Translations under genes and position numbers: made by a program | In this document: positions 1 to 44,386 of the stretch, one piece after another | Layout of the letters: each line of letters starts with the position of its first letter | Position numbering within the stretch: the stretch's first letter is position 1 | Source of the DNA: Ewingella americana ATCC 33852 | Lineage (GTDB): Bacteria; Pseudomonadota; Gammaproteobacteria; Enterobacterales; Enterobacteriaceae | Reading direction: 5' to 3' | Assembly (NCBI RefSeq): GCF_000735345.1 | Contig: NZ_JMPJ01000041.1 | Location: 1 to 44,386, forward strand | Length of the DNA stretch: 44,386 nucleotides | The notes under the pieces: generated by a model | What the model was told of the DNA's origin: nothing | The model's input: the letters and a program-made list of their open reading frames with translations, nothing else | The model's database searches: none

Positions 1-454
1 GGGTTCTTGCGGTATCGGGCTGGTATTTGGGGCGATCAAGTTCAAAAAGCCGTTGGCCAATCGCTTATTGATCGCAAGCGTGGTGGCGGTGTTGACCACC
101 TTGCCTCTGCCGTTCATCACCTCACTGTGGATGATGACGCTGATGGTGTTTGTTGGCGGGGCAATCAGCTCACCGACCTTTATCACCGGCATGACCCTGA
201 TCGAGCGCATCGTGCCAACCACCCAGATAACCGAAGGCATCACTTACGCCATGACCGGCGTGCTGATTGGCTTCTCGGCGGGTTCAGCCGCGTCGGGATG
301 GGCCATCGATAACTTCGGCGCTTCCAACGGATTCTGGATTGCCGTGGCGGGCGGCGGCGTGGCGTTACTCGCCATGCTGACGGGATATCGCCTGCTGGCG
401 GCGTTGTCGCAAAGAGACGCGTCGGAAAATGACCTGCAACTGAGCCACGAGTAA
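1..454 (+). CDS. MFS transporter, C-terminal part (cut by window edge)
   Basis: The reading frame is open from base 2 and ends at TAA 452-454, giving the last 150 residues of a membrane protein whose start lies outside the window. It alternates hydrophobic helices with short charged loops: a basic loop near the window edge (KFKKPLANR), then four or so membrane segments and a polar tail ending LSHE. The pattern, and the helix rich in glycine, alanine and serine (GVLIGFSAGSAASGWAI), fit the C-terminal half of a drug/sugar-efflux type major facilitator. Substrate cannot be told from this piece. The internal ATG at 53 is not the gene start because the frame runs through it. Confidence 0.75.
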   Translation, partial: GSCGIGLVFGAIKFKKPLANRLLIASVVAVLTTLPLPFITSLWMMTLMVFVGGAISSPTFITGMTLIERIVPTTQITEGITYAMTGVLIGFSAGSAASGWAIDNFGASNGFWIAVAGGGVALLAMLTGYRLLAALSQRDASENDLQLSHE

Positions 455-504
455 CTGCAACCTTCCGGCAGAAAACAATCTGTCGGAAGGTTATTCCCAA
501 AATT

Positions 505-903
505 TTAGTTGTGCCGAGTCCCTAAATCTCTATCTGAAGCATCCCCTTCGAGTAAATGACTAAGTTCATCCACGCGACGAATCAGCCCATTTTCCACTTC
601 ATACAGCGCCACGACCTTCACTTTCACGCTCTGTCCATTATGTTTAATGGCATTAACAATATGCACGCTAGCCAGTGATTGGCCGCTGGCAATCACCTTT
701 TCAAAGTTAACCGTGGCGGATTGTAATGTGGCTTTTAAGGTTCGGGCGTGCTCGACAAACAGGGCGTGATCCAACACTTTTCCATCAGCATGTTGCTGGT
801 AATCTGAGGCGAAATAGCGACCCGTCTGCTCCGCCGTTTCTGCGGGATCGAACAGCGAGTTAAAAACTTTTGTCAGAAATTGGTGTGCTTGAATGTGTGT
901 CAT
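505..903 (-). CDS. SnoaL/NTF2-like family protein
   Basis: A 132-residue soluble protein with the layout of SnoaL-like/NTF2-fold proteins: an N-terminal helix (LTKVFNSLFD), a tyrosine-rich segment followed by H38-A-D, and four beta-strand stretches in the second half, including VKVKVVALYEVENGLIRRVDEL, the usual 'strand, then GLI.R..E' ending of the fold. Such proteins form a cone-shaped pocket and may be enzymes or ligand binders; nothing here fixes a substrate. It is transcribed away from the AraC-type regulator at 1003 with a 99-bp shared gap, so that regulator probably controls it (inference). No signal peptide is seen. Confidence 0.7.
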   Translation of the reverse strand: MTHIQAHQFLTKVFNSLFDPAETAEQTGRYFASDYQQHADGKVLDHALFVEHARTLKATLQSATVNFEKVIASGQSLASVHIVNAIKHNGQSVKVKVVALYEVENGLIRRVDELSHLLEGDASDRDLGTRHN

Positions 904-1002
904 GGGGCGGTCCTCGTGGTAGATGAATTGACGAGGGTTACAATAGAGCGATATTTTTGGCGTTATGACGGCTATTAAGCCAATTTATACGGTGATCACG
1001 CC

Positions 1003-1749
1003 ATGATTTCAGAATCTGACACGAATAGGGCATTACGCTGGGCCGATTTCGTCGAGCCGCAAGGAAAGACCACGCCTGTGCATCACCACACTGACGGCCA
1101 GCTGCTGGGCACTCACCGGGGGTTACTGACGCTGGATTTTGAGCACAGCCATCGGGCGATCCCCGCCACCTACGCGGTTTGGGTACCTTCGGGATATCCT
1201 CACGGTATGCGTTCGCATGGGGCATTTGACGGCTGGAGTCTTTATGTCCGTGAAGATGTAACTCGAGCGCTGCCGCAAACGCCGAAAACATTCCATGTGG
1301 AAGGGCTGTTGCGAGAAGCATTAAAACGGGTCAAAAGCTTGGGCGAGAGAAGCCCTGCGGAACAGGCCAGCGGGGCGCTGACGCAGGTCATTTTAGATGA
1401 AATTCGCACACTACCCGCCACGGCATTGGAGCTACCGATACCCAAAGATCCTCGTCTGATTAGTCTCGTGCGACGATTGCTCAGTGATGTGAGTGTTCAG
1501 CTGCGCGAGGAGCAATGGGCAGAAAATGCCGGATTATCAGTCAGAACGCTGGTGAGGCTCTTTCCGGCACAAACCGGTTTGACGTTCACAGCATGGAGGC
1601 AGAGAGCCAGAATGATGCGGGCGATGGAGCTTTTAGCAGATGGAATGGCGGTGCAGAACGTCGCGCTGGAGGTCGGTTACGACAACGCCAGCGCCTTTAT
1701 TGCAGTATTTCGTAAACTGACCGGCACGACGCCGGGCCACTATTTCTAA
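1003..1749 (+). CDS. AraC-family transcriptional regulator with cupin sensor
   Basis: A 248-residue regulator. The first ~90 residues form a cupin-type sensor (the run HHHTDGQLLG and later PSGYPHGM match the metal/ligand-binding strands of the AraC_binding fold). Residues ~150-248 carry the two helix-turn-helix motifs of AraC proteins (AENAGLSVRTLVRLF and VQNVALEVGYDNASAFIAVFRK, ending in the usual TGTTPGHY). The layout resembles the YdhB/NimR-type AraC regulators that sit divergent to a gene they control. The neighbour here is the SnoaL-like gene at 505-903, a likely target (inference). The ligand is unknown. Confidence 0.88.
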   Translation: MISESDTNRALRWADFVEPQGKTTPVHHHTDGQLLGTHRGLLTLDFEHSHRAIPATYAVWVPSGYPHGMRSHGAFDGWSLYVREDVTRALPQTPKTFHVEGLLREALKRVKSLGERSPAEQASGALTQVILDEIRTLPATALELPIPKDPRLISLVRRLLSDVSVQLREEQWAENAGLSVRTLVRLFPAQTGLTFTAWRQRARMMRAMELLADGMAVQNVALEVGYDNASAFIAVFRKLTGTTPGHYF

Positions 1750-1762
1750 TCGAAAGTGGCCA

Positions 1763-1939
1763 TTAAAACAGAGAAAACAGCACCACCACCGGCAAACTCA
1801 TTGGCCAAGTAAAGCCGATCAGCGCCGAGGTTAACAGACGGATTTTAAACGTATCGCGGCTGACCAACAGAGTGAAGACCGCTGCCAGCGCCAAACCACC
1901 CCAGTAAATTGTTTTTATGACTTCCCACCACACGTGCAC
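1763..1939 (-). CDS. GhoT/OrtT-family membrane toxin (small ORF)
   Basis: A 58-residue reading frame starting at GTG (codon 1937-1939) and ending at TAA (1763-1765). Reading on the minus strand, AGGGG lies six bases before the GTG, so this start is favoured; a second GTG six bases further in is possible. The C-terminal half (IRLLTSALIGFTWPMSLP followed by VVVLFSLF) closely matches the ends of E. coli GhoT and OrtT as I recall them, including the invariant TWPMS.PV..LFSLF. The protein has two hydrophobic helices. GhoT and OrtT are inner-membrane toxins that lower proton motive force; GhoT is paired with GhoS, OrtT is an orphan. No room for a ghoS-sized gene exists between this gene and the regulator at 2108, so it looks like an orphan, OrtT-like copy. 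Confidence 0.8.
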   Translation of the reverse strand: MHVWWEVIKTIYWGGLALAAVFTLLVSRDTFKIRLLTSALIGFTWPMSLPVVVLFSLF

Positions 1940-2107
1940 GACATACCCCTAACAACAGCCAAAAATAGATAAAGCAGGGCATATTCTAGGGCGTTAACAT
2001 TTGGTAATCAAATAATGTGTGTTTTAGCTCACGTTTTTACAGAGTTTACATCTGCACATAGATTTACGCGTGGAAACAACAGGGCGTTAACCTTTCACCC
2101 TGATGCG

Positions 2108-2929
2108 TTACAGCGAGCGCAGATGGCCGCGAATAGAGGTCGGCGCAAAACCAAAGCGTTTGCGAAAACGTTCTGCAAAGCGCGATCCGCTCTCATAGCC
2201 GACCTGATGGGCGATATGGGAAATGGCTAAATCCGTACACTGCAGCAGGCGCAGCGCGTGAGTCATGCGTACATCTATCATCAGATTGCGCAGCACGCTG
2301 TTCTCGGTCGCCAGCCTGCGGCGCAGCATCACTTCATTCATCATCAGCTTCTCAGCCACCTCGGCGGCCGTGAAAGACTTGTGCAGATTATTGACCAGCA
2401 GATCGCGCACTTGCTGCGTGACGCTTTCACTGTGCTGCCGAGAGTAGCTAATGCCCATATGAGACAGCCACAGCAGCTGCTCAATCATCCGGTGGCGGGC
2501 GATGGTCGGCGGCAGGCTGTTTTGCCACAGCATGGAGTGATGGGTGTCAGTAAACGATTGCTTAAACGCCGGAGGAATATGCGGAATGACGCGAATGTCT
2601 TCGACCGTGATCAAAGCCCCTTCAAAGGGCGAGACGTACAGGCGGGAATCGCAAAATAGCGAGCTATCCCACGCCATAATGGCGCAGCTGAAAATGCCTT
2701 CATCAGAAGGAACATTGGTAATGCTCAGAGAATGGCCGCTATTTACCGCCAGCATCTCGCCACTTTGAATCGCGGTTTCTTGTAAACCGTGGCGCAGGGT
2801 GGAATGGCCCTGAAGGATTAATATGAGTTCGGGTTTATCGACGAAAATATCGCTGGTATGCAGCTCACTGTGCTGAATAAGCAGTGAGGCTGTACCAATC
2901 CCTGGAGATACTTTTATTTTACGAACCAT
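2108..2929 (-). CDS. AraC-family transcriptional regulator
   Basis: A 273-residue regulator. The N-terminal ~150 residues are a diverged sensor domain (LILILQGHSTLRHG... SGEMLAVNSGHSL are typical cupin strands). The C-terminal ~100 residues hold the AraC DNA-binding domain: FTAAEVAEKLMMNEVMLRRRL as the first helix-turn-helix and LAISHIAHQVGYESGSRFAERFRKRFGFAP as the second. The overall layout is like the GadX/GadW/AppY/YdeO acid-stress group, but I would not assign a name. It starts at ATG 2929 and is followed downstream, after 168 bp, by the small toxin gene on the same strand. The 214-bp gap upstream towards fliT probably holds its promoter. Confidence 0.85.
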   Translation of the reverse strand: MVRKIKVSPGIGTASLLIQHSELHTSDIFVDKPELILILQGHSTLRHGLQETAIQSGEMLAVNSGHSLSITNVPSDEGIFSCAIMAWDSSLFCDSRLYVSPFEGALITVEDIRVIPHIPPAFKQSFTDTHHSMLWQNSLPPTIARHRMIEQLLWLSHMGISYSRQHSESVTQQVRDLLVNNLHKSFTAAEVAEKLMMNEVMLRRRLATENSVLRNLMIDVRMTHALRLLQCTDLAISHIAHQVGYESGSRFAERFRKRFGFAPTSIRGHLRSL

Positions 2930-3143
2930 CGCGATTTTGCCCGAAGCCGCACGTCATATTGCCGACGCTGTCCCAGGGTTTAATTACCCTTGAACCATTG
3001 CCGATATTTTCGTCGGTGAAAACGATATTAGTGAGGGCGACAGAGAAAAGACACCGGGTAAGGGCGGCTTATTCTCTGTCTATGAAGCCTTTAATATACA
3101 CAAGAAGCTAAGAAAGTGGCTAGCAATGGTGTTAGGGAAACTA

Positions 3144-3503
3144 TTATTGATCGCGCATGGCGATTGCTCTGTCGGTAAAACGCCCATAGGTCGAATTGAC
3201 CTCCTGCTGTTTTACGGACTGGCCAATAAGCTCAGCCAATTGATCCATCCGTGCCTGCAATAGAGTTTTAATCTGAGTTTCATTATCCAGAATACGTCGC
3301 AGACTCTGACGGACAATATTTTGGATATTCAATGAGGTCTCTTCTGACAGCGGCAGTGTGGTGGTTGCCTCTACCGCCTTCAGGTAACTGACTTCAAGTT
3401 CTACCAATTCATCCCACTTTTCTTCTTTCGCCAGCAGCAACATTTGTTCGCTTAGCGTCAGGATCATCTGATACTCATTAACCAGGTACTGATGTCGATC
3501 CAT
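3144..3503 (-). CDS. fliT: Flagellar chaperone FliT
   Basis: FliT is the export chaperone for the filament cap protein FliD and also binds FlhDC to hold back flagellar class II genes. The product is 119 residues, the usual family length, beginning MDRHQYLVNEYQMILTLSEQ and being almost wholly alpha-helical. I chose the ATG at 3503 because the family starts here; an open frame continues to 3554 but lies inside fliS. The start overlaps the end of fliS by 26 bases, so translation of the two is likely coupled. It is the last gene of the fliDST operon. Confidence 0.93.
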   Translation of the reverse strand: MDRHQYLVNEYQMILTLSEQMLLLAKEEKWDELVELEVSYLKAVEATTTLPLSEETSLNIQNIVRQSLRRILDNETQIKTLLQARMDQLAELIGQSVKQQEVNSTYGRFTDRAIAMRDQ

Positions 3504-3915
3504 TATATTGGTCCTGCGAGGGGTGATAGTTAGGGCCGATTTGCCGCCAGGCATCGGCTATATTTTCCAGCAATGCCATAACTTCAGTAATAGCCTGCTG
3601 ATCGTTATGCAAATTGGCATGTATTAAACGGCGAACCATGTAGGAATAGAGCGCTTCCAGATTATCAACTAATTCTGGGTCGCCTTTCTCACGGCTTAAG
3701 CCAGCAATGAGTCCGTTATCGATGATATTAATGGCCTTCGACAGCGCATTGCCTTTCCCTGGAATATCCCCCTGCTGGATAAGAATACCGGCACGGATAA
3801 GGGCGCTGCGCGCCCCGTCAAATAACATCACCACTAACTGATGGGGTGATGCACTCATTACCGCACTTTCCAGACCGACTTGCGCATAGGCCTTAGCGCC
3901 GGAGTTCTTGTACAT
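3478..3915 (-). CDS. fliS: Flagellar export chaperone FliS
   Basis: FliS binds the C-terminal helix of flagellin in the cytoplasm, preventing early polymerisation and delivering it to the export gate. The 145-residue product opens MYKNSGAKAYAQVGLESAV and contains the family's SPHQLVVMLFDGA segment and the later NLHNDQQAI..V..LL..I..AW helix. It follows fliD by 12 bases and overlaps fliT. The C-terminal tail (~residues 127-145, SQDQYNGSTSVPG at the end) is polar and probably disordered. The operon is read from the sigma-28 promoter upstream of fliD. Confidence 0.95.
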   Translation of the reverse strand: MYKNSGAKAYAQVGLESAVMSASPHQLVVMLFDGARSALIRAGILIQQGDIPGKGNALSKAINIIDNGLIAGLSREKGDPELVDNLEALYSYMVRRLIHANLHNDQQAITEVMALLENIADAWRQIGPNYHPSQDQYNGSTSVPG

Positions 3916-3927
3916 AATCAGTCCTTA

Positions 3928-5379
3928 TTAACTTCCACTCATCGCGGCGAACTGCTGCGTCAAGTAGCTACCGGTGTTGGTTAATTTGTTAACCAGTACG
4001 GATAGGTTAGTAAATTGGTTTTTGTAGTTAGTCAGATTGAGCGTGATGCTGGCTTGGGTCTTGGTCATCTGATCTGACAGGTTTTTCAATGACTTGTTGA
4101 TACCGTCTTCAGCAGCCTGAACGGTGCCGTTGGTTGGGTCCAGCATCTTGGTCAGCATGTTGGTCGCTTGAGTACCAAAACCGGTGGTTTTGCCGTCACC
4201 CGCGAAGAACTGCACCACGCTGCCCGGCTTTTTGGTGATCGCGTTGTTTAATTTGGTGCTATCTACCGTCAGCTTGCCGTTAACGTCTTGGGTGATCCCC
4301 ATGCTTGCCAGAGTTGAGAAGTCCGCATTTGGCTGGGAAGACGCGATGCTGCCACGCAGCTGGGTAGTAATAGTACGCACCGTGCCGTCGCCGAACAGGG
4401 CGCCGTTGTTGGCGTTTTGGCTGTCAGCGCCTTTATCTACCGCGGTATAGGCCGTCTGGCTGGCGATGGTGGTTTGCAATGAGTTGTAGGCATCTACGTA
4501 GTTCTGGATAGCCTTAGTCATCGCGCTTGGATCTTGAGTCAGCGTTAAGGTTTCAGGGCCTGAAGAGCCTGAGCTGCCTGAATTTCCTGAGTTGGCGCTA
4601 GTCAGCGATTTCAATGTCAGCGTCACACCGTCCAATGCGTCTGATACCACGTTGCTGCTACGGGTGATTTCAATATCATTGTTGATAGTGAATTTGGCGT
4701 CTTGGGCCACAGTGGTGACTTTCATGCCGTTAGTGCTGGATGACGGGTTATAACCCACCACGTTGTTCAGCGCGTCATCGCCGGATACGCTTACGGACAT
4801 AGCATTGGCCACGCCGGTATCATTGGCGGTGATAGACAAGTAATAGGTGTTGTCGTTAGCTTTAATGACGCTGGCGGTTACGCCGGCTTGCTTGGCGTTA
4901 ATGGCATCACGAACGCCGTTCAGGCTGGTTTGATCATCCGTCAGCGGAATAGTGACTGGGTCTTTACCTGTCTGCGCAATAGTAATGGAGCGGTTAGCCG
5001 CACCCGTGGTGCCTAACGCGGCTTTAGGGTCTGATTTGGCTGCAGAGAGCAGAGACTGCGCCTGCGCTAACTGCGTGACGTTGATTTTGTATGAGCCCGC
5101 CGGAGCAGAAGCGTTTGGCGTCAACGCCGCGCTAAAAGAGGTGTTGGTGCTGGTAACCGACGTGCCTGCGATTTGGCTGGCGTTTTGCAGCGCGGTGGCG
5201 GCAGTCTTCAGCTTATCCAATGAAGTTTGCAAAATACTGAAAGAGGTCAGCTTCGCTTTATAAGATGTTTGTTGATTGGTCAGCGGTGTTAGACGATCAT
5301 TTTCAGCTTTGGTCAGTGAATCCATCAAGCTGTTGAGGTCAAGACTGGTACCTGCACCGAGAGAACTTACACTAGCCAT
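3928..5379 (-). CDS. fliD: Flagellar filament cap protein FliD (HAP2)
   Basis: FliD forms the cap at the filament tip under which exported flagellin assembles. At 483 residues it is close to the E. coli/Salmonella size (~467). The N-terminal FliD_N region (LGAGTSLDLNSLMDSLTKAE and the helix after it) and the C-terminal coiled-coil segment (NMLTKMLDPTNGTVQAAEDG onward to LTNTGSYLTQQFAAMSGS) are clearly present, as expected for the two ends that form the D0/D1 core. The variable middle carries an unusual Ser/Gly linker, about residues 261-274 (NSGNSGSSGSSG), encoded by near-repeats of nine bases. It heads fliDST and has its own sigma-28 promoter at 5416-5442. Confidence 0.96.
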   Translation of the reverse strand: MASVSSLGAGTSLDLNSLMDSLTKAENDRLTPLTNQQTSYKAKLTSFSILQTSLDKLKTAATALQNASQIAGTSVTSTNTSFSAALTPNASAPAGSYKINVTQLAQAQSLLSAAKSDPKAALGTTGAANRSITIAQTGKDPVTIPLTDDQTSLNGVRDAINAKQAGVTASVIKANDNTYYLSITANDTGVANAMSVSVSGDDALNNVVGYNPSSSTNGMKVTTVAQDAKFTINNDIEITRSSNVVSDALDGVTLTLKSLTSANSGNSGSSGSSGPETLTLTQDPSAMTKAIQNYVDAYNSLQTTIASQTAYTAVDKGADSQNANNGALFGDGTVRTITTQLRGSIASSQPNADFSTLASMGITQDVNGKLTVDSTKLNNAITKKPGSVVQFFAGDGKTTGFGTQATNMLTKMLDPTNGTVQAAEDGINKSLKNLSDQMTKTQASITLNLTNYKNQFTNLSVLVNKLTNTGSYLTQQFAAMSGS

Positions 5380-5415
5380 TATTTATATTCCTTAGAGAGA
5401 AGGGTGTTACCAGTG

Positions 5416-5442
5416 TTATCGGCAAGGATGGCACGAAGTTTA
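5416..5442 (-). promoter_or_regulatory. Sigma-28 (FliA) promoter of fliDST
   Basis: On the minus strand the sequence reads TAAA (5442-5439), exactly 15 bases, then GCCGATAA (5423-5416). This is an exact match to the flagellar class III consensus TAAA-N15-GCCGATAA. It lies 37 bases upstream of the fliD start codon and should place fliDST under FliA control. Confidence 0.9.
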
Positions 5443-5573
5443 TACCCGGCCGGATAAATTTTATGGCAAGAATAACCGCGCATATTAGGGGCAATTTGCG
5501 CCATTATTTGCAGGTGCAATAAAGGAAGGAATTAGCGTTCGGGGATTATTTTATAATTTTTTTAAATTCTGAC

Positions 5574-5600
5574 TAAAGGTTCTGGGTGTAGCGCCGATAC
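5574..5600 (+). promoter_or_regulatory. Sigma-28 (FliA) promoter of fliC
   Basis: TAAA at 5574-5577, 15 bases, then GCCGATAC at 5593-5600, one mismatch from the class III consensus TAAA-N15-GCCGATAA. It is 71 bases before the fliC ATG, giving a leader of about 60 bases. An AT-rich stretch directly upstream (5550-5568) could act as an UP-type element (inference). Confidence 0.9.
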
Positions 5601-5671
5601 AAGTTTGGACGGTGATAAAGCCGTAGGCCGAAAGCCTAAACCTAAATAACAGAATTTAAGGAAATCATACT

Positions 5672-6796
5672 ATGGCGGTAATCAACACTAACAGCTTGTC
5701 CCTGATGACTCAGAACAACCTGAACAAATCTCAAGCATCCCTGGGCACCGCCATCGAGCGTCTGTCTTCAGGTCTGCGTATCAACAGCGCAAAAGACGAT
5801 GCAGCCGGTCAGGCGATTGCCAACCGCTTCACTTCTAACATCAATGGCCTGACCGTTGCTTCTCGTAACGCAAACGACGGTATCTCTCTGTCACAGACCG
5901 CTGAAGGCGCACTGAGCGAAATCAACAACAACTTGCAACGTGTTCGTGACCTGACCGTTCAAGCGCAGAACAGCTCTAACTCAGCATCTGACATCGACTC
6001 CATCCAGTCTGAAGTTAACCAGCGTATGGAAGAGATCAACCGCGTTACTAAGCAAACTGACTTCAACGGCATCAAAGTTCTGGACAACCGTACTGCTTCT
6101 ACTAGCAGCTACGATTTCCAAGTGGGTTCTAAAGATGGCGAGCAAATCAGCATCGGTATCGGTTCAAGCGCTGGCTGGAACCTGGCTGCCTCTAACGGTG
6201 ACGGCACTTCTAGCGACAACATCAACACCTACAAACCAACGACTGTTACTGCGCTGACTACTGCACAAACAGCGGCTAAAACTGCTAACGATGCTTACTT
6301 AGCTGCTAAGGCAACTTCTGACGCATCTGGCTTGCCAGCTGACGTTACTGCAACAGCAACTGCTAAAACTGCATTAGATACTGCAAACACCGCAGTAACA
6401 ACTGCCTTGAAAACTTCTACTACTGCTAAAGAAGCAGTTAACGGCAACGCACGTACCGTTGCGGCAGAAGGTTTCGACGTTCTGAAAGGTACCGTAAGCA
6501 AAACTGGTACTGCTACCGGCTCAAGCCCACTGGCTGACATCGATGCTGCTCTGAAAGCGGTTGATACTCAACGTTCAGCTCTGGGTGCTTCTCAGAACCG
6601 TTTCGAATCTACCATCACTAACCTGAGCAGCACTGTTGATAACCTGACTTCAGCACGTAGCCGTATTCAGGATGCAGACTACTCTACCGAAGTTTCCAAC
6701 ATGAGCCGTGCGCAGATCCTGCAACAGGCTGGTACTTCAGTACTGTCTAAAGCTAACCAGGTTCCTCAGTCAGTATTGTCTCTGCTGCAGGGCTAA
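5672..6796 (+). CDS. fliC: Flagellin FliC
   Basis: This is the filament subunit. At 374 residues it is a short flagellin. Residues 1-~150 ([20 protein letters not shown], then [20 protein letters not shown]) and ~285-374 ([20 protein letters not shown] ... [11 protein letters not shown]) are the conserved D0/D1 helices of the secreted and polymerised core. The centre, about residues 185-275, is an Ala/Thr-rich stretch with regularly scattered lysines in place of a large folded D2/D3 domain. Those lysines are plausible substrates for the neighbouring FliB methylase (inference). Codon use is strongly biased to preferred codons, as expected for an abundant protein. A sigma-28 promoter lies upstream and a terminator directly downstream. 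Confidence 0.98.
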
Positions 6797-6820
6797 TAGC
6801 TTCTCAGTTTTAATGCTTAT

Positions 6821-6850
6821 AAAGGCGGCCTTTTGGCCGCCTTTTTCTTT
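6821..6850 (+). terminator. Rho-independent terminator of fliC
   Basis: AAAGGCGGCC pairs with GGCCGCCTTT around a TTTT loop and is followed by a T-rich run (CTTTTTCTTT). It begins 25 bases after the fliC stop and separates fliC from fliB. Confidence 0.92.
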
Positions 6851-6907
6851 GATTGAATGCCGAATTCACAGGGCATACTGCGGGCTGGTTATTGGAGGTA
6901 TAACGCA

Positions 6908-8113
6908 ATGAAAGAGATTCTGGTAAGCCAACCTGAGTATGTGCAGAACTTCAGCTGTATTGGTTCTGCATGCGAAGATCACTGTTGTAAACAATGGAAT
7001 ATCACGCTGGATAAGACCACCTATAACAAGTACCTAAAGAGTGAGATTCCTGGCGTAAAAAATATTGCGATTGAAAACATTACCAAGACCAAAAAAAGCC
7101 ATAGCAGTTGGGCCTTGGTAAAGCTCAACGAGCAGGGCAATTGTTCTTATCTTGAGTCTGATAATCTGTGCAAGATCCATAAAACCATGGGGCCAGAGGC
7201 GCTAAGCGGCACCTGTTCTCTCTATCCACGCCAATATGTTTTGTATAAAAAAGAGCGCATTGAGAGCCTGAGCCTGTCCTGCCCGGAAGCGACCCGCAAG
7301 GTGCTGCTCACTGATACCGCCCTGAATATTAATAACTACAACGTTACCCAAACCAATTTCAATTCCCGACCTGATATCGGCATTGAAGGCAAAATCATTA
7401 ATCTATTCTGCGCCAATTTACTGATGGTGCCGCAGGATAGAATTGAACAAAACCTCTACGCGATGACCTGTTTCCTGCTCTATGCGGAAAAGCAGACCGG
7501 CACGCTGGATGACAAATTCGCCGCGCTAGAGAATGTCTACTCAGCCCTGATCCAGCAATTGCAAAACGGTGAAACCTTCAAGGCTATGGCGAATATCAAC
7601 AGCGAGCCTTTCTTCGAGTTAGCCTTAATTTACGGCATTCGTGGGGCGATTGATGAAGTCAAAGGCTGTCGCGGCAGCGCCGCCTTGGGTAAATTCACCG
7701 ATCGACTGAATCAGCATTTCGCCACCACCCATACTCAGCAAGAGCTGGATGCCAACTTGGCTAAACTCAAGCAGGGCTGGGACAATACCGCGCTGCCGTG
7801 GCTCAACCAACGCCCGTACATTTTGCGCAACTACTTCCAATACCGGCTGTATCACGACCGTTTTGCTATTGATAAATCAATTCCCGTTATGAAGCAGCTC
7901 TACATGCTGGTGGTCGACTATTTCTATGTCAAATCTCTGCTCTCAGCCTATGTGCTGGAGAAAGGGGAGTTAACGGAGCAGACGGTGGTTGACGTGATGT
8001 ACAGCTACCACTCCTATCGCCAGCACAATGAGCTCGCCAAAGCGCAATTCATGGCAGGGATCGACAGTGTCAAACGCAACGACGATCTTTCCGTCCTCCA
8101 GCTTCTGGTTTAA
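6908..8113 (+). CDS. fliB: Flagellin lysine-N-methylase FliB
   Basis: FliB methylates the epsilon-amino groups of surface lysines on flagellin. The 401-residue product shows the family's cysteine-rich start: C17, C22, C26, C27 (FSCIGSACEDHCCKQW) and C79, C88, C103 (NCSYL, NLCKIH, GTCSLYPRQY), thought to hold an iron-sulfur cluster used in an S-adenosylmethionine-dependent reaction. The start at 6908 has GGAGG nine bases upstream and matches the family's MKEI.V..P.YV opening; a longer frame from 6857 reaches back towards the fliC terminator and is unlikely. Its place directly after fliC matches Salmonella, while E. coli lacks it. A hairpin terminator follows. Confidence 0.92.
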   Translation: MKEILVSQPEYVQNFSCIGSACEDHCCKQWNITLDKTTYNKYLKSEIPGVKNIAIENITKTKKSHSSWALVKLNEQGNCSYLESDNLCKIHKTMGPEALSGTCSLYPRQYVLYKKERIESLSLSCPEATRKVLLTDTALNINNYNVTQTNFNSRPDIGIEGKIINLFCANLLMVPQDRIEQNLYAMTCFLLYAEKQTGTLDDKFAALENVYSALIQQLQNGETFKAMANINSEPFFELALIYGIRGAIDEVKGCRGSAALGKFTDRLNQHFATTHTQQELDANLAKLKQGWDNTALPWLNQRPYILRNYFQYRLYHDRFAIDKSIPVMKQLYMLVVDYFYVKSLLSAYVLEKGELTEQTVVDVMYSYHSYRQHNELAKAQFMAGIDSVKRNDDLSVLQLLV

Positions 8114-8133
8114 CCCGCATACGCGGGTTTTTT
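8112..8133 (+). terminator. Rho-independent terminator of fliB
   Basis: AACCCGC (8112-8118) pairs with GCGGGTT (8123-8129) around a four-base loop, followed by a T run. The stem overlaps the last base of the fliB stop region. Confidence 0.85.
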
Positions 8134-8337
8134 CGCTTTTATTCATCACTTATTCACTTTTACTTACTTTTTTACTGTAATCTGCGCGGCGCATTCACTG
8201 ATATAGTCACTGTGCGTTATTTGTACAGGTGCGCCGACATAATCCAAATAGCCGCGCTTTTCAGTCCTTATTCTGGCGATTGGAAAAAGCGGGCATACGC
8301 ATAATAGTACAGACCCTCAATTTGCCAGGTTACGACA

Positions 8338-9060
8338 GTGAGCGATCTGTATACCGCCAGCGGCGTGATAGACAAAAATTCTTTGTGGCAGCGCTATGTT
8401 CCTTTAGTGCGCCATGAAGCCCTGCGTTTGCAGGTTAGGCTTCCCGCCAGCGTAGAGCTGGACGACCTGCTGCAAGCGGGGGGCATTGGGTTATTGAATG
8501 CGGTTGAACGGTTTGATGCCATGCAGGGCACGGCGTTTACGACTTATGCTGTGCAACGCATTCGCGGCGCGATGCTCGATGAGTTGCGCAGTCGCGACTG
8601 GGTGCCGCGCAGCGTGCGGCGTAATGCGCGCGAAGTGTCTCAGGCTATGCATCATGCCGAGCAACGGCTAGGACGCCCACCGAGCGAAGGCGAAGTGGCA
8701 CAGGCGTTAGATATTCCCATTGAGGAATACCGCCAGATATTGATGGATACCAATAGCAGCCAGTTGTTCTCTTATGACGAATGGCGCGAAGAACACGGCG
8801 ATACCGCCGAAGCGTTAATGGAAGGGCACGAAGAGGCCAACCCATTACACCATTTGCTGGAGGGTAATTTACGCCAGCGGGTAATGGACGCCATTGACGC
8901 ACTGCCAGAACGGGAAAAAATGGTTCTGACACTTTACTACCAGGAAGAGTTGAATTTAAAAGAGATCGGGGCAGTACTGGACGTCGGGGAATCCCGCGTT
9001 AGCCAGCTACATAGTCAAGCGATCAAGCGTTTACGCGCTCGCTTGGCGAATGACCATTGA
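8338..9060 (+). CDS. fliA: Flagellar sigma factor FliA (sigma-28)
   Basis: FliA directs RNA polymerase to flagellar class III promoters such as the two found between fliD and fliC. The 240-residue protein is nearly identical in its core to E. coli FliA (SLWQRYVPLVRHEALRLQVR, then LPASVELDDLLQAGGIGLLN), with regions 2, 3 and 4 intact: FTTYAVQRIRGAMLDELRSR for promoter melting, and LKEIGAVLDVGESRVSQLHS as the region 4 helix-turn-helix that reads the -35 TAAA. It starts with GTG at 8338, as in E. coli. The linker around residues 155-175 differs from E. coli. The 200-bp gap upstream should hold its own class II promoter, which I could not place with confidence. Confidence 0.97.
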   Translation: MSDLYTASGVIDKNSLWQRYVPLVRHEALRLQVRLPASVELDDLLQAGGIGLLNAVERFDAMQGTAFTTYAVQRIRGAMLDELRSRDWVPRSVRRNAREVSQAMHHAEQRLGRPPSEGEVAQALDIPIEEYRQILMDTNSSQLFSYDEWREEHGDTAEALMEGHEEANPLHHLLEGNLRQRVMDAIDALPEREKMVLTLYYQEELNLKEIGAVLDVGESRVSQLHSQAIKRLRARLANDH

Positions 9061-9115
9061 TCCGCTTTTTCCTGGCCGGTTTTACATTTGATCATCCTTC
9101 ACCAGGAATAAGTTT

Positions 9116-9622
9116 ATGCCAGCCGGACTCAAAACGCGGCCGTTAAGCCGTTACTTAAAAGACTTTAAACATAGCCAGACTCAATGTTCACAATGTGGCA
9201 AAGAGCTGGATCGCATGGCGCTGGTGTTTCGCGGCCAGATCATCAATAAAGAGGCCATCGCCAAGATGGACCAGCCTATTGATGACGAAGTCTGGAACAA
9301 CCTGTCGCAAGAACTGACCGCACTGTGCCGCTTTTGCAGCGAAATTAGCTGCAACAGCCATTGGTCTTACTTCGACATCATGGCGTTCAAGCAATATCTG
9401 TTCGAACAAACCGAGATGAACCACAGCACGGTACGTGAATACGTCGTCCGCCTGCGTCGTTTGGATGAGATTCTGGTTGCTCAGAACTATCCTCATGAGC
9501 GCACCAAGGGCGATAGCATTCACGAGCGTATTATCAATGACTTGCCGGTGGCAGCGCATGATAACTACCGCATCGCGCTGCGTAAGTATGACCAGTATCT
9601 GGCGTGGCAGAAATCCGCCTAA
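9116..9622 (+). CDS. fliZ: Flagellar regulator FliZ
   Basis: FliZ is a DNA-binding protein made with FliA. In E. coli it represses sigma-S-dependent genes such as those for curli, favouring motility; in Salmonella it also boosts FlhDC activity. The 168-residue product has the family opening (PLSRYLKDFKHSQT.CSQC), a recombinase-like N-terminal SAM fold and the basic helix EYVVRLRRLDEIL that resembles region 3.0 of sigma-S. Cysteine pairs are visible at residues 25/28 and 80/83 (region CRFCSEISC). It starts 55 bases after fliA, with AGGA ten bases upstream of the ATG, and is followed by a strong terminator, so fliA-fliZ form one operon. Confidence 0.95.
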   Translation: MPAGLKTRPLSRYLKDFKHSQTQCSQCGKELDRMALVFRGQIINKEAIAKMDQPIDDEVWNNLSQELTALCRFCSEISCNSHWSYFDIMAFKQYLFEQTEMNHSTVREYVVRLRRLDEILVAQNYPHERTKGDSIHERIINDLPVAAHDNYRIALRKYDQYLAWQKSA

Positions 9623-9660
9623 TCGGCAGATTATCGCCCGACATCATGCGCAATATCAGC

Positions 9661-9690
9661 AACAGGCTCCCACGGGAGCCTGTTTTTTTT
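9661..9690 (+). terminator. Rho-independent terminator of fliAZ
   Basis: AACAGGCTCC pairs with GGAGCCTGTT around CACG, followed by eight T residues. It begins 38 bases after the fliZ stop. Confidence 0.95.
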
Positions 9691-9819
9691 GCCTGACATC
9701 TGTCATCGCTTGTATAAATTCGCTATATAATTTATTGATAACGTCCTGTGCATTTTATCTCAATCTGACTTTATACATCATAACGATAGCGGCTCTCGCA
9801 AGCGCTTCAGGGGAACACT

Positions 9820-10830
9820 GTGCCTGCTCAAATTTCATTGCTTAAAAATCGGCTGGAAGCCTTCTCGCGCGTGGACTTGTTGGGCTGCGTCACGCCGCTC
9901 GAAAGACTTAACCGTCTTTCCGACTATTTTGGTCGCCCGATCTACATTAAACGTGACGATGTCACGCCGCTGGCACTCGGTGGTAACAAACTGAGAAAGC
10001 TGGAGTTTCTGGCCGCCGCCGCGCTAGAAGAGGGGGCTGACACGCTGATCACCGCCGGTGCCATTCAATCCAACCATGTGCGCCAAACCGCCGCCGTGGC
10101 TGCCAAGCTAGGCTTGAAATGCGTCGCGCTGCTGGAGAACCCCATTGGCACCACTCAGGCCAACTACCTGACTAACGGCAACCGCCTGTTGCTCGACTTA
10201 TTCAATACCGAAGTGGTGATGTGCGACGCGCTGCATGACCCAATGGGCCAGCTTACTGAAGAAGCCGAAAAGCTCGAAGCACAGGGCTTCCGGCCTTATA
10301 TCGTGCCAGTGGGCGGCTCCAACGCGCTGGGTGCTTTGGGCTACGTGCAGTGCGCACTGGAGATTGCCGAGCAGAGCGCGTCTAGCTTTGTCGATTTCAG
10401 CGCGGTGGTAGTGGCGTCAGGCAGTGCGGGGACTCACGCCGGATTAGCCGTAGCCTTAAGTCACCTGATGCCTGAAACTCAGTTGATCGGCGTGACGGTG
10501 TCACGTTCTGCCGAGGCGCAGCGCCCGAAAGTTGAAGCCATTGCTCGCGACGTCGCCAAGAGATTGCAGTTCGACGAAGCCCTGCCGGAGATCCACCTGT
10601 GGGACAGCTATTTTGGCCCGCGCTACGGCGAGCCGAGCGAAGAGGGGTTAGCCGCCATTAAACTGCTGGCGGAGAAAGAAGCCATGCTGCTGGATCCGGT
10701 TTACACCGGCAAAGCCATGGCTGGGCTGATTGATGGCTTAGAGCGCGGCCTTTTCCCCGGCTCAGGCCCGATTCTGTTCATTCATACCGGCGGCGCACCG
10801 GCGCTGTTTGCCTACCATCCTCAGGTGTAA
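9820..10830 (+). CDS. dcyD: D-cysteine desulfhydrase DcyD
   Basis: This PLP enzyme converts D-cysteine to pyruvate, hydrogen sulfide and ammonia. The 336-residue product matches E. coli DcyD (328) along its whole length, including [20 protein letters not shown] (PLP-binding Lys57 in GGNK), the phosphate-holding and substrate region [20 protein letters not shown], and the C-terminal [14 protein letters not shown]. It starts with GTG at 9820, with AGGGG seven bases upstream. As in E. coli it sits between fliZ and fliY with the cystine transporter genes, linking cystine uptake to removal of toxic D-cysteine and release of sulfur. Confidence 0.95.
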
Positions 10831-10865
10831 AACCAAGGGTAACTGGCTGATATTTATTGCAACGC

Positions 10866-10907
10866 AGAGCGGCAATGGCATTGATAGGCTCAGCCTTTTG
10901 CCGCTCT
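10866..10907 (+). terminator. Long-loop inverted repeat after dcyD (possible terminator)
   Basis: AGAGCGGCAA (10866-10875) pairs perfectly with TTGCCGCTCT (10898-10907) around a 22-base loop. It sits 36 bases after the dcyD stop. There is no clear T run behind it, so termination is only a guess; an mRNA-end stabilising or regulatory role is equally possible. Confidence 0.45.
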
Positions 10908-11039
10908 TATGCTTGTCGGCTCCTACTTATGCTTTTCTGCACTAAGATTAGAGGATTATATTCCTGATAATCTTTTCAACCGATGCTAACGTGCGCCACG
11001 AGTAAAATAATTAATTCATAATTAATTCATGAGGTGAAT

Positions 11040-11843
11040 ATGGGTTTTTCAACACTGCGTCGTCGTTTACTTCTGGGTGCGGTCGCTGTCACTTTGACCA
11101 GCGGCATGGTCACAAGCAGCTTCGCGGCTGATGAAGGCCTGCTGGCTAAAGTCAAAGAGCGCGGCTCGCTGATTGTTGGCCTTGAGGGGACTTACCCTCC
11201 ATTTAGCTTCCAAGGCGAAGACGGCAAACTGACCGGCTTCGAAGTCGAATTCGCTCAATCTCTGGCCGAGCACATGGGTGTTAAAGCCAAGCTGCAACCG
11301 ACCAAATGGGACGGCATGCTGGCTTCGCTGGAATCCAAGCGTATCGACGTTGTGATCAATCAGGTGACTATCTCTCCTGAGCGCCAGAAGAAATATGACT
11401 TCTCCACCCCGTATACCGTTTCAGGTATTCAGGTGCTGACCAAGAAGGGCAACGAAGGCAACTTCGCTACGCCTGACACGCTGAAAGGCAAAAAAGTCGG
11501 CGTGGGCTTGGGCAGTAACTACGAGCAGTGGCTGCGCGCTAACGAGCCGGGCGTTGATATCCGTACCTATGATGATGACCCGACTAAATACCAAGACCTG
11601 CGCGTAGGCCGTATCGACGCGATTTTGGTTGACCGTCTGGCCGCGCTGGATCTGGTGAAGAAAACTGGCGATACCTTGGCTGTAGCGGGTAAACCTTTTG
11701 CGCGTCAGGAATCTGGCGTAGCGCTGCGTAAGAACAACCCAGAGCTGCTGGCTGCTATCGATAAAGCCATCGCTGATATGCAGAAAGACGGCTCACTGGC
11801 CAAAATCTCCGACAAGTGGTTTGGTGCTGACGTCACTAAGTAA
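11040..11843 (+). CDS. tcyJ: Cystine-binding periplasmic protein FliY (TcyJ)
   Basis: Solute-binding protein of the FliY-YecSC (TcyJLN) high-affinity L-cystine importer, also able to take diaminopimelate in E. coli. The 267-residue precursor has a clear signal peptide (basic LRRRLLLG, hydrophobic core, cleavage after SSFA). The mature part shows the SBP family 3 pattern: LIVGLEGTYPPFSFQGEDGK near the start and GFEVEFAQSLAE, with the family's conserved arginine after TISPE. ATG 11040 was chosen because GAGG lies five bases before it; an in-frame GTG at 11034 overlaps that ribosome-binding site. E. coli FliY is 266 residues. Confidence 0.95.
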   Translation: MGFSTLRRRLLLGAVAVTLTSGMVTSSFAADEGLLAKVKERGSLIVGLEGTYPPFSFQGEDGKLTGFEVEFAQSLAEHMGVKAKLQPTKWDGMLASLESKRIDVVINQVTISPERQKKYDFSTPYTVSGIQVLTKKGNEGNFATPDTLKGKKVGVGLGSNYEQWLRANEPGVDIRTYDDDPTKYQDLRVGRIDAILVDRLAALDLVKKTGDTLAVAGKPFARQESGVALRKNNPELLAAIDKAIADMQKDGSLAKISDKWFGADVTK

Positions 11844-11855
11844 TGTCCGTCATGC

Positions 11856-11895
11856 TTGGGGCTGTTTCTCGCGACTTGGCGTGATTCAGCCCCAA
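11856..11895 (+). terminator. Intercistronic hairpin between fliY and tcyL
   Basis: TTGGGGCTG (11856-11864) pairs exactly with CAGCCCCAA (11887-11895), loop 22 bases, followed by AGATTTTGCG. It lies in the 104-bp gap between the binding-protein gene and the permease gene. Hairpins here commonly reduce or stop read-through and stabilise the 3' end, so the binding protein is made in excess (inference). Confidence 0.55.
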
Positions 11896-11947
11896 AGATT
11901 TTGCGCTTAGAAATACGTTGAAGATGTAAAAGACCTAAGGGTTATAG

Positions 11948-12616
11948 ATGCAAGAAAGTATTCAACTGGTGCTGGATTCAGCACCATTTTTATTGAAAGG
12001 CACGCTGTTCACGCTGCAATTAAGTTTGGGCGGGATGGTGTTCGGTCTGCTGTTGGGCTTTATCCTCGCGCTGATGCGCCTGTCCAAGTTCTGGCCGCTG
12101 TCATGGCTGTCGCGATTCTACGTGTCGATTTTCCGTGGAACGCCGCTGATTGCTCAACTGTTCATGATTTACTACGGCCTGCCGCAGTTCGGCATTGAGC
12201 TGGATCCTATTCCTTCGGCGATGATTGGTTTGTCACTCAATACCGCCGCTTACACCTCCGAAACCCTGCGCGCCGCGATTTCATCCATTGAAAAGGGCCA
12301 GTGGGAAGCCGCCGCCAGTATCGGCATGAGCTCATGGCAGACCATGCGCCGCGTGATTTTACCGCAGGCCGCCCGCACCGCGCTGCCGCCGCTGGGTAAC
12401 AGTTTTATCGGTCTGGTGAAAGACACCTCCCTTGCTGCGACCATTCAGGTGCCAGAGCTGTTCCGTCAGGCGCAGTTGGTGACCTCGCGCACGCTGGAAG
12501 TGTTCACCATGTATCTGGCCGCCTCGTTGATTTACTGGGTATTGGCCACCGTATTGTCCTTCCTGCAAAATCGTCTGGAAGACCGCGTTAACCGTCAAGA
12601 CAGGGAGCAGCTATGA
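11948..12616 (+). CDS. tcyL: Cystine ABC transporter permease TcyL (YecS)
   Basis: Inner-membrane permease of the cystine importer, 222 residues as in E. coli YecS. The N-terminal half holds the hydrophobic helices and the GTPLIAQLFMIYYGLPQFG segment typical of polar amino acid permeases. The EAA loop that contacts the ATPase is at IGMSSWQTMRRVILPQAART. The last four bases of the gene (ATGA) overlap the start of tcyN, indicating coupled translation. No separate promoter is visible; it probably depends on read-through from fliY. Confidence 0.95.
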   Translation: MQESIQLVLDSAPFLLKGTLFTLQLSLGGMVFGLLLGFILALMRLSKFWPLSWLSRFYVSIFRGTPLIAQLFMIYYGLPQFGIELDPIPSAMIGLSLNTAAYTSETLRAAISSIEKGQWEAAASIGMSSWQTMRRVILPQAARTALPPLGNSFIGLVKDTSLAATIQVPELFRQAQLVTSRTLEVFTMYLAASLIYWVLATVLSFLQNRLEDRVNRQDREQL

Positions 12617-13366
12617 GCACGATTGACGTTAAACAGCTGACCAAGAAATTCAACGGTCAGACGGTACTGCACGGTATCGATTTACAGGTAAATGCGGGTG
12701 AAGTGGTCGCCATTATCGGCCCAAGCGGCTCGGGTAAAACCACGTTGCTGCGCAGTATCAATCTGTTAGAAGAGCCGAATTCCGGCACCATTAAGGTCGG
12801 TAATATCGAGATCGACGGCAGTCGTTCCATCAGTAAGCAGAAAGAGAATGTGCGTAAACTGCGCCAGCAGGTGGGTTTTGTGTTCCAGAACTTCAACCTG
12901 TTCCCGCACCGTTCAGTTCTCGACAATATTATTGAAGGTCCGGTCATCGTTAAAGGCGAGTCACGCGAGAAAGCCGTGGCCTATGCCCGTCAGCTGCTGG
13001 AGAAAGTCGGGCTGAGCGGCAAAGAAGACGCTTATCCGCGCCGTCTGTCAGGCGGCCAGCAGCAGCGCGTCGCCATCGCCCGCGCACTGGCCATGAACCC
13101 GGAAGTGATTCTTTTCGACGAACCAACCTCCGCGCTCGACCCCGAGCTGGTGGGCGAAGTGCTCAATACCCATCCGCGCCTTGGCGCAAGAGCACCGCAC
13201 CATGGTGATCGTCACCCACGAAATGAGCTTCGCCCGCGACGTCGCCGACCGCGCGATTTTCATGGACCAAGGGAAGATCGTCGAGCAAGGCCCCGCCAAA
13301 GAGCTGTTCTCGAATCCGCAGCATGCGAGGACAAAACAGTTTCTCGAGAAGTTTTTAACTCGCTAG
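12613..13366 (+). pseudogene. tcyN: Cystine ABC transporter ATPase TcyN (YecC), frameshifted
   Basis: The ATPase of the cystine importer. Walker A GPSGSGKT (residues 36-43), the signature LSGGQ (145-149) and Walker B ILFDE (166-170) are all present. After codon 186 (ACC, 13168-13170) the reading frame moves to +1: the family sequence continues as IRALAQEHRTMVIVTHEMSF in the next frame and ends LEKFLTR at 13366. One extra C in the CCC at 13169-13171 explains it; with it removed the product is 250 residues, the same as E. coli YecC. As written, the protein loses its H-loop histidine (VTHE) and runs to 13398 in a meaningless arginine-rich tail. This is either a real inactivating mutation or an assembly error in this read. 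Confidence 0.92.
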
Positions 13367-13373
13367 TTAAAGG

Positions 13374-13675
13374 GGGGCGGCTGCCCACACCGTTTTAAGG
13401 TCAAAACCTTGCGTTGCCACGCAAACTGGCCCAGAAGGCGCGTAAGCGCGCGCCCTCTGGACTCCCGCGCTTTTTTTTGCTGGAAGAGCGAGGCTGCGCA
13501 GGGTTGGAATGGCCGTGTTTCAGTAGCTTCTGTGATCGCCGCGAAGTGCCGTCGCTTAGGCGATTCCCTCAGTTCGGGCTTCGAGCCATAGGTCTCGAAC
13601 CACTCCCTCGGCGTCACTTCTGAACGCGGCTTACTGGCTTCTACACCGTGCCGTTTCAGTGGGTTTGGGTTTGCT
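13374..13675 (+). repeat. Structured intergenic repeat, copy 1
   Basis: First of three copies of a ~300-bp repeat (the others are 13788-14135 on the opposite strand and 44075-44386 in the same orientation). Shared landmarks in order: GGGCGG..GCCC hairpin; TTGCGT-TGCC-ACGCAA hairpin (13410-13425); a long hairpin 13431-13460; CGTGTTTCAG; TCGCTTAGGCGA hairpin (13552-13563); TTCGAG/CTCGAA hairpin (13580-13599); CCGTGCCGTTTCAG near the end. It is the most diverged copy, yet each hairpin is kept with changed bases on both sides. No reading frame is conserved among the copies, so it is treated as non-coding. Confidence 0.8.
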
Positions 13676-13798
13676 CCTTCTCCTTTTCAAGGAGAGGGAT
13701 GGGGTGAGGTTTGCTGCATTGAGCGTTGTATTAAACCACTCCTCATCCCTGCCTTCTCCTCTGAGAGGAGAAGGAGCAAAACCCAAACCCAAGACAAG
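13660..13798. repeat. Central palindromic module joining repeat copies 1 and 2
   Basis: GGGTTTGGGTTTGCTCCTTC on the left pairs with GAAGGAGCAAAACCCAAACC on the right, and inside it CAAGGAGAGGGATGGGGTGAGG faces CCTCATCCCTGCCTTCTCC. So copy 1, this centre and inverted copy 2 make one ~760-bp imperfect palindrome between the ends of two convergent genes (tcyN and putA). The inner hairpin CCTTCTCCTC-TGA-GAGGAGAAGG recurs alone at 38931-38965. The GGAGAGGG..GGGTGAGG motif resembles short intergenic repeats seen in many proteobacterial genomes. Confidence 0.75.
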
Positions 13799-14135
13799 CC
13801 CCCCTGAAACGGCACGGTTGAAATGCCCCAAAACCGCAGTCAAAAATGACGCTGAGCAAGAGGTTCAAGACCTAAGGCTTGAATCCCGCCGCGAAGGCAC
13901 CGCCTAAGCGGCGGCATTTTGCGGTGGAGAACAGGTGTATCTGAAACACGTCCGCCCAGCGAGCGGAGCGCGTAGTGAAGAGCCGGGGAGTCTTGAGGGG
14001 CGCGGCGATAGGCGCCCCTCAAGGCCGGTGTGGCGGCAGCGCACGGTTTTGACCTTAAAAAGGCTAGTTTGCGTGGCTACGCAAGGTTTGAGCGGTGTGG
14101 GCGGCGAGCCCACGACCTTGACCTTGACCTTAAAG
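13788..14135 (-). repeat. Structured intergenic repeat, copy 2 (inverted)
   Basis: On the minus strand this is a close match to the window-end copy (44075-44386) and a more distant match to copy 1. It contains the GTGGGC-TCGCC-GCCCAC hairpin, the TTGCGT..ACGCAA hairpin (14070-14085 region), a perfect 12-bp stem 13992-14003/14012-14023, the CCGCTTAGGCGG hairpin (13900-13911) and TTCAAG/CTTGAA (13864-13869/13878-13883). It ends close to the 3' end of putA. AAGGTC is tandemly repeated three times at its outer edge (14113-14132). Confidence 0.8.
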
Positions 14136-14148
14136 ATTTAAAGCGGGT

Positions 14149-14192
14149 TTTGGGCAGCCAGCCCAAAGGTGCCCGACGATCACCCGATCGTC
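14149..14192 (-). terminator. Hairpins at the 3' end of putA
   Basis: Two short stems flank the putA stop: GACGAT/ATCGTC (14175-14180/14187-14192) overlapping the stop codon, and TTTGGGC/GCCCAAA (14149-14155/14161-14167) directly after it. No T run follows in the putA direction, so these may be stabilising stems rather than a classic terminator. Confidence 0.4.
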
Positions 14193-17100
14193 ATCAAACT
14201 GGCATTTCCCCCCGCAGCCGCGGTATTAACACTCAGTGAACGCTCGATCAGCAGGCGTTCCAGCAGGATATTATCCTCACCTCGTGCGAAACCTTGGACT
14301 GACACTATGGCACCCGCGCGTTTAGCGATGGTCTGGCAAAGCTCGCGCAGCTGATCGGCGTCGCCGTGGTAGATAACCGCGTCAAACTCAGGCGCGGCGG
14401 TCTGCCACTCTTTGGCGAAATCGACGCGTTCTTGAACCGCTTTTGGCAGCTGTTTGAACAGGTCGCGCTGAAGCGCTGCCTCAGGCCACAATACGCGGCA
14501 GCCGGTGGCGGTGATGGCGGCGAGCTGAATCAGCGCGTCTTGCTGATTATCAGCCAGCGCCAGCACGCGCTCACGCGGCAGCAGGGCGTAGGTGTTGCGC
14601 TCACCCGTTGGGCCCGGCAGAGTGCGAACGGTGCCGCCCTGAGCCGTCAGAGCGAAGCGTTCCGCCAGCGCGGCCAGTGATTCATCTTTCTGCTCCACGG
14701 CCCACTGTTGCAGCGCACGGTGCGGCGCTAACAGGGCTTCGCGCAGCGTGACGTCCAGCGGCAGGGTTTTATCCTGTACGCTCAAGGTCTGCGCCACGGC
14801 TTCCTGTGGGCGGCTGCACAGCAGGCGATACAAGTACATCGGGCCACCGGCTTTCGGGCCAGTACCCGACAGACCTTCGCCGCCGAACGGCTGCACGCCA
14901 ACCACCGCGCCAACCATATTGCGGTTCACATACAGGTTGCCGACGTTAGCTTTCGACGTCACGCGGTTAATGGTTTCGTCGATACGGGTGTGGATCCCGA
15001 GTGTCAGGCCATAACCGGCTGCGTTAATTTGGTCGACCAGCTTATCCAGATCCTGACGTGCATAGCGCACCACGTGCAGCACCGGGCCAAAGATCTCTTT
15101 CTTCAGCTCGTCGAAGCTCTCCAACTCAATCAGCGTTGGCTGGATAAAGGTGCCGCGTGACCACTCCTGCTGATCTTCACCTTGCTGCTGGGCGGCTTGA
15201 TACACGCTGCGGCCCTTGGCGCGCATGGCGTCGATGTGCTTCTCAATGCCCGCTTTGGCCTCTTGGTCAATCACCGGCCCGATGTCGGTCGACAGGCGCT
15301 CAGGGTTGCCCATGCGGCATTCGGCCATTGCGCCGCGCAGCATTTGCAGAGTGTGCTCGGCCACGTCGTCCTGAATACAGAGCACGCGCAGAGCAGAGCA
15401 GCGCTGGCCCGCGCTGTCGAAGGCGGAAGCGACCACGTCGGTGACCACCTGCTCAGTCAAGGCCGAGGAGTCAACGATCATCGCGTTCAGACCGCCGGTT
15501 TCAGCAATCAGCGGAACAGGGCGGCCCTGCGGATCCAGACGCCCGGCGATGCTGCGTTGCAGGATGCCAGCCACGTCGGTGGAGCCGGTGAACAGCACGC
15601 CGCGGACGCGTTCGTCATTCACCAGTTGAGCACCTACGGTCTCGCCTTGGCCCGGCAACAGTTGCAGAACGCCAGCTGGAACGCCGGCTTCATGCAGGAT
15701 GCGCACGGCCTGAGCGGCAATCAGCGGGGTCTGCTCGGCAGGTTTTGCCAGCACGCTGTTACCCGCGGCGAGGGCGGCGGCAATCTGGCCGCTGAAAATC
15801 GCCAGCGGGAAGTTCCACGGGCTGATACACACCACGGTGCCCAGCGGGCGGTGAGTGTTGTTGTCAAACTGTTCGCGAATCTGACCCGCGTAGTAGTGCA
15901 GGAAGTCGACCGCCTCGCGCACTTCGGCAATAGCGTTATTAAAGGTCTTTCCGGCTTCACGTACCAGCACGCCAAGCAAGCTTTGTAGCTCGCCCTCCAT
16001 CAATTCTGCGGCACGTTGCAAGATTGCAGCGCGCTCTTCGGGAGGTGTCGCAAACCAGATACGGCCAGCGGCGGCAGCGGCGTCCAAGGCACGGCTAACT
16101 TCGCCCTCGGTGGCTTCGCGGACTTGCCCAACCACGTCTGTCGGCTCGGCTGGATTTACCACATCAATGAACGGACCTTCATCTAACTGGGCGTCAATCA
16201 TTGGCTGCGCGGTGATGGGCTGAGCCGCGCCGCTGAGCAGGGCGCTGGACAGGGAGGCCAGACGGTGCTCGTTGGACATATCCAAGCCGGAAGAGTTGAC
16301 GCGTTTTTCACCATATAAGTGACGCGGTAACGCAATGCGCGGATGCGGCAGGCCGACCTGACCCTCGCTGGCGGCCAGCGTTTCTACGGCTTTCACCGGA
16401 TCAGCGACCAGCTCGTCTAATGGCAGGGTGGCGTCGGCAATGCGGTTAACGAAGGAGGTGTTTGCCCCGTTTTCCAGCAGGCGGCGCACCAGATAGGCCA
16501 ACAGGGTTTCGTGAGTACCGACTGGGGCATAAATACGGCACGGGCGGTTCAGCTTGCCATCGGCAATTTTGCCCACCACTTGCTCGTACAGCGGCTCACC
16601 CATGCCGTGCAGGCATTGGAATTCATACTGGCCGGGATAGTAGTTGTTGCCCGCCAACTGGTAAATCGCCGCCAGCGTATGGGCGTTGTGGGTGGCGAAC
16701 TGCGGGTAAATCAGGTTTGGCACCGCCAGCAGTTTTCGGGCGCAGGCCAGATAAGAGACGTCGGTATAGACTTTGCGGGTGTAGACCGGGTAGCCCTCAA
16801 GGCCGTCTACTTGGGCGCGTTTGATTTCGCTGTCCCAATAGGCCCCTTTAACCAGACGGATCATCAGGCGACGGCGGCTGCGCTGGGCCAGATTGGTCAG
16901 GTAATCAATCACCATCGGGCAGCGTTTTTGGTAAGCCTGAATCACGAAGCCGATACCGTTCCAGCCCGCCAGTTCAGGCTCGAAGCAGAGTTTTTCCAGC
17001 AGGTCGAGGGAGATCTCTAAACGGTCCGCTTCTTCGGCGTCGATGTTAATGCCAACGTCGTACTGGCGCGCCATCAGGGTTAGTGACAGCAGGCGCGGGT

Positions 17101-18151
17101 AGAGTTCGTCCATCACGCGCTCATACTGGGCGCGGCTGTAGCGCGGATGCAGGGCGGAGAGCTTGATAGAGATGCCCGGGCCTTCGTAAATACCCCGGCC
17201 ATTCGAGGCTTTACCAATGGCGTGAATAGCTTGCTGGTAGGAGAGCAGGTAGGCCTGCGCGTCTTTCTCGGTCAGGGCCGCTTCGCCCAGCATGTCGTAA
17301 GAGTAGCGGAAGCCTTTCTCTTCATGCTTGCGCGCGTTAGCCAAGGCTTCGGCAATGGTTTCTCCGGTGACGAACTGCTCGCCCATCAGGCGCATCGCCA
17401 TATCCACGCCTTTGCGGATCAGCGGCTCACCGCTTTTACCGATAATACGGTTCAGCGAGCGGGAGAGGTTGGCTTCATTGTGGGTCGCCACCAGTTTGCC
17501 GGTGAATAACAGACCCCAAGTCGCCGCGTTGACGAACAGCGACGGGCTGCGGCCAAGGTGCGAGTGCCAGTTGCCGGTGCTGATTTTGTCGCGGATCAGC
17601 GCATCACGGGTTGGTTTATCCGGAATACGCAGCAGGGCTTCGGCCAAACACATCAGCGCCACACCTTCCTGCGAGGAGAGGGAGAACTCCTGCAACAGGC
17701 TCTGCACCATACCGGCACGGCCATTGGCGCTTTTCTGGTTACGCAATTTGCTGGCGAGGTCATAGGCCAGTTTGTGCGCGGCCTGCGCCATATCCGCTGG
17801 CAGGCGGGCCTGCTCCAGCAGCATAGACACGGCTTCTGGCTCTGGGCGACGGTAGGCGGCGGTGATCGCCGAACGGTTAACCGACTGCGGCAAAATCTGC
17901 TCGGCGAAATCAAGGAATGGCTGGTGAGTTTCCAGCAGGCTGAGGGCAGGTTGCTCCTCATGGTCACTGATACCCGTCGCGTTCAGCGCAGGGATTTCCG
18001 GCAAGGCATCGCCATTTTCCAGGCGTTCCAGATAGGAATAAATAGCCTGCTTAATCAACCAGTGTGGCGTGCGATCAATACCCTGCGCGGCCACTTTCAA
18101 ACGGTCACGTGTCGCTTCGTCTAGCTTCACGCCCATTGTCGTCATTCCCAT
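14180..18151 (-). CDS. putA: Bifunctional proline dehydrogenase / P5C dehydrogenase and put repressor PutA
   Basis: PutA oxidises proline to glutamate in two steps and, when not membrane-bound, represses the put genes. At 1323 residues it has the full trifunctional layout of E. coli PutA (1320). Residues 1-~47 are the ribbon-helix-helix repressor (MGVKLDEATRDRLKVAA... RTPHWLIKQAI). About 260-570 is the FAD-containing proline dehydrogenase barrel (VKGAYWDSEIKRAQ, YPQFATHNAHT, EFQCLHGMG). About 640-1120 is the P5C dehydrogenase, with the catalytic cysteine at residue 918 in GQRCSALRVL and the acid in ETGGLNA. A C-terminal domain of ~200 residues follows. The start at 18151 matches the family N-terminus MG.TTMGVKL. 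It is divergent from putP. Confidence 0.97.
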   Translation of the reverse strand: MGMTTMGVKLDEATRDRLKVAAQGIDRTPHWLIKQAIYSYLERLENGDALPEIPALNATGISDHEEQPALSLLETHQPFLDFAEQILPQSVNRSAITAAYRRPEPEAVSMLLEQARLPADMAQAAHKLAYDLASKLRNQKSANGRAGMVQSLLQEFSLSSQEGVALMCLAEALLRIPDKPTRDALIRDKISTGNWHSHLGRSPSLFVNAATWGLLFTGKLVATHNEANLSRSLNRIIGKSGEPLIRKGVDMAMRLMGEQFVTGETIAEALANARKHEEKGFRYSYDMLGEAALTEKDAQAYLLSYQQAIHAIGKASNGRGIYEGPGISIKLSALHPRYSRAQYERVMDELYPRLLSLTLMARQYDVGINIDAEEADRLEISLDLLEKLCFEPELAGWNGIGFVIQAYQKRCPMVIDYLTNLAQRSRRRLMIRLVKGAYWDSEIKRAQVDGLEGYPVYTRKVYTDVSYLACARKLLAVPNLIYPQFATHNAHTLAAIYQLAGNNYYPGQYEFQCLHGMGEPLYEQVVGKIADGKLNRPCRIYAPVGTHETLLAYLVRRLLENGANTSFVNRIADATLPLDELVADPVKAVETLAASEGQVGLPHPRIALPRHLYGEKRVNSSGLDMSNEHRLASLSSALLSGAAQPITAQPMIDAQLDEGPFIDVVNPAEPTDVVGQVREATEGEVSRALDAAAAAGRIWFATPPEERAAILQRAAELMEGELQSLLGVLVREAGKTFNNAIAEVREAVDFLHYYAGQIREQFDNNTHRPLGTVVCISPWNFPLAIFSGQIAAALAAGNSVLAKPAEQTPLIAAQAVRILHEAGVPAGVLQLLPGQGETVGAQLVNDERVRGVLFTGSTDVAGILQRSIAGRLDPQGRPVPLIAETGGLNAMIVDSSALTEQVVTDVVASAFDSAGQRCSALRVLCIQDDVAEHTLQMLRGAMAECRMGNPERLSTDIGPVIDQEAKAGIEKHIDAMRAKGRSVYQAAQQQGEDQQEWSRGTFIQPTLIELESFDELKKEIFGPVLHVVRYARQDLDKLVDQINAAGYGLTLGIHTRIDETINRVTSKANVGNLYVNRNMVGAVVGVQPFGGEGLSGTGPKAGGPMYLYRLLCSRPQEAVAQTLSVQDKTLPLDVTLREALLAPHRALQQWAVEQKDESLAALAERFALTAQGGTVRTLPGPTGERNTYALLPRERVLALADNQQDALIQLAAITATGCRVLWPEAALQRDLFKQLPKAVQERVDFAKEWQTAAPEFDAVIYHGDADQLRELCQTIAKRAGAIVSVQGFARGEDNILLERLLIERSLSVNTAAAGGNASLMTIG

Positions 18152-18568
18152 CTTTCACTCCATAAGTCAGCCTGATAGGGCAATCGTTGATGTTTTCTGA
18201 GCAGCAATATCTTCTATGTTGCAACTTTGTGCAACCCTGTTAATTGCATGATGTGCAGCAATGCTAAATCTGGCTCAATTATTAACATTTTTAGCTGTGA
18301 CGGGGATCGCTAATGGCGTTGGTTGACGGGAGTTGTGGGCGGTACAACTGCGCGCAATGCAAGGTGCAACCCGTAATCATAATAAATGTGACTGGTGACC
18401 AGTTTCATGTGACTGGCATGTTAAAAATCTTGTAATTGCGGTTTATGTCGATAACTATCCTGCCGAATTGGATTTTTACGCTGATATTTTTCACCCATAA
18501 AACGGCCCGCAGAGGCATATCAGCAGACAGGGGATTTACAGATTGAAAATTACAAGTGGAGAACTTGC
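18152..18568. promoter_or_regulatory. put control region (PutA operators, paired repeats)
   Basis: The 417-bp gap between divergent putA and putP has no gene. It contains several copies of the known PutA recognition core GTTGCA: GTTGCAAC at 18218-18225 (both strands), TGCAAC at 18230-18235 and TGCAAC at 18365-18370. A separate signal is the exact direct repeat ATGTGACTGG at 18386-18395 and 18407-18416, spaced 21 bp apart, which encloses the palindrome ACTGG-TGA-CCAGT (18391-18403). TGTGA is the CRP half-site, so catabolite control is possible, though no matching TCACA is correctly placed. The stretch 18240-18360 shows nothing I can name. Confidence 0.75.
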
Positions 18569-20053
18569 ATGACAATGAATACACCAATGGCGGTGACGTT
18601 TTGCGTTTATATCTTCGGAATGATTCTGATAGGGCTGATTGCCTATCTGCGCACTAAGAATTTCGACGACTATATTCTCGGTGGCCGCAGTCTGGGCAGC
18701 GTGGTGACAGCACTATCAGCCGGCGCCTCGGACATGAGTGGCTGGCTGCTGATGGGCTTGCCGGGCGCGATTTTTATCTCTGGAATATCAGAAAGTTGGA
18801 TTGCCATCGGCCTGACAATTGGCGCTTATCTCAACTGGAAGCTGGTGGCGGGGCGCTTACGGGTGCATACCGAAGCCAACAACAATGCGCTAACCCTGCC
18901 AGACTACTTCACCCACCGTTTTGAAGATTCCAGCAAGTTACTGCGCATTATCTCGGCCATCGTGATTTTAGTGTTTTTCACTATTTATTGCGCTTCTGGC
19001 ATCGTGGCTGGCGCGCGCCTGTTTGAAAGCACCTTCGGCATGACCTACGCCAACGCGCTGTGGGCCGGGGCTGCTGCGACTATCATCTACACCTTTATCG
19101 GCGGTTTTCTGGCGGTCAGTTGGACCGACACCGTGCAGGCCAGCTTGATGATCTTCGCGCTGATCCTCACGCCGGTTATCGTAATCTTGGCGGTCGGCGG
19201 CATTGATACCTCGATGATGGTGATCAAGGCCAAAAACCCTGAATACACTGATATGTTTAAAGGCATGAATCTGGTGGCAATTCTGTCGCTGCTGGGCTGG
19301 GGATTGGGTTATTTCGGCCAACCGCACATTCTGGCGCGCTTTATGGCCGCTGACTCTCACCGCACCATTCGCAGCGCCCGTCGCATCAGTATGACGTGGA
19401 TGATCCTCTGTCTGGCGGGCACCATCGCGGTGGGCTTCTTTGGCATCGCCTACTTCAACAACAACCCGGCGCAGGCTGGAAACGTGACGGAAAACGGCGA
19501 GCGAGTGTTTATCGAGCTGGCAAAAATCCTCTTTAACCCGTGGGTGGCGGGCGTGCTGCTGTCGGCAATTCTGGCGGCGGTGATGAGTACCCTGAGCTGC
19601 CAGCTGCTGGTGTGCTCCAGCGCCATTACCGAGGATTTGTACAAAGCCTTCCTGCGTAAAAACGCCAGCCAGTTTGAGTTAGTGTGGATTGGCCGCGTGA
19701 TGGTGCTGGTAGTGGCGCTGGTGGCGATTGCCTTGGCGGCGAACCCGGATAACCGCGTGTTAGGGCTGGTGAGCTATGCGTGGGCAGGCTTCGGCGCGGC
19801 ATTTGGTCCGGTTATCCTGATCTCAGTGATGTGGCGTCGCATGACCCGTAACGGCGCGCTGGCCGGGATGGTAGTGGGCGCGGCGACCGTGCTTATCTGG
19901 AAACAGTATGCGTGGCTCGATCTGTACGAAATCATCCCAGGCTTTATCTTTGCTTCCATCGCCATCTGGGCGGTGAGCCTGATGGGGCGCAAACCTTCAA
20001 TCGCGGTTGAAAACCGTTTCAACGCCGCAGAGGCGGAGTACAAAACCGTCTAA
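18569..20053 (+). CDS. putP: Sodium/proline symporter PutP
   Basis: PutP imports proline with sodium across the inner membrane, feeding PutA. The 494-residue protein is a close relative of E. coli PutP (502) over its whole length, with 13 expected membrane helices of the SSS family. Diagnostic segments: RTKNFDDYILGGRSLG and SAGASDMSGWLLMGLPGA in helix 2, where the sodium- and proline-binding residues lie; GWGLGYFGQPHILARFMAAD; and STLSCQLLVCSSAITEDLYK near the second sodium-site helix. The ATG at 18569 is used, preceded by GTGGAG ten bases upstream. The C-terminal tail is shorter than in E. coli. A terminator follows. Confidence 0.97.
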   Translation: MTMNTPMAVTFCVYIFGMILIGLIAYLRTKNFDDYILGGRSLGSVVTALSAGASDMSGWLLMGLPGAIFISGISESWIAIGLTIGAYLNWKLVAGRLRVHTEANNNALTLPDYFTHRFEDSSKLLRIISAIVILVFFTIYCASGIVAGARLFESTFGMTYANALWAGAAATIIYTFIGGFLAVSWTDTVQASLMIFALILTPVIVILAVGGIDTSMMVIKAKNPEYTDMFKGMNLVAILSLLGWGLGYFGQPHILARFMAADSHRTIRSARRISMTWMILCLAGTIAVGFFGIAYFNNNPAQAGNVTENGERVFIELAKILFNPWVAGVLLSAILAAVMSTLSCQLLVCSSAITEDLYKAFLRKNASQFELVWIGRVMVLVVALVAIALAANPDNRVLGLVSYAWAGFGAAFGPVILISVMWRRMTRNGALAGMVVGAATVLIWKQYAWLDLYEIIPGFIFASIAIWAVSLMGRKPSIAVENRFNAAEAEYKTV

Positions 20054-20090
20054 TCGCCGACGTTTTGTATTGAACATTACGCCTAAGTGA

Positions 20091-20127
20091 GAGGGCGGAG
20101 CGGGGAAACCGGCTCCGCTCTTTTTTA
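20091..20127 (+). terminator. Rho-independent terminator of putP
   Basis: GCGGAGC (20095-20101) pairs with GCTCCGC (20112-20118), followed by TCTTTTTT. It starts about 40 bases after the putP stop. Confidence 0.88.
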
Positions 20128-20240
20128 TCTCAGCCATTTTCTGGCGTTTTCTCTGAAATAATCAGCAATAAAATTTCCTGCTAAAAGCCGACAGTTGGCG
20201 CAAAAAAGCGCGGGTAGCCACTTGTTTTTATTTTTGCAGG

Positions 20241-20265
20241 AATGATAATCACTATCGTTTTCATT
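20241..20265 (+). promoter_or_regulatory. Fur box upstream of efeU
   Basis: AATGATAATCACTATC (20241-20256) matches 15 of 16 positions of the Fur consensus core AATGATAATCATTATC, and GTTTTCATT extends the pattern. It is 104 bp before the efeU start, so iron-dependent repression of efeUOB is expected. The rest of the 20054-20368 gap holds the putP terminator and no gene. Confidence 0.85.
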
Positions 20266-20368
20266 TTTACTTATCTTTACATGCTTTCCCTTGGATCCGC
20301 GCGGTTAGCGGGCATTGCGAAGGCGGGTAATTCTTGTTTTCAGCACCTCGGTGCCCGGAGTGTCAGCT

Positions 20369-21217
20369 ATGTTCGTCCCCTTTCTCATCATGTTTCGCGA
20401 AGGGCTTGAAGCCGCGCTAATCGTCAGCCTGATAGCCAGTTACCTCAAGCGCACCCAGCGCGGACAGTGGCTTGGCGTGGTGTGGATTGGCGTTTTCATC
20501 GCCGCCGCGCTCTGTCTGGCACTGGGCATCTTCATCAACGAAACCACCGGCGAATTCCCGCAGAAGCAGCAAGAGCTGTTTGAAGGCATCGTGGCGGTGA
20601 TTGCCGTCTGCATCCTGACGTACATGGTGTTCTGGATGCGCAAGGTGTCGCGCTCTATCAAAGTGCATCTGGAAGGGGCTATTGATAACGCGCTGAACTC
20701 AGGTCGCGGACAGGGCTGGGCGTTGGTGGCGATGGTGTTCTTCGCCGTGGCGCGTGAAGGGCTGGAGTCGGTCTTCTTCTTGCTGGCGGCGTTCCAGCAG
20801 GATGTCGGCATTGCCGCGCCAATCGGGGCGATTTTGGGTCTGGCCGCCGCCGTGGTGCTGGGCTTCCTGATTTACTACGGCGGCGTGAAGCTGCACCTCG
20901 CCAAGTTCTTCAAATGGACCAGCCTGTTCATTCTGTTTGTGGCTGCGGGATTGGCCGCCGGAGCTATTCGCGCCTTCCACGAAGCCGGTCTGTGGAACAG
21001 CATGCAGGACATCGCCTTTGACTTGAGCAACGTGCTGTCGACGCATTCGCTGTTCGGCACCTTGCTGGAAGGCATGTTTGGTTATCAGGAAGCGCCGACC
21101 GTCAGCGAAGTTTCGGTCTACTTCCTCTACCTGATCCCGGCACTGATTCTGTTCTTCTTGCCACAGGGGAAACAGCCGGTGGTTGCACCTGCCGCGGGCC
21201 AGAAGACCCAGCGCTAA
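20369..21217 (+). CDS. efeU: Ferrous iron permease EfeU
   Basis: EfeU is the inner-membrane iron permease of the acid-induced EfeUOB ferrous iron system, related to yeast Ftr1p. The 282-residue protein has seven expected membrane helices and both REXXE iron-binding motifs: REGLE near the start (MFVPFLIMFREGLEAA) and REGLE in VAREGLESVFF. I chose ATG 20369 because GGAG lies nine bases upstream and the family begins MFVPFLIM; a longer frame reaches back to 20315. E. coli K-12 efeU is broken by a frameshift; this one is intact. It heads efeU-efeO-efeB. Confidence 0.95.
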   Translation: MFVPFLIMFREGLEAALIVSLIASYLKRTQRGQWLGVVWIGVFIAAALCLALGIFINETTGEFPQKQQELFEGIVAVIAVCILTYMVFWMRKVSRSIKVHLEGAIDNALNSGRGQGWALVAMVFFAVAREGLESVFFLLAAFQQDVGIAAPIGAILGLAAAVVLGFLIYYGGVKLHLAKFFKWTSLFILFVAAGLAAGAIRAFHEAGLWNSMQDIAFDLSNVLSTHSLFGTLLEGMFGYQEAPTVSEVSVYFLYLIPALILFFLPQGKQPVVAPAAGQKTQR

Positions 21218-21315
21218 GCGCAACAGTCTGTTTAAAAACAATTTCTTTAATAACAGTGATTTAATAATTTTAACAACCGCCTTTAACAGGGCGCCTTTAA
21301 TAGGGGTGTTACCCG

Positions 21316-22455
21316 ATGTCCAAGTCAAACACGCTGTTCCGCCGTACTGCCTTGCAGGTTGCTCTGCTCTCCTTGCCGCTGTTCGGCCTGAGCGCCAACG
21401 CACTGGCGGCGGATATTCCACAAGTCAAAATCACGGTAAACGATAAGCAGTGTGATCCAATGTCACTGACCGTACCTGCCGGTAAAACGCAGTTTGTGGT
21501 GCACAACGCCAGCCAGAAAGGGCTGGAGTGGGAGATCCTCAAAGGCGTGATGGTGGTGGAAGAGCGTGAGAACATCGCGCCGGGGTTTACCCAGAAGATG
21601 ACGGCAAATCTGGAGCCGGGCGAATATGACATGACCTGCGGCCTGTTGAGCAACCCGAAGGGCAAGCTGACGGTGACCAGCGAAGGCGCAAGCACCGCCA
21701 CCAAACCTGACGCCATGGCGCTGGTTGGGCCAATCGCGGAATATAAAGTCTATGTGACTCAGCAAGTGGGTGAACTGGTTTCCCACACCAAAGCGTTCAC
21801 TGACGCGATTAAGAAAGGCGACCTGAAACAGGCGCAATCTCTGTACGCATCAACCCGCATTTACTACGAGCGCATTGAGCCAATCGCCGAGCTGTTCTCT
21901 GACCTCGACAGCAGCATTGACGCCCGTGAAGACGATTTTGAGAAGAAAGCCGAAGACCCGAAATTCACCGGTTTCCACCGTCTGGAGAAAATCCTCTTCG
22001 CGGATAAAACCACCAAAGGCACCGAGCCTTATGCTGATAAGCTCTACACCGACGTGCAGGATCTGCAAAAACGTATCACTGACCTGACCTTCCCACCGAA
22101 CAAAGTGGTTGGCGGTGCGGCGGACCTGATCGAAGAAGTGGCCTCCAGCAAAATCAGCGGTGAAGAAGATCGTTACAGCCGCAGCGACCTGTGGGACTTC
22201 CGCGCCAACCTTGATGGTTCGCAGAAAATCGTCAACCTGCTGCGCCCGTTGCTCGAAAAAGCCGACAAGCCGCTGCTGGATAAAATTGACGCGAACTTCA
22301 AGACCGTCGATGCCCTGTTGGATAAATACAAAACCAAAGACGGTTACGAGAGCTATGAGAAGCTGACCGACGCTGACCGCATTGCGATGAAAGGGCCGAT
22401 CACCACGCTGGCGGAAGATCTGGCGAAGTTACGTGGCGTGTTGGGCCTCGATTAA
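21316..22455 (+). CDS. efeO: Periplasmic iron-binding protein EfeO
   Basis: EfeO is the periplasmic component of EfeUOB and is thought to bind iron for EfeU. The 379-residue precursor has a Sec signal peptide (cleavage near ALA, residue 31). An N-terminal cupredoxin-like domain follows (~32-120; residues C46 and the [11 protein letters not shown] segment carry expected metal-site cysteines). The C-terminal peptidase M75 domain contains the HxxE iron-site motif at H221-R-L-E224 ([12 protein letters not shown]). It lies 98 bases after efeU. Length agrees with E. coli EfeO (375). Confidence 0.95.
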
Positions 22456-22458
22456 TTC

Positions 22459-22577
22459 CTCTGCATACTTCGCGCCGCAGGTGCGTTGGCTGCCCTTAGT
22501 TACCCGAATCACTGACCTGTGTCAGCTCATCGGGTTCCTTCGGTTGCCGCCTTCCTGCGACACGAATTATTTTGGGG
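22459..22577. repeat. ERIC-type intergenic repeat
   Basis: The ~119-bp stretch begins just after efeO and reads like the reverse strand of ERIC elements: CATACTT...GCAGGTGCGTTGGCTGC, then the central palindrome ACCCGAATCACTGACCTG / CAGCTCATCGGGTTCC, then TTGCCGCCTTCCTGC and CGAATTATTTTGGGG. The central part corresponds to the classic ERIC core with AAGTAAGTGA..GGGTGA. ERIC copies in transcribed gaps fold into a long hairpin in mRNA; this one lies inside the efe operon and could alter efeB expression. Confidence 0.85.
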
Positions 22578-22610
22578 AAGTGCAAGTTAGGCGTTTGAAA
22601 TATCACAATA

Positions 22611-22636
22611 AAGGAGCGCCACGGCGCTCCTTTCGC
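22611..22636 (+). terminator. Hairpin between efeO and efeB (attenuator-like)
   Basis: AAGGAGCGCC (22611-22620) pairs exactly with GGCGCTCCTT (22623-22632), giving a very tight hairpin followed by TTC. It lies 41 bp before efeB. The short T run suggests partial termination or an RNA-stability element rather than a full stop. Confidence 0.5.
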
Positions 22637-22672
22637 GTAGTGGCAAGCAGTAGAGTTTGTTGAGGCAAAGCA

Positions 22673-23992
22673 ATGAGTGACAAAAACGACAAAGCGCCTG
22701 AATCTCAGGATGTTTCCTCCTCGCGCCGACGTTTGTTGAAAGGCGTCGGTTTGATGGGGGGCGTGTTGGCCCTTGGCGGCGCGGCGGCGGCCGGTGTTGA
22801 AAACCAGCAGGCGTCGAAGACCACGGGGTCGAAGCCGGGCTATGAGCCGGGCACGGTTTCTCCTGACGAGCGCTGGAGCAAGCAGCCTTTCCACGGCGTG
22901 CATCAGGCCGGGATTCTGACGCCACAACAGGCGTCGATGATGCTGGTTTCCTTTGACGTGCTGGCGACCAACAAGGCGGATCTTGAGCGGCTGTTCCGTT
23001 TATTGACCACCCGTTTCGACTTCCTCACCACGGGAGGCACTGCGCCAGAAGTTGACCCGAAATTCCCGCCGATGGATTCAGGCGTAATGGGGCCTGAGAT
23101 TTACCCGGACAACCTGACCATGACGCTCTCCGTCGGCGATTCATTGTTTGACCAGCGCTTTGGCCTCGCTGCGCACAAGCCGCTGAAGCTGCAACGCATG
23201 GAGCGTTTCCCGAACGATTCGCTGGACGCCAAACTGTGCCACGGCGACATGCTGCTACAGATTTGCGCCAACAACAGTGACACGGTGATCCACGCGCTGC
23301 GCGACATCATCAAGTACACGCCGGACCTGCTCAGCGTGCGCTGGCGTCGCGACGGCTTTATCTCTTCCCACGCCGCGCGCAGCCAAGGCAAAGAGACGCC
23401 AATCAACCTGCTGGGCTTTAAAGACGGCACCGCCAACCCGGACACCAAAGACGCGCCGCTGATGGATAAAGCCATCTGGGTGACGCCAGAGCAGGGCGAA
23501 CCTGCGTGGGCGGTGGGTGGCAGCTATCAGGCAATGCGCATTATCCCAATGCACGTCGAGTTCTGGGACCGCACGCCGTTGCAAGAACAGCAAACCATCT
23601 TTGGCCGCCAAAAACACAGCGGCGCGCCTTTGGGAATGGCAAAAGAGCACGACGTGCCCGATTACAGCAAAGACCCGGACGGCAAGGTGATTCCGCTTGA
23701 TGCCCACATTCGCTTGGCTAACCCGCGCACCAAAGCTACCGATGACAGTCTGATGCTGCGTCGCGGCTACAGCTACTCGCTGGGGGTGACCAATTCAGGA
23801 CAGCTGGAGATGGGGCTGCTGTTTGTCTGCTTCCAGCACGACTTGGAGAAAGGCTTCCTCGCGGTGCAAAAACGCCTTAATGGCGAGCCGCTGGAGGAGT
23901 ACATTCGCCCGGTTGGCGGCGGCTTCTTCTTCACGCTGCCCGGCGTGCAGGATGAGAAGCACTATTTGGGGCAGTCGCTGATCGAAGCATAA
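22673..23992 (+). CDS. efeB: Tat-exported heme peroxidase EfeB (DyP family)
   Basis: EfeB is a periplasmic dye-decolourising-type heme peroxidase of the EfeUOB system; it is proposed to oxidise ferrous iron or help release iron from heme. The 439-residue precursor starts with a twin-arginine signal ([20 protein letters not shown]). The DyP signature GxxDG appears as GFKDGT with the distal aspartate at residue 251, and the proximal histidine is expected in [11 protein letters not shown]. It is the third gene of efeUOB, 217 bp after efeO, a gap that is unusually long because of the ERIC repeat and a hairpin. A terminator follows. Confidence 0.95.
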
Positions 23993-24009
23993 TTCAGCAA
24001 ACCGCAGAA

Positions 24010-24055
24010 TATCCCCCTTAGCTCTGTCAGGAGAAAGGGGGATAGATTTCATTTT
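24010..24055 (+). terminator. Rho-independent terminator of efeB
   Basis: ATCCCCCTT (24011-24019) pairs with AAGGGGGAT (24035-24043) around a 15-base loop, with T-rich ATTTCATTTTC after it. Confidence 0.8.
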
Positions 24056-24164
24056 CTTACGCCTCGTTACCGAATTCACCGCCTGTTAATACTCCTGCTA
24101 ATTCATAAAAATCTGAGGAATGTCATGATGCTAAGTCGTTACGACGTCCGAGGAAACCCTGTTT

Positions 24165-25316
24165 ATGACCATCAATCATCAGCGCCGAAAACTGCTTATT
24201 TTGGGTGTTGGCATGGCACTCACTGCGCCACGCGTGTATGCCAAATCTGTTGCCGTGCCGGTCTCGCTGACCTCTGACGCCGCGCAAATCAACGTCACCA
24301 TTCCGTCTGCTGATAAACGCAGTCGAGTCTTCACCCTCGACAACCCGCAGCGGGTGGTGATTGATGTGCCGATGGAGGCTTTTCCTCCGGCGCTTATCCA
24401 CTCGCTGACCGTGTTAAAGCAAAAATTCCCGTGGCTGGTTCACACCCAGATTGCCCATTTCACGCCGCAAATTACCCGAATCGTGCTGCAACTGAGCGCC
24501 ACGCCGCGTTTGCAGCGCACCAAGACGGCGGGCCAGTTGCAAGTCGGTATTAGCCTGCCGAGTGGGGCCGTCAGTCAGGCTTTGCCAAACGCCGCCGCGC
24601 CGGTTGCCGCCAAGAAGCCGCTGCTGGTGATGATCGATCCCGGCCACGGCGGTAAAGATCCGGGGGCAATTGGCAATGAAGGCACCTATGAAAAACACGT
24701 GGTGCTGCACATCGCCAAACGACTGCAAACCCTGTTAGATCAGGAGCATGGCATTCATGCCGTGCTGACGCGGCAAGATGATGTGTTTATCCCGCTGTAC
24801 CATCGGGTGAGTCTGGCGCACCAGCATGAGGCCGACCTGTTTATCTCGATTCACGCCGACGGCTTTACCAGTGATGATGTCTCGGGGGCCTCGGTCTTTG
24901 CGCTGTCGCCGCACGGCGCGGGGAGTGCCATGGCGCGCTACCTTTCGCAGAGTGAGAACAGCGTCGACGTGCTGTATGACGATGATTTCAAAACCGACGA
25001 TCCTTATCTGAAGGAGACGCTGTTTGACCTCGACCAGCGCGAAACCATCAGCCGCAGCCTGGATTTTGGCCGCCATTTGGCGTCGAACATTATCAAGGTT
25101 CACCATATGCACAGCCCGCACCCCGAGCAGGCGGGCTTTGCGGTGCTGAAGTCTCCGCGCATTCCGTCGGTGCTGGTGGAAACCTCCTTTATCACCAATA
25201 AGCATGAAGAGAAGCTGCTCGGCGAGCCGGTATTTCAGGAGAAGATGGCCCGTGCGCTGGCCGAGGGGATCAACAGTTATTTCCTCAATGAAAAGAAAAA
25301 TAATCTGCTGAGCTGA
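24165..25316 (+). CDS. N-acetylmuramoyl-L-alanine amidase (AMIN + Amidase_3), Tat-exported
   Basis: A zinc amidase that cuts the bond between N-acetylmuramic acid and the stem peptide, splitting septal peptidoglycan during cell division. The 383-residue precursor has a twin-arginine-like start (QRRKLLILGVGMAL), an AMIN domain (~32-130) that would target it to the septum, and an Amidase_3 domain (~152-375). Visible zinc ligands are H161 (DPGHGG), E176 (TYEKH) and H230 (SIHAD); the catalytic glutamate is E339 (VETSF). The catalytic domain is closer to E. coli AmiA, but AmiA lacks AMIN and AmiC has it, so I leave the symbol blank. It sits between efeB and the CLC gene, where E. coli has neither. 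Confidence 0.88.
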   Translation: MTINHQRRKLLILGVGMALTAPRVYAKSVAVPVSLTSDAAQINVTIPSADKRSRVFTLDNPQRVVIDVPMEAFPPALIHSLTVLKQKFPWLVHTQIAHFTPQITRIVLQLSATPRLQRTKTAGQLQVGISLPSGAVSQALPNAAAPVAAKKPLLVMIDPGHGGKDPGAIGNEGTYEKHVVLHIAKRLQTLLDQEHGIHAVLTRQDDVFIPLYHRVSLAHQHEADLFISIHADGFTSDDVSGASVFALSPHGAGSAMARYLSQSENSVDVLYDDDFKTDDPYLKETLFDLDQRETISRSLDFGRHLASNIIKVHHMHSPHPEQAGFAVLKSPRIPSVLVETSFITNKHEEKLLGEPVFQEKMARALAEGINSYFLNEKKNNLLS

Positions 25317-25410
25317 CCTGCCGTTTAACCGTTTTCTTGTAAATTGAATGAGTAAGCTAAAAAATTTACTCATTGGCGCAGTACCTTAGGCCAAATTACG
25401 GAGAGAACAG

Positions 25411-26679
25411 TTGAGTCAGACACAAATTTCCAGCCCGATTTGGCGCTTAACCCTTGCCACGGTCGCCACCGGCGTTTTAGCTGGGCTAGGCGGCATGATG
25501 CTGGCGCTCATTCTTCATAGCATCCAGCATTGGGCGTTTGGCTACAGCCAGAACGCGATTATCAGCGATGAAAGCTTTTTGCAGGGAGTGACCGCCGCGA
25601 CGCACGGGCGGCGCTTCGCCGTGCTGGTGGTGTGTGGCTTGGTGGCAGGGATCGGCTGGTGGGCGCTCTATCGCTGGGGTAAGCCGCTGGTGAGCATCGC
25701 GGCGGCGGTGAAATCTGATAAACCCAATATGCCATTTTTCAGCACCACGGTTCACGCCTTGCTGCAAATCATCACCGTGGCTTTGGGGTCGCCACTGGGC
25801 CGCGAAGTCGCGCCGCGCGAAATCGGCGCAATCTCCGCCAACTGGCTCTCCCAGCGTTTTGATCTCACCGTGCGTGAAACCCAGATTATGATTGCCTGTG
25901 GTGCAGGCGCGGGGCTGGCGGCGGTGTATAACGTGCCGCTCGGCGGGGCGGTCTTTGTGTTGGAAGTGCTGCTGGGCGCGTTTAGCTGGCAGCTGCTGCT
26001 TCCAGCGATCTGTACCTCTTCTATCGCCGCCTTGGTGGCGTGGATTGGGCTGGGCAATGAGTCGCAGTACCACCTGATGCCGCTGGATATCACGCCGTCG
26101 CTGCTGGTCTGGTCGGTGGTGATGGGGCCGGTGTTCGGCTTTGCGGCTTACTGGTTCACGCGCTTGACCAACAAGGCCAAGGGGCAGGCTCCGCGCGATG
26201 CCAAACTGATTGTGCTCAACCTGATTAACTTCGCCATTATCGGCATTTTGGCCGGTTGGCTGCCGCAGTTATTGGGCAACGGCAAAGGCCCGGCGCAAAT
26301 CAGCTTTGACAATCAGATAACCATTGGGCTGGCGGCGCTGCTGCTGGTGGCGAAAGTGGCAATCACTTGGAGCACGCTGCGAGCAGGCGCGCAGGGCGGG
26401 TTACTGACGCCGGGGCTGTCCAATGGCGCATTGCTGGCCTGCATGCTGGGCGGGCTGTGGAATATTTATTGGCCGGGCACCTCACTTGGCGCTTTCGCGA
26501 TTATTGGCGCGGCGGCCTTTTTAGCCTCTTCAATGAAAATGCCGCTGACGGCGGTGGTATTAATTATGGAATTTACCCGCGTCGGGCATGATTTTTTAAT
26601 CCCAATTTTATTCGCGGTAACAGGTTCAATCGCGGTACAGAGCCTTTGTACCAAGGCTTTCGAAGCTAAAAAGAGTTAA
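25411..26679 (+). CDS. CLC-family chloride channel/antiporter
   Basis: A 422-residue polytopic membrane protein of the ClC family, which moves chloride (in many bacterial members with proton exchange). The three anion-pathway signatures are visible: GSPLGREVAP (residues 126-135, where most members have GREGP and E132 is the gating glutamate), GAGAGLAAVYNVPLGGAVFV on helices F-G, and GAQGGLLTPGL in place of the common GxFxP. These variants fit the less-studied SycA-like branch. The start is TTG 25411, with GGAGAG five bases upstream; no better ATG exists. It has no cytoplasmic CBS domains. The gene begins 94 bp after the amidase gene and may be transcribed with it. Confidence 0.85.
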   Translation: MSQTQISSPIWRLTLATVATGVLAGLGGMMLALILHSIQHWAFGYSQNAIISDESFLQGVTAATHGRRFAVLVVCGLVAGIGWWALYRWGKPLVSIAAAVKSDKPNMPFFSTTVHALLQIITVALGSPLGREVAPREIGAISANWLSQRFDLTVRETQIMIACGAGAGLAAVYNVPLGGAVFVLEVLLGAFSWQLLLPAICTSSIAALVAWIGLGNESQYHLMPLDITPSLLVWSVVMGPVFGFAAYWFTRLTNKAKGQAPRDAKLIVLNLINFAIIGILAGWLPQLLGNGKGPAQISFDNQITIGLAALLLVAKVAITWSTLRAGAQGGLLTPGLSNGALLACMLGGLWNIYWPGTSLGAFAIIGAAAFLASSMKMPLTAVVLIMEFTRVGHDFLIPILFAVTGSIAVQSLCTKAFEAKKS

Positions 26680-26701
26680 TCAGCGCGGGCAAAAGGGCGG
26701 T

Positions 26702-26730
26702 AGGATCTTTTTTAGATCGTGAAAGATCCT
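26702..26730. terminator. Hairpin after the CLC gene
   Basis: AGGATCTTT (26702-26710) pairs with AAAGATCCT (26722-26730), loop 11 bases, 22 bases after the stop of the CLC gene. The T run lies inside the stem and loop rather than behind it, so efficiency is uncertain. Confidence 0.5.
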
Positions 26731-26803
26731 ATTGACCTTCCCAACAAACTTTCTTACATTTCAGTAACAGGTTAGTAATGAAATTTCGTAGCAAAGATGG
26801 CAG

Positions 26804-26821
26804 CTGTCACTATACTGTCAT
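26804..26821 (+). promoter_or_regulatory. Pho box of the phoH promoter
   Basis: CTGTCAC-TATA-CTGTCAT, two 7-bp PhoB half-sites with the 4-bp spacer, almost identical to the consensus. It is the only such site in the gap and points rightward to phoH, whose family is induced by phosphate starvation in E. coli. It lies 600 bp before the phoH ATG, so the transcript should have a very long leader. Confidence 0.85.
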
Positions 26822-26942
26822 TATCAGGCGGTACTTTTTAGTTAACGCTCAGTAGCTTCAAATAATTAAGTTGAGTTGAGCAGGACTAAAAAGTTTACTC
26901 GGTGAGCGGCCAAGGCCGTAAATATCACAGCGGGGATCGCGA

Positions 26943-27359
26943 ATGAGAAAGTCCTATTTTGGGCTGAGTAATAAGAAAACATATTTACACCTCTCCACTC
27001 GTTGTCACTGCTTAAAAGCAAACGAGGGCCAAGACTTCGACTCTCTGATATTAACCGACAAGACTTCTTCCACTCCTTTATTATTCCGTGATTTTTTAAC
27101 CACACAACAGCGCCTCCGTTCTTTAACTGACCCCACACTTACACTGCAACCAACTGGCTATTTGTCTGGCCGTTTAACTGGCTCCAATGCTTTGAAGGTC
27201 AGCGGTTTGTCATTAATGACAATGCCTCCTCGTGAACAGACAGTATGTCTAAAGAAAATAGCAGGGCGCTCATTTATTAATCACCCGACGTTATTTTCCT
27301 CTTCACGTTATTCATTGGCTCAACTTGGTCTAAAAGGAGACCAAAACCTCATTTGTTAG
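26943..27359 (+). CDS. Doubtful ORF in the phoH leader
   Basis: A 138-codon open frame (MRKSYFGLSN... ending LGLKGDQNLIC) lies between the Pho box and phoH, preceded by GGGGATCGCG, a weak ribosome-binding site. I recognise no domain. Its third codon positions show no clear GC bias, unlike the flanking genes, and it is rich in Ser, Thr and Leu. It may be chance openness in an untranslated leader, or a leader peptide. Reported so the 742-bp stretch before phoH is described; the rest of that stretch (26830-26940, 27360-27421) shows no other feature. Confidence 0.2.
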   Translation: MRKSYFGLSNKKTYLHLSTRCHCLKANEGQDFDSLILTDKTSSTPLLFRDFLTTQQRLRSLTDPTLTLQPTGYLSGRLTGSNALKVSGLSLMTMPPREQTVCLKKIAGRSFINHPTLFSSSRYSLAQLGLKGDQNLIC

Positions 27360-27421
27360 TGAAACATAACCGTGCGGGCCTATGCCTTAGCGTTAAGTGA
27401 ATCAAACTGTAAGGTGCCACT

Positions 27422-28210
27422 ATGGGAAGACAGAAAGAAGTGATCAAAGCTCGTCGTGAAGCGAAACGTGTTATTCGTCGTGATTCACGCAGTCACCGCC
27501 AACGTGAGGAAGAATCTGTGACCTCTTTAATCCAAATGGGCGGTGTGGAATCGATTGGAATGGCGCGCGACTCTCGCGATACCTCTCCAATCCAGGCACG
27601 AACTGAAGCTCAAGGTCATTACTTATCAGCCATAGAGAATAAGCAGTTAATTTTTGCTACCGGTGAAGCAGGCTGTGGCAAAACATTTATCAGCGCGGCG
27701 AAAGCTGCCGAGGCATTAATACATAAAGAGATAGATAGGATTATTGTTACCCGCCCAGTATTGCAGGCCGACGAAGACCTCGGTTTCTTGCCCGGCGATA
27801 TCTCTGAGAAGTTCGCACCTTATTTCCGTCCGGTATACGACATCTTATTACGTCGTCTGGGTTCATCATTCATGCAATATTGTCTGCGACCGGAAATAGG
27901 TAAGGTTGAAATTGCACCTTTCGCGTATATGCGCGGGCGTACTTTCGAAAACGCGGTGGTTATTCTGGACGAAGCCCAGAATGTCACGGCCAGCCAAATG
28001 AAAATGTTCCTGACCCGTCTCGGTGAAAATGTGACGGTGATAGTTAACGGGGATGTTACCCAATGCGATTTACCGCGTGGGGTAGTATCAGGGCTTAGCG
28101 ATGCAATGTCTCGCTTCGAAGAAGACGAGATGGTTGGCATCATTCAGTTTGGTAAAGAGGACTGCGTGCGTTCAGAGCTGTGTAAACGCACCCTGCACGC
28201 TTACTCTTAA
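27422..28210 (+). CDS. phoH: PhoH family ATPase (phosphate-starvation inducible)
   Basis: PhoH is a cytoplasmic P-loop ATPase of the phosphate regulon with a helicase-like core; its cell role is not firmly known. The 262-residue protein shows an N-terminal basic helix (MGRQKEVIKARREAKRV), Walker A GEAGCGKT (residues 81-88), Walker B VVILDEAQN (~180) and the C-terminal end of E. coli PhoH (RTLHAYS). E. coli PhoH is annotated longer at its N-terminus; here the ATG at 27422 directly precedes the conserved part. A Pho box lies 600 bp upstream. In E. coli phoH follows efeB directly; here two genes intervene. Confidence 0.95.
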   Translation: MGRQKEVIKARREAKRVIRRDSRSHRQREEESVTSLIQMGGVESIGMARDSRDTSPIQARTEAQGHYLSAIENKQLIFATGEAGCGKTFISAAKAAEALIHKEIDRIIVTRPVLQADEDLGFLPGDISEKFAPYFRPVYDILLRRLGSSFMQYCLRPEIGKVEIAPFAYMRGRTFENAVVILDEAQNVTASQMKMFLTRLGENVTVIVNGDVTQCDLPRGVVSGLSDAMSRFEEDEMVGIIQFGKEDCVRSELCKRTLHAYS

Positions 28211-28234
28211 TTCTTCCCTCGCACCTGTCTCCAA

Positions 28235-28276
28235 TAAAAAAGGCCGCCCAATGTGAATTGAGGCGGCCTTCGTTTT
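28235..28276. terminator. Bidirectional terminator between phoH and chaA
   Basis: AAGGCCGCC (28240-28248) pairs with GGCGGCCTT (28262-28270), with an A run before it and CGTTTT after it. It can stop the convergent phoH and chaA transcripts. Confidence 0.9.
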
Positions 28277-28289
28277 ATCTGGAGCCAGC

Positions 28290-29390
28290 TTACAGCATGA
28301 TTATCATCATATAAGCCACAAACAGCGCCAAGTGAGCCGTGCCGTTTAATACATTGGTACGGCCGGTAGAGAAGGAGATTTGGCACAGGATCAGCACTGA
28401 CAGCATCACCACGATGTTTGCCGGATCCAGACCGAAGATAAGCTCTTGGCCGGTCAGGGTGGCAATCAGCGTCACCGCAGGTACGGTCAGGGAAATGGTC
28501 GCCAGCACCGAACCAAAGAACAGATTCATCGCGCGCTGTACCTGATTCTTCATCACGGCTTTCAACGCACCCAAACCTTCAGGGGAGAGGATCAGCAGGG
28601 CGACCAAGAAACCGGTGAACTGCGCCGGGGCGTTCAGCTCGGTCAGCAGCTCTTCCAGCGGGTTAGCGTTGAACTTAGTCACCGCGATAACCAACGCCAA
28701 ATGGACAATCAGCCACAGGGTGTGAGTCAGATTGCTTTTGGAGGAAGGCTTACCGTGGCCATCTTCTTCACCTTCATCTTCATGTTCATAAATGAACAGG
28801 CTTTGGTGCGTCTTGGTCTGAATCAGCAGGAACACGCCATACATGGCGGCGGAAATCACGGCAACAATCAGCGCCTGTGCGGTGGTGAAATTACCGTTTG
28901 GCAGGGCGGCAGGCAGCACCAGCACGATGATAGCCAGCGGGAAAATCGCCATCAGGTACTGTTTGATACCGCCCAGATTGACATACTGAGTCGCGAACTT
29001 ACGGCCACCCAGCAATAAAGAGAAGCCCACCAGACCGGCGGTGACAATCATGATGATCGAGAACAGCGTGTCTCGCATCAGCGCGGGGGCGGCGTCACCG
29101 GTCGCCATCAGCGCGGAAATCAGACTTACTTCAAGGATAACCACCGACAGGCTGAGGATGAGTGAACCATAAGGTTCGCCTAAGCGGTGGGCAAGGACGT
29201 CGGCGTGGCGCACGACGCTAAAGGCGCTGGCCAAAATACCCACCAGTGCGATGGCGTTGATACCGACGACGGCGAGGAAGTTGCTGCTATCACTCCAAAA
29301 GACTAAGACTAATAAGGCAGCAATAGGGAAAACGAGTGAATATTCTTGATGGCGGGATTTATGCTTCGGATGCTCCTGAGATGACACCAT
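28290..29390 (-). CDS. chaA: Sodium/calcium/potassium-proton antiporter ChaA
   Basis: ChaA exports Na+, Ca2+ and (in E. coli) K+ in exchange for protons, mainly at alkaline pH. The 366-residue protein has the same length as E. coli ChaA and shares long stretches (LGEPYGSLILSLSVVILEVS, RDTLFSIIMIVTAGLVGFSL). It has eleven or so membrane helices and both calcium/cation-exchanger repeats: helix motifs around EVSLISALM and LSPEGLGALKA. An acidic cytoplasmic loop EHEDEGEEDGHGKPS lies between the halves. I chose ATG 29390 because AGGAG lies 10 bases upstream and length then agrees; a longer frame runs to 29411 through that site. It is divergent from chaB. Confidence 0.95.
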   Translation of the reverse strand: MVSSQEHPKHKSRHQEYSLVFPIAALLVLVFWSDSSNFLAVVGINAIALVGILASAFSVVRHADVLAHRLGEPYGSLILSLSVVILEVSLISALMATGDAAPALMRDTLFSIIMIVTAGLVGFSLLLGGRKFATQYVNLGGIKQYLMAIFPLAIIVLVLPAALPNGNFTTAQALIVAVISAAMYGVFLLIQTKTHQSLFIYEHEDEGEEDGHGKPSSKSNLTHTLWLIVHLALVIAVTKFNANPLEELLTELNAPAQFTGFLVALLILSPEGLGALKAVMKNQVQRAMNLFFGSVLATISLTVPAVTLIATLTGQELIFGLDPANIVVMLSVLILCQISFSTGRTNVLNGTAHLALFVAYMMIIML

Positions 29391-29986
29391 GATGATTATT
29401 CTCCTGTGCAAAACTTACGTGGCTCGGACGAACCGGCTTCACGAAACAGCAGTGTTTTCACTGCCAGCAAAGAACGCGTCATTGAACACGACAAACGGGT
29501 CATGCCATGGCGCGTTAACTCGTTCACTATATAAGAAAAAGGACTTAATTGATAGATATAACCATGGTTTGGTAATTAAAAATCACAAGACAGCGATTTT
29601 ACCGGCTATAACTTAATATAAGGCGCTAATTAAGTTATGAAGATGTGCTTTTTGTGATTTTTTAATTCCATTAAAACAATGAGTTAATTGGATAAGTCGG
29701 GCTTATGGCTATGATGAAGGTTTTTCATCTGAGTCGTCAAATAACCCCATTTTTCACTGGATTTCCAGTCTGAGCTTACGCTGCTTTACGTTAACTGAAT
29801 TATCTTTATCATTTTCAGCACCATCGGTCTTATCAGAGGATCACCTATAACCCTATTTAGCGTAGCAGCTAGACTTTGTTGTGTAGCAAAACGGGTGATG
29901 AAACGCCGATCAAAGCAGCAAAAATTGCGCTTTTTAGACTTTGTTGCTTTATCAAATAACCCAGACGACTAACAAGGAGACTGGAA
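29391..29986. promoter_or_regulatory. AT-rich gap between chaA and chaB
   Basis: A 596-bp region with clearly lower GC than its neighbours and no convincing gene. It must hold the divergent chaA and chaBC promoters. The direct repeat TAGACTTTGTTG occurs at 29870-29881 and 29935-29946, 65 bp apart, within ~110 bp upstream of chaB. AGCAAAA and GCAGCAAAAATTGCGC between the two repeats could pair with the repeats' TTTGTTG ends. I see no other structure between 29520 and 29860. Confidence 0.5.
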
Positions 29987-30220
29987 ATGCCTTATGACAA
30001 CCGATCATCTTTACCGGATTCAGTACGAAATGTGCTGCCGCCCCATGCTCAGGACATCTATAAAGAAGCCTTTAATAGCGCGTGGGATGAGTATGCTAAA
30101 TCTAAAGATAGACAGGGCGATGACAGCCGCGAGGAAACCGCGCACAAGGTAGCCTGGGCGGCGGTTAAGCACGGTTATCAGAAAGGGGATGATGATAAAT
30201 GGCATCCCAAAAAGAAATAA
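29987..30220 (+). CDS. chaB: ChaB family protein
   Basis: A 77-residue cytoplasmic protein with the ChaB fold: SLPDSVRNVLPPHAQDIYKE (the conserved LP..V...LP..AQ.IY..AFN.AW motif), EETAHKVAWAAVKHGYQKG and a lysine-rich end. ChaB is proposed to regulate the ChaA antiporter, and the same helical module appears in other contexts; the exact role is uncertain. The start is well placed after AAGGAGA. It lies opposite chaA and is followed by a terminator, with chaC 324 bp further on. Confidence 0.93.
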   Translation: MPYDNRSSLPDSVRNVLPPHAQDIYKEAFNSAWDEYAKSKDRQGDDSREETAHKVAWAAVKHGYQKGDDDKWHPKKK

Positions 30221-30251
30221 AAAATCCTTTATTCAGATGCTGAAAACATTT

Positions 30252-30280
30252 CGCCCGGCCATCGCGCCGGGTTTTCTTTT
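30252..30280 (+). terminator. Rho-independent terminator of chaB
   Basis: CCCGGC (30254-30259) pairs with GCCGGG (30266-30271), then TTTTCTTTTT. Confidence 0.85.
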
Positions 30281-30544
30281 TCATCCATTCTGCGCTTTAT
30301 TCTGATTTGTGCCGCTCTTATATCAATGTTCACTAAATGTTCATCATATTTTCGTTTTGTGATCACCTTCAATCTTGATTGCTGACGCAGAAACGCATAA
30401 GGTTTGAACTATTAACGACATAAAGAAATTCTTATGTTTTTTTCCTTTTTCGCCGTGACGAAAAGGAATAAAGCGCAATAACGGAGAAAACAGCGTCAAC
30501 AGTATGGCAAGTTCTATAAGCAGTGGTTTTGAAGGAGGCGATGA
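30281..30544 (+). promoter_or_regulatory. chaC upstream region
   Basis: This gene-free part of the chaB-chaC gap is AT-rich. It holds a direct repeat of TGTTCA (around 30326 and 30338) and a hairpin TTCC-TTTTT-CG / CG-AAAA-GGAA at 30442-30468, about 80 bases before chaC, one extra T bulging. The hairpin lies where a 5' leader would be and may influence chaC translation or mRNA stability (inference). A strong AAGGAGG sits six bases before the chaC start. Confidence 0.4.
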
Positions 30545-31234
30545 ATGTTAACCCGAGATTTTCTGCGTAACGCAGATTGCAAAACAGCATTCGGCAGCAT
30601 CGACGAGTCGATGTTATTGACCTCCGAACAACGTTCCGCCTCGCTCGACTGCACGCTGGCGCGACGCCCGGACAATAGCCCGGTATGGATATTCGGCTAC
30701 GGCTCTCTGATGTGGAACCCGGTGTTTGACTCCGACGAGGCTCGCCCGGCGACGCTCAACGGCTATCACCGCGCTTTCTGCCTGCGTTTGACCTCAGGGC
30801 GTGGGACGCACTCCCAGCCCGGCCGCATGCTGGCGCTGAAAGAGGGGGGCCGCACCACCGGACTGGCCTTCCGCCTGCCGGAAGAGAAGCTGCGCGAAGA
30901 GCTGGAACTGCTGTGGAAGCGTGAGATGGTCACCGGCTGTTACTGCCCGACATGGTGCGAGCTGGACCTCGACGACGGACGCAAAGTGACCGCGCTGGTG
31001 TTCATCATGGACCCGGCACACCCGCTGTTTGAAGCTGACACCTCCTATCAGGTGATAGCCCCGCTGATTGCCAAGGCCAGTGGGCCGCTTGGCACCAACG
31101 CGCAATACCTGTTCGCGCTGGAGAAAGAGCTGCAAACCTACGGCATGCGCGATGACTGCATGAGCGAGCTGGTGAATCAGGTGCGCATGCTGCTCGCCGT
31201 CTCTCCGGCTGAAGGGGTTCCCGGCCTCGGCTAA
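30545..31234 (+). CDS. chaC: Glutathione-specific gamma-glutamylcyclotransferase ChaC
   Basis: ChaC cleaves glutathione to 5-oxoproline and Cys-Gly in the cytoplasm. The 229-residue protein has the substrate-binding FGYGSLMWNP motif (residues 50-59), the core GYHRAFCLRLTSGRGT and LLWKREMVTGCYCPTWCELD, where the WxRE glutamate is the probable catalytic acid. Length matches E. coli ChaC (231). Start ATG 30545 has AAGGAGG six bases upstream. It has its own leader and a terminator on both sides, so it is probably not cotranscribed with chaB despite the name. Confidence 0.93.
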   Translation: MLTRDFLRNADCKTAFGSIDESMLLTSEQRSASLDCTLARRPDNSPVWIFGYGSLMWNPVFDSDEARPATLNGYHRAFCLRLTSGRGTHSQPGRMLALKEGGRTTGLAFRLPEEKLREELELLWKREMVTGCYCPTWCELDLDDGRKVTALVFIMDPAHPLFEADTSYQVIAPLIAKASGPLGTNAQYLFALEKELQTYGMRDDCMSELVNQVRMLLAVSPAEGVPGLG

Positions 31235-31264
31235 GACTTTTTGACGCCATTCACGCGACTCAAT

Positions 31265-31302
31265 AAACCGCCGCAAGATGCTTATCTGACGGCGGTTTTT
31301 TA
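31265..31302 (+). terminator. Rho-independent terminator of chaC
   Basis: AAACCGCCG (31265-31273) pairs with CGGCGGTTT (31290-31298), followed by TTTATTG. Confidence 0.9.
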
Positions 31303-31353
31303 TTGCCAATTTTATTGCATTTGAGCAGTCAATACGCATAATCCCAATCTTTA

Positions 31354-31374
31354 TGAGAATCATTGGCATTCTCA
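31354..31374 (+). promoter_or_regulatory. Fur-type operator of the TonB receptor gene
   Basis: TGAGAAT-CATTGGC-ATTCTCA is a perfect inverted repeat of 7-bp arms with a 7-bp centre, 24 bp before the receptor start. GAGAATCATT...ATTCTC fits degenerate Fur boxes, as expected for a siderophore receptor. Confidence 0.75.
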
Positions 31375-31397
31375 TTTTTGTTGATTGGGGAACCTCT

Positions 31398-33620
31398 ATG
31401 CAAACGTCACACCGCTCACCACCCGCGGGTCGCATGACCCGTAGCTTATTATCTGTGTTTATTTGCTCGGCTATCGCCAGCCCGCTGGCCTATGCCGCCG
31501 CGCCTGCGACAACGGAACCAGACAGCACAACCAGCCCAAAGGGTGAAGATACGCTGACTGTCACCGCCGTGGCGGATGACTTCAAAGCGGGGGGCAACAC
31601 CCCGGTACCAGCTTATCTCGACGGCGGGGTGGCGAACGGCGGCAGGCTGGGGATCTTGGGCGAGCAGGATGCCAAAAACGTGCCGTTCAACGTGATTAGC
31701 TTTACCGACAAACTGATTCAGGACCAGCAGGCGCGCTCGCTGGCCGACGTGCTGAGTAACGATGCCTCGGTGCAGAGCGGCTACGGCTACGGCAACTTCT
31801 CCGAAGCCTTTATGATCCGCGGCTTCGCGCTCAATGGCGATGATATCTCCTACGGCGGCATGTACGGCGTACTGCCGCGTCAGGTGGTCGCCACCAACTT
31901 CGCCGACCGCGTCGAGCTGTTTAAAGGCTCCAACGCCTTTATCAATGGGGTTAGCCCAAGCGGCAGCGGGGTGGGTGGCGCGATTAACGTCGAGCCAAAA
32001 CACGCGCCTTCCACGCCATTAACCCGCGTCACCATGGATTACACCAGCTCTTCGCAGATTGGCACCGGCATTGACGTCGGTCGCCGCTTTGGCGACAACG
32101 ACCAGTGGGGCGTGCGGGTCAACGCCTTACACCGCGAAGGGGATGCCGCGGTGGACGACGAATATCGCCGCACCACGCTCGGCTCAGTCGGGCTGGACTA
32201 TCGCGGAGATCGTTTCCGCAGCTCCCTCGACCTTGGCTACCAGAAGCAGGTAGTGGGCAATGGCCGTCCGCCGGTCTACGTCAGCCCAACGCTGACCAAA
32301 ATTCCTGACGCCCCCTCGGCAACGCTCAACTACGCCCAGCCTTGGTCTAATACCCATACTGAGAACGAATTCGGCATGTTGAAAGGGGAGTATGACCTCA
32401 CCGACCACTGGACGGCCTACGCCGGACTGGGTGCCAGTCATGCGCACGAAACCGGTGATTACGCCTCGCCAACCATTACTGATGTGAATGGAAATGGCAC
32501 CGTAGGCCGCCTGAGCGTGCCTTACTTCGCCGACCGCATCTCCACCATGGCGGGGCTGCGCGGCGACTTCGACACCGGCTTTGTGTCGCACAAGGTTAAC
32601 GTCGGCTTCTCCAGCGTCTATGTGAAGACTCGCACCAGCTACACCATGCCGAAAACTGCCGATCGCGGGCCTTTCAGCCTCTATGATCCTCAGCCAATCA
32701 ACTACCCGCCAACCAGCTTTACCGGCGGCCATATGGATGACCCAAAAGTGCGTAACCGCAGCCGCAGCAGTGGCATTGCGGTATCTGACACCTTGGGTGT
32801 GTTAGATGACAAAGTGCTGCTGACGCTCGGGGCGCGCCGCCAAGAGGTGCTCACCCGTGGCTACACCTATGAGGGTGTGCAGAGTGCGGCCTTCGACGAC
32901 ACCAAGGTCACTCCGGCTTACGGGCTGTTGGTCAAGCCGTGGGAGCACGTCTCGCTGTATGCCAACCATATTGAAGCCCTTCAGCCGAGCGACCCGGCGC
33001 CAAGTACGGCGGTCAACACGGGCGAGGTATTCCCAGCCATTACCTCGAAGCAAAATGAAGTCGGCGCTAAGTTTGATTTCGGCACCCTCGGCGGCTCGTT
33101 GGCGCTGTTTGAAATCAAAAAGCCGGCTGCTTATACCAATAGCGTGACGCGCGAATATGGCCTGTACGGCATGCAGCGCAACCGTGGCGTTGAGTTGAGC
33201 GTGTTTGGTGAGCCGATGTACGGCGTGCGCCTGCTGGGCAGTGCCATGTGGCTCAAGCCTGAGCTGACGGACACCAACGGCGGCCTGAATGGCGGCAATG
33301 ACGCCATTGGCGTGCCGAACTATCAGGTCGTGCTCGGCGGCGAGTGGGATGTTCCGCGCGTGCAGAACGTGACGCTGACCGGCAAGGTGATCCGCACCGG
33401 CTCGCAATATCTCAATGAAGCCAATACCCAAAAACTGGATGCCTGGACTCGCCTCGACCTCGGCGTGCGTTACGCCATGCCGATGCAGGAACACACCCTG
33501 ACGTGGCGCGCCAATCTGGAAAACGTCACCAATGAGAACTACTGGGCGTCGGCCACCGGCGGTTATTTGACGCAGGGTACGCCGCGCCAGTTTAAACTCT
33601 CCGCCACTTACGACTTCTAA
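31398..33620 (+). CDS. TonB-dependent siderophore receptor (ferrichrome-type)
   Basis: An outer-membrane 22-stranded barrel receptor for TonB-driven uptake of a ferric siderophore. The 740-residue precursor has a signal peptide (cleavage near AYAA, residue 34), a TonB box DTLTVTA (51-57), a plug domain (~80-215; FMIRGFALNGDDISYGG, RVELFKGSNAFINGV, GSGVGGAINVEPKHA) and a barrel ending in FKLSATYDF with terminal phenylalanine. Similarity in feel is to Yersinia FcuA and other ferrichrome/hydroxamate receptors, but the ligand is not proven. ATG 31398 has GGGGA six bases upstream; a longer frame from 31353 would start inside the Fur operator. It is a single-gene unit. Confidence 0.9.
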   Translation: MQTSHRSPPAGRMTRSLLSVFICSAIASPLAYAAAPATTEPDSTTSPKGEDTLTVTAVADDFKAGGNTPVPAYLDGGVANGGRLGILGEQDAKNVPFNVISFTDKLIQDQQARSLADVLSNDASVQSGYGYGNFSEAFMIRGFALNGDDISYGGMYGVLPRQVVATNFADRVELFKGSNAFINGVSPSGSGVGGAINVEPKHAPSTPLTRVTMDYTSSSQIGTGIDVGRRFGDNDQWGVRVNALHREGDAAVDDEYRRTTLGSVGLDYRGDRFRSSLDLGYQKQVVGNGRPPVYVSPTLTKIPDAPSATLNYAQPWSNTHTENEFGMLKGEYDLTDHWTAYAGLGASHAHETGDYASPTITDVNGNGTVGRLSVPYFADRISTMAGLRGDFDTGFVSHKVNVGFSSVYVKTRTSYTMPKTADRGPFSLYDPQPINYPPTSFTGGHMDDPKVRNRSRSSGIAVSDTLGVLDDKVLLTLGARRQEVLTRGYTYEGVQSAAFDDTKVTPAYGLLVKPWEHVSLYANHIEALQPSDPAPSTAVNTGEVFPAITSKQNEVGAKFDFGTLGGSLALFEIKKPAAYTNSVTREYGLYGMQRNRGVELSVFGEPMYGVRLLGSAMWLKPELTDTNGGLNGGNDAIGVPNYQVVLGGEWDVPRVQNVTLTGKVIRTGSQYLNEANTQKLDAWTRLDLGVRYAMPMQEHTLTWRANLENVTNENYWASATGGYLTQGTPRQFKLSATYDF

Positions 33621-33627
33621 CCTTCAA

Positions 33628-33653
33628 GGCCTCTCTCGCATGTGGGGGAGGCC
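33628..33653 (+). terminator. Weak hairpin after the TonB receptor gene
   Basis: GGCCTC pairs with GAGGCC around a 14-base loop, eight bases after the stop. No clear T run follows. Confidence 0.4.
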
Positions 33654-33730
33654 GCGCATTTCTTAGCGTTTCACCGCACTTTGATACTGAACATTTGGCT
33701 AAACGCCGCTTTAATAACCATACTCATAAT

Positions 33731-33791
33731 CTTATGCGATAAAAGCATAAGGTTAGTCGTTAAACGACTTTCTTGTGAGTTAGTGACTCAC
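33731..33791 (+). promoter_or_regulatory. Three consecutive hairpins upstream of the peptide transporter
   Basis: CTTATGC/GCATAAG (33731-33737/33745-33751), GTCGTT-A-AACGAC (33756-33768) and GTGAGT/ACTCAC (33775-33780/33786-33791) follow one another within 61 bp, 50 bp before the binding-protein start. They could be stacked operator sites or a folded 5' leader. Confidence 0.55.
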
Positions 33792-33841
33792 ATACACTCA
33801 GGAAATTATTAGCAATTTCGCTATGTTGGAGAGTCATCACC

Positions 33842-35410
33842 ATGAAAGCCTTTATCCCTTCCGTTCTGTTCGCTGCCATCGCGGCCAGCTTCACCGTTCA
33901 GGCCGCTACACCAGCGAATACCTTGGTTATTGCGCAATCTATCGATGACACGTCAAGCTTCGACCCGGCGCAGGGCTTTGAGCTGACCACCGTGCAGGCG
34001 TTCAACAACATTTATCAGCGTTTAGTGCAGTCTGACCCGAACAACCCCATTGATTTGAAACCGACGCTGGCGACCTCGTGGGAAGCAGGCAAAGACAACC
34101 GCAGCCTGACCTTTACCCTCGACCCGAAAGCAGTATTCGCCAGCGGCAACCCGCTGACCGCCGACGACGTAATTTTCTCCCTGTCTCGCGTGGTGAAGCT
34201 GAACCTCGAGCCATCCTTCGTGCTGACCCAACTTGGTTGGGATGAGAAAAACGTCGATAGCTTCCTGACCAAGGTTGACGATCACCACGTGAAGGTGAGC
34301 TGGACCGCCAACGTTAGCCCGAACTTCGTGCTGAGCCTGCTCTCTGCGCCGGTTTCTTCTATCGTAGACAGCAAGCAAGTGAAAGAAAACGCCAAAGGTA
34401 CCGACCTTGGTCACGAGTGGCTGGCCAGCCATTCCGCAGGCAGCGGCCCGTACAAAATCCGCACCTATGTGCCGCATGAAGTGGTGGTGCTCGACGCCAA
34501 CCCAACTTCGCCAGAGGGTGCGCCTAAGCTGAAAACCATCTTGATCAAAAACGTGCCGGACCCGGCCGCTCGCCGCCTGCTGATTGAGCAGGGCGATGCT
34601 GATATCGCGCGTAACCTCGGCGCAGACCAAATGGCCGCGTTGGAAGGCAAAAAGGGCGTTAAGCCGCTGGCTATCCCTTACGCGTCCCTGTACTTCCTGC
34701 AATTTAACGCCAAAGCTTCTCCAGCCTTGGGCAACCCTGCGTTCTGGGAAGCCGCTCGCTACCTGTTTGACTACAAACACATCGCCCACGACCTGATGAA
34801 AGACACCTTCCAGGTGCATCAGGCCTTCCTGCCAGAAGGCTATCTTGGCTCGCTGAATGACAACCCGTACACCTACGACCCGGCAAAAGCCAAAGCCATC
34901 TTGGAAAAAGCGGGGCTGAAAAACGTCACCTTCACCATTTCGACCTCTAACCAGCCGCCGTATCTGGACATCGCTCAGGCCTTGCAGGCGAGCTTCGCGC
35001 AGGGCGGCGTGACGGTGAAATTGGATCCGGGCCTAAGCCAGCAGATTTCCACCAAGGTTAAAGCGCACGAGTACGACGCTTACATGTCTTCATGGGGCCC
35101 GGACTACTTTGACCCGAACACCAACGCCTCGGCCTTTGCCTACAACGCAGAGAACGGTGGCCAAACGCTGGCATGGCGCGCCAACTGGTCAATTCCAGAG
35201 TTGAACAAACTGACGCTGGCAGCGACCGCCGAGCCTGACCAAGCTAAACGCGTGGCGGATTACCGCAAACTGCAATTAGAAGTGCAGAAAAGCTCGCCGT
35301 TCGTGATTGGTTTGCAGGCCAAGAGCCTGATTGCCGTGCGTGACAACATTCAGGGCTACGTGCAGGGCATCAACCCTGACATGGTCTTCTACAGCAAGGT
35401 CACTAAGTAA
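33842..35410 (+). CDS. Peptide ABC transporter substrate-binding protein (SBP family 5), first copy
   Basis: Periplasmic binding protein for a dipeptide/oligopeptide/nickel-type importer. The 522-residue precursor has a Sec signal (cleavage near VQA, residue 21) and the family 5 features: ATSWEAGKDNRSLTFTL, FASGNPLTADDVIFSLSR, SAGSGPYKI and DPNTNASAFAYN. A paralogue of similar length lies at 39098, with strings such as ASGNPxTADDVI and YxDPNTNAS in common. It heads the operon: its TAA overlaps the ATG of the permease gene by one base (TAATG). The exact peptide substrate is not shown. Confidence 0.93.
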   Translation: MKAFIPSVLFAAIAASFTVQAATPANTLVIAQSIDDTSSFDPAQGFELTTVQAFNNIYQRLVQSDPNNPIDLKPTLATSWEAGKDNRSLTFTLDPKAVFASGNPLTADDVIFSLSRVVKLNLEPSFVLTQLGWDEKNVDSFLTKVDDHHVKVSWTANVSPNFVLSLLSAPVSSIVDSKQVKENAKGTDLGHEWLASHSAGSGPYKIRTYVPHEVVVLDANPTSPEGAPKLKTILIKNVPDPAARRLLIEQGDADIARNLGADQMAALEGKKGVKPLAIPYASLYFLQFNAKASPALGNPAFWEAARYLFDYKHIAHDLMKDTFQVHQAFLPEGYLGSLNDNPYTYDPAKAKAILEKAGLKNVTFTISTSNQPPYLDIAQALQASFAQGGVTVKLDPGLSQQISTKVKAHEYDAYMSSWGPDYFDPNTNASAFAYNAENGGQTLAWRANWSIPELNKLTLAATAEPDQAKRVADYRKLQLEVQKSSPFVIGLQAKSLIAVRDNIQGYVQGINPDMVFYSKVTK

Positions 35411-36462
35411 TGACAGATAGTTCAACACCCGCCGGATTCGTCCGGCAGGGTTGGCGCTGGTCAGGCCGTCTGCTGACCGGCTTGGTTTCGCTAGCGCTGA
35501 CGCTGCTCGGCCTGCTGGCGTTTACCTTTACGCTTTCCCACCTCGCGCCGATTGACCCCACGCTGCAAGTTGCTGGCGACCACGCCAGCGAATCGACTTA
35601 CGCCCAGATCCGCAAAGATCTCGGGTTGGATCAGTCGGTTCCGGTGCAGTTTGGGCGTTATATCGAGCATCTGGCTCACGGCGATATGGGCATGTCGCGC
35701 ATCACCGCGCAGCCGGTAGCCAGTGATTTGGCTCGCACCTTCCCAGCCACCGTGGAGCTGGCCACCTGTGCCATTATCTTCGGCGCTTTCTTCGGTATTT
35801 CGCTGGCGCTGCTGGCGGTATGGAAACCGGGAAGCTGGCTGGATAACACCGCGCGGCTGATTTCGCTGCTCGGCTATTCGGTGCCGATTTTCTGGCTCAG
35901 TCTGTTAGGGCTGCTGCTGTTTTACGCCGTACTGCACTGGGCCGGTGGGCCGGGGCGGCTGGACGATGTGTATCTCTATAGCATGGAGCCAAAAACCGGT
36001 TTTGTGCTGATTGATACTTGGCTGTCCGGCGATCGCGAGATGTTCTTCAACGCCATCAGCCACCTGTGGCTGCCGGTGACCGTGCTGGCACTGCTTTCGA
36101 TGGCAGGGATCACGCGCCTGCTGCGCGCCTCGATGCTGGGCGAAATGAACAAAGAGTATGTGATTCTGGCGCGCTCGAAGGGTGCTGGCCGGGGCCGCGT
36201 GCTGCTGCGTCACGTCTTCCCTAACGTTTTGGGTACGCTTATTACCGTGTTAACGCTCTCCTACGCCAGCCTGCTGGAAGGGGCGGTATTAACCGAAACG
36301 GTATTTGCTTGGCCGGGCGTTGGGCGCTATCTGACCACCGCGCTGTTTGCTGCCGACACGCCAGCTATCCTTGGCGCGACGCTGCTGATTGGCACCTGTT
36401 TCGTGCTGCTCAATGCGCTGGCGGATGCCCTGACTTACCTTCTTGACCCGCGAACCCGATAA
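35410..36462 (+). CDS. Peptide ABC transporter permease, DppB-like
   Basis: First inner-membrane permease of the importer, 350 residues. It has the N-terminal helix of the family, the conserved DLGLDQSVPVQFGRYI region, a large periplasmic segment after helix 4 (GGPGRLDDVYLYSMEPKTG), and the EAA coupling loop AR SKGAGRGRVLLRHVFPN (near residues 255-275). The end, LTYLLDPRTR, is typical. It starts within the stop of the binding-protein gene and is followed after 13 bases by the second permease gene. Confidence 0.93.
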   Translation: MTDSSTPAGFVRQGWRWSGRLLTGLVSLALTLLGLLAFTFTLSHLAPIDPTLQVAGDHASESTYAQIRKDLGLDQSVPVQFGRYIEHLAHGDMGMSRITAQPVASDLARTFPATVELATCAIIFGAFFGISLALLAVWKPGSWLDNTARLISLLGYSVPIFWLSLLGLLLFYAVLHWAGGPGRLDDVYLYSMEPKTGFVLIDTWLSGDREMFFNAISHLWLPVTVLALLSMAGITRLLRASMLGEMNKEYVILARSKGAGRGRVLLRHVFPNVLGTLITVLTLSYASLLEGAVLTETVFAWPGVGRYLTTALFAADTPAILGATLLIGTCFVLLNALADALTYLLDPRTR

Positions 36463-36475
36463 GTGGCTGACTGAT

Positions 36476-37345
36476 ATGACTCAACTTATTCCTGACCAGC
36501 CAACGCAGGTCGATGCCTCGACCGAATGGCGTCCGGCAAGGCGTATCACCACCTTGTCGATTGGCACCGTGCTGGTCATCATCCTGATTGCCTGCGCGCT
36601 GCTTGCGCCGCTGCTGGCACCTTTCGACCCGAACATTCAGCACATTGAGTTTCGCCTGCTGCCGCCTTCTGCCGAGCACTGGTTGGGCACTGACGGCTTT
36701 GGCCGTGACTTGCTCTCCCGCGTGATTTACGGCGCGCGGCCTACGCTGCTGCTGGTGTCGCTGATTTTGATCCTGACCATTCCGATTGGCCTCCTGGTGG
36801 GTATCAGCGCGGGTTACATCGGCGGCTGGTATGAGCGCATTATCATGCGCCTGACTGACATCGTGCTGTCGCTGCCAAGCTTGGTTATCGCGCTGGCGCT
36901 GGTGGCTATCCTTGGCCCGGGCTTGATGAATGGCGCACTGGCGCTGGCTTTCACCAGTTGGCCGCCGTTTGCTCGTCAGGCGAGGGCGGAGACGCTGGCG
37001 CTGCGCCGCAGTGACTATCTGGCGGCGGCGCGTATGCAGGGCATTGGCGGCTTACGCCTGATGTTCGGCCATATTCTGCCGCTGTGCTTGCCTAGCGCCG
37101 TGGTGCGCGCGGCGCTGAGCCTCGGCGGCATTATTCTGGCTTCTGCCGGTTTGGGCTTCCTCGGCATGGGTATCCAGCCACCGACCGCCGAATGGGGTTC
37201 GATGGTTGCCGAAGGCAGCAAAGTGATTTTCGACCAGTGGTGGGTCGCAGCCGCGCCGGGTGGAGCAATCCTGTTCGCCAGTCTGGCATTCAACCTGCTG
37301 GGCGATGGCCTGCGTGACAAAATGGACCCGCGACATGGCAAATGA
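36476..37345 (+). CDS. Peptide ABC transporter permease, DppC-like
   Basis: Second permease, 289 residues, with the DppC-type N-terminal pattern (LAPLLAPFDPNIQHIEFRLL, then HWLGTDGFGRDLLSRVIYGA), six membrane helices and the EAA loop YLAAARMQGIGGLRLMFGHI. I use ATG 36476; a TTG at 36443 inside the preceding gene gives an 11-residue longer form that is less likely. It ends at 37345, overlapping the first ATPase gene by 11 bases. Confidence 0.92.
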   Translation: MTQLIPDQPTQVDASTEWRPARRITTLSIGTVLVIILIACALLAPLLAPFDPNIQHIEFRLLPPSAEHWLGTDGFGRDLLSRVIYGARPTLLLVSLILILTIPIGLLVGISAGYIGGWYERIIMRLTDIVLSLPSLVIALALVAILGPGLMNGALALAFTSWPPFARQARAETLALRRSDYLAAARMQGIGGLRLMFGHILPLCLPSAVVRAALSLGGIILASAGLGFLGMGIQPPTAEWGSMVAEGSKVIFDQWWVAAAPGGAILFASLAFNLLGDGLRDKMDPRHGK

Positions 37346-38249
37346 TTTCGAGAAGAACCAACAAAAGACCCTGCACAATGACGTGCTGGTCGCCAAAGAC
37401 CTGACGGTCTATCTGCCCGGCCCGCGCCCGGTGGAGCTGGTGAAGTCACTCTCTTTCAGCGTCGGAAAAGAGCGCGTGGCGCTGGTGGGAGAGTCCGGCT
37501 CGGGTAAATCCTTAACCGCCCGCGCTCTGATGGGGCTGTTGCCACATCCTTGCGAAGTGCGCGCCAGCCAGCTGACCTTGGGTGACCAAGACCTGCTGAC
37601 ACTGCGCGAACGCCAGTGGAACCAGCTGCGCGGTAACCGCGTATCGATGGTGATGCAGGATCCAAAACACGCGCTAAACCCGTCGCAGCCGATTGGCTGG
37701 CAGGTGGAAGAGCCGCTGCGCCTGCACACCCGTCTTGGTCGCAAAGAGCGGCAGGAGAAGGTGCTGGAGATGCTCAACGCCGTGGGCCTCCCTGACCCGA
37801 AACGCCTGTGCAAGCAGTATCCGCACCAGCTTTCCGGCGGTATGGGCCAGCGCGTGATGCTGGCGATTGCTCTAATCAATGATCCACAGTGGCTGATTGC
37901 CGATGAACCGACCTCGGCGCTGGATTTCGACATGCGCGAGCAGGTGCTGGGCTTGATTGAGCGTCTGGTAGAGCAACGCAACATGGGGCTGATTTTGATT
38001 AGCCACGATTTGCAGCAGGTGTCGCAGTTCTGCGAACGCGTGCTGGTGATGTACAAAGGCGACCTGTTGGATGAGCTGCCAGCCGACCAGCTGGCGCACG
38101 CCACGCACCCGTACACTCACACTCTGTGGTCATGCCGCCCGAGCAAGTTCACCCACGGTGAACGCCTGCCGGTGCTGGACCGCGCACTGCTTGAGTCTTT
38201 GAAATCCGCTTCATCGAAAGATGCTTCCTCACAGGAGCCACAGCCATGA
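37335..38249 (+). CDS. Peptide ABC transporter ATPase, DppD-like
   Basis: First ATPase of the importer, 304 residues. Walker A GESGSGKS, the Q-loop VMQDPKHALNPSQ, the signature QLSGGMGQR and Walker B WLIADEPTSALD with the later H-loop ISHDL are all intact. The C-terminal part (HATHPYTHTLWSCRPS) is the oligopeptide-transporter extension typical of OppD/DppD. ATG 37335 was chosen because it gives the usual N-terminus and an 11-base overlap with the permease gene; the frame reaches back to 37260. Its end overlaps the next gene by four bases (ATGA). Confidence 0.93.
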   Translation: MANDFEKNQQKTLHNDVLVAKDLTVYLPGPRPVELVKSLSFSVGKERVALVGESGSGKSLTARALMGLLPHPCEVRASQLTLGDQDLLTLRERQWNQLRGNRVSMVMQDPKHALNPSQPIGWQVEEPLRLHTRLGRKERQEKVLEMLNAVGLPDPKRLCKQYPHQLSGGMGQRVMLAIALINDPQWLIADEPTSALDFDMREQVLGLIERLVEQRNMGLILISHDLQQVSQFCERVLVMYKGDLLDELPADQLAHATHPYTHTLWSCRPSKFTHGERLPVLDRALLESLKSASSKDASSQEPQP

Positions 38250-38923
38250 GTCAGGTCGTTGCTGAATTAGCACACCTCAGCGTTTCACACCGTCACGGCT
38301 ATGAGCTGCGCACCGTGGTGCATGACGTGCATCTGAGCATTAAGCAGGGCGAGTGCTTCGGGCTAGTCGGGCCTTCCGGCTGCGGGAAATCCTCGCTGCT
38401 GTGGGTATTGGCTGGGTTAAACGGCCAATGGTCAGGGAACTTAACCATGCTCGGCCAGCAGCTGGTGCCGGGCAAGCCGTTCACCGGCAGCCTGCGCCGC
38501 GACGTGCAGATGGTGTTTCAGGACCCCTATGCCTCGCTGCACCCGAAACATCGCCTCAGCCGCACTCTGGCCGAGCCGCTGAAAATCCTTAAAGAGCAGG
38601 ATATCGAGCAGAAAATCGCTGAAGGTTTCCGTCAGGTGGGCCTCGACCCTAGCCTGATGAATCGCTATCCGCACCAGCTTTCCGGCGGCCAGCGCCAGCG
38701 CGTGGCGATTGTCCGCGCTCTGCTGCTCAAACCCAAGTTGCTGCTGCTGGATGAGCCGACGTCTGCGCTGGATATGTCAGTGCAGGCCGAAATTCTCAAT
38801 CTGCTCAATGACCTGAAAGCCTCAACCGACCTCACCATGCTGCTGGTAAGCCACGACGCCGATGTGATTGACCACATGTGTGACAGGGCGGTGCATATGG
38901 CGAAAGGGCATATTGTCGGGTAA
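38246..38923 (+). CDS. Peptide ABC transporter ATPase, DppF-like (short)
   Basis: Second ATPase, 225 residues, with Walker A GPSGCGKSS, Q-loop MVFQDPYASLHPK, signature QLSGGQRQR, Walker B LLLLDEPTSALD and H-loop VSHDADVI. It is about 100 residues shorter than E. coli DppF because the C-terminal oligopeptide extension is missing; the frame ends cleanly after KGHIVG, so this looks like a natural short form (as in nickel-type NikE/OppF relatives) rather than a truncation. Last gene of the operon headed at 33842. Confidence 0.92.
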   Translation: MSQVVAELAHLSVSHRHGYELRTVVHDVHLSIKQGECFGLVGPSGCGKSSLLWVLAGLNGQWSGNLTMLGQQLVPGKPFTGSLRRDVQMVFQDPYASLHPKHRLSRTLAEPLKILKEQDIEQKIAEGFRQVGLDPSLMNRYPHQLSGGQRQRVAIVRALLLKPKLLLLDEPTSALDMSVQAEILNLLNDLKASTDLTMLLVSHDADVIDHMCDRAVHMAKGHIVG

Positions 38924-38930
38924 TTATTGG

Positions 38931-38965
38931 TTTGCTCCTTCTCCTCTCAGAGGAGAAGGAGCAAA
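38931..38965. repeat. Perfect 17-bp palindrome after the transporter operon
   Basis: TTTGCTCCTTCTCCTCT (38931-38947), one C, then AGAGGAGAAGGAGCAAA (38949-38965). It is the same module as the central hairpin of the large repeat near 13.7 kb. It follows the last ATPase gene by 8 bases and precedes the second binding-protein gene by 133 bp, so it may stop or reduce read-through; no T run follows. The rest of 38966-39097 presumably holds the promoter of the next gene. Confidence 0.8.
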
Positions 38966-39097
38966 ATCAAAAGCCAATGCAAAAGCCGCAAACTCTTATC
39001 CATTTTGATTATTTCTAATGCATTTATAAGTATTTAGCTGCTTAGAATCCGCCCCGTAAACTCCCTAAACAAATCATTTTTCGGGAGTTTTGCCTTC

Positions 39098-40672
39098 ATG
39101 AAAGTTCGTCTTCCTTCTTTGCTTTTCTTGGCCGTTGCGGCGGCGTTCAGTGCTCATGCGGCGACGCCGAAAGATACGCTGGTGATCGCCAGTACGCTTG
39201 AGGGGATCATCAGTCTGGATCCGGCCGAAAGTTTTGAAATCATGAGTTCAGGGAATTTAATCAATATTTATCAGCAGATTGTCTCTCCAGACCGCCAGCA
39301 CCCGGACACGCTGGATCCTGACGTGGCGTCGAGCTGGACCAAGGGCGACAGCGACCACAGCTTGGTGTTTACCATCAAGCCGGGGGCGAAATTCGCCAGT
39401 GGCAACCCGGTGACGGCGGATGACGTGATTTACTCCTATACCCGCGCGGTGAAGCTCAACAAAAGCCCGTCGTTTATCCTCGGCGAGCTTGGCTGGACGC
39501 CGGACAACATTGATACCCAATTCAAAAAAGTCGGTGACGATAAGCTGCAAATCAGCTGGCCTGCGGATATCGGCAGCGAGCTGGTGCTGCGCGTGCTGAC
39601 CGCCCCGGTGGCGGCGATTGTTGACAGCAAGCTGGTGAAATCTCATGCGGAAAATAACGACTTCGGCAACAGCTGGTTGCGCTCTCGCTCGGCGGGCAGC
39701 GGTGCCTTTGAAGTACGCAACTACGTGCCGCACGAGGCGCTGGTGCTCAAACGCAACCCGAATGCGCACCCTCTGGCTAAGCTGGAAAACGTGCTGTTCA
39801 AAAACGTCGCGGACCCGGCAACCCGCCGCCTGCTGGTACTGAACGGCGACGCGGATATTGCCTATGACTTGGGTGCCGACCAGTTCGCCTCGCTGCAAAA
39901 AGAGAAGGGCGTGCGCGTCTCTGAATTCCCGGCGACCAAGGTGTTCTATCTGGCCTTCAACACCGGCGACACCACCCAGCCCGCGCTGAATAACCCGGCG
40001 CTGTGGCAAGCGGCTCGCTGGCTGGTGGACTACAAAGGCATCTCGCAAGACTTGCTGAAAGGCCAATACACCATCCACCAAACCTTCCTGCCGGACGGTC
40101 TGGCCGGGGCAATCGACGATCAGCCATTTAAGCTGGATGTCGCCAAAGCTAAAGAGATCCTGAGCAAAGCGGGCATCGCCGAAGGCACCAAAATTGACCT
40201 GCTGGTGATTAACCAGCCGCCATATTCTGATATCGCCCAGTCGCTGCAAGCCAGCTTCGCCAAGGCGGGGATTAACTTAGTGGTGCATCCGCTGGTGGAA
40301 AGCGATGTGCTGACCCGCATGCGCGCCCACAAATTCCAGTCCATCTTCACCTACTGGGGCGCGGATTACCTCGACCCGAATACCAACGCCAGCACCTTCG
40401 CCTATAACGTGCCGGACGGCCCGAAAACCTTGGCCCAGCGTATTCAGTGGGTGATCCCTGAAATCAGCAAGCAGACCCGCGAAGCGGCGGCAGAGTCTGA
40501 CCCAACCAAACGTCTGGCGCGCTACGCCGATCTGCAACGTGAATTGCAGCGCAATTCGCCATTCGTGGTGGCGCTGCAAAGCAAACTACTGGTGGCTTTA
40601 CGTGACAACGTAACGGGGGCCAGCCAGAACGTCGCGGGCAGCCAGCTGTATTTGGATACGGTGAATAAGTAA
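39098..40672 (+). CDS. Peptide ABC transporter substrate-binding protein (SBP family 5), second copy
   Basis: A 524-residue precursor with a Sec signal (MKVRLPSLLFLAVAAAFSAHA, cleavage after AHA) and the same family 5 layout as the protein at 33842: ASSWTKGDSDHSLVFTI, FASGNPVTADDVIYSYTR, SAGSGAFEV and DPNTNASTFAYN. The two are clear paralogues, but differ in the pocket-forming middle, so they may bind different ligands and share the single transporter core between them (inference). It is separated from the operon by a palindrome and likely has its own promoter. A strong terminator follows. Confidence 0.93.
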   Translation: MKVRLPSLLFLAVAAAFSAHAATPKDTLVIASTLEGIISLDPAESFEIMSSGNLINIYQQIVSPDRQHPDTLDPDVASSWTKGDSDHSLVFTIKPGAKFASGNPVTADDVIYSYTRAVKLNKSPSFILGELGWTPDNIDTQFKKVGDDKLQISWPADIGSELVLRVLTAPVAAIVDSKLVKSHAENNDFGNSWLRSRSAGSGAFEVRNYVPHEALVLKRNPNAHPLAKLENVLFKNVADPATRRLLVLNGDADIAYDLGADQFASLQKEKGVRVSEFPATKVFYLAFNTGDTTQPALNNPALWQAARWLVDYKGISQDLLKGQYTIHQTFLPDGLAGAIDDQPFKLDVAKAKEILSKAGIAEGTKIDLLVINQPPYSDIAQSLQASFAKAGINLVVHPLVESDVLTRMRAHKFQSIFTYWGADYLDPNTNASTFAYNVPDGPKTLAQRIQWVIPEISKQTREAAAESDPTKRLARYADLQRELQRNSPFVVALQSKLLVALRDNVTGASQNVAGSQLYLDTVNK

Positions 40673-40687
40673 AAGTAGAGTGAAAGA

Positions 40688-40722
40688 TAAAAAGCCCCGC
40701 GATGTTTAGCGGGGCTTTTTGC
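40688..40722. terminator. Bidirectional terminator between the second binding protein and the GH13 gene
   Basis: AAAGCCCCGC (40691-40700) pairs with GCGGGGCTTT (40709-40718), with TTT after it and an A-rich stretch (GATAAAAA) before it, so it works on both strands. Confidence 0.93.
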
Positions 40723-40746
40723 TGATGTGGTAAAGCTTTTATTAAC

Positions 40747-42474
40747 TTAATCCAACTTATAAACCTGCGCAGAAATCGCGCCAGCGTGGATGGCATCGTT
40801 CTGGTCGCCCGGCTTATAGCTGCCTTGGGTGTTATCTCCGGCCATCAGTTTGGCAGTTTTCACCTTCAGCGCGGCGACGGAAACATCGCGCGGCTGCTCG
40901 CTTGGGTTGAGCACCACCAGATAGCGGTCATCGCCCGAGGAGCGCAAATAGACCATCGGGTAGGGCTGATTGACGTCGCTGACTAGCTTCCAGTCGCCGT
41001 CTGCCGACAGTGCCGGGCTGTCTTTGCGCAGCGTCAGCAGTTGGCGGGTGTAGTTGAGCAGCGAGGCAGGGTCTTTGTCCTCTTTGGCCACCGTCGGGCG
41101 ATTGACGTCTTTGTCCACTGGCAGGTAGAGATTCCAGTAATCTGCGGTGGAGAATCCGGCGTTTTTCGAATCATCCCACTGCATTGGCGTCCTTGAGCCC
41201 GCGCGGTTCTTGGTGGCGCGTCCCTGACTGCCTTCTTTGTTCCACAGCCCGGTCTGGAATTTCATCCCAATTTCATCGCCATAGTAGATAAACGGCGTGC
41301 CCGGCATGGTGAGGAAGAAGGTCATGGTGACTTTCAGCTGGTCGAGGGTGTTACGGTCACCGGCGTTTAGGCGCTGGATATCATGGTTGCCGGTCGGTAG
41401 CGAGATATAGCTCTTGCCCTTGGTGGCGTTGTATTGCTCGGTGTAAAGATCGTACCACTCCTTGATTTGGCCTTTGCCCTGCTTGGCGAAGTAGCTGACC
41501 TGCGGCTCGAACTCGCCGCCGACCTTGTTAAAGAACAGCGAGGAGAAGTTATATTTGCCGGTGTGCATCATGAAATCGATGTTGAACCCTGCCGCAGAGG
41601 ACTCTTTCGGGTTGCTCCATTCGGAGATAAGCACGCCTTCGGGATACTTGGCTTTGTACCATGAGGAGATGTCCTGCCAAACCTTGATGGAGGCCAATTT
41701 GCCCGGATCGTTCTTCACCACGCTGGAGGCCATATCCACGCGGAAGCCGTCCGCGCCCTTGTCCATCCAGAACGCGATAATGTTTTCGATTTCACGGCGG
41801 ACCGCCATCGGGCCGGGGGCGTCAATCGGCTGCTCCCACGCGTGCTGCGGGTTCGGATTGGCGTAACCGTAGTTCAGCGCTGGCTGGGAATCGTAGTAGT
41901 TTTTGATGTAAAACGGCGAGCGGCCTGAGTCGGTTTTCACAAAGCTGTCTTCACCAATTACACCGCTGATTTGGTCTTTCTCTTTGCCTTTGACGTCATC
42001 GGGAATTCTGTCCGGCCAGATGTAGTAGTCGCTATAGCGCTGGTCCGGGCCTTTCTTCGACGCTAAGAACCAAGCGTTTTGGTCGGAAGTGTGTCCCGCC
42101 ACCAAGTCCAAACAGACGCGCAGGCCGCGCTTGTGGGCCTCTTCCACCAGTCGTTTGAAGTCGGCGTTGGTGCCAAAGCGTTTGTCGATGGAGTAGAAGT
42201 CAGTGATGTCGTAACCGCCGTCTTTGAATTCAGAGGAGAACATCGGGTTGAACCACAGGGTGTTTACGCCGATGGATTTTATGTAATCCAGCTTGTCGAT
42301 CACTCCCTGAATGTCGCCGACGCCGTCGCCGTTAGAATCTTTAAATGAGGAGGGGTAAATCTGATAAAAAACCGCTTTGCTGACCCATTCCGGCGCGTCG
42401 TTTTTGGCCTGCGCCTGCCCTGAAATTGCCGCGACGGCTAACGCGGTGAATATCGCAATGCTATGCTTCTTCAT
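40747..42474 (-). CDS. Exported GH13 glycosidase (alpha-amylase/alpha-glucosidase family)
   Basis: A secreted glycoside hydrolase acting on alpha-glucosidic bonds. The 575-residue precursor has a signal peptide (cleavage near AQA, residue 23), a calcium-type loop DSNGDGVGD (46-54), the (beta/alpha)8 barrel and a C-terminal beta domain (~490-575). Catalytic residues: nucleophile D247 (GFRVD), acid/base E285 (ISEW) and D365 (GNHD). Region I reads DLVAGHTS, with G where most GH13 enzymes have N before the histidine. It lacks the RLDRD motif I recall for sucrose isomerases. ATG 42474 follows CAGGAGA; an upstream frame to 42525 is not needed. Periplasmic or extracellular; substrate unknown. Confidence 0.85.
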   Translation of the reverse strand: MKKHSIAIFTALAVAAISGQAQAKNDAPEWVSKAVFYQIYPSSFKDSNGDGVGDIQGVIDKLDYIKSIGVNTLWFNPMFSSEFKDGGYDITDFYSIDKRFGTNADFKRLVEEAHKRGLRVCLDLVAGHTSDQNAWFLASKKGPDQRYSDYYIWPDRIPDDVKGKEKDQISGVIGEDSFVKTDSGRSPFYIKNYYDSQPALNYGYANPNPQHAWEQPIDAPGPMAVRREIENIIAFWMDKGADGFRVDMASSVVKNDPGKLASIKVWQDISSWYKAKYPEGVLISEWSNPKESSAAGFNIDFMMHTGKYNFSSLFFNKVGGEFEPQVSYFAKQGKGQIKEWYDLYTEQYNATKGKSYISLPTGNHDIQRLNAGDRNTLDQLKVTMTFFLTMPGTPFIYYGDEIGMKFQTGLWNKEGSQGRATKNRAGSRTPMQWDDSKNAGFSTADYWNLYLPVDKDVNRPTVAKEDKDPASLLNYTRQLLTLRKDSPALSADGDWKLVSDVNQPYPMVYLRSSGDDRYLVVLNPSEQPRDVSVAALKVKTAKLMAGDNTQGSYKPGDQNDAIHAGAISAQVYKLD

Positions 42475-42692
42475 GTCACTTTCTCCTGAGTAAAAAAATA
42501 ATAAAAAGTACCAATCGCGTTTCATTTTTAATACGAGGAGTTATGACAGTAGCAGCTATTTAGCCATGCAATTTCAACAAGCTAGGGTAGAGCGCAGCTT
42601 TGTGAGTAGGGTCACAATCAATGATCGAGCTAATGAAATGTTGCATTTTGACCGAGGATTTATCGTCTGAACTTTGAAGATTTAAGGGGCTT

Positions 42693-43358
42693 ATGCAGCA
42701 GGCAAAAAAGAGTCAAATTGGCGGTGCGCTGAGTTTTATGCTTGGTGGATTGATCTATTTATTGGCGGAGAAAATCGCCGCGCTGGGTTGGCGGCAACCG
42801 GCCTACAGTTACATCAATAATTACATTAGCGATCTGGGCGTCGCCCAATGCGGCGTGATGCCGGACGGGCGAGACATCTGCTCGCCACTGTATGGCGTGA
42901 TGAATTCTGGTTTTGCACTAGAGGGCGTGCTGTTTTTCATCGCCTGCTGGCTGTTGCGCCCGTTGTTTAGCGGCCTGTCGGGAAGGCTAATGCTGCTGTT
43001 TGGCCTGCTGCACGGCGTAGGCGGCATTCTCATTGCCCTGTTCCACAGTGAACCTTCTGACACCGTTTTCTTGGGCGTCTCGCTGCATCAGTTCGGGGCA
43101 TTTCTGGCGATTGTCGGCGGGAATCTGACTTTGCTGTGCGCGGGCTGGAGCCAGTGGAATAAGCCCTCGTGGCTGATATTTAGCAGGTTAAGCTGGCTGT
43201 TGGGCGTTTTCGGCCTGCTCAGCGTGGTGGTGCTCACGCGGGATATTCTCCCCACCGGGGTTGCCGAACGCGGCTCAGTGTACAGCATCACTTTTTGGCA
43301 AATCTTCACCGGCATCTCTCTGCTGGTGGCGCGGAGCAATACGCAGCAGGCGGCCTGA
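42693..43358 (+). CDS. DUF998 membrane protein
   Basis: A 221-residue protein with about six membrane helices and the family's opening after a charged N-terminus: GGALSFMLGGLIYLLAE, then YSYINNYISDLGV and CSPLYGVMNSGFALEGVLFF. Function is not established for this family. It starts with ATG 42693, with weak Shine-Dalgarno AAGGGG eight bases upstream, divergent from the GH13 gene (218-bp gap) and convergent with the YbhB-type gene, 18 bp away. Confidence 0.8.
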   Translation: MQQAKKSQIGGALSFMLGGLIYLLAEKIAALGWRQPAYSYINNYISDLGVAQCGVMPDGRDICSPLYGVMNSGFALEGVLFFIACWLLRPLFSGLSGRLMLLFGLLHGVGGILIALFHSEPSDTVFLGVSLHQFGAFLAIVGGNLTLLCAGWSQWNKPSWLIFSRLSWLLGVFGLLSVVVLTRDILPTGVAERGSVYSITFWQIFTGISLLVARSNTQQAA

Positions 43359-43376
43359 AACCGCCTGCGAGTCAGC

Positions 43377-43943
43377 TTATTTGTTACCAAAACGGCCAAT
43401 AATCCCAGCGGCACCTTTGCTGTGTCCGTCGAGTTTTTCAAACAGCTGTTCACGCGTCAGGCCCGCAGGCAGGGCGTCCGGCGCTAAGTCGGTGGCGATC
43501 AGCGTGAAGGTGTAGTGGTGAACCCCGGCGCTAACCGGCGGGCAAGGGCCGTTGTAATGCCCGTTACCCTGCGTGCTTTTCCCGCCAACAAAGCCTTTGC
43601 CTTTCGCCAAATCGTTTTCAGCGAAGCCTTTGGCATCGGGCGAAATCCCATAAGCCACCAGATGATTCACCCCCAGCCCGCCGCGCCCCTCGGGGTCAAC
43701 CATCGTCAATGCCAGACTCTTGGTACCTTCCGGCACATTTTCCCAGCTCAGCGCCGGAGAAGCGTTTTCACCGGTACAGAACTGATTACCTTTGATATTC
43801 CCGGCGAACTTCTGCGCCATCATCTCACCATCTTTAAAGTCGCCAGACTTGAGGGTAAAGATCCCCGCAGCATTAGCCAAAGGCAACCAAGCAGCGAGCG
43901 AGACGGCGAGGGTAGTTTTTAACAGTGTTTTACAAGCGGGCAT
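43377..43943 (-). CDS. YbhB/YbcL (PEBP-like) family protein, exported
   Basis: A 188-residue precursor with a signal peptide (MPACKTLLKTTLAVSLAAWL, cleavage near ANA, residue 26) and the phosphatidylethanolamine-binding-protein fold: NASPALSWENVPEGTKSLAL, MVDPEGRGGLGVNHLVAYGI, GHYNGPCPP and HHYTFTLIATD. These residues line the small ligand pocket of Raf-kinase-inhibitor-like bacterial proteins. E. coli YbcL is also periplasmic, and YbhB is cytoplasmic; the physiological ligand is unknown. Gene ends only 18 bp from the DUF998 gene on the opposite strand, with no terminator hairpin obvious. Confidence 0.88.
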   Translation of the reverse strand: MPACKTLLKTTLAVSLAAWLPLANAAGIFTLKSGDFKDGEMMAQKFAGNIKGNQFCTGENASPALSWENVPEGTKSLALTMVDPEGRGGLGVNHLVAYGISPDAKGFAENDLAKGKGFVGGKSTQGNGHYNGPCPPVSAGVHHYTFTLIATDLAPDALPAGLTREQLFEKLDGHSKGAAGIIGRFGNK

Positions 43944-44074
43944 GTTGAATCCTTGCGATGGGAATGTGTTTGAAAAGCATAGCAGGAGGGGGGAGTTATA
44001 TGCATAACAGGCGGGGAGAGGAAAAGGGGTTAATTGTTATTGAAGGGGGTTTTAATTGCAAATTTTGGGGAATT

Positions 44075-44386
44075 CAAGGTCAAGACCGTGGGCTCGCCGC
44101 CCACACTGGCCCAAAGGTCAAGGTCGTGCGCTGCCGCCACACCGGCCTTAAGAGTCGCCTATCGCCGCGCCTCTTAAGAATCTCCGGCTCTTTACTGCGC
44201 GCTGTCGCTGGCTAAATGGACGTGTTTCAGGGGCTTCCGTTATCCACCGCAAAATGTCGCCGCTTAGGCGGTACCTTCGCTGCGGGATTCAAGCCTTAAG
44301 TCTTGAACCTCTTGCTCAGCGCCATTTTTGACTGCGGTTTTGAGGCATTTCAGCCGTGCCGTTTCAGGGGGGGCTTGTCTTGGGTT
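44075..44386 (+). repeat. Structured intergenic repeat, copy 3 (runs off window end)
   Basis: Same orientation as copy 1 and nearly identical to the minus strand of copy 2 over ~300 bp, from GTGGGCTCGCCGCCCAC to TGTCTTGGGTT. Hairpins: 44147-44158/44167-44178, CCGCTTAGGCGG 44260-44271, TTCAAG 44288-44293 with CTTGAA 44302-44307. It lacks the TTGCGT..ACGCAA hairpin present in the other two. Since copy 2 continues at this point into the CTCCTTCTCC central palindrome, more of the element probably lies beyond 44386. The 43944-44074 stretch before it should hold the promoter of the YbhB-type gene. Confidence 0.82.

Follow-up and report, generated by a model that had tools for sequence, protein, structure and literature searches.

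REPs are described as units of 20 to 40 bp (PMC3733652), and a REPIN, as characterized in the published account drawn on here, consists of an inverted pair of such units separated by a spacer and showing compensatory changes (PMC3116915). In Yersinia, ERIC elements are described as folding within mRNA ends (PMC2267715). Our literature search, which took in few subscription journals, returned no description of the element analyzed here and nothing useful on RtT RNA. An initial annotation of one 44,386-nucleotide stretch of Ewingella americana ATCC 33852 (contig NZ_JMPJ01000041.1, the whole of which we call the window) had reported a three-copy structured repeat with one inverted copy and with paired base changes in its stems. 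We found that this observation was real and understated. The count of three was wrong, as the genome (G000) carries about 60 arms, represented by 62 sites of the unit's 24-base motif (33 forward and 29 reverse), and the natural unit, a facing pair of unlike arms made up of copies 1 and 2, had been missed. The repeat belongs to a dispersed noncoding family, present in at least three genera, in which two unlike multihairpin arms that face each other form the unit.

In the window, the complete element lies between two convergent genes, one for an ABC-transporter ATPase (12613-13398, + strand) and putA (14180-18151, - strand). The GC-rich hairpin bases that form the outer part of the left arm (13374-13393, +) are directly 3' of the ABC-transporter stop codon and are overlapped by the ORF at 12613-13398. 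They are followed by a type A arm (13394-13659, +; profile match L031:2895-3160, where L031 starts at window position 10500) that reads inwards to the element center. Within this arm, the long stem, CCAGAAGGCGCGTAAGCGCGCGCCCTCTGG, was placed from the sequence at 13432-13461 (+), and the 3' domain with its stems P1 to P4 occupies 13515-13653 (+; covariance model R1, G000:C41:13515-13653, 140.4 bits). Beyond the central spacer (13660-13803), which contains a further inverted repeat (13661-13709 with 13741-13789), a type B arm (13804-14059, -; profile match L031:3305-3560) likewise reads inwards, with its 3' domain at 13810-13949 (-; model R1, L031:3311-3450, 129.7 bits) and its long stem, CTTGAGGGGCGCCTATCGCCGCGCCCCTCAAG, again placed from the sequence, at 13992-14023 (-). 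Outermost in the B arm are hairpin modules (14060-14135, -) that end 45 bases short of the putA stop end (ORF edge, 14180). The third copy is a half element cut off by the contig end at 44386; it comes after a PBP-domain gene (43377-43943, -) and comprises an outer hairpin module (44074-44113, +; L032:2572-2618, +; BLAST match, 44074-44106) and a type B arm (44114-44367, +; L032:2615-2868, where L032 starts at window position 41500). The other half is probably the arm that opens contig C42, since a single locus, L151, of the related genome G001 matches the outer flanks of the two arms. The inverted repeat in the spacer (13661-13789) is a second dispersed palindromic repeat (CCTTCTCCTCTCAGAGGAGAAGG), which stands alone at 38929-38982, and this repeat or a like hairpin was also seen in several other element spacers. 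Elsewhere in the window, positions 28012-28205 (-) match the Yersinia small RNA Ysr251 in Rfam (147.3 bits).

Across the family, we assembled 206 arms from 114 loci and set aside 20 shorter fragments. Read inwards, an arm runs from outer GC hairpins, sometimes in tandem, through the long stem to the 3' domain, which opens with GTGTTTCAG and bears stems P1 to P4, and then to the spacer. Arms measure about 250 to 330 bases, and spacers measure 22 to 190 bases (22 to about 171 in G000 and G001, where they often carry a hairpin of their own). Types A and B were assigned from a model profile and average-linkage clustering. One locus of G002 (L218:2556-2866) has a 43-base outer hairpin module repeated six times ahead of one arm.

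The stems listed in the initial annotation are present in the sequence. The short stem TTCGAG/CTCGAA of copy 1 is TTCAAG/CTTGAA in copies 2 and 3, and TCGC/GCGA of copy 1 is CCGC/GCGG in the other two; the long stem is CTTGAGGGGCGC/GCGCCCCTCAAG in copy 2, CTTAAGAGTCGC/GCGCCTCTTAAG with one mismatch in copy 3, and a different yet paired CCAGAAGGCGCG/CGCCCTCTGG in copy 1. The outer stem P1 had not been listed, and it reads GCCGCG/CGCGGC in copy 1 and ACCGCA/TGCGGT in copy 2. RNAalifold gave a weak consensus on MAFFT alignments of whole arms because unlike stems misalign, and the 3' domain was therefore aligned instead; its start was located in 137 of the 206 arms, and 102 of these were aligned. 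In these 102 arms, 90.6% of cells were paired, against 84.1 ± 0.3% in shuffled alignments and at most 43.7% in slid ones. The initial annotation had named a chance level of paired substitution as the outcome that would tell against it; what we found was 195 cells changed on both sides, compared with 64.0 ± 5.8 after shuffling (none of 500 shuffles reached 195) and at most 68 after sliding. Further pair types showed no excess over shuffles in the same arms (35 versus 35.4). With the other genera included (129 distinct rows in a model-fitted alignment), there were 372 doubly changed cells against 90.1 ± 15.7 shuffled and no more than 108 slid. Left to itself, RNAalifold predicts P1, with changes on both sides at 4 of its 6 pairs, and the variants of this stem include GCCGC/GCGGC, GTCGC/GCGAC, ACCGC/GCGGT, GCCGT/ACGGC, and GGCGC/GCGCC. 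The long stem, for its part, exists with 49 distinct 5' arm sequences, and it reached a score of at least 10 in 191 of the 195 arms, versus 13 of 195 when each arm was shuffled once. Paired substitution beyond chance and the retention of the long hairpin thus strongly support the earlier proposal that the folded form, be it RNA or DNA, is under selection. The letters of the arms drift, and modules are exchanged, while the fold is kept.

These controls also bear on the most skeptical reading, that the repeat is a product of chance, of coding sequence, or of assembly. In its favor, many of the G000 arms sit at contig ends, where repeats tend to fall. However, the covariation exceeds both shuffled and slid controls, and arms recur within a 4.66-Mb contig, in other genera, and in finished Rahnella plasmids that have no annotated feature at the match. 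This reading retains a negligible probability, and for the family as a whole it is excluded. A coding origin was rejected separately on inspection by eye, as the open frames that cross the arms differ between types.

The family is abundant within its own genus and patchy beyond it. The 24-base motif has 71 sites in G001, 15 each in G002 and G004, 19 in G003, and 3 in G005, while the same motif read backwards, as a control, has none in any of G000 to G005. BLAST matches in G000 number at least 79 (40 of 73 candidates scored). Over 60 relatives, BLAST found the family in 6, all of the same genus, and all 6 genomes examined from that genus were positive; a scan of named genomes returned 39 stretches from four assemblies only (Ewingella americana E4, Hafnia psychrotolerans, Enterobacterales bacterium AwEntero, and one metagenome bin). 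Because BLAST reached only the element's own genus, a covariance model was required for the others. Such a model, which the initial annotation had proposed, was built on the 3' domain and matched two further genera: it hit 4 of the 119 genomes sampled from the family, then 14 of 14 genomes from the genus of G063 and 3 of 6 from that of G143. The former genus is probably Rahnella, since among plasmids the G063 element matched those of Rahnella only (8 records). The window element itself was matched in ten Rahnella plasmid records, none with an annotated feature there; phage records gave no match to the element. In one genome, G147, the model matched 126 times; these matches fall into 43 clusters, and a single array can hold as many as seven arms (+++----, for example).

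Two rules govern how arms are combined. The first concerns orientation: unlike neighboring arms faced one another in 82 steps and stood back to back in 1 (G001, G147, and the typed rows of G063's genus), and tandem copies keep to their own side, as in +++----. Contrary to this rule, 3 of 8 G143 loci show a +-+- order. The second concerns likeness, with no pair exceeding 82% identity between its arms among 14 in G000 or 29 in G001, where permutation gave means of 5.2 and 12.9; this result was reached in 12 (G000) and 0 (G001) of 20,000 permutations. The rule is weaker in G004 (1 of 17 pairs above 82%) and G002 (2 of 14), for which the permuted means were 5.2 and 4.9. By type, the 43 pairs of G000 and G001 divide into 38 A-B, 5 A-A, and no B-B.

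One mechanism that might bar like arms is destruction of the DNA. Two like arms would make a palindrome of some 500 bases, which could be cut by the hairpin nuclease SbcCD, or else would give an RNA rod, and the arms would have to stay unlike for either reason. SbcD is present in both G000 and G001. In published work, a 460-bp perfect palindrome is lethal to E. coli with SbcCD, a 20-bp spacer makes the effect milder, and interrupted long palindromes are lethal only in recombination-deficient cells (PMC4245961). As the spacers here are at least 22 bases long, the published palindrome effect would be mild in recombination-proficient cells.

The placement of the elements is strongly biased. Convergent genes flank 69 of 97 elements, compared with 38 of 386 element-free neighboring gene pairs (and 3 of 167 such pairs that lie at least 100 bases apart), in a tally that relies on a crude ORF caller and whose baseline pairs come from the window and from sequence flanking these loci; 28 of the 97 elements lie outside convergent pairs. 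In G001, the one genome in which this distribution was observed, the 71 motif sites make up 41 loci. Within 200 kb of dif there are 15 of these loci where 3.5 would be expected (P = 7e-7), and within 100 kb there are 10 against an expectation of 1.8; dnaA has 4 within 600 kb, for an expected 10.6. This crowding around dif and sparsity near dnaA is what one would expect if the elements were DNA sites organizing the chromosome near its terminus, for example, by binding a nucleoid protein. We nevertheless regard that role as improbable: the crowding comes from a single genome, no orientation relative to replication was seen by eye, and the letters vary more than those of an ordinary binding site would, despite the conservation of GTGTTTCAG and of the P2 stem across the aligned arms. 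In the flank of one element (L059:417-509, -), we noted a match to the small RNA family OmrA-B (85.8 bits).

The sites are old and largely common to the species, and it is their contents that have been rewritten between fixed sites. A flank is shared with an element-bearing G001 locus by 42 of 48 G000 clusters; of the rest, the window locus corresponds to a vacated G001 locus and 5 have no partner among the loci fetched for carrying elements. Similarly, 32 of 37 loci from G002 to G005 adjoin a gene that also adjoins an element in G000 or G001, 15 of them on both sides. At 53 arm positions compared between G000 and G001, contig-end arms included, 38 arms kept their type, 12 had switched, and 3 were absent from G001, and only 19 of the 38 type-keeping arms were closest to their own orthologue. 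Inversion in place is exemplified by L050 and L163, whose arms are 97.5% and 99.2% identical to the opposite arm, with the proviso that single flips in short-read assemblies may be assembly artifacts. At the window locus, G000, G002, and G004 each have an element, and that of G003 is broken across two contigs. The corresponding G001 locus, L150, keeps the outer hairpins only and so is not a clean empty site of the kind from which the sharp ends and target-site duplication of a MITE could be read; neither a clean empty site nor a target-site duplication was found among the compared loci.

This history has to be weighed in considering whether the element is selfish mobile DNA, with arms that fold as single-stranded DNA for a transposase or recombinase and with convergent sites merely doing the least harm. 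REPs are recognized by TnpA-REP, and an analogous recognition could be imagined here. Both strands of the element fold alike. Inverted pairs, solo arms, intergenic location, compensatory changes, and up to 126 matches per genome are all REPIN-like features, by the available description of REPINs (PMC3116915). However, G000 had no match to Y1_Tnp (PF01797), the only transposase family searched, for which the control in E. coli was positive; the sites are common to the species, with no clean empty site or target duplication; and the genes between split arms, judged by reading the sequences, are host genes rather than transposases. Taken together, mobile selfish DNA is a possibility we take seriously but do not favor. 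The idea of a transposase cargo was rejected by the same reading, in which ORFs of about 190 amino acids between split arms appeared to be ordinary host proteins (a cupin-domain regulator, an acetyltransferase, a kinase-like protein, and a hydrolase).

Whether one strand is selected as RNA was approached in several ways. Among 59 distinct long-stem hairpins, mismatches were A.C in 22 cases and G.T in 2; read on the outward strand, these would form wobble pairs, but since distinct stems share kinship, they are not 24 independent events. The mismatches of the 3' domain point the opposite way (89 G.T and 58 A.C), so that the strand is not settled by this criterion, and the call by wobble pairs was dropped because of the conflict. 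A call by fold energy was also dropped, as it did not separate the two strands (z scores of -2.95 and -2.65; 30 arms). RtT modules (RF00391), where present, lay on the outward strand in 7 of 7 arms. We lean towards the outward strand as the one selected but make no claim of it. Speaking against the explanation preferred below, whole elements are predicted to fold into one rod in which the arms pair with each other (median, 71% of pairs) rather than as two separate arms. Terminator-like sites (a GC stem with a T run directly after it) numbered 38, about twice the 17.1 of shuffled sequences, and occurred in 24 of 42 elements; the window element has none. The hints of an outward strand would suit a pair of small RNA genes that start in the spacer and run outwards, a reading that we consider highly improbable, since spacers of 22 bases are too short for two promoters and promoter-like sites number 1 in the window element (shuffled mean, 0.2) and 0 in L168.

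The explanation that we prefer, at slightly less than even confidence, is a giant mosaic, REPIN-like repeat that is rewritten by recombination, whose fold is kept as RNA at the 3' ends of facing transcripts and in which like arms are barred. Gene conversion or homologous recombination between copies could rewrite the contents of the sites, the selected form may be the RNA at the ends of the two facing transcripts, and the arms would provide a structured end for read-through and antisense RNA between convergent genes. A bolder version, on balance unlikely, holds that these are a class of paired structured RNAs at the 3' ends of convergent transcripts, subject to a double rule (that each arm be folded and that the pair be unlike) while arms and modules, RtT included, are swapped. 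If true, it would mean that dozens of large structured elements are held at fixed places, that shape rather than letters is inherited, and that the two halves are kept unlike. The question of selfish DNA versus working RNA, for dispersed palindromic repeats, would then become directly testable, because one could alter the fold, the strand, the pairing rule, or the site while leaving the others unchanged. The repeat also adds a large, well-supported, and new family to Rfam and gives RtT a broader context.

How, then, does the element compare with known systems? The initial annotation did not recognize the unit as a known repeat, and as far as the Rfam search extends this held: no family other than RtT matched the arms searched at gathering score, and over the window arms the matches below it were noise only. 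RtT itself, at gathering score, was found neither in the window arms nor in L105, L223, L224, L232, L235, L172, or L201. The overlap with RtT RNA (RF00391) is that its hairpin module sits inside 6 G001 arms and 1 Rahnella plasmid arm; it differs in being confined to the apical part of these arms, whose remainder has no match. The modules were noted in L141, L143, L147, L153, and L162 (G001) and in L106 (Rahnella plasmid). ERIC (about 127 bp) and the related small mobile repeats RU-1 (127 bp), RU-2 (168 bp), and RU-3 (103 bp) are, like the present element, intergenic, palindromic, and enterobacterial, but by description they differ from it in length and arrangement. REPINs and BIMEs come closer: they too occur in many copies between genes, both as inverted pairs around a spacer and as solo units, and they show compensatory changes and a mosaic build. 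Unlike them, the element has arms that are about ten times longer and unlike one another, and its fold is conserved across genera in unlike letters. Whereas both ends of a REPIN are the same conserved sequence, none of the 43 pairs in G000 and G001 exceeded 82% identity, and whereas REPINs go with a RAYT, or Y1 transposase, the G000 genome has no PF01797 match. The inverted pair of a REPIN has its counterpart in the facing pair, but the units are not REPs of 20 to 40 bp. On account of its size, its unlike arms, and the lack of a Y1 transposase in G000, the element is filed as a dispersed structured repeat and not as a REPIN, which is its nearest kind.
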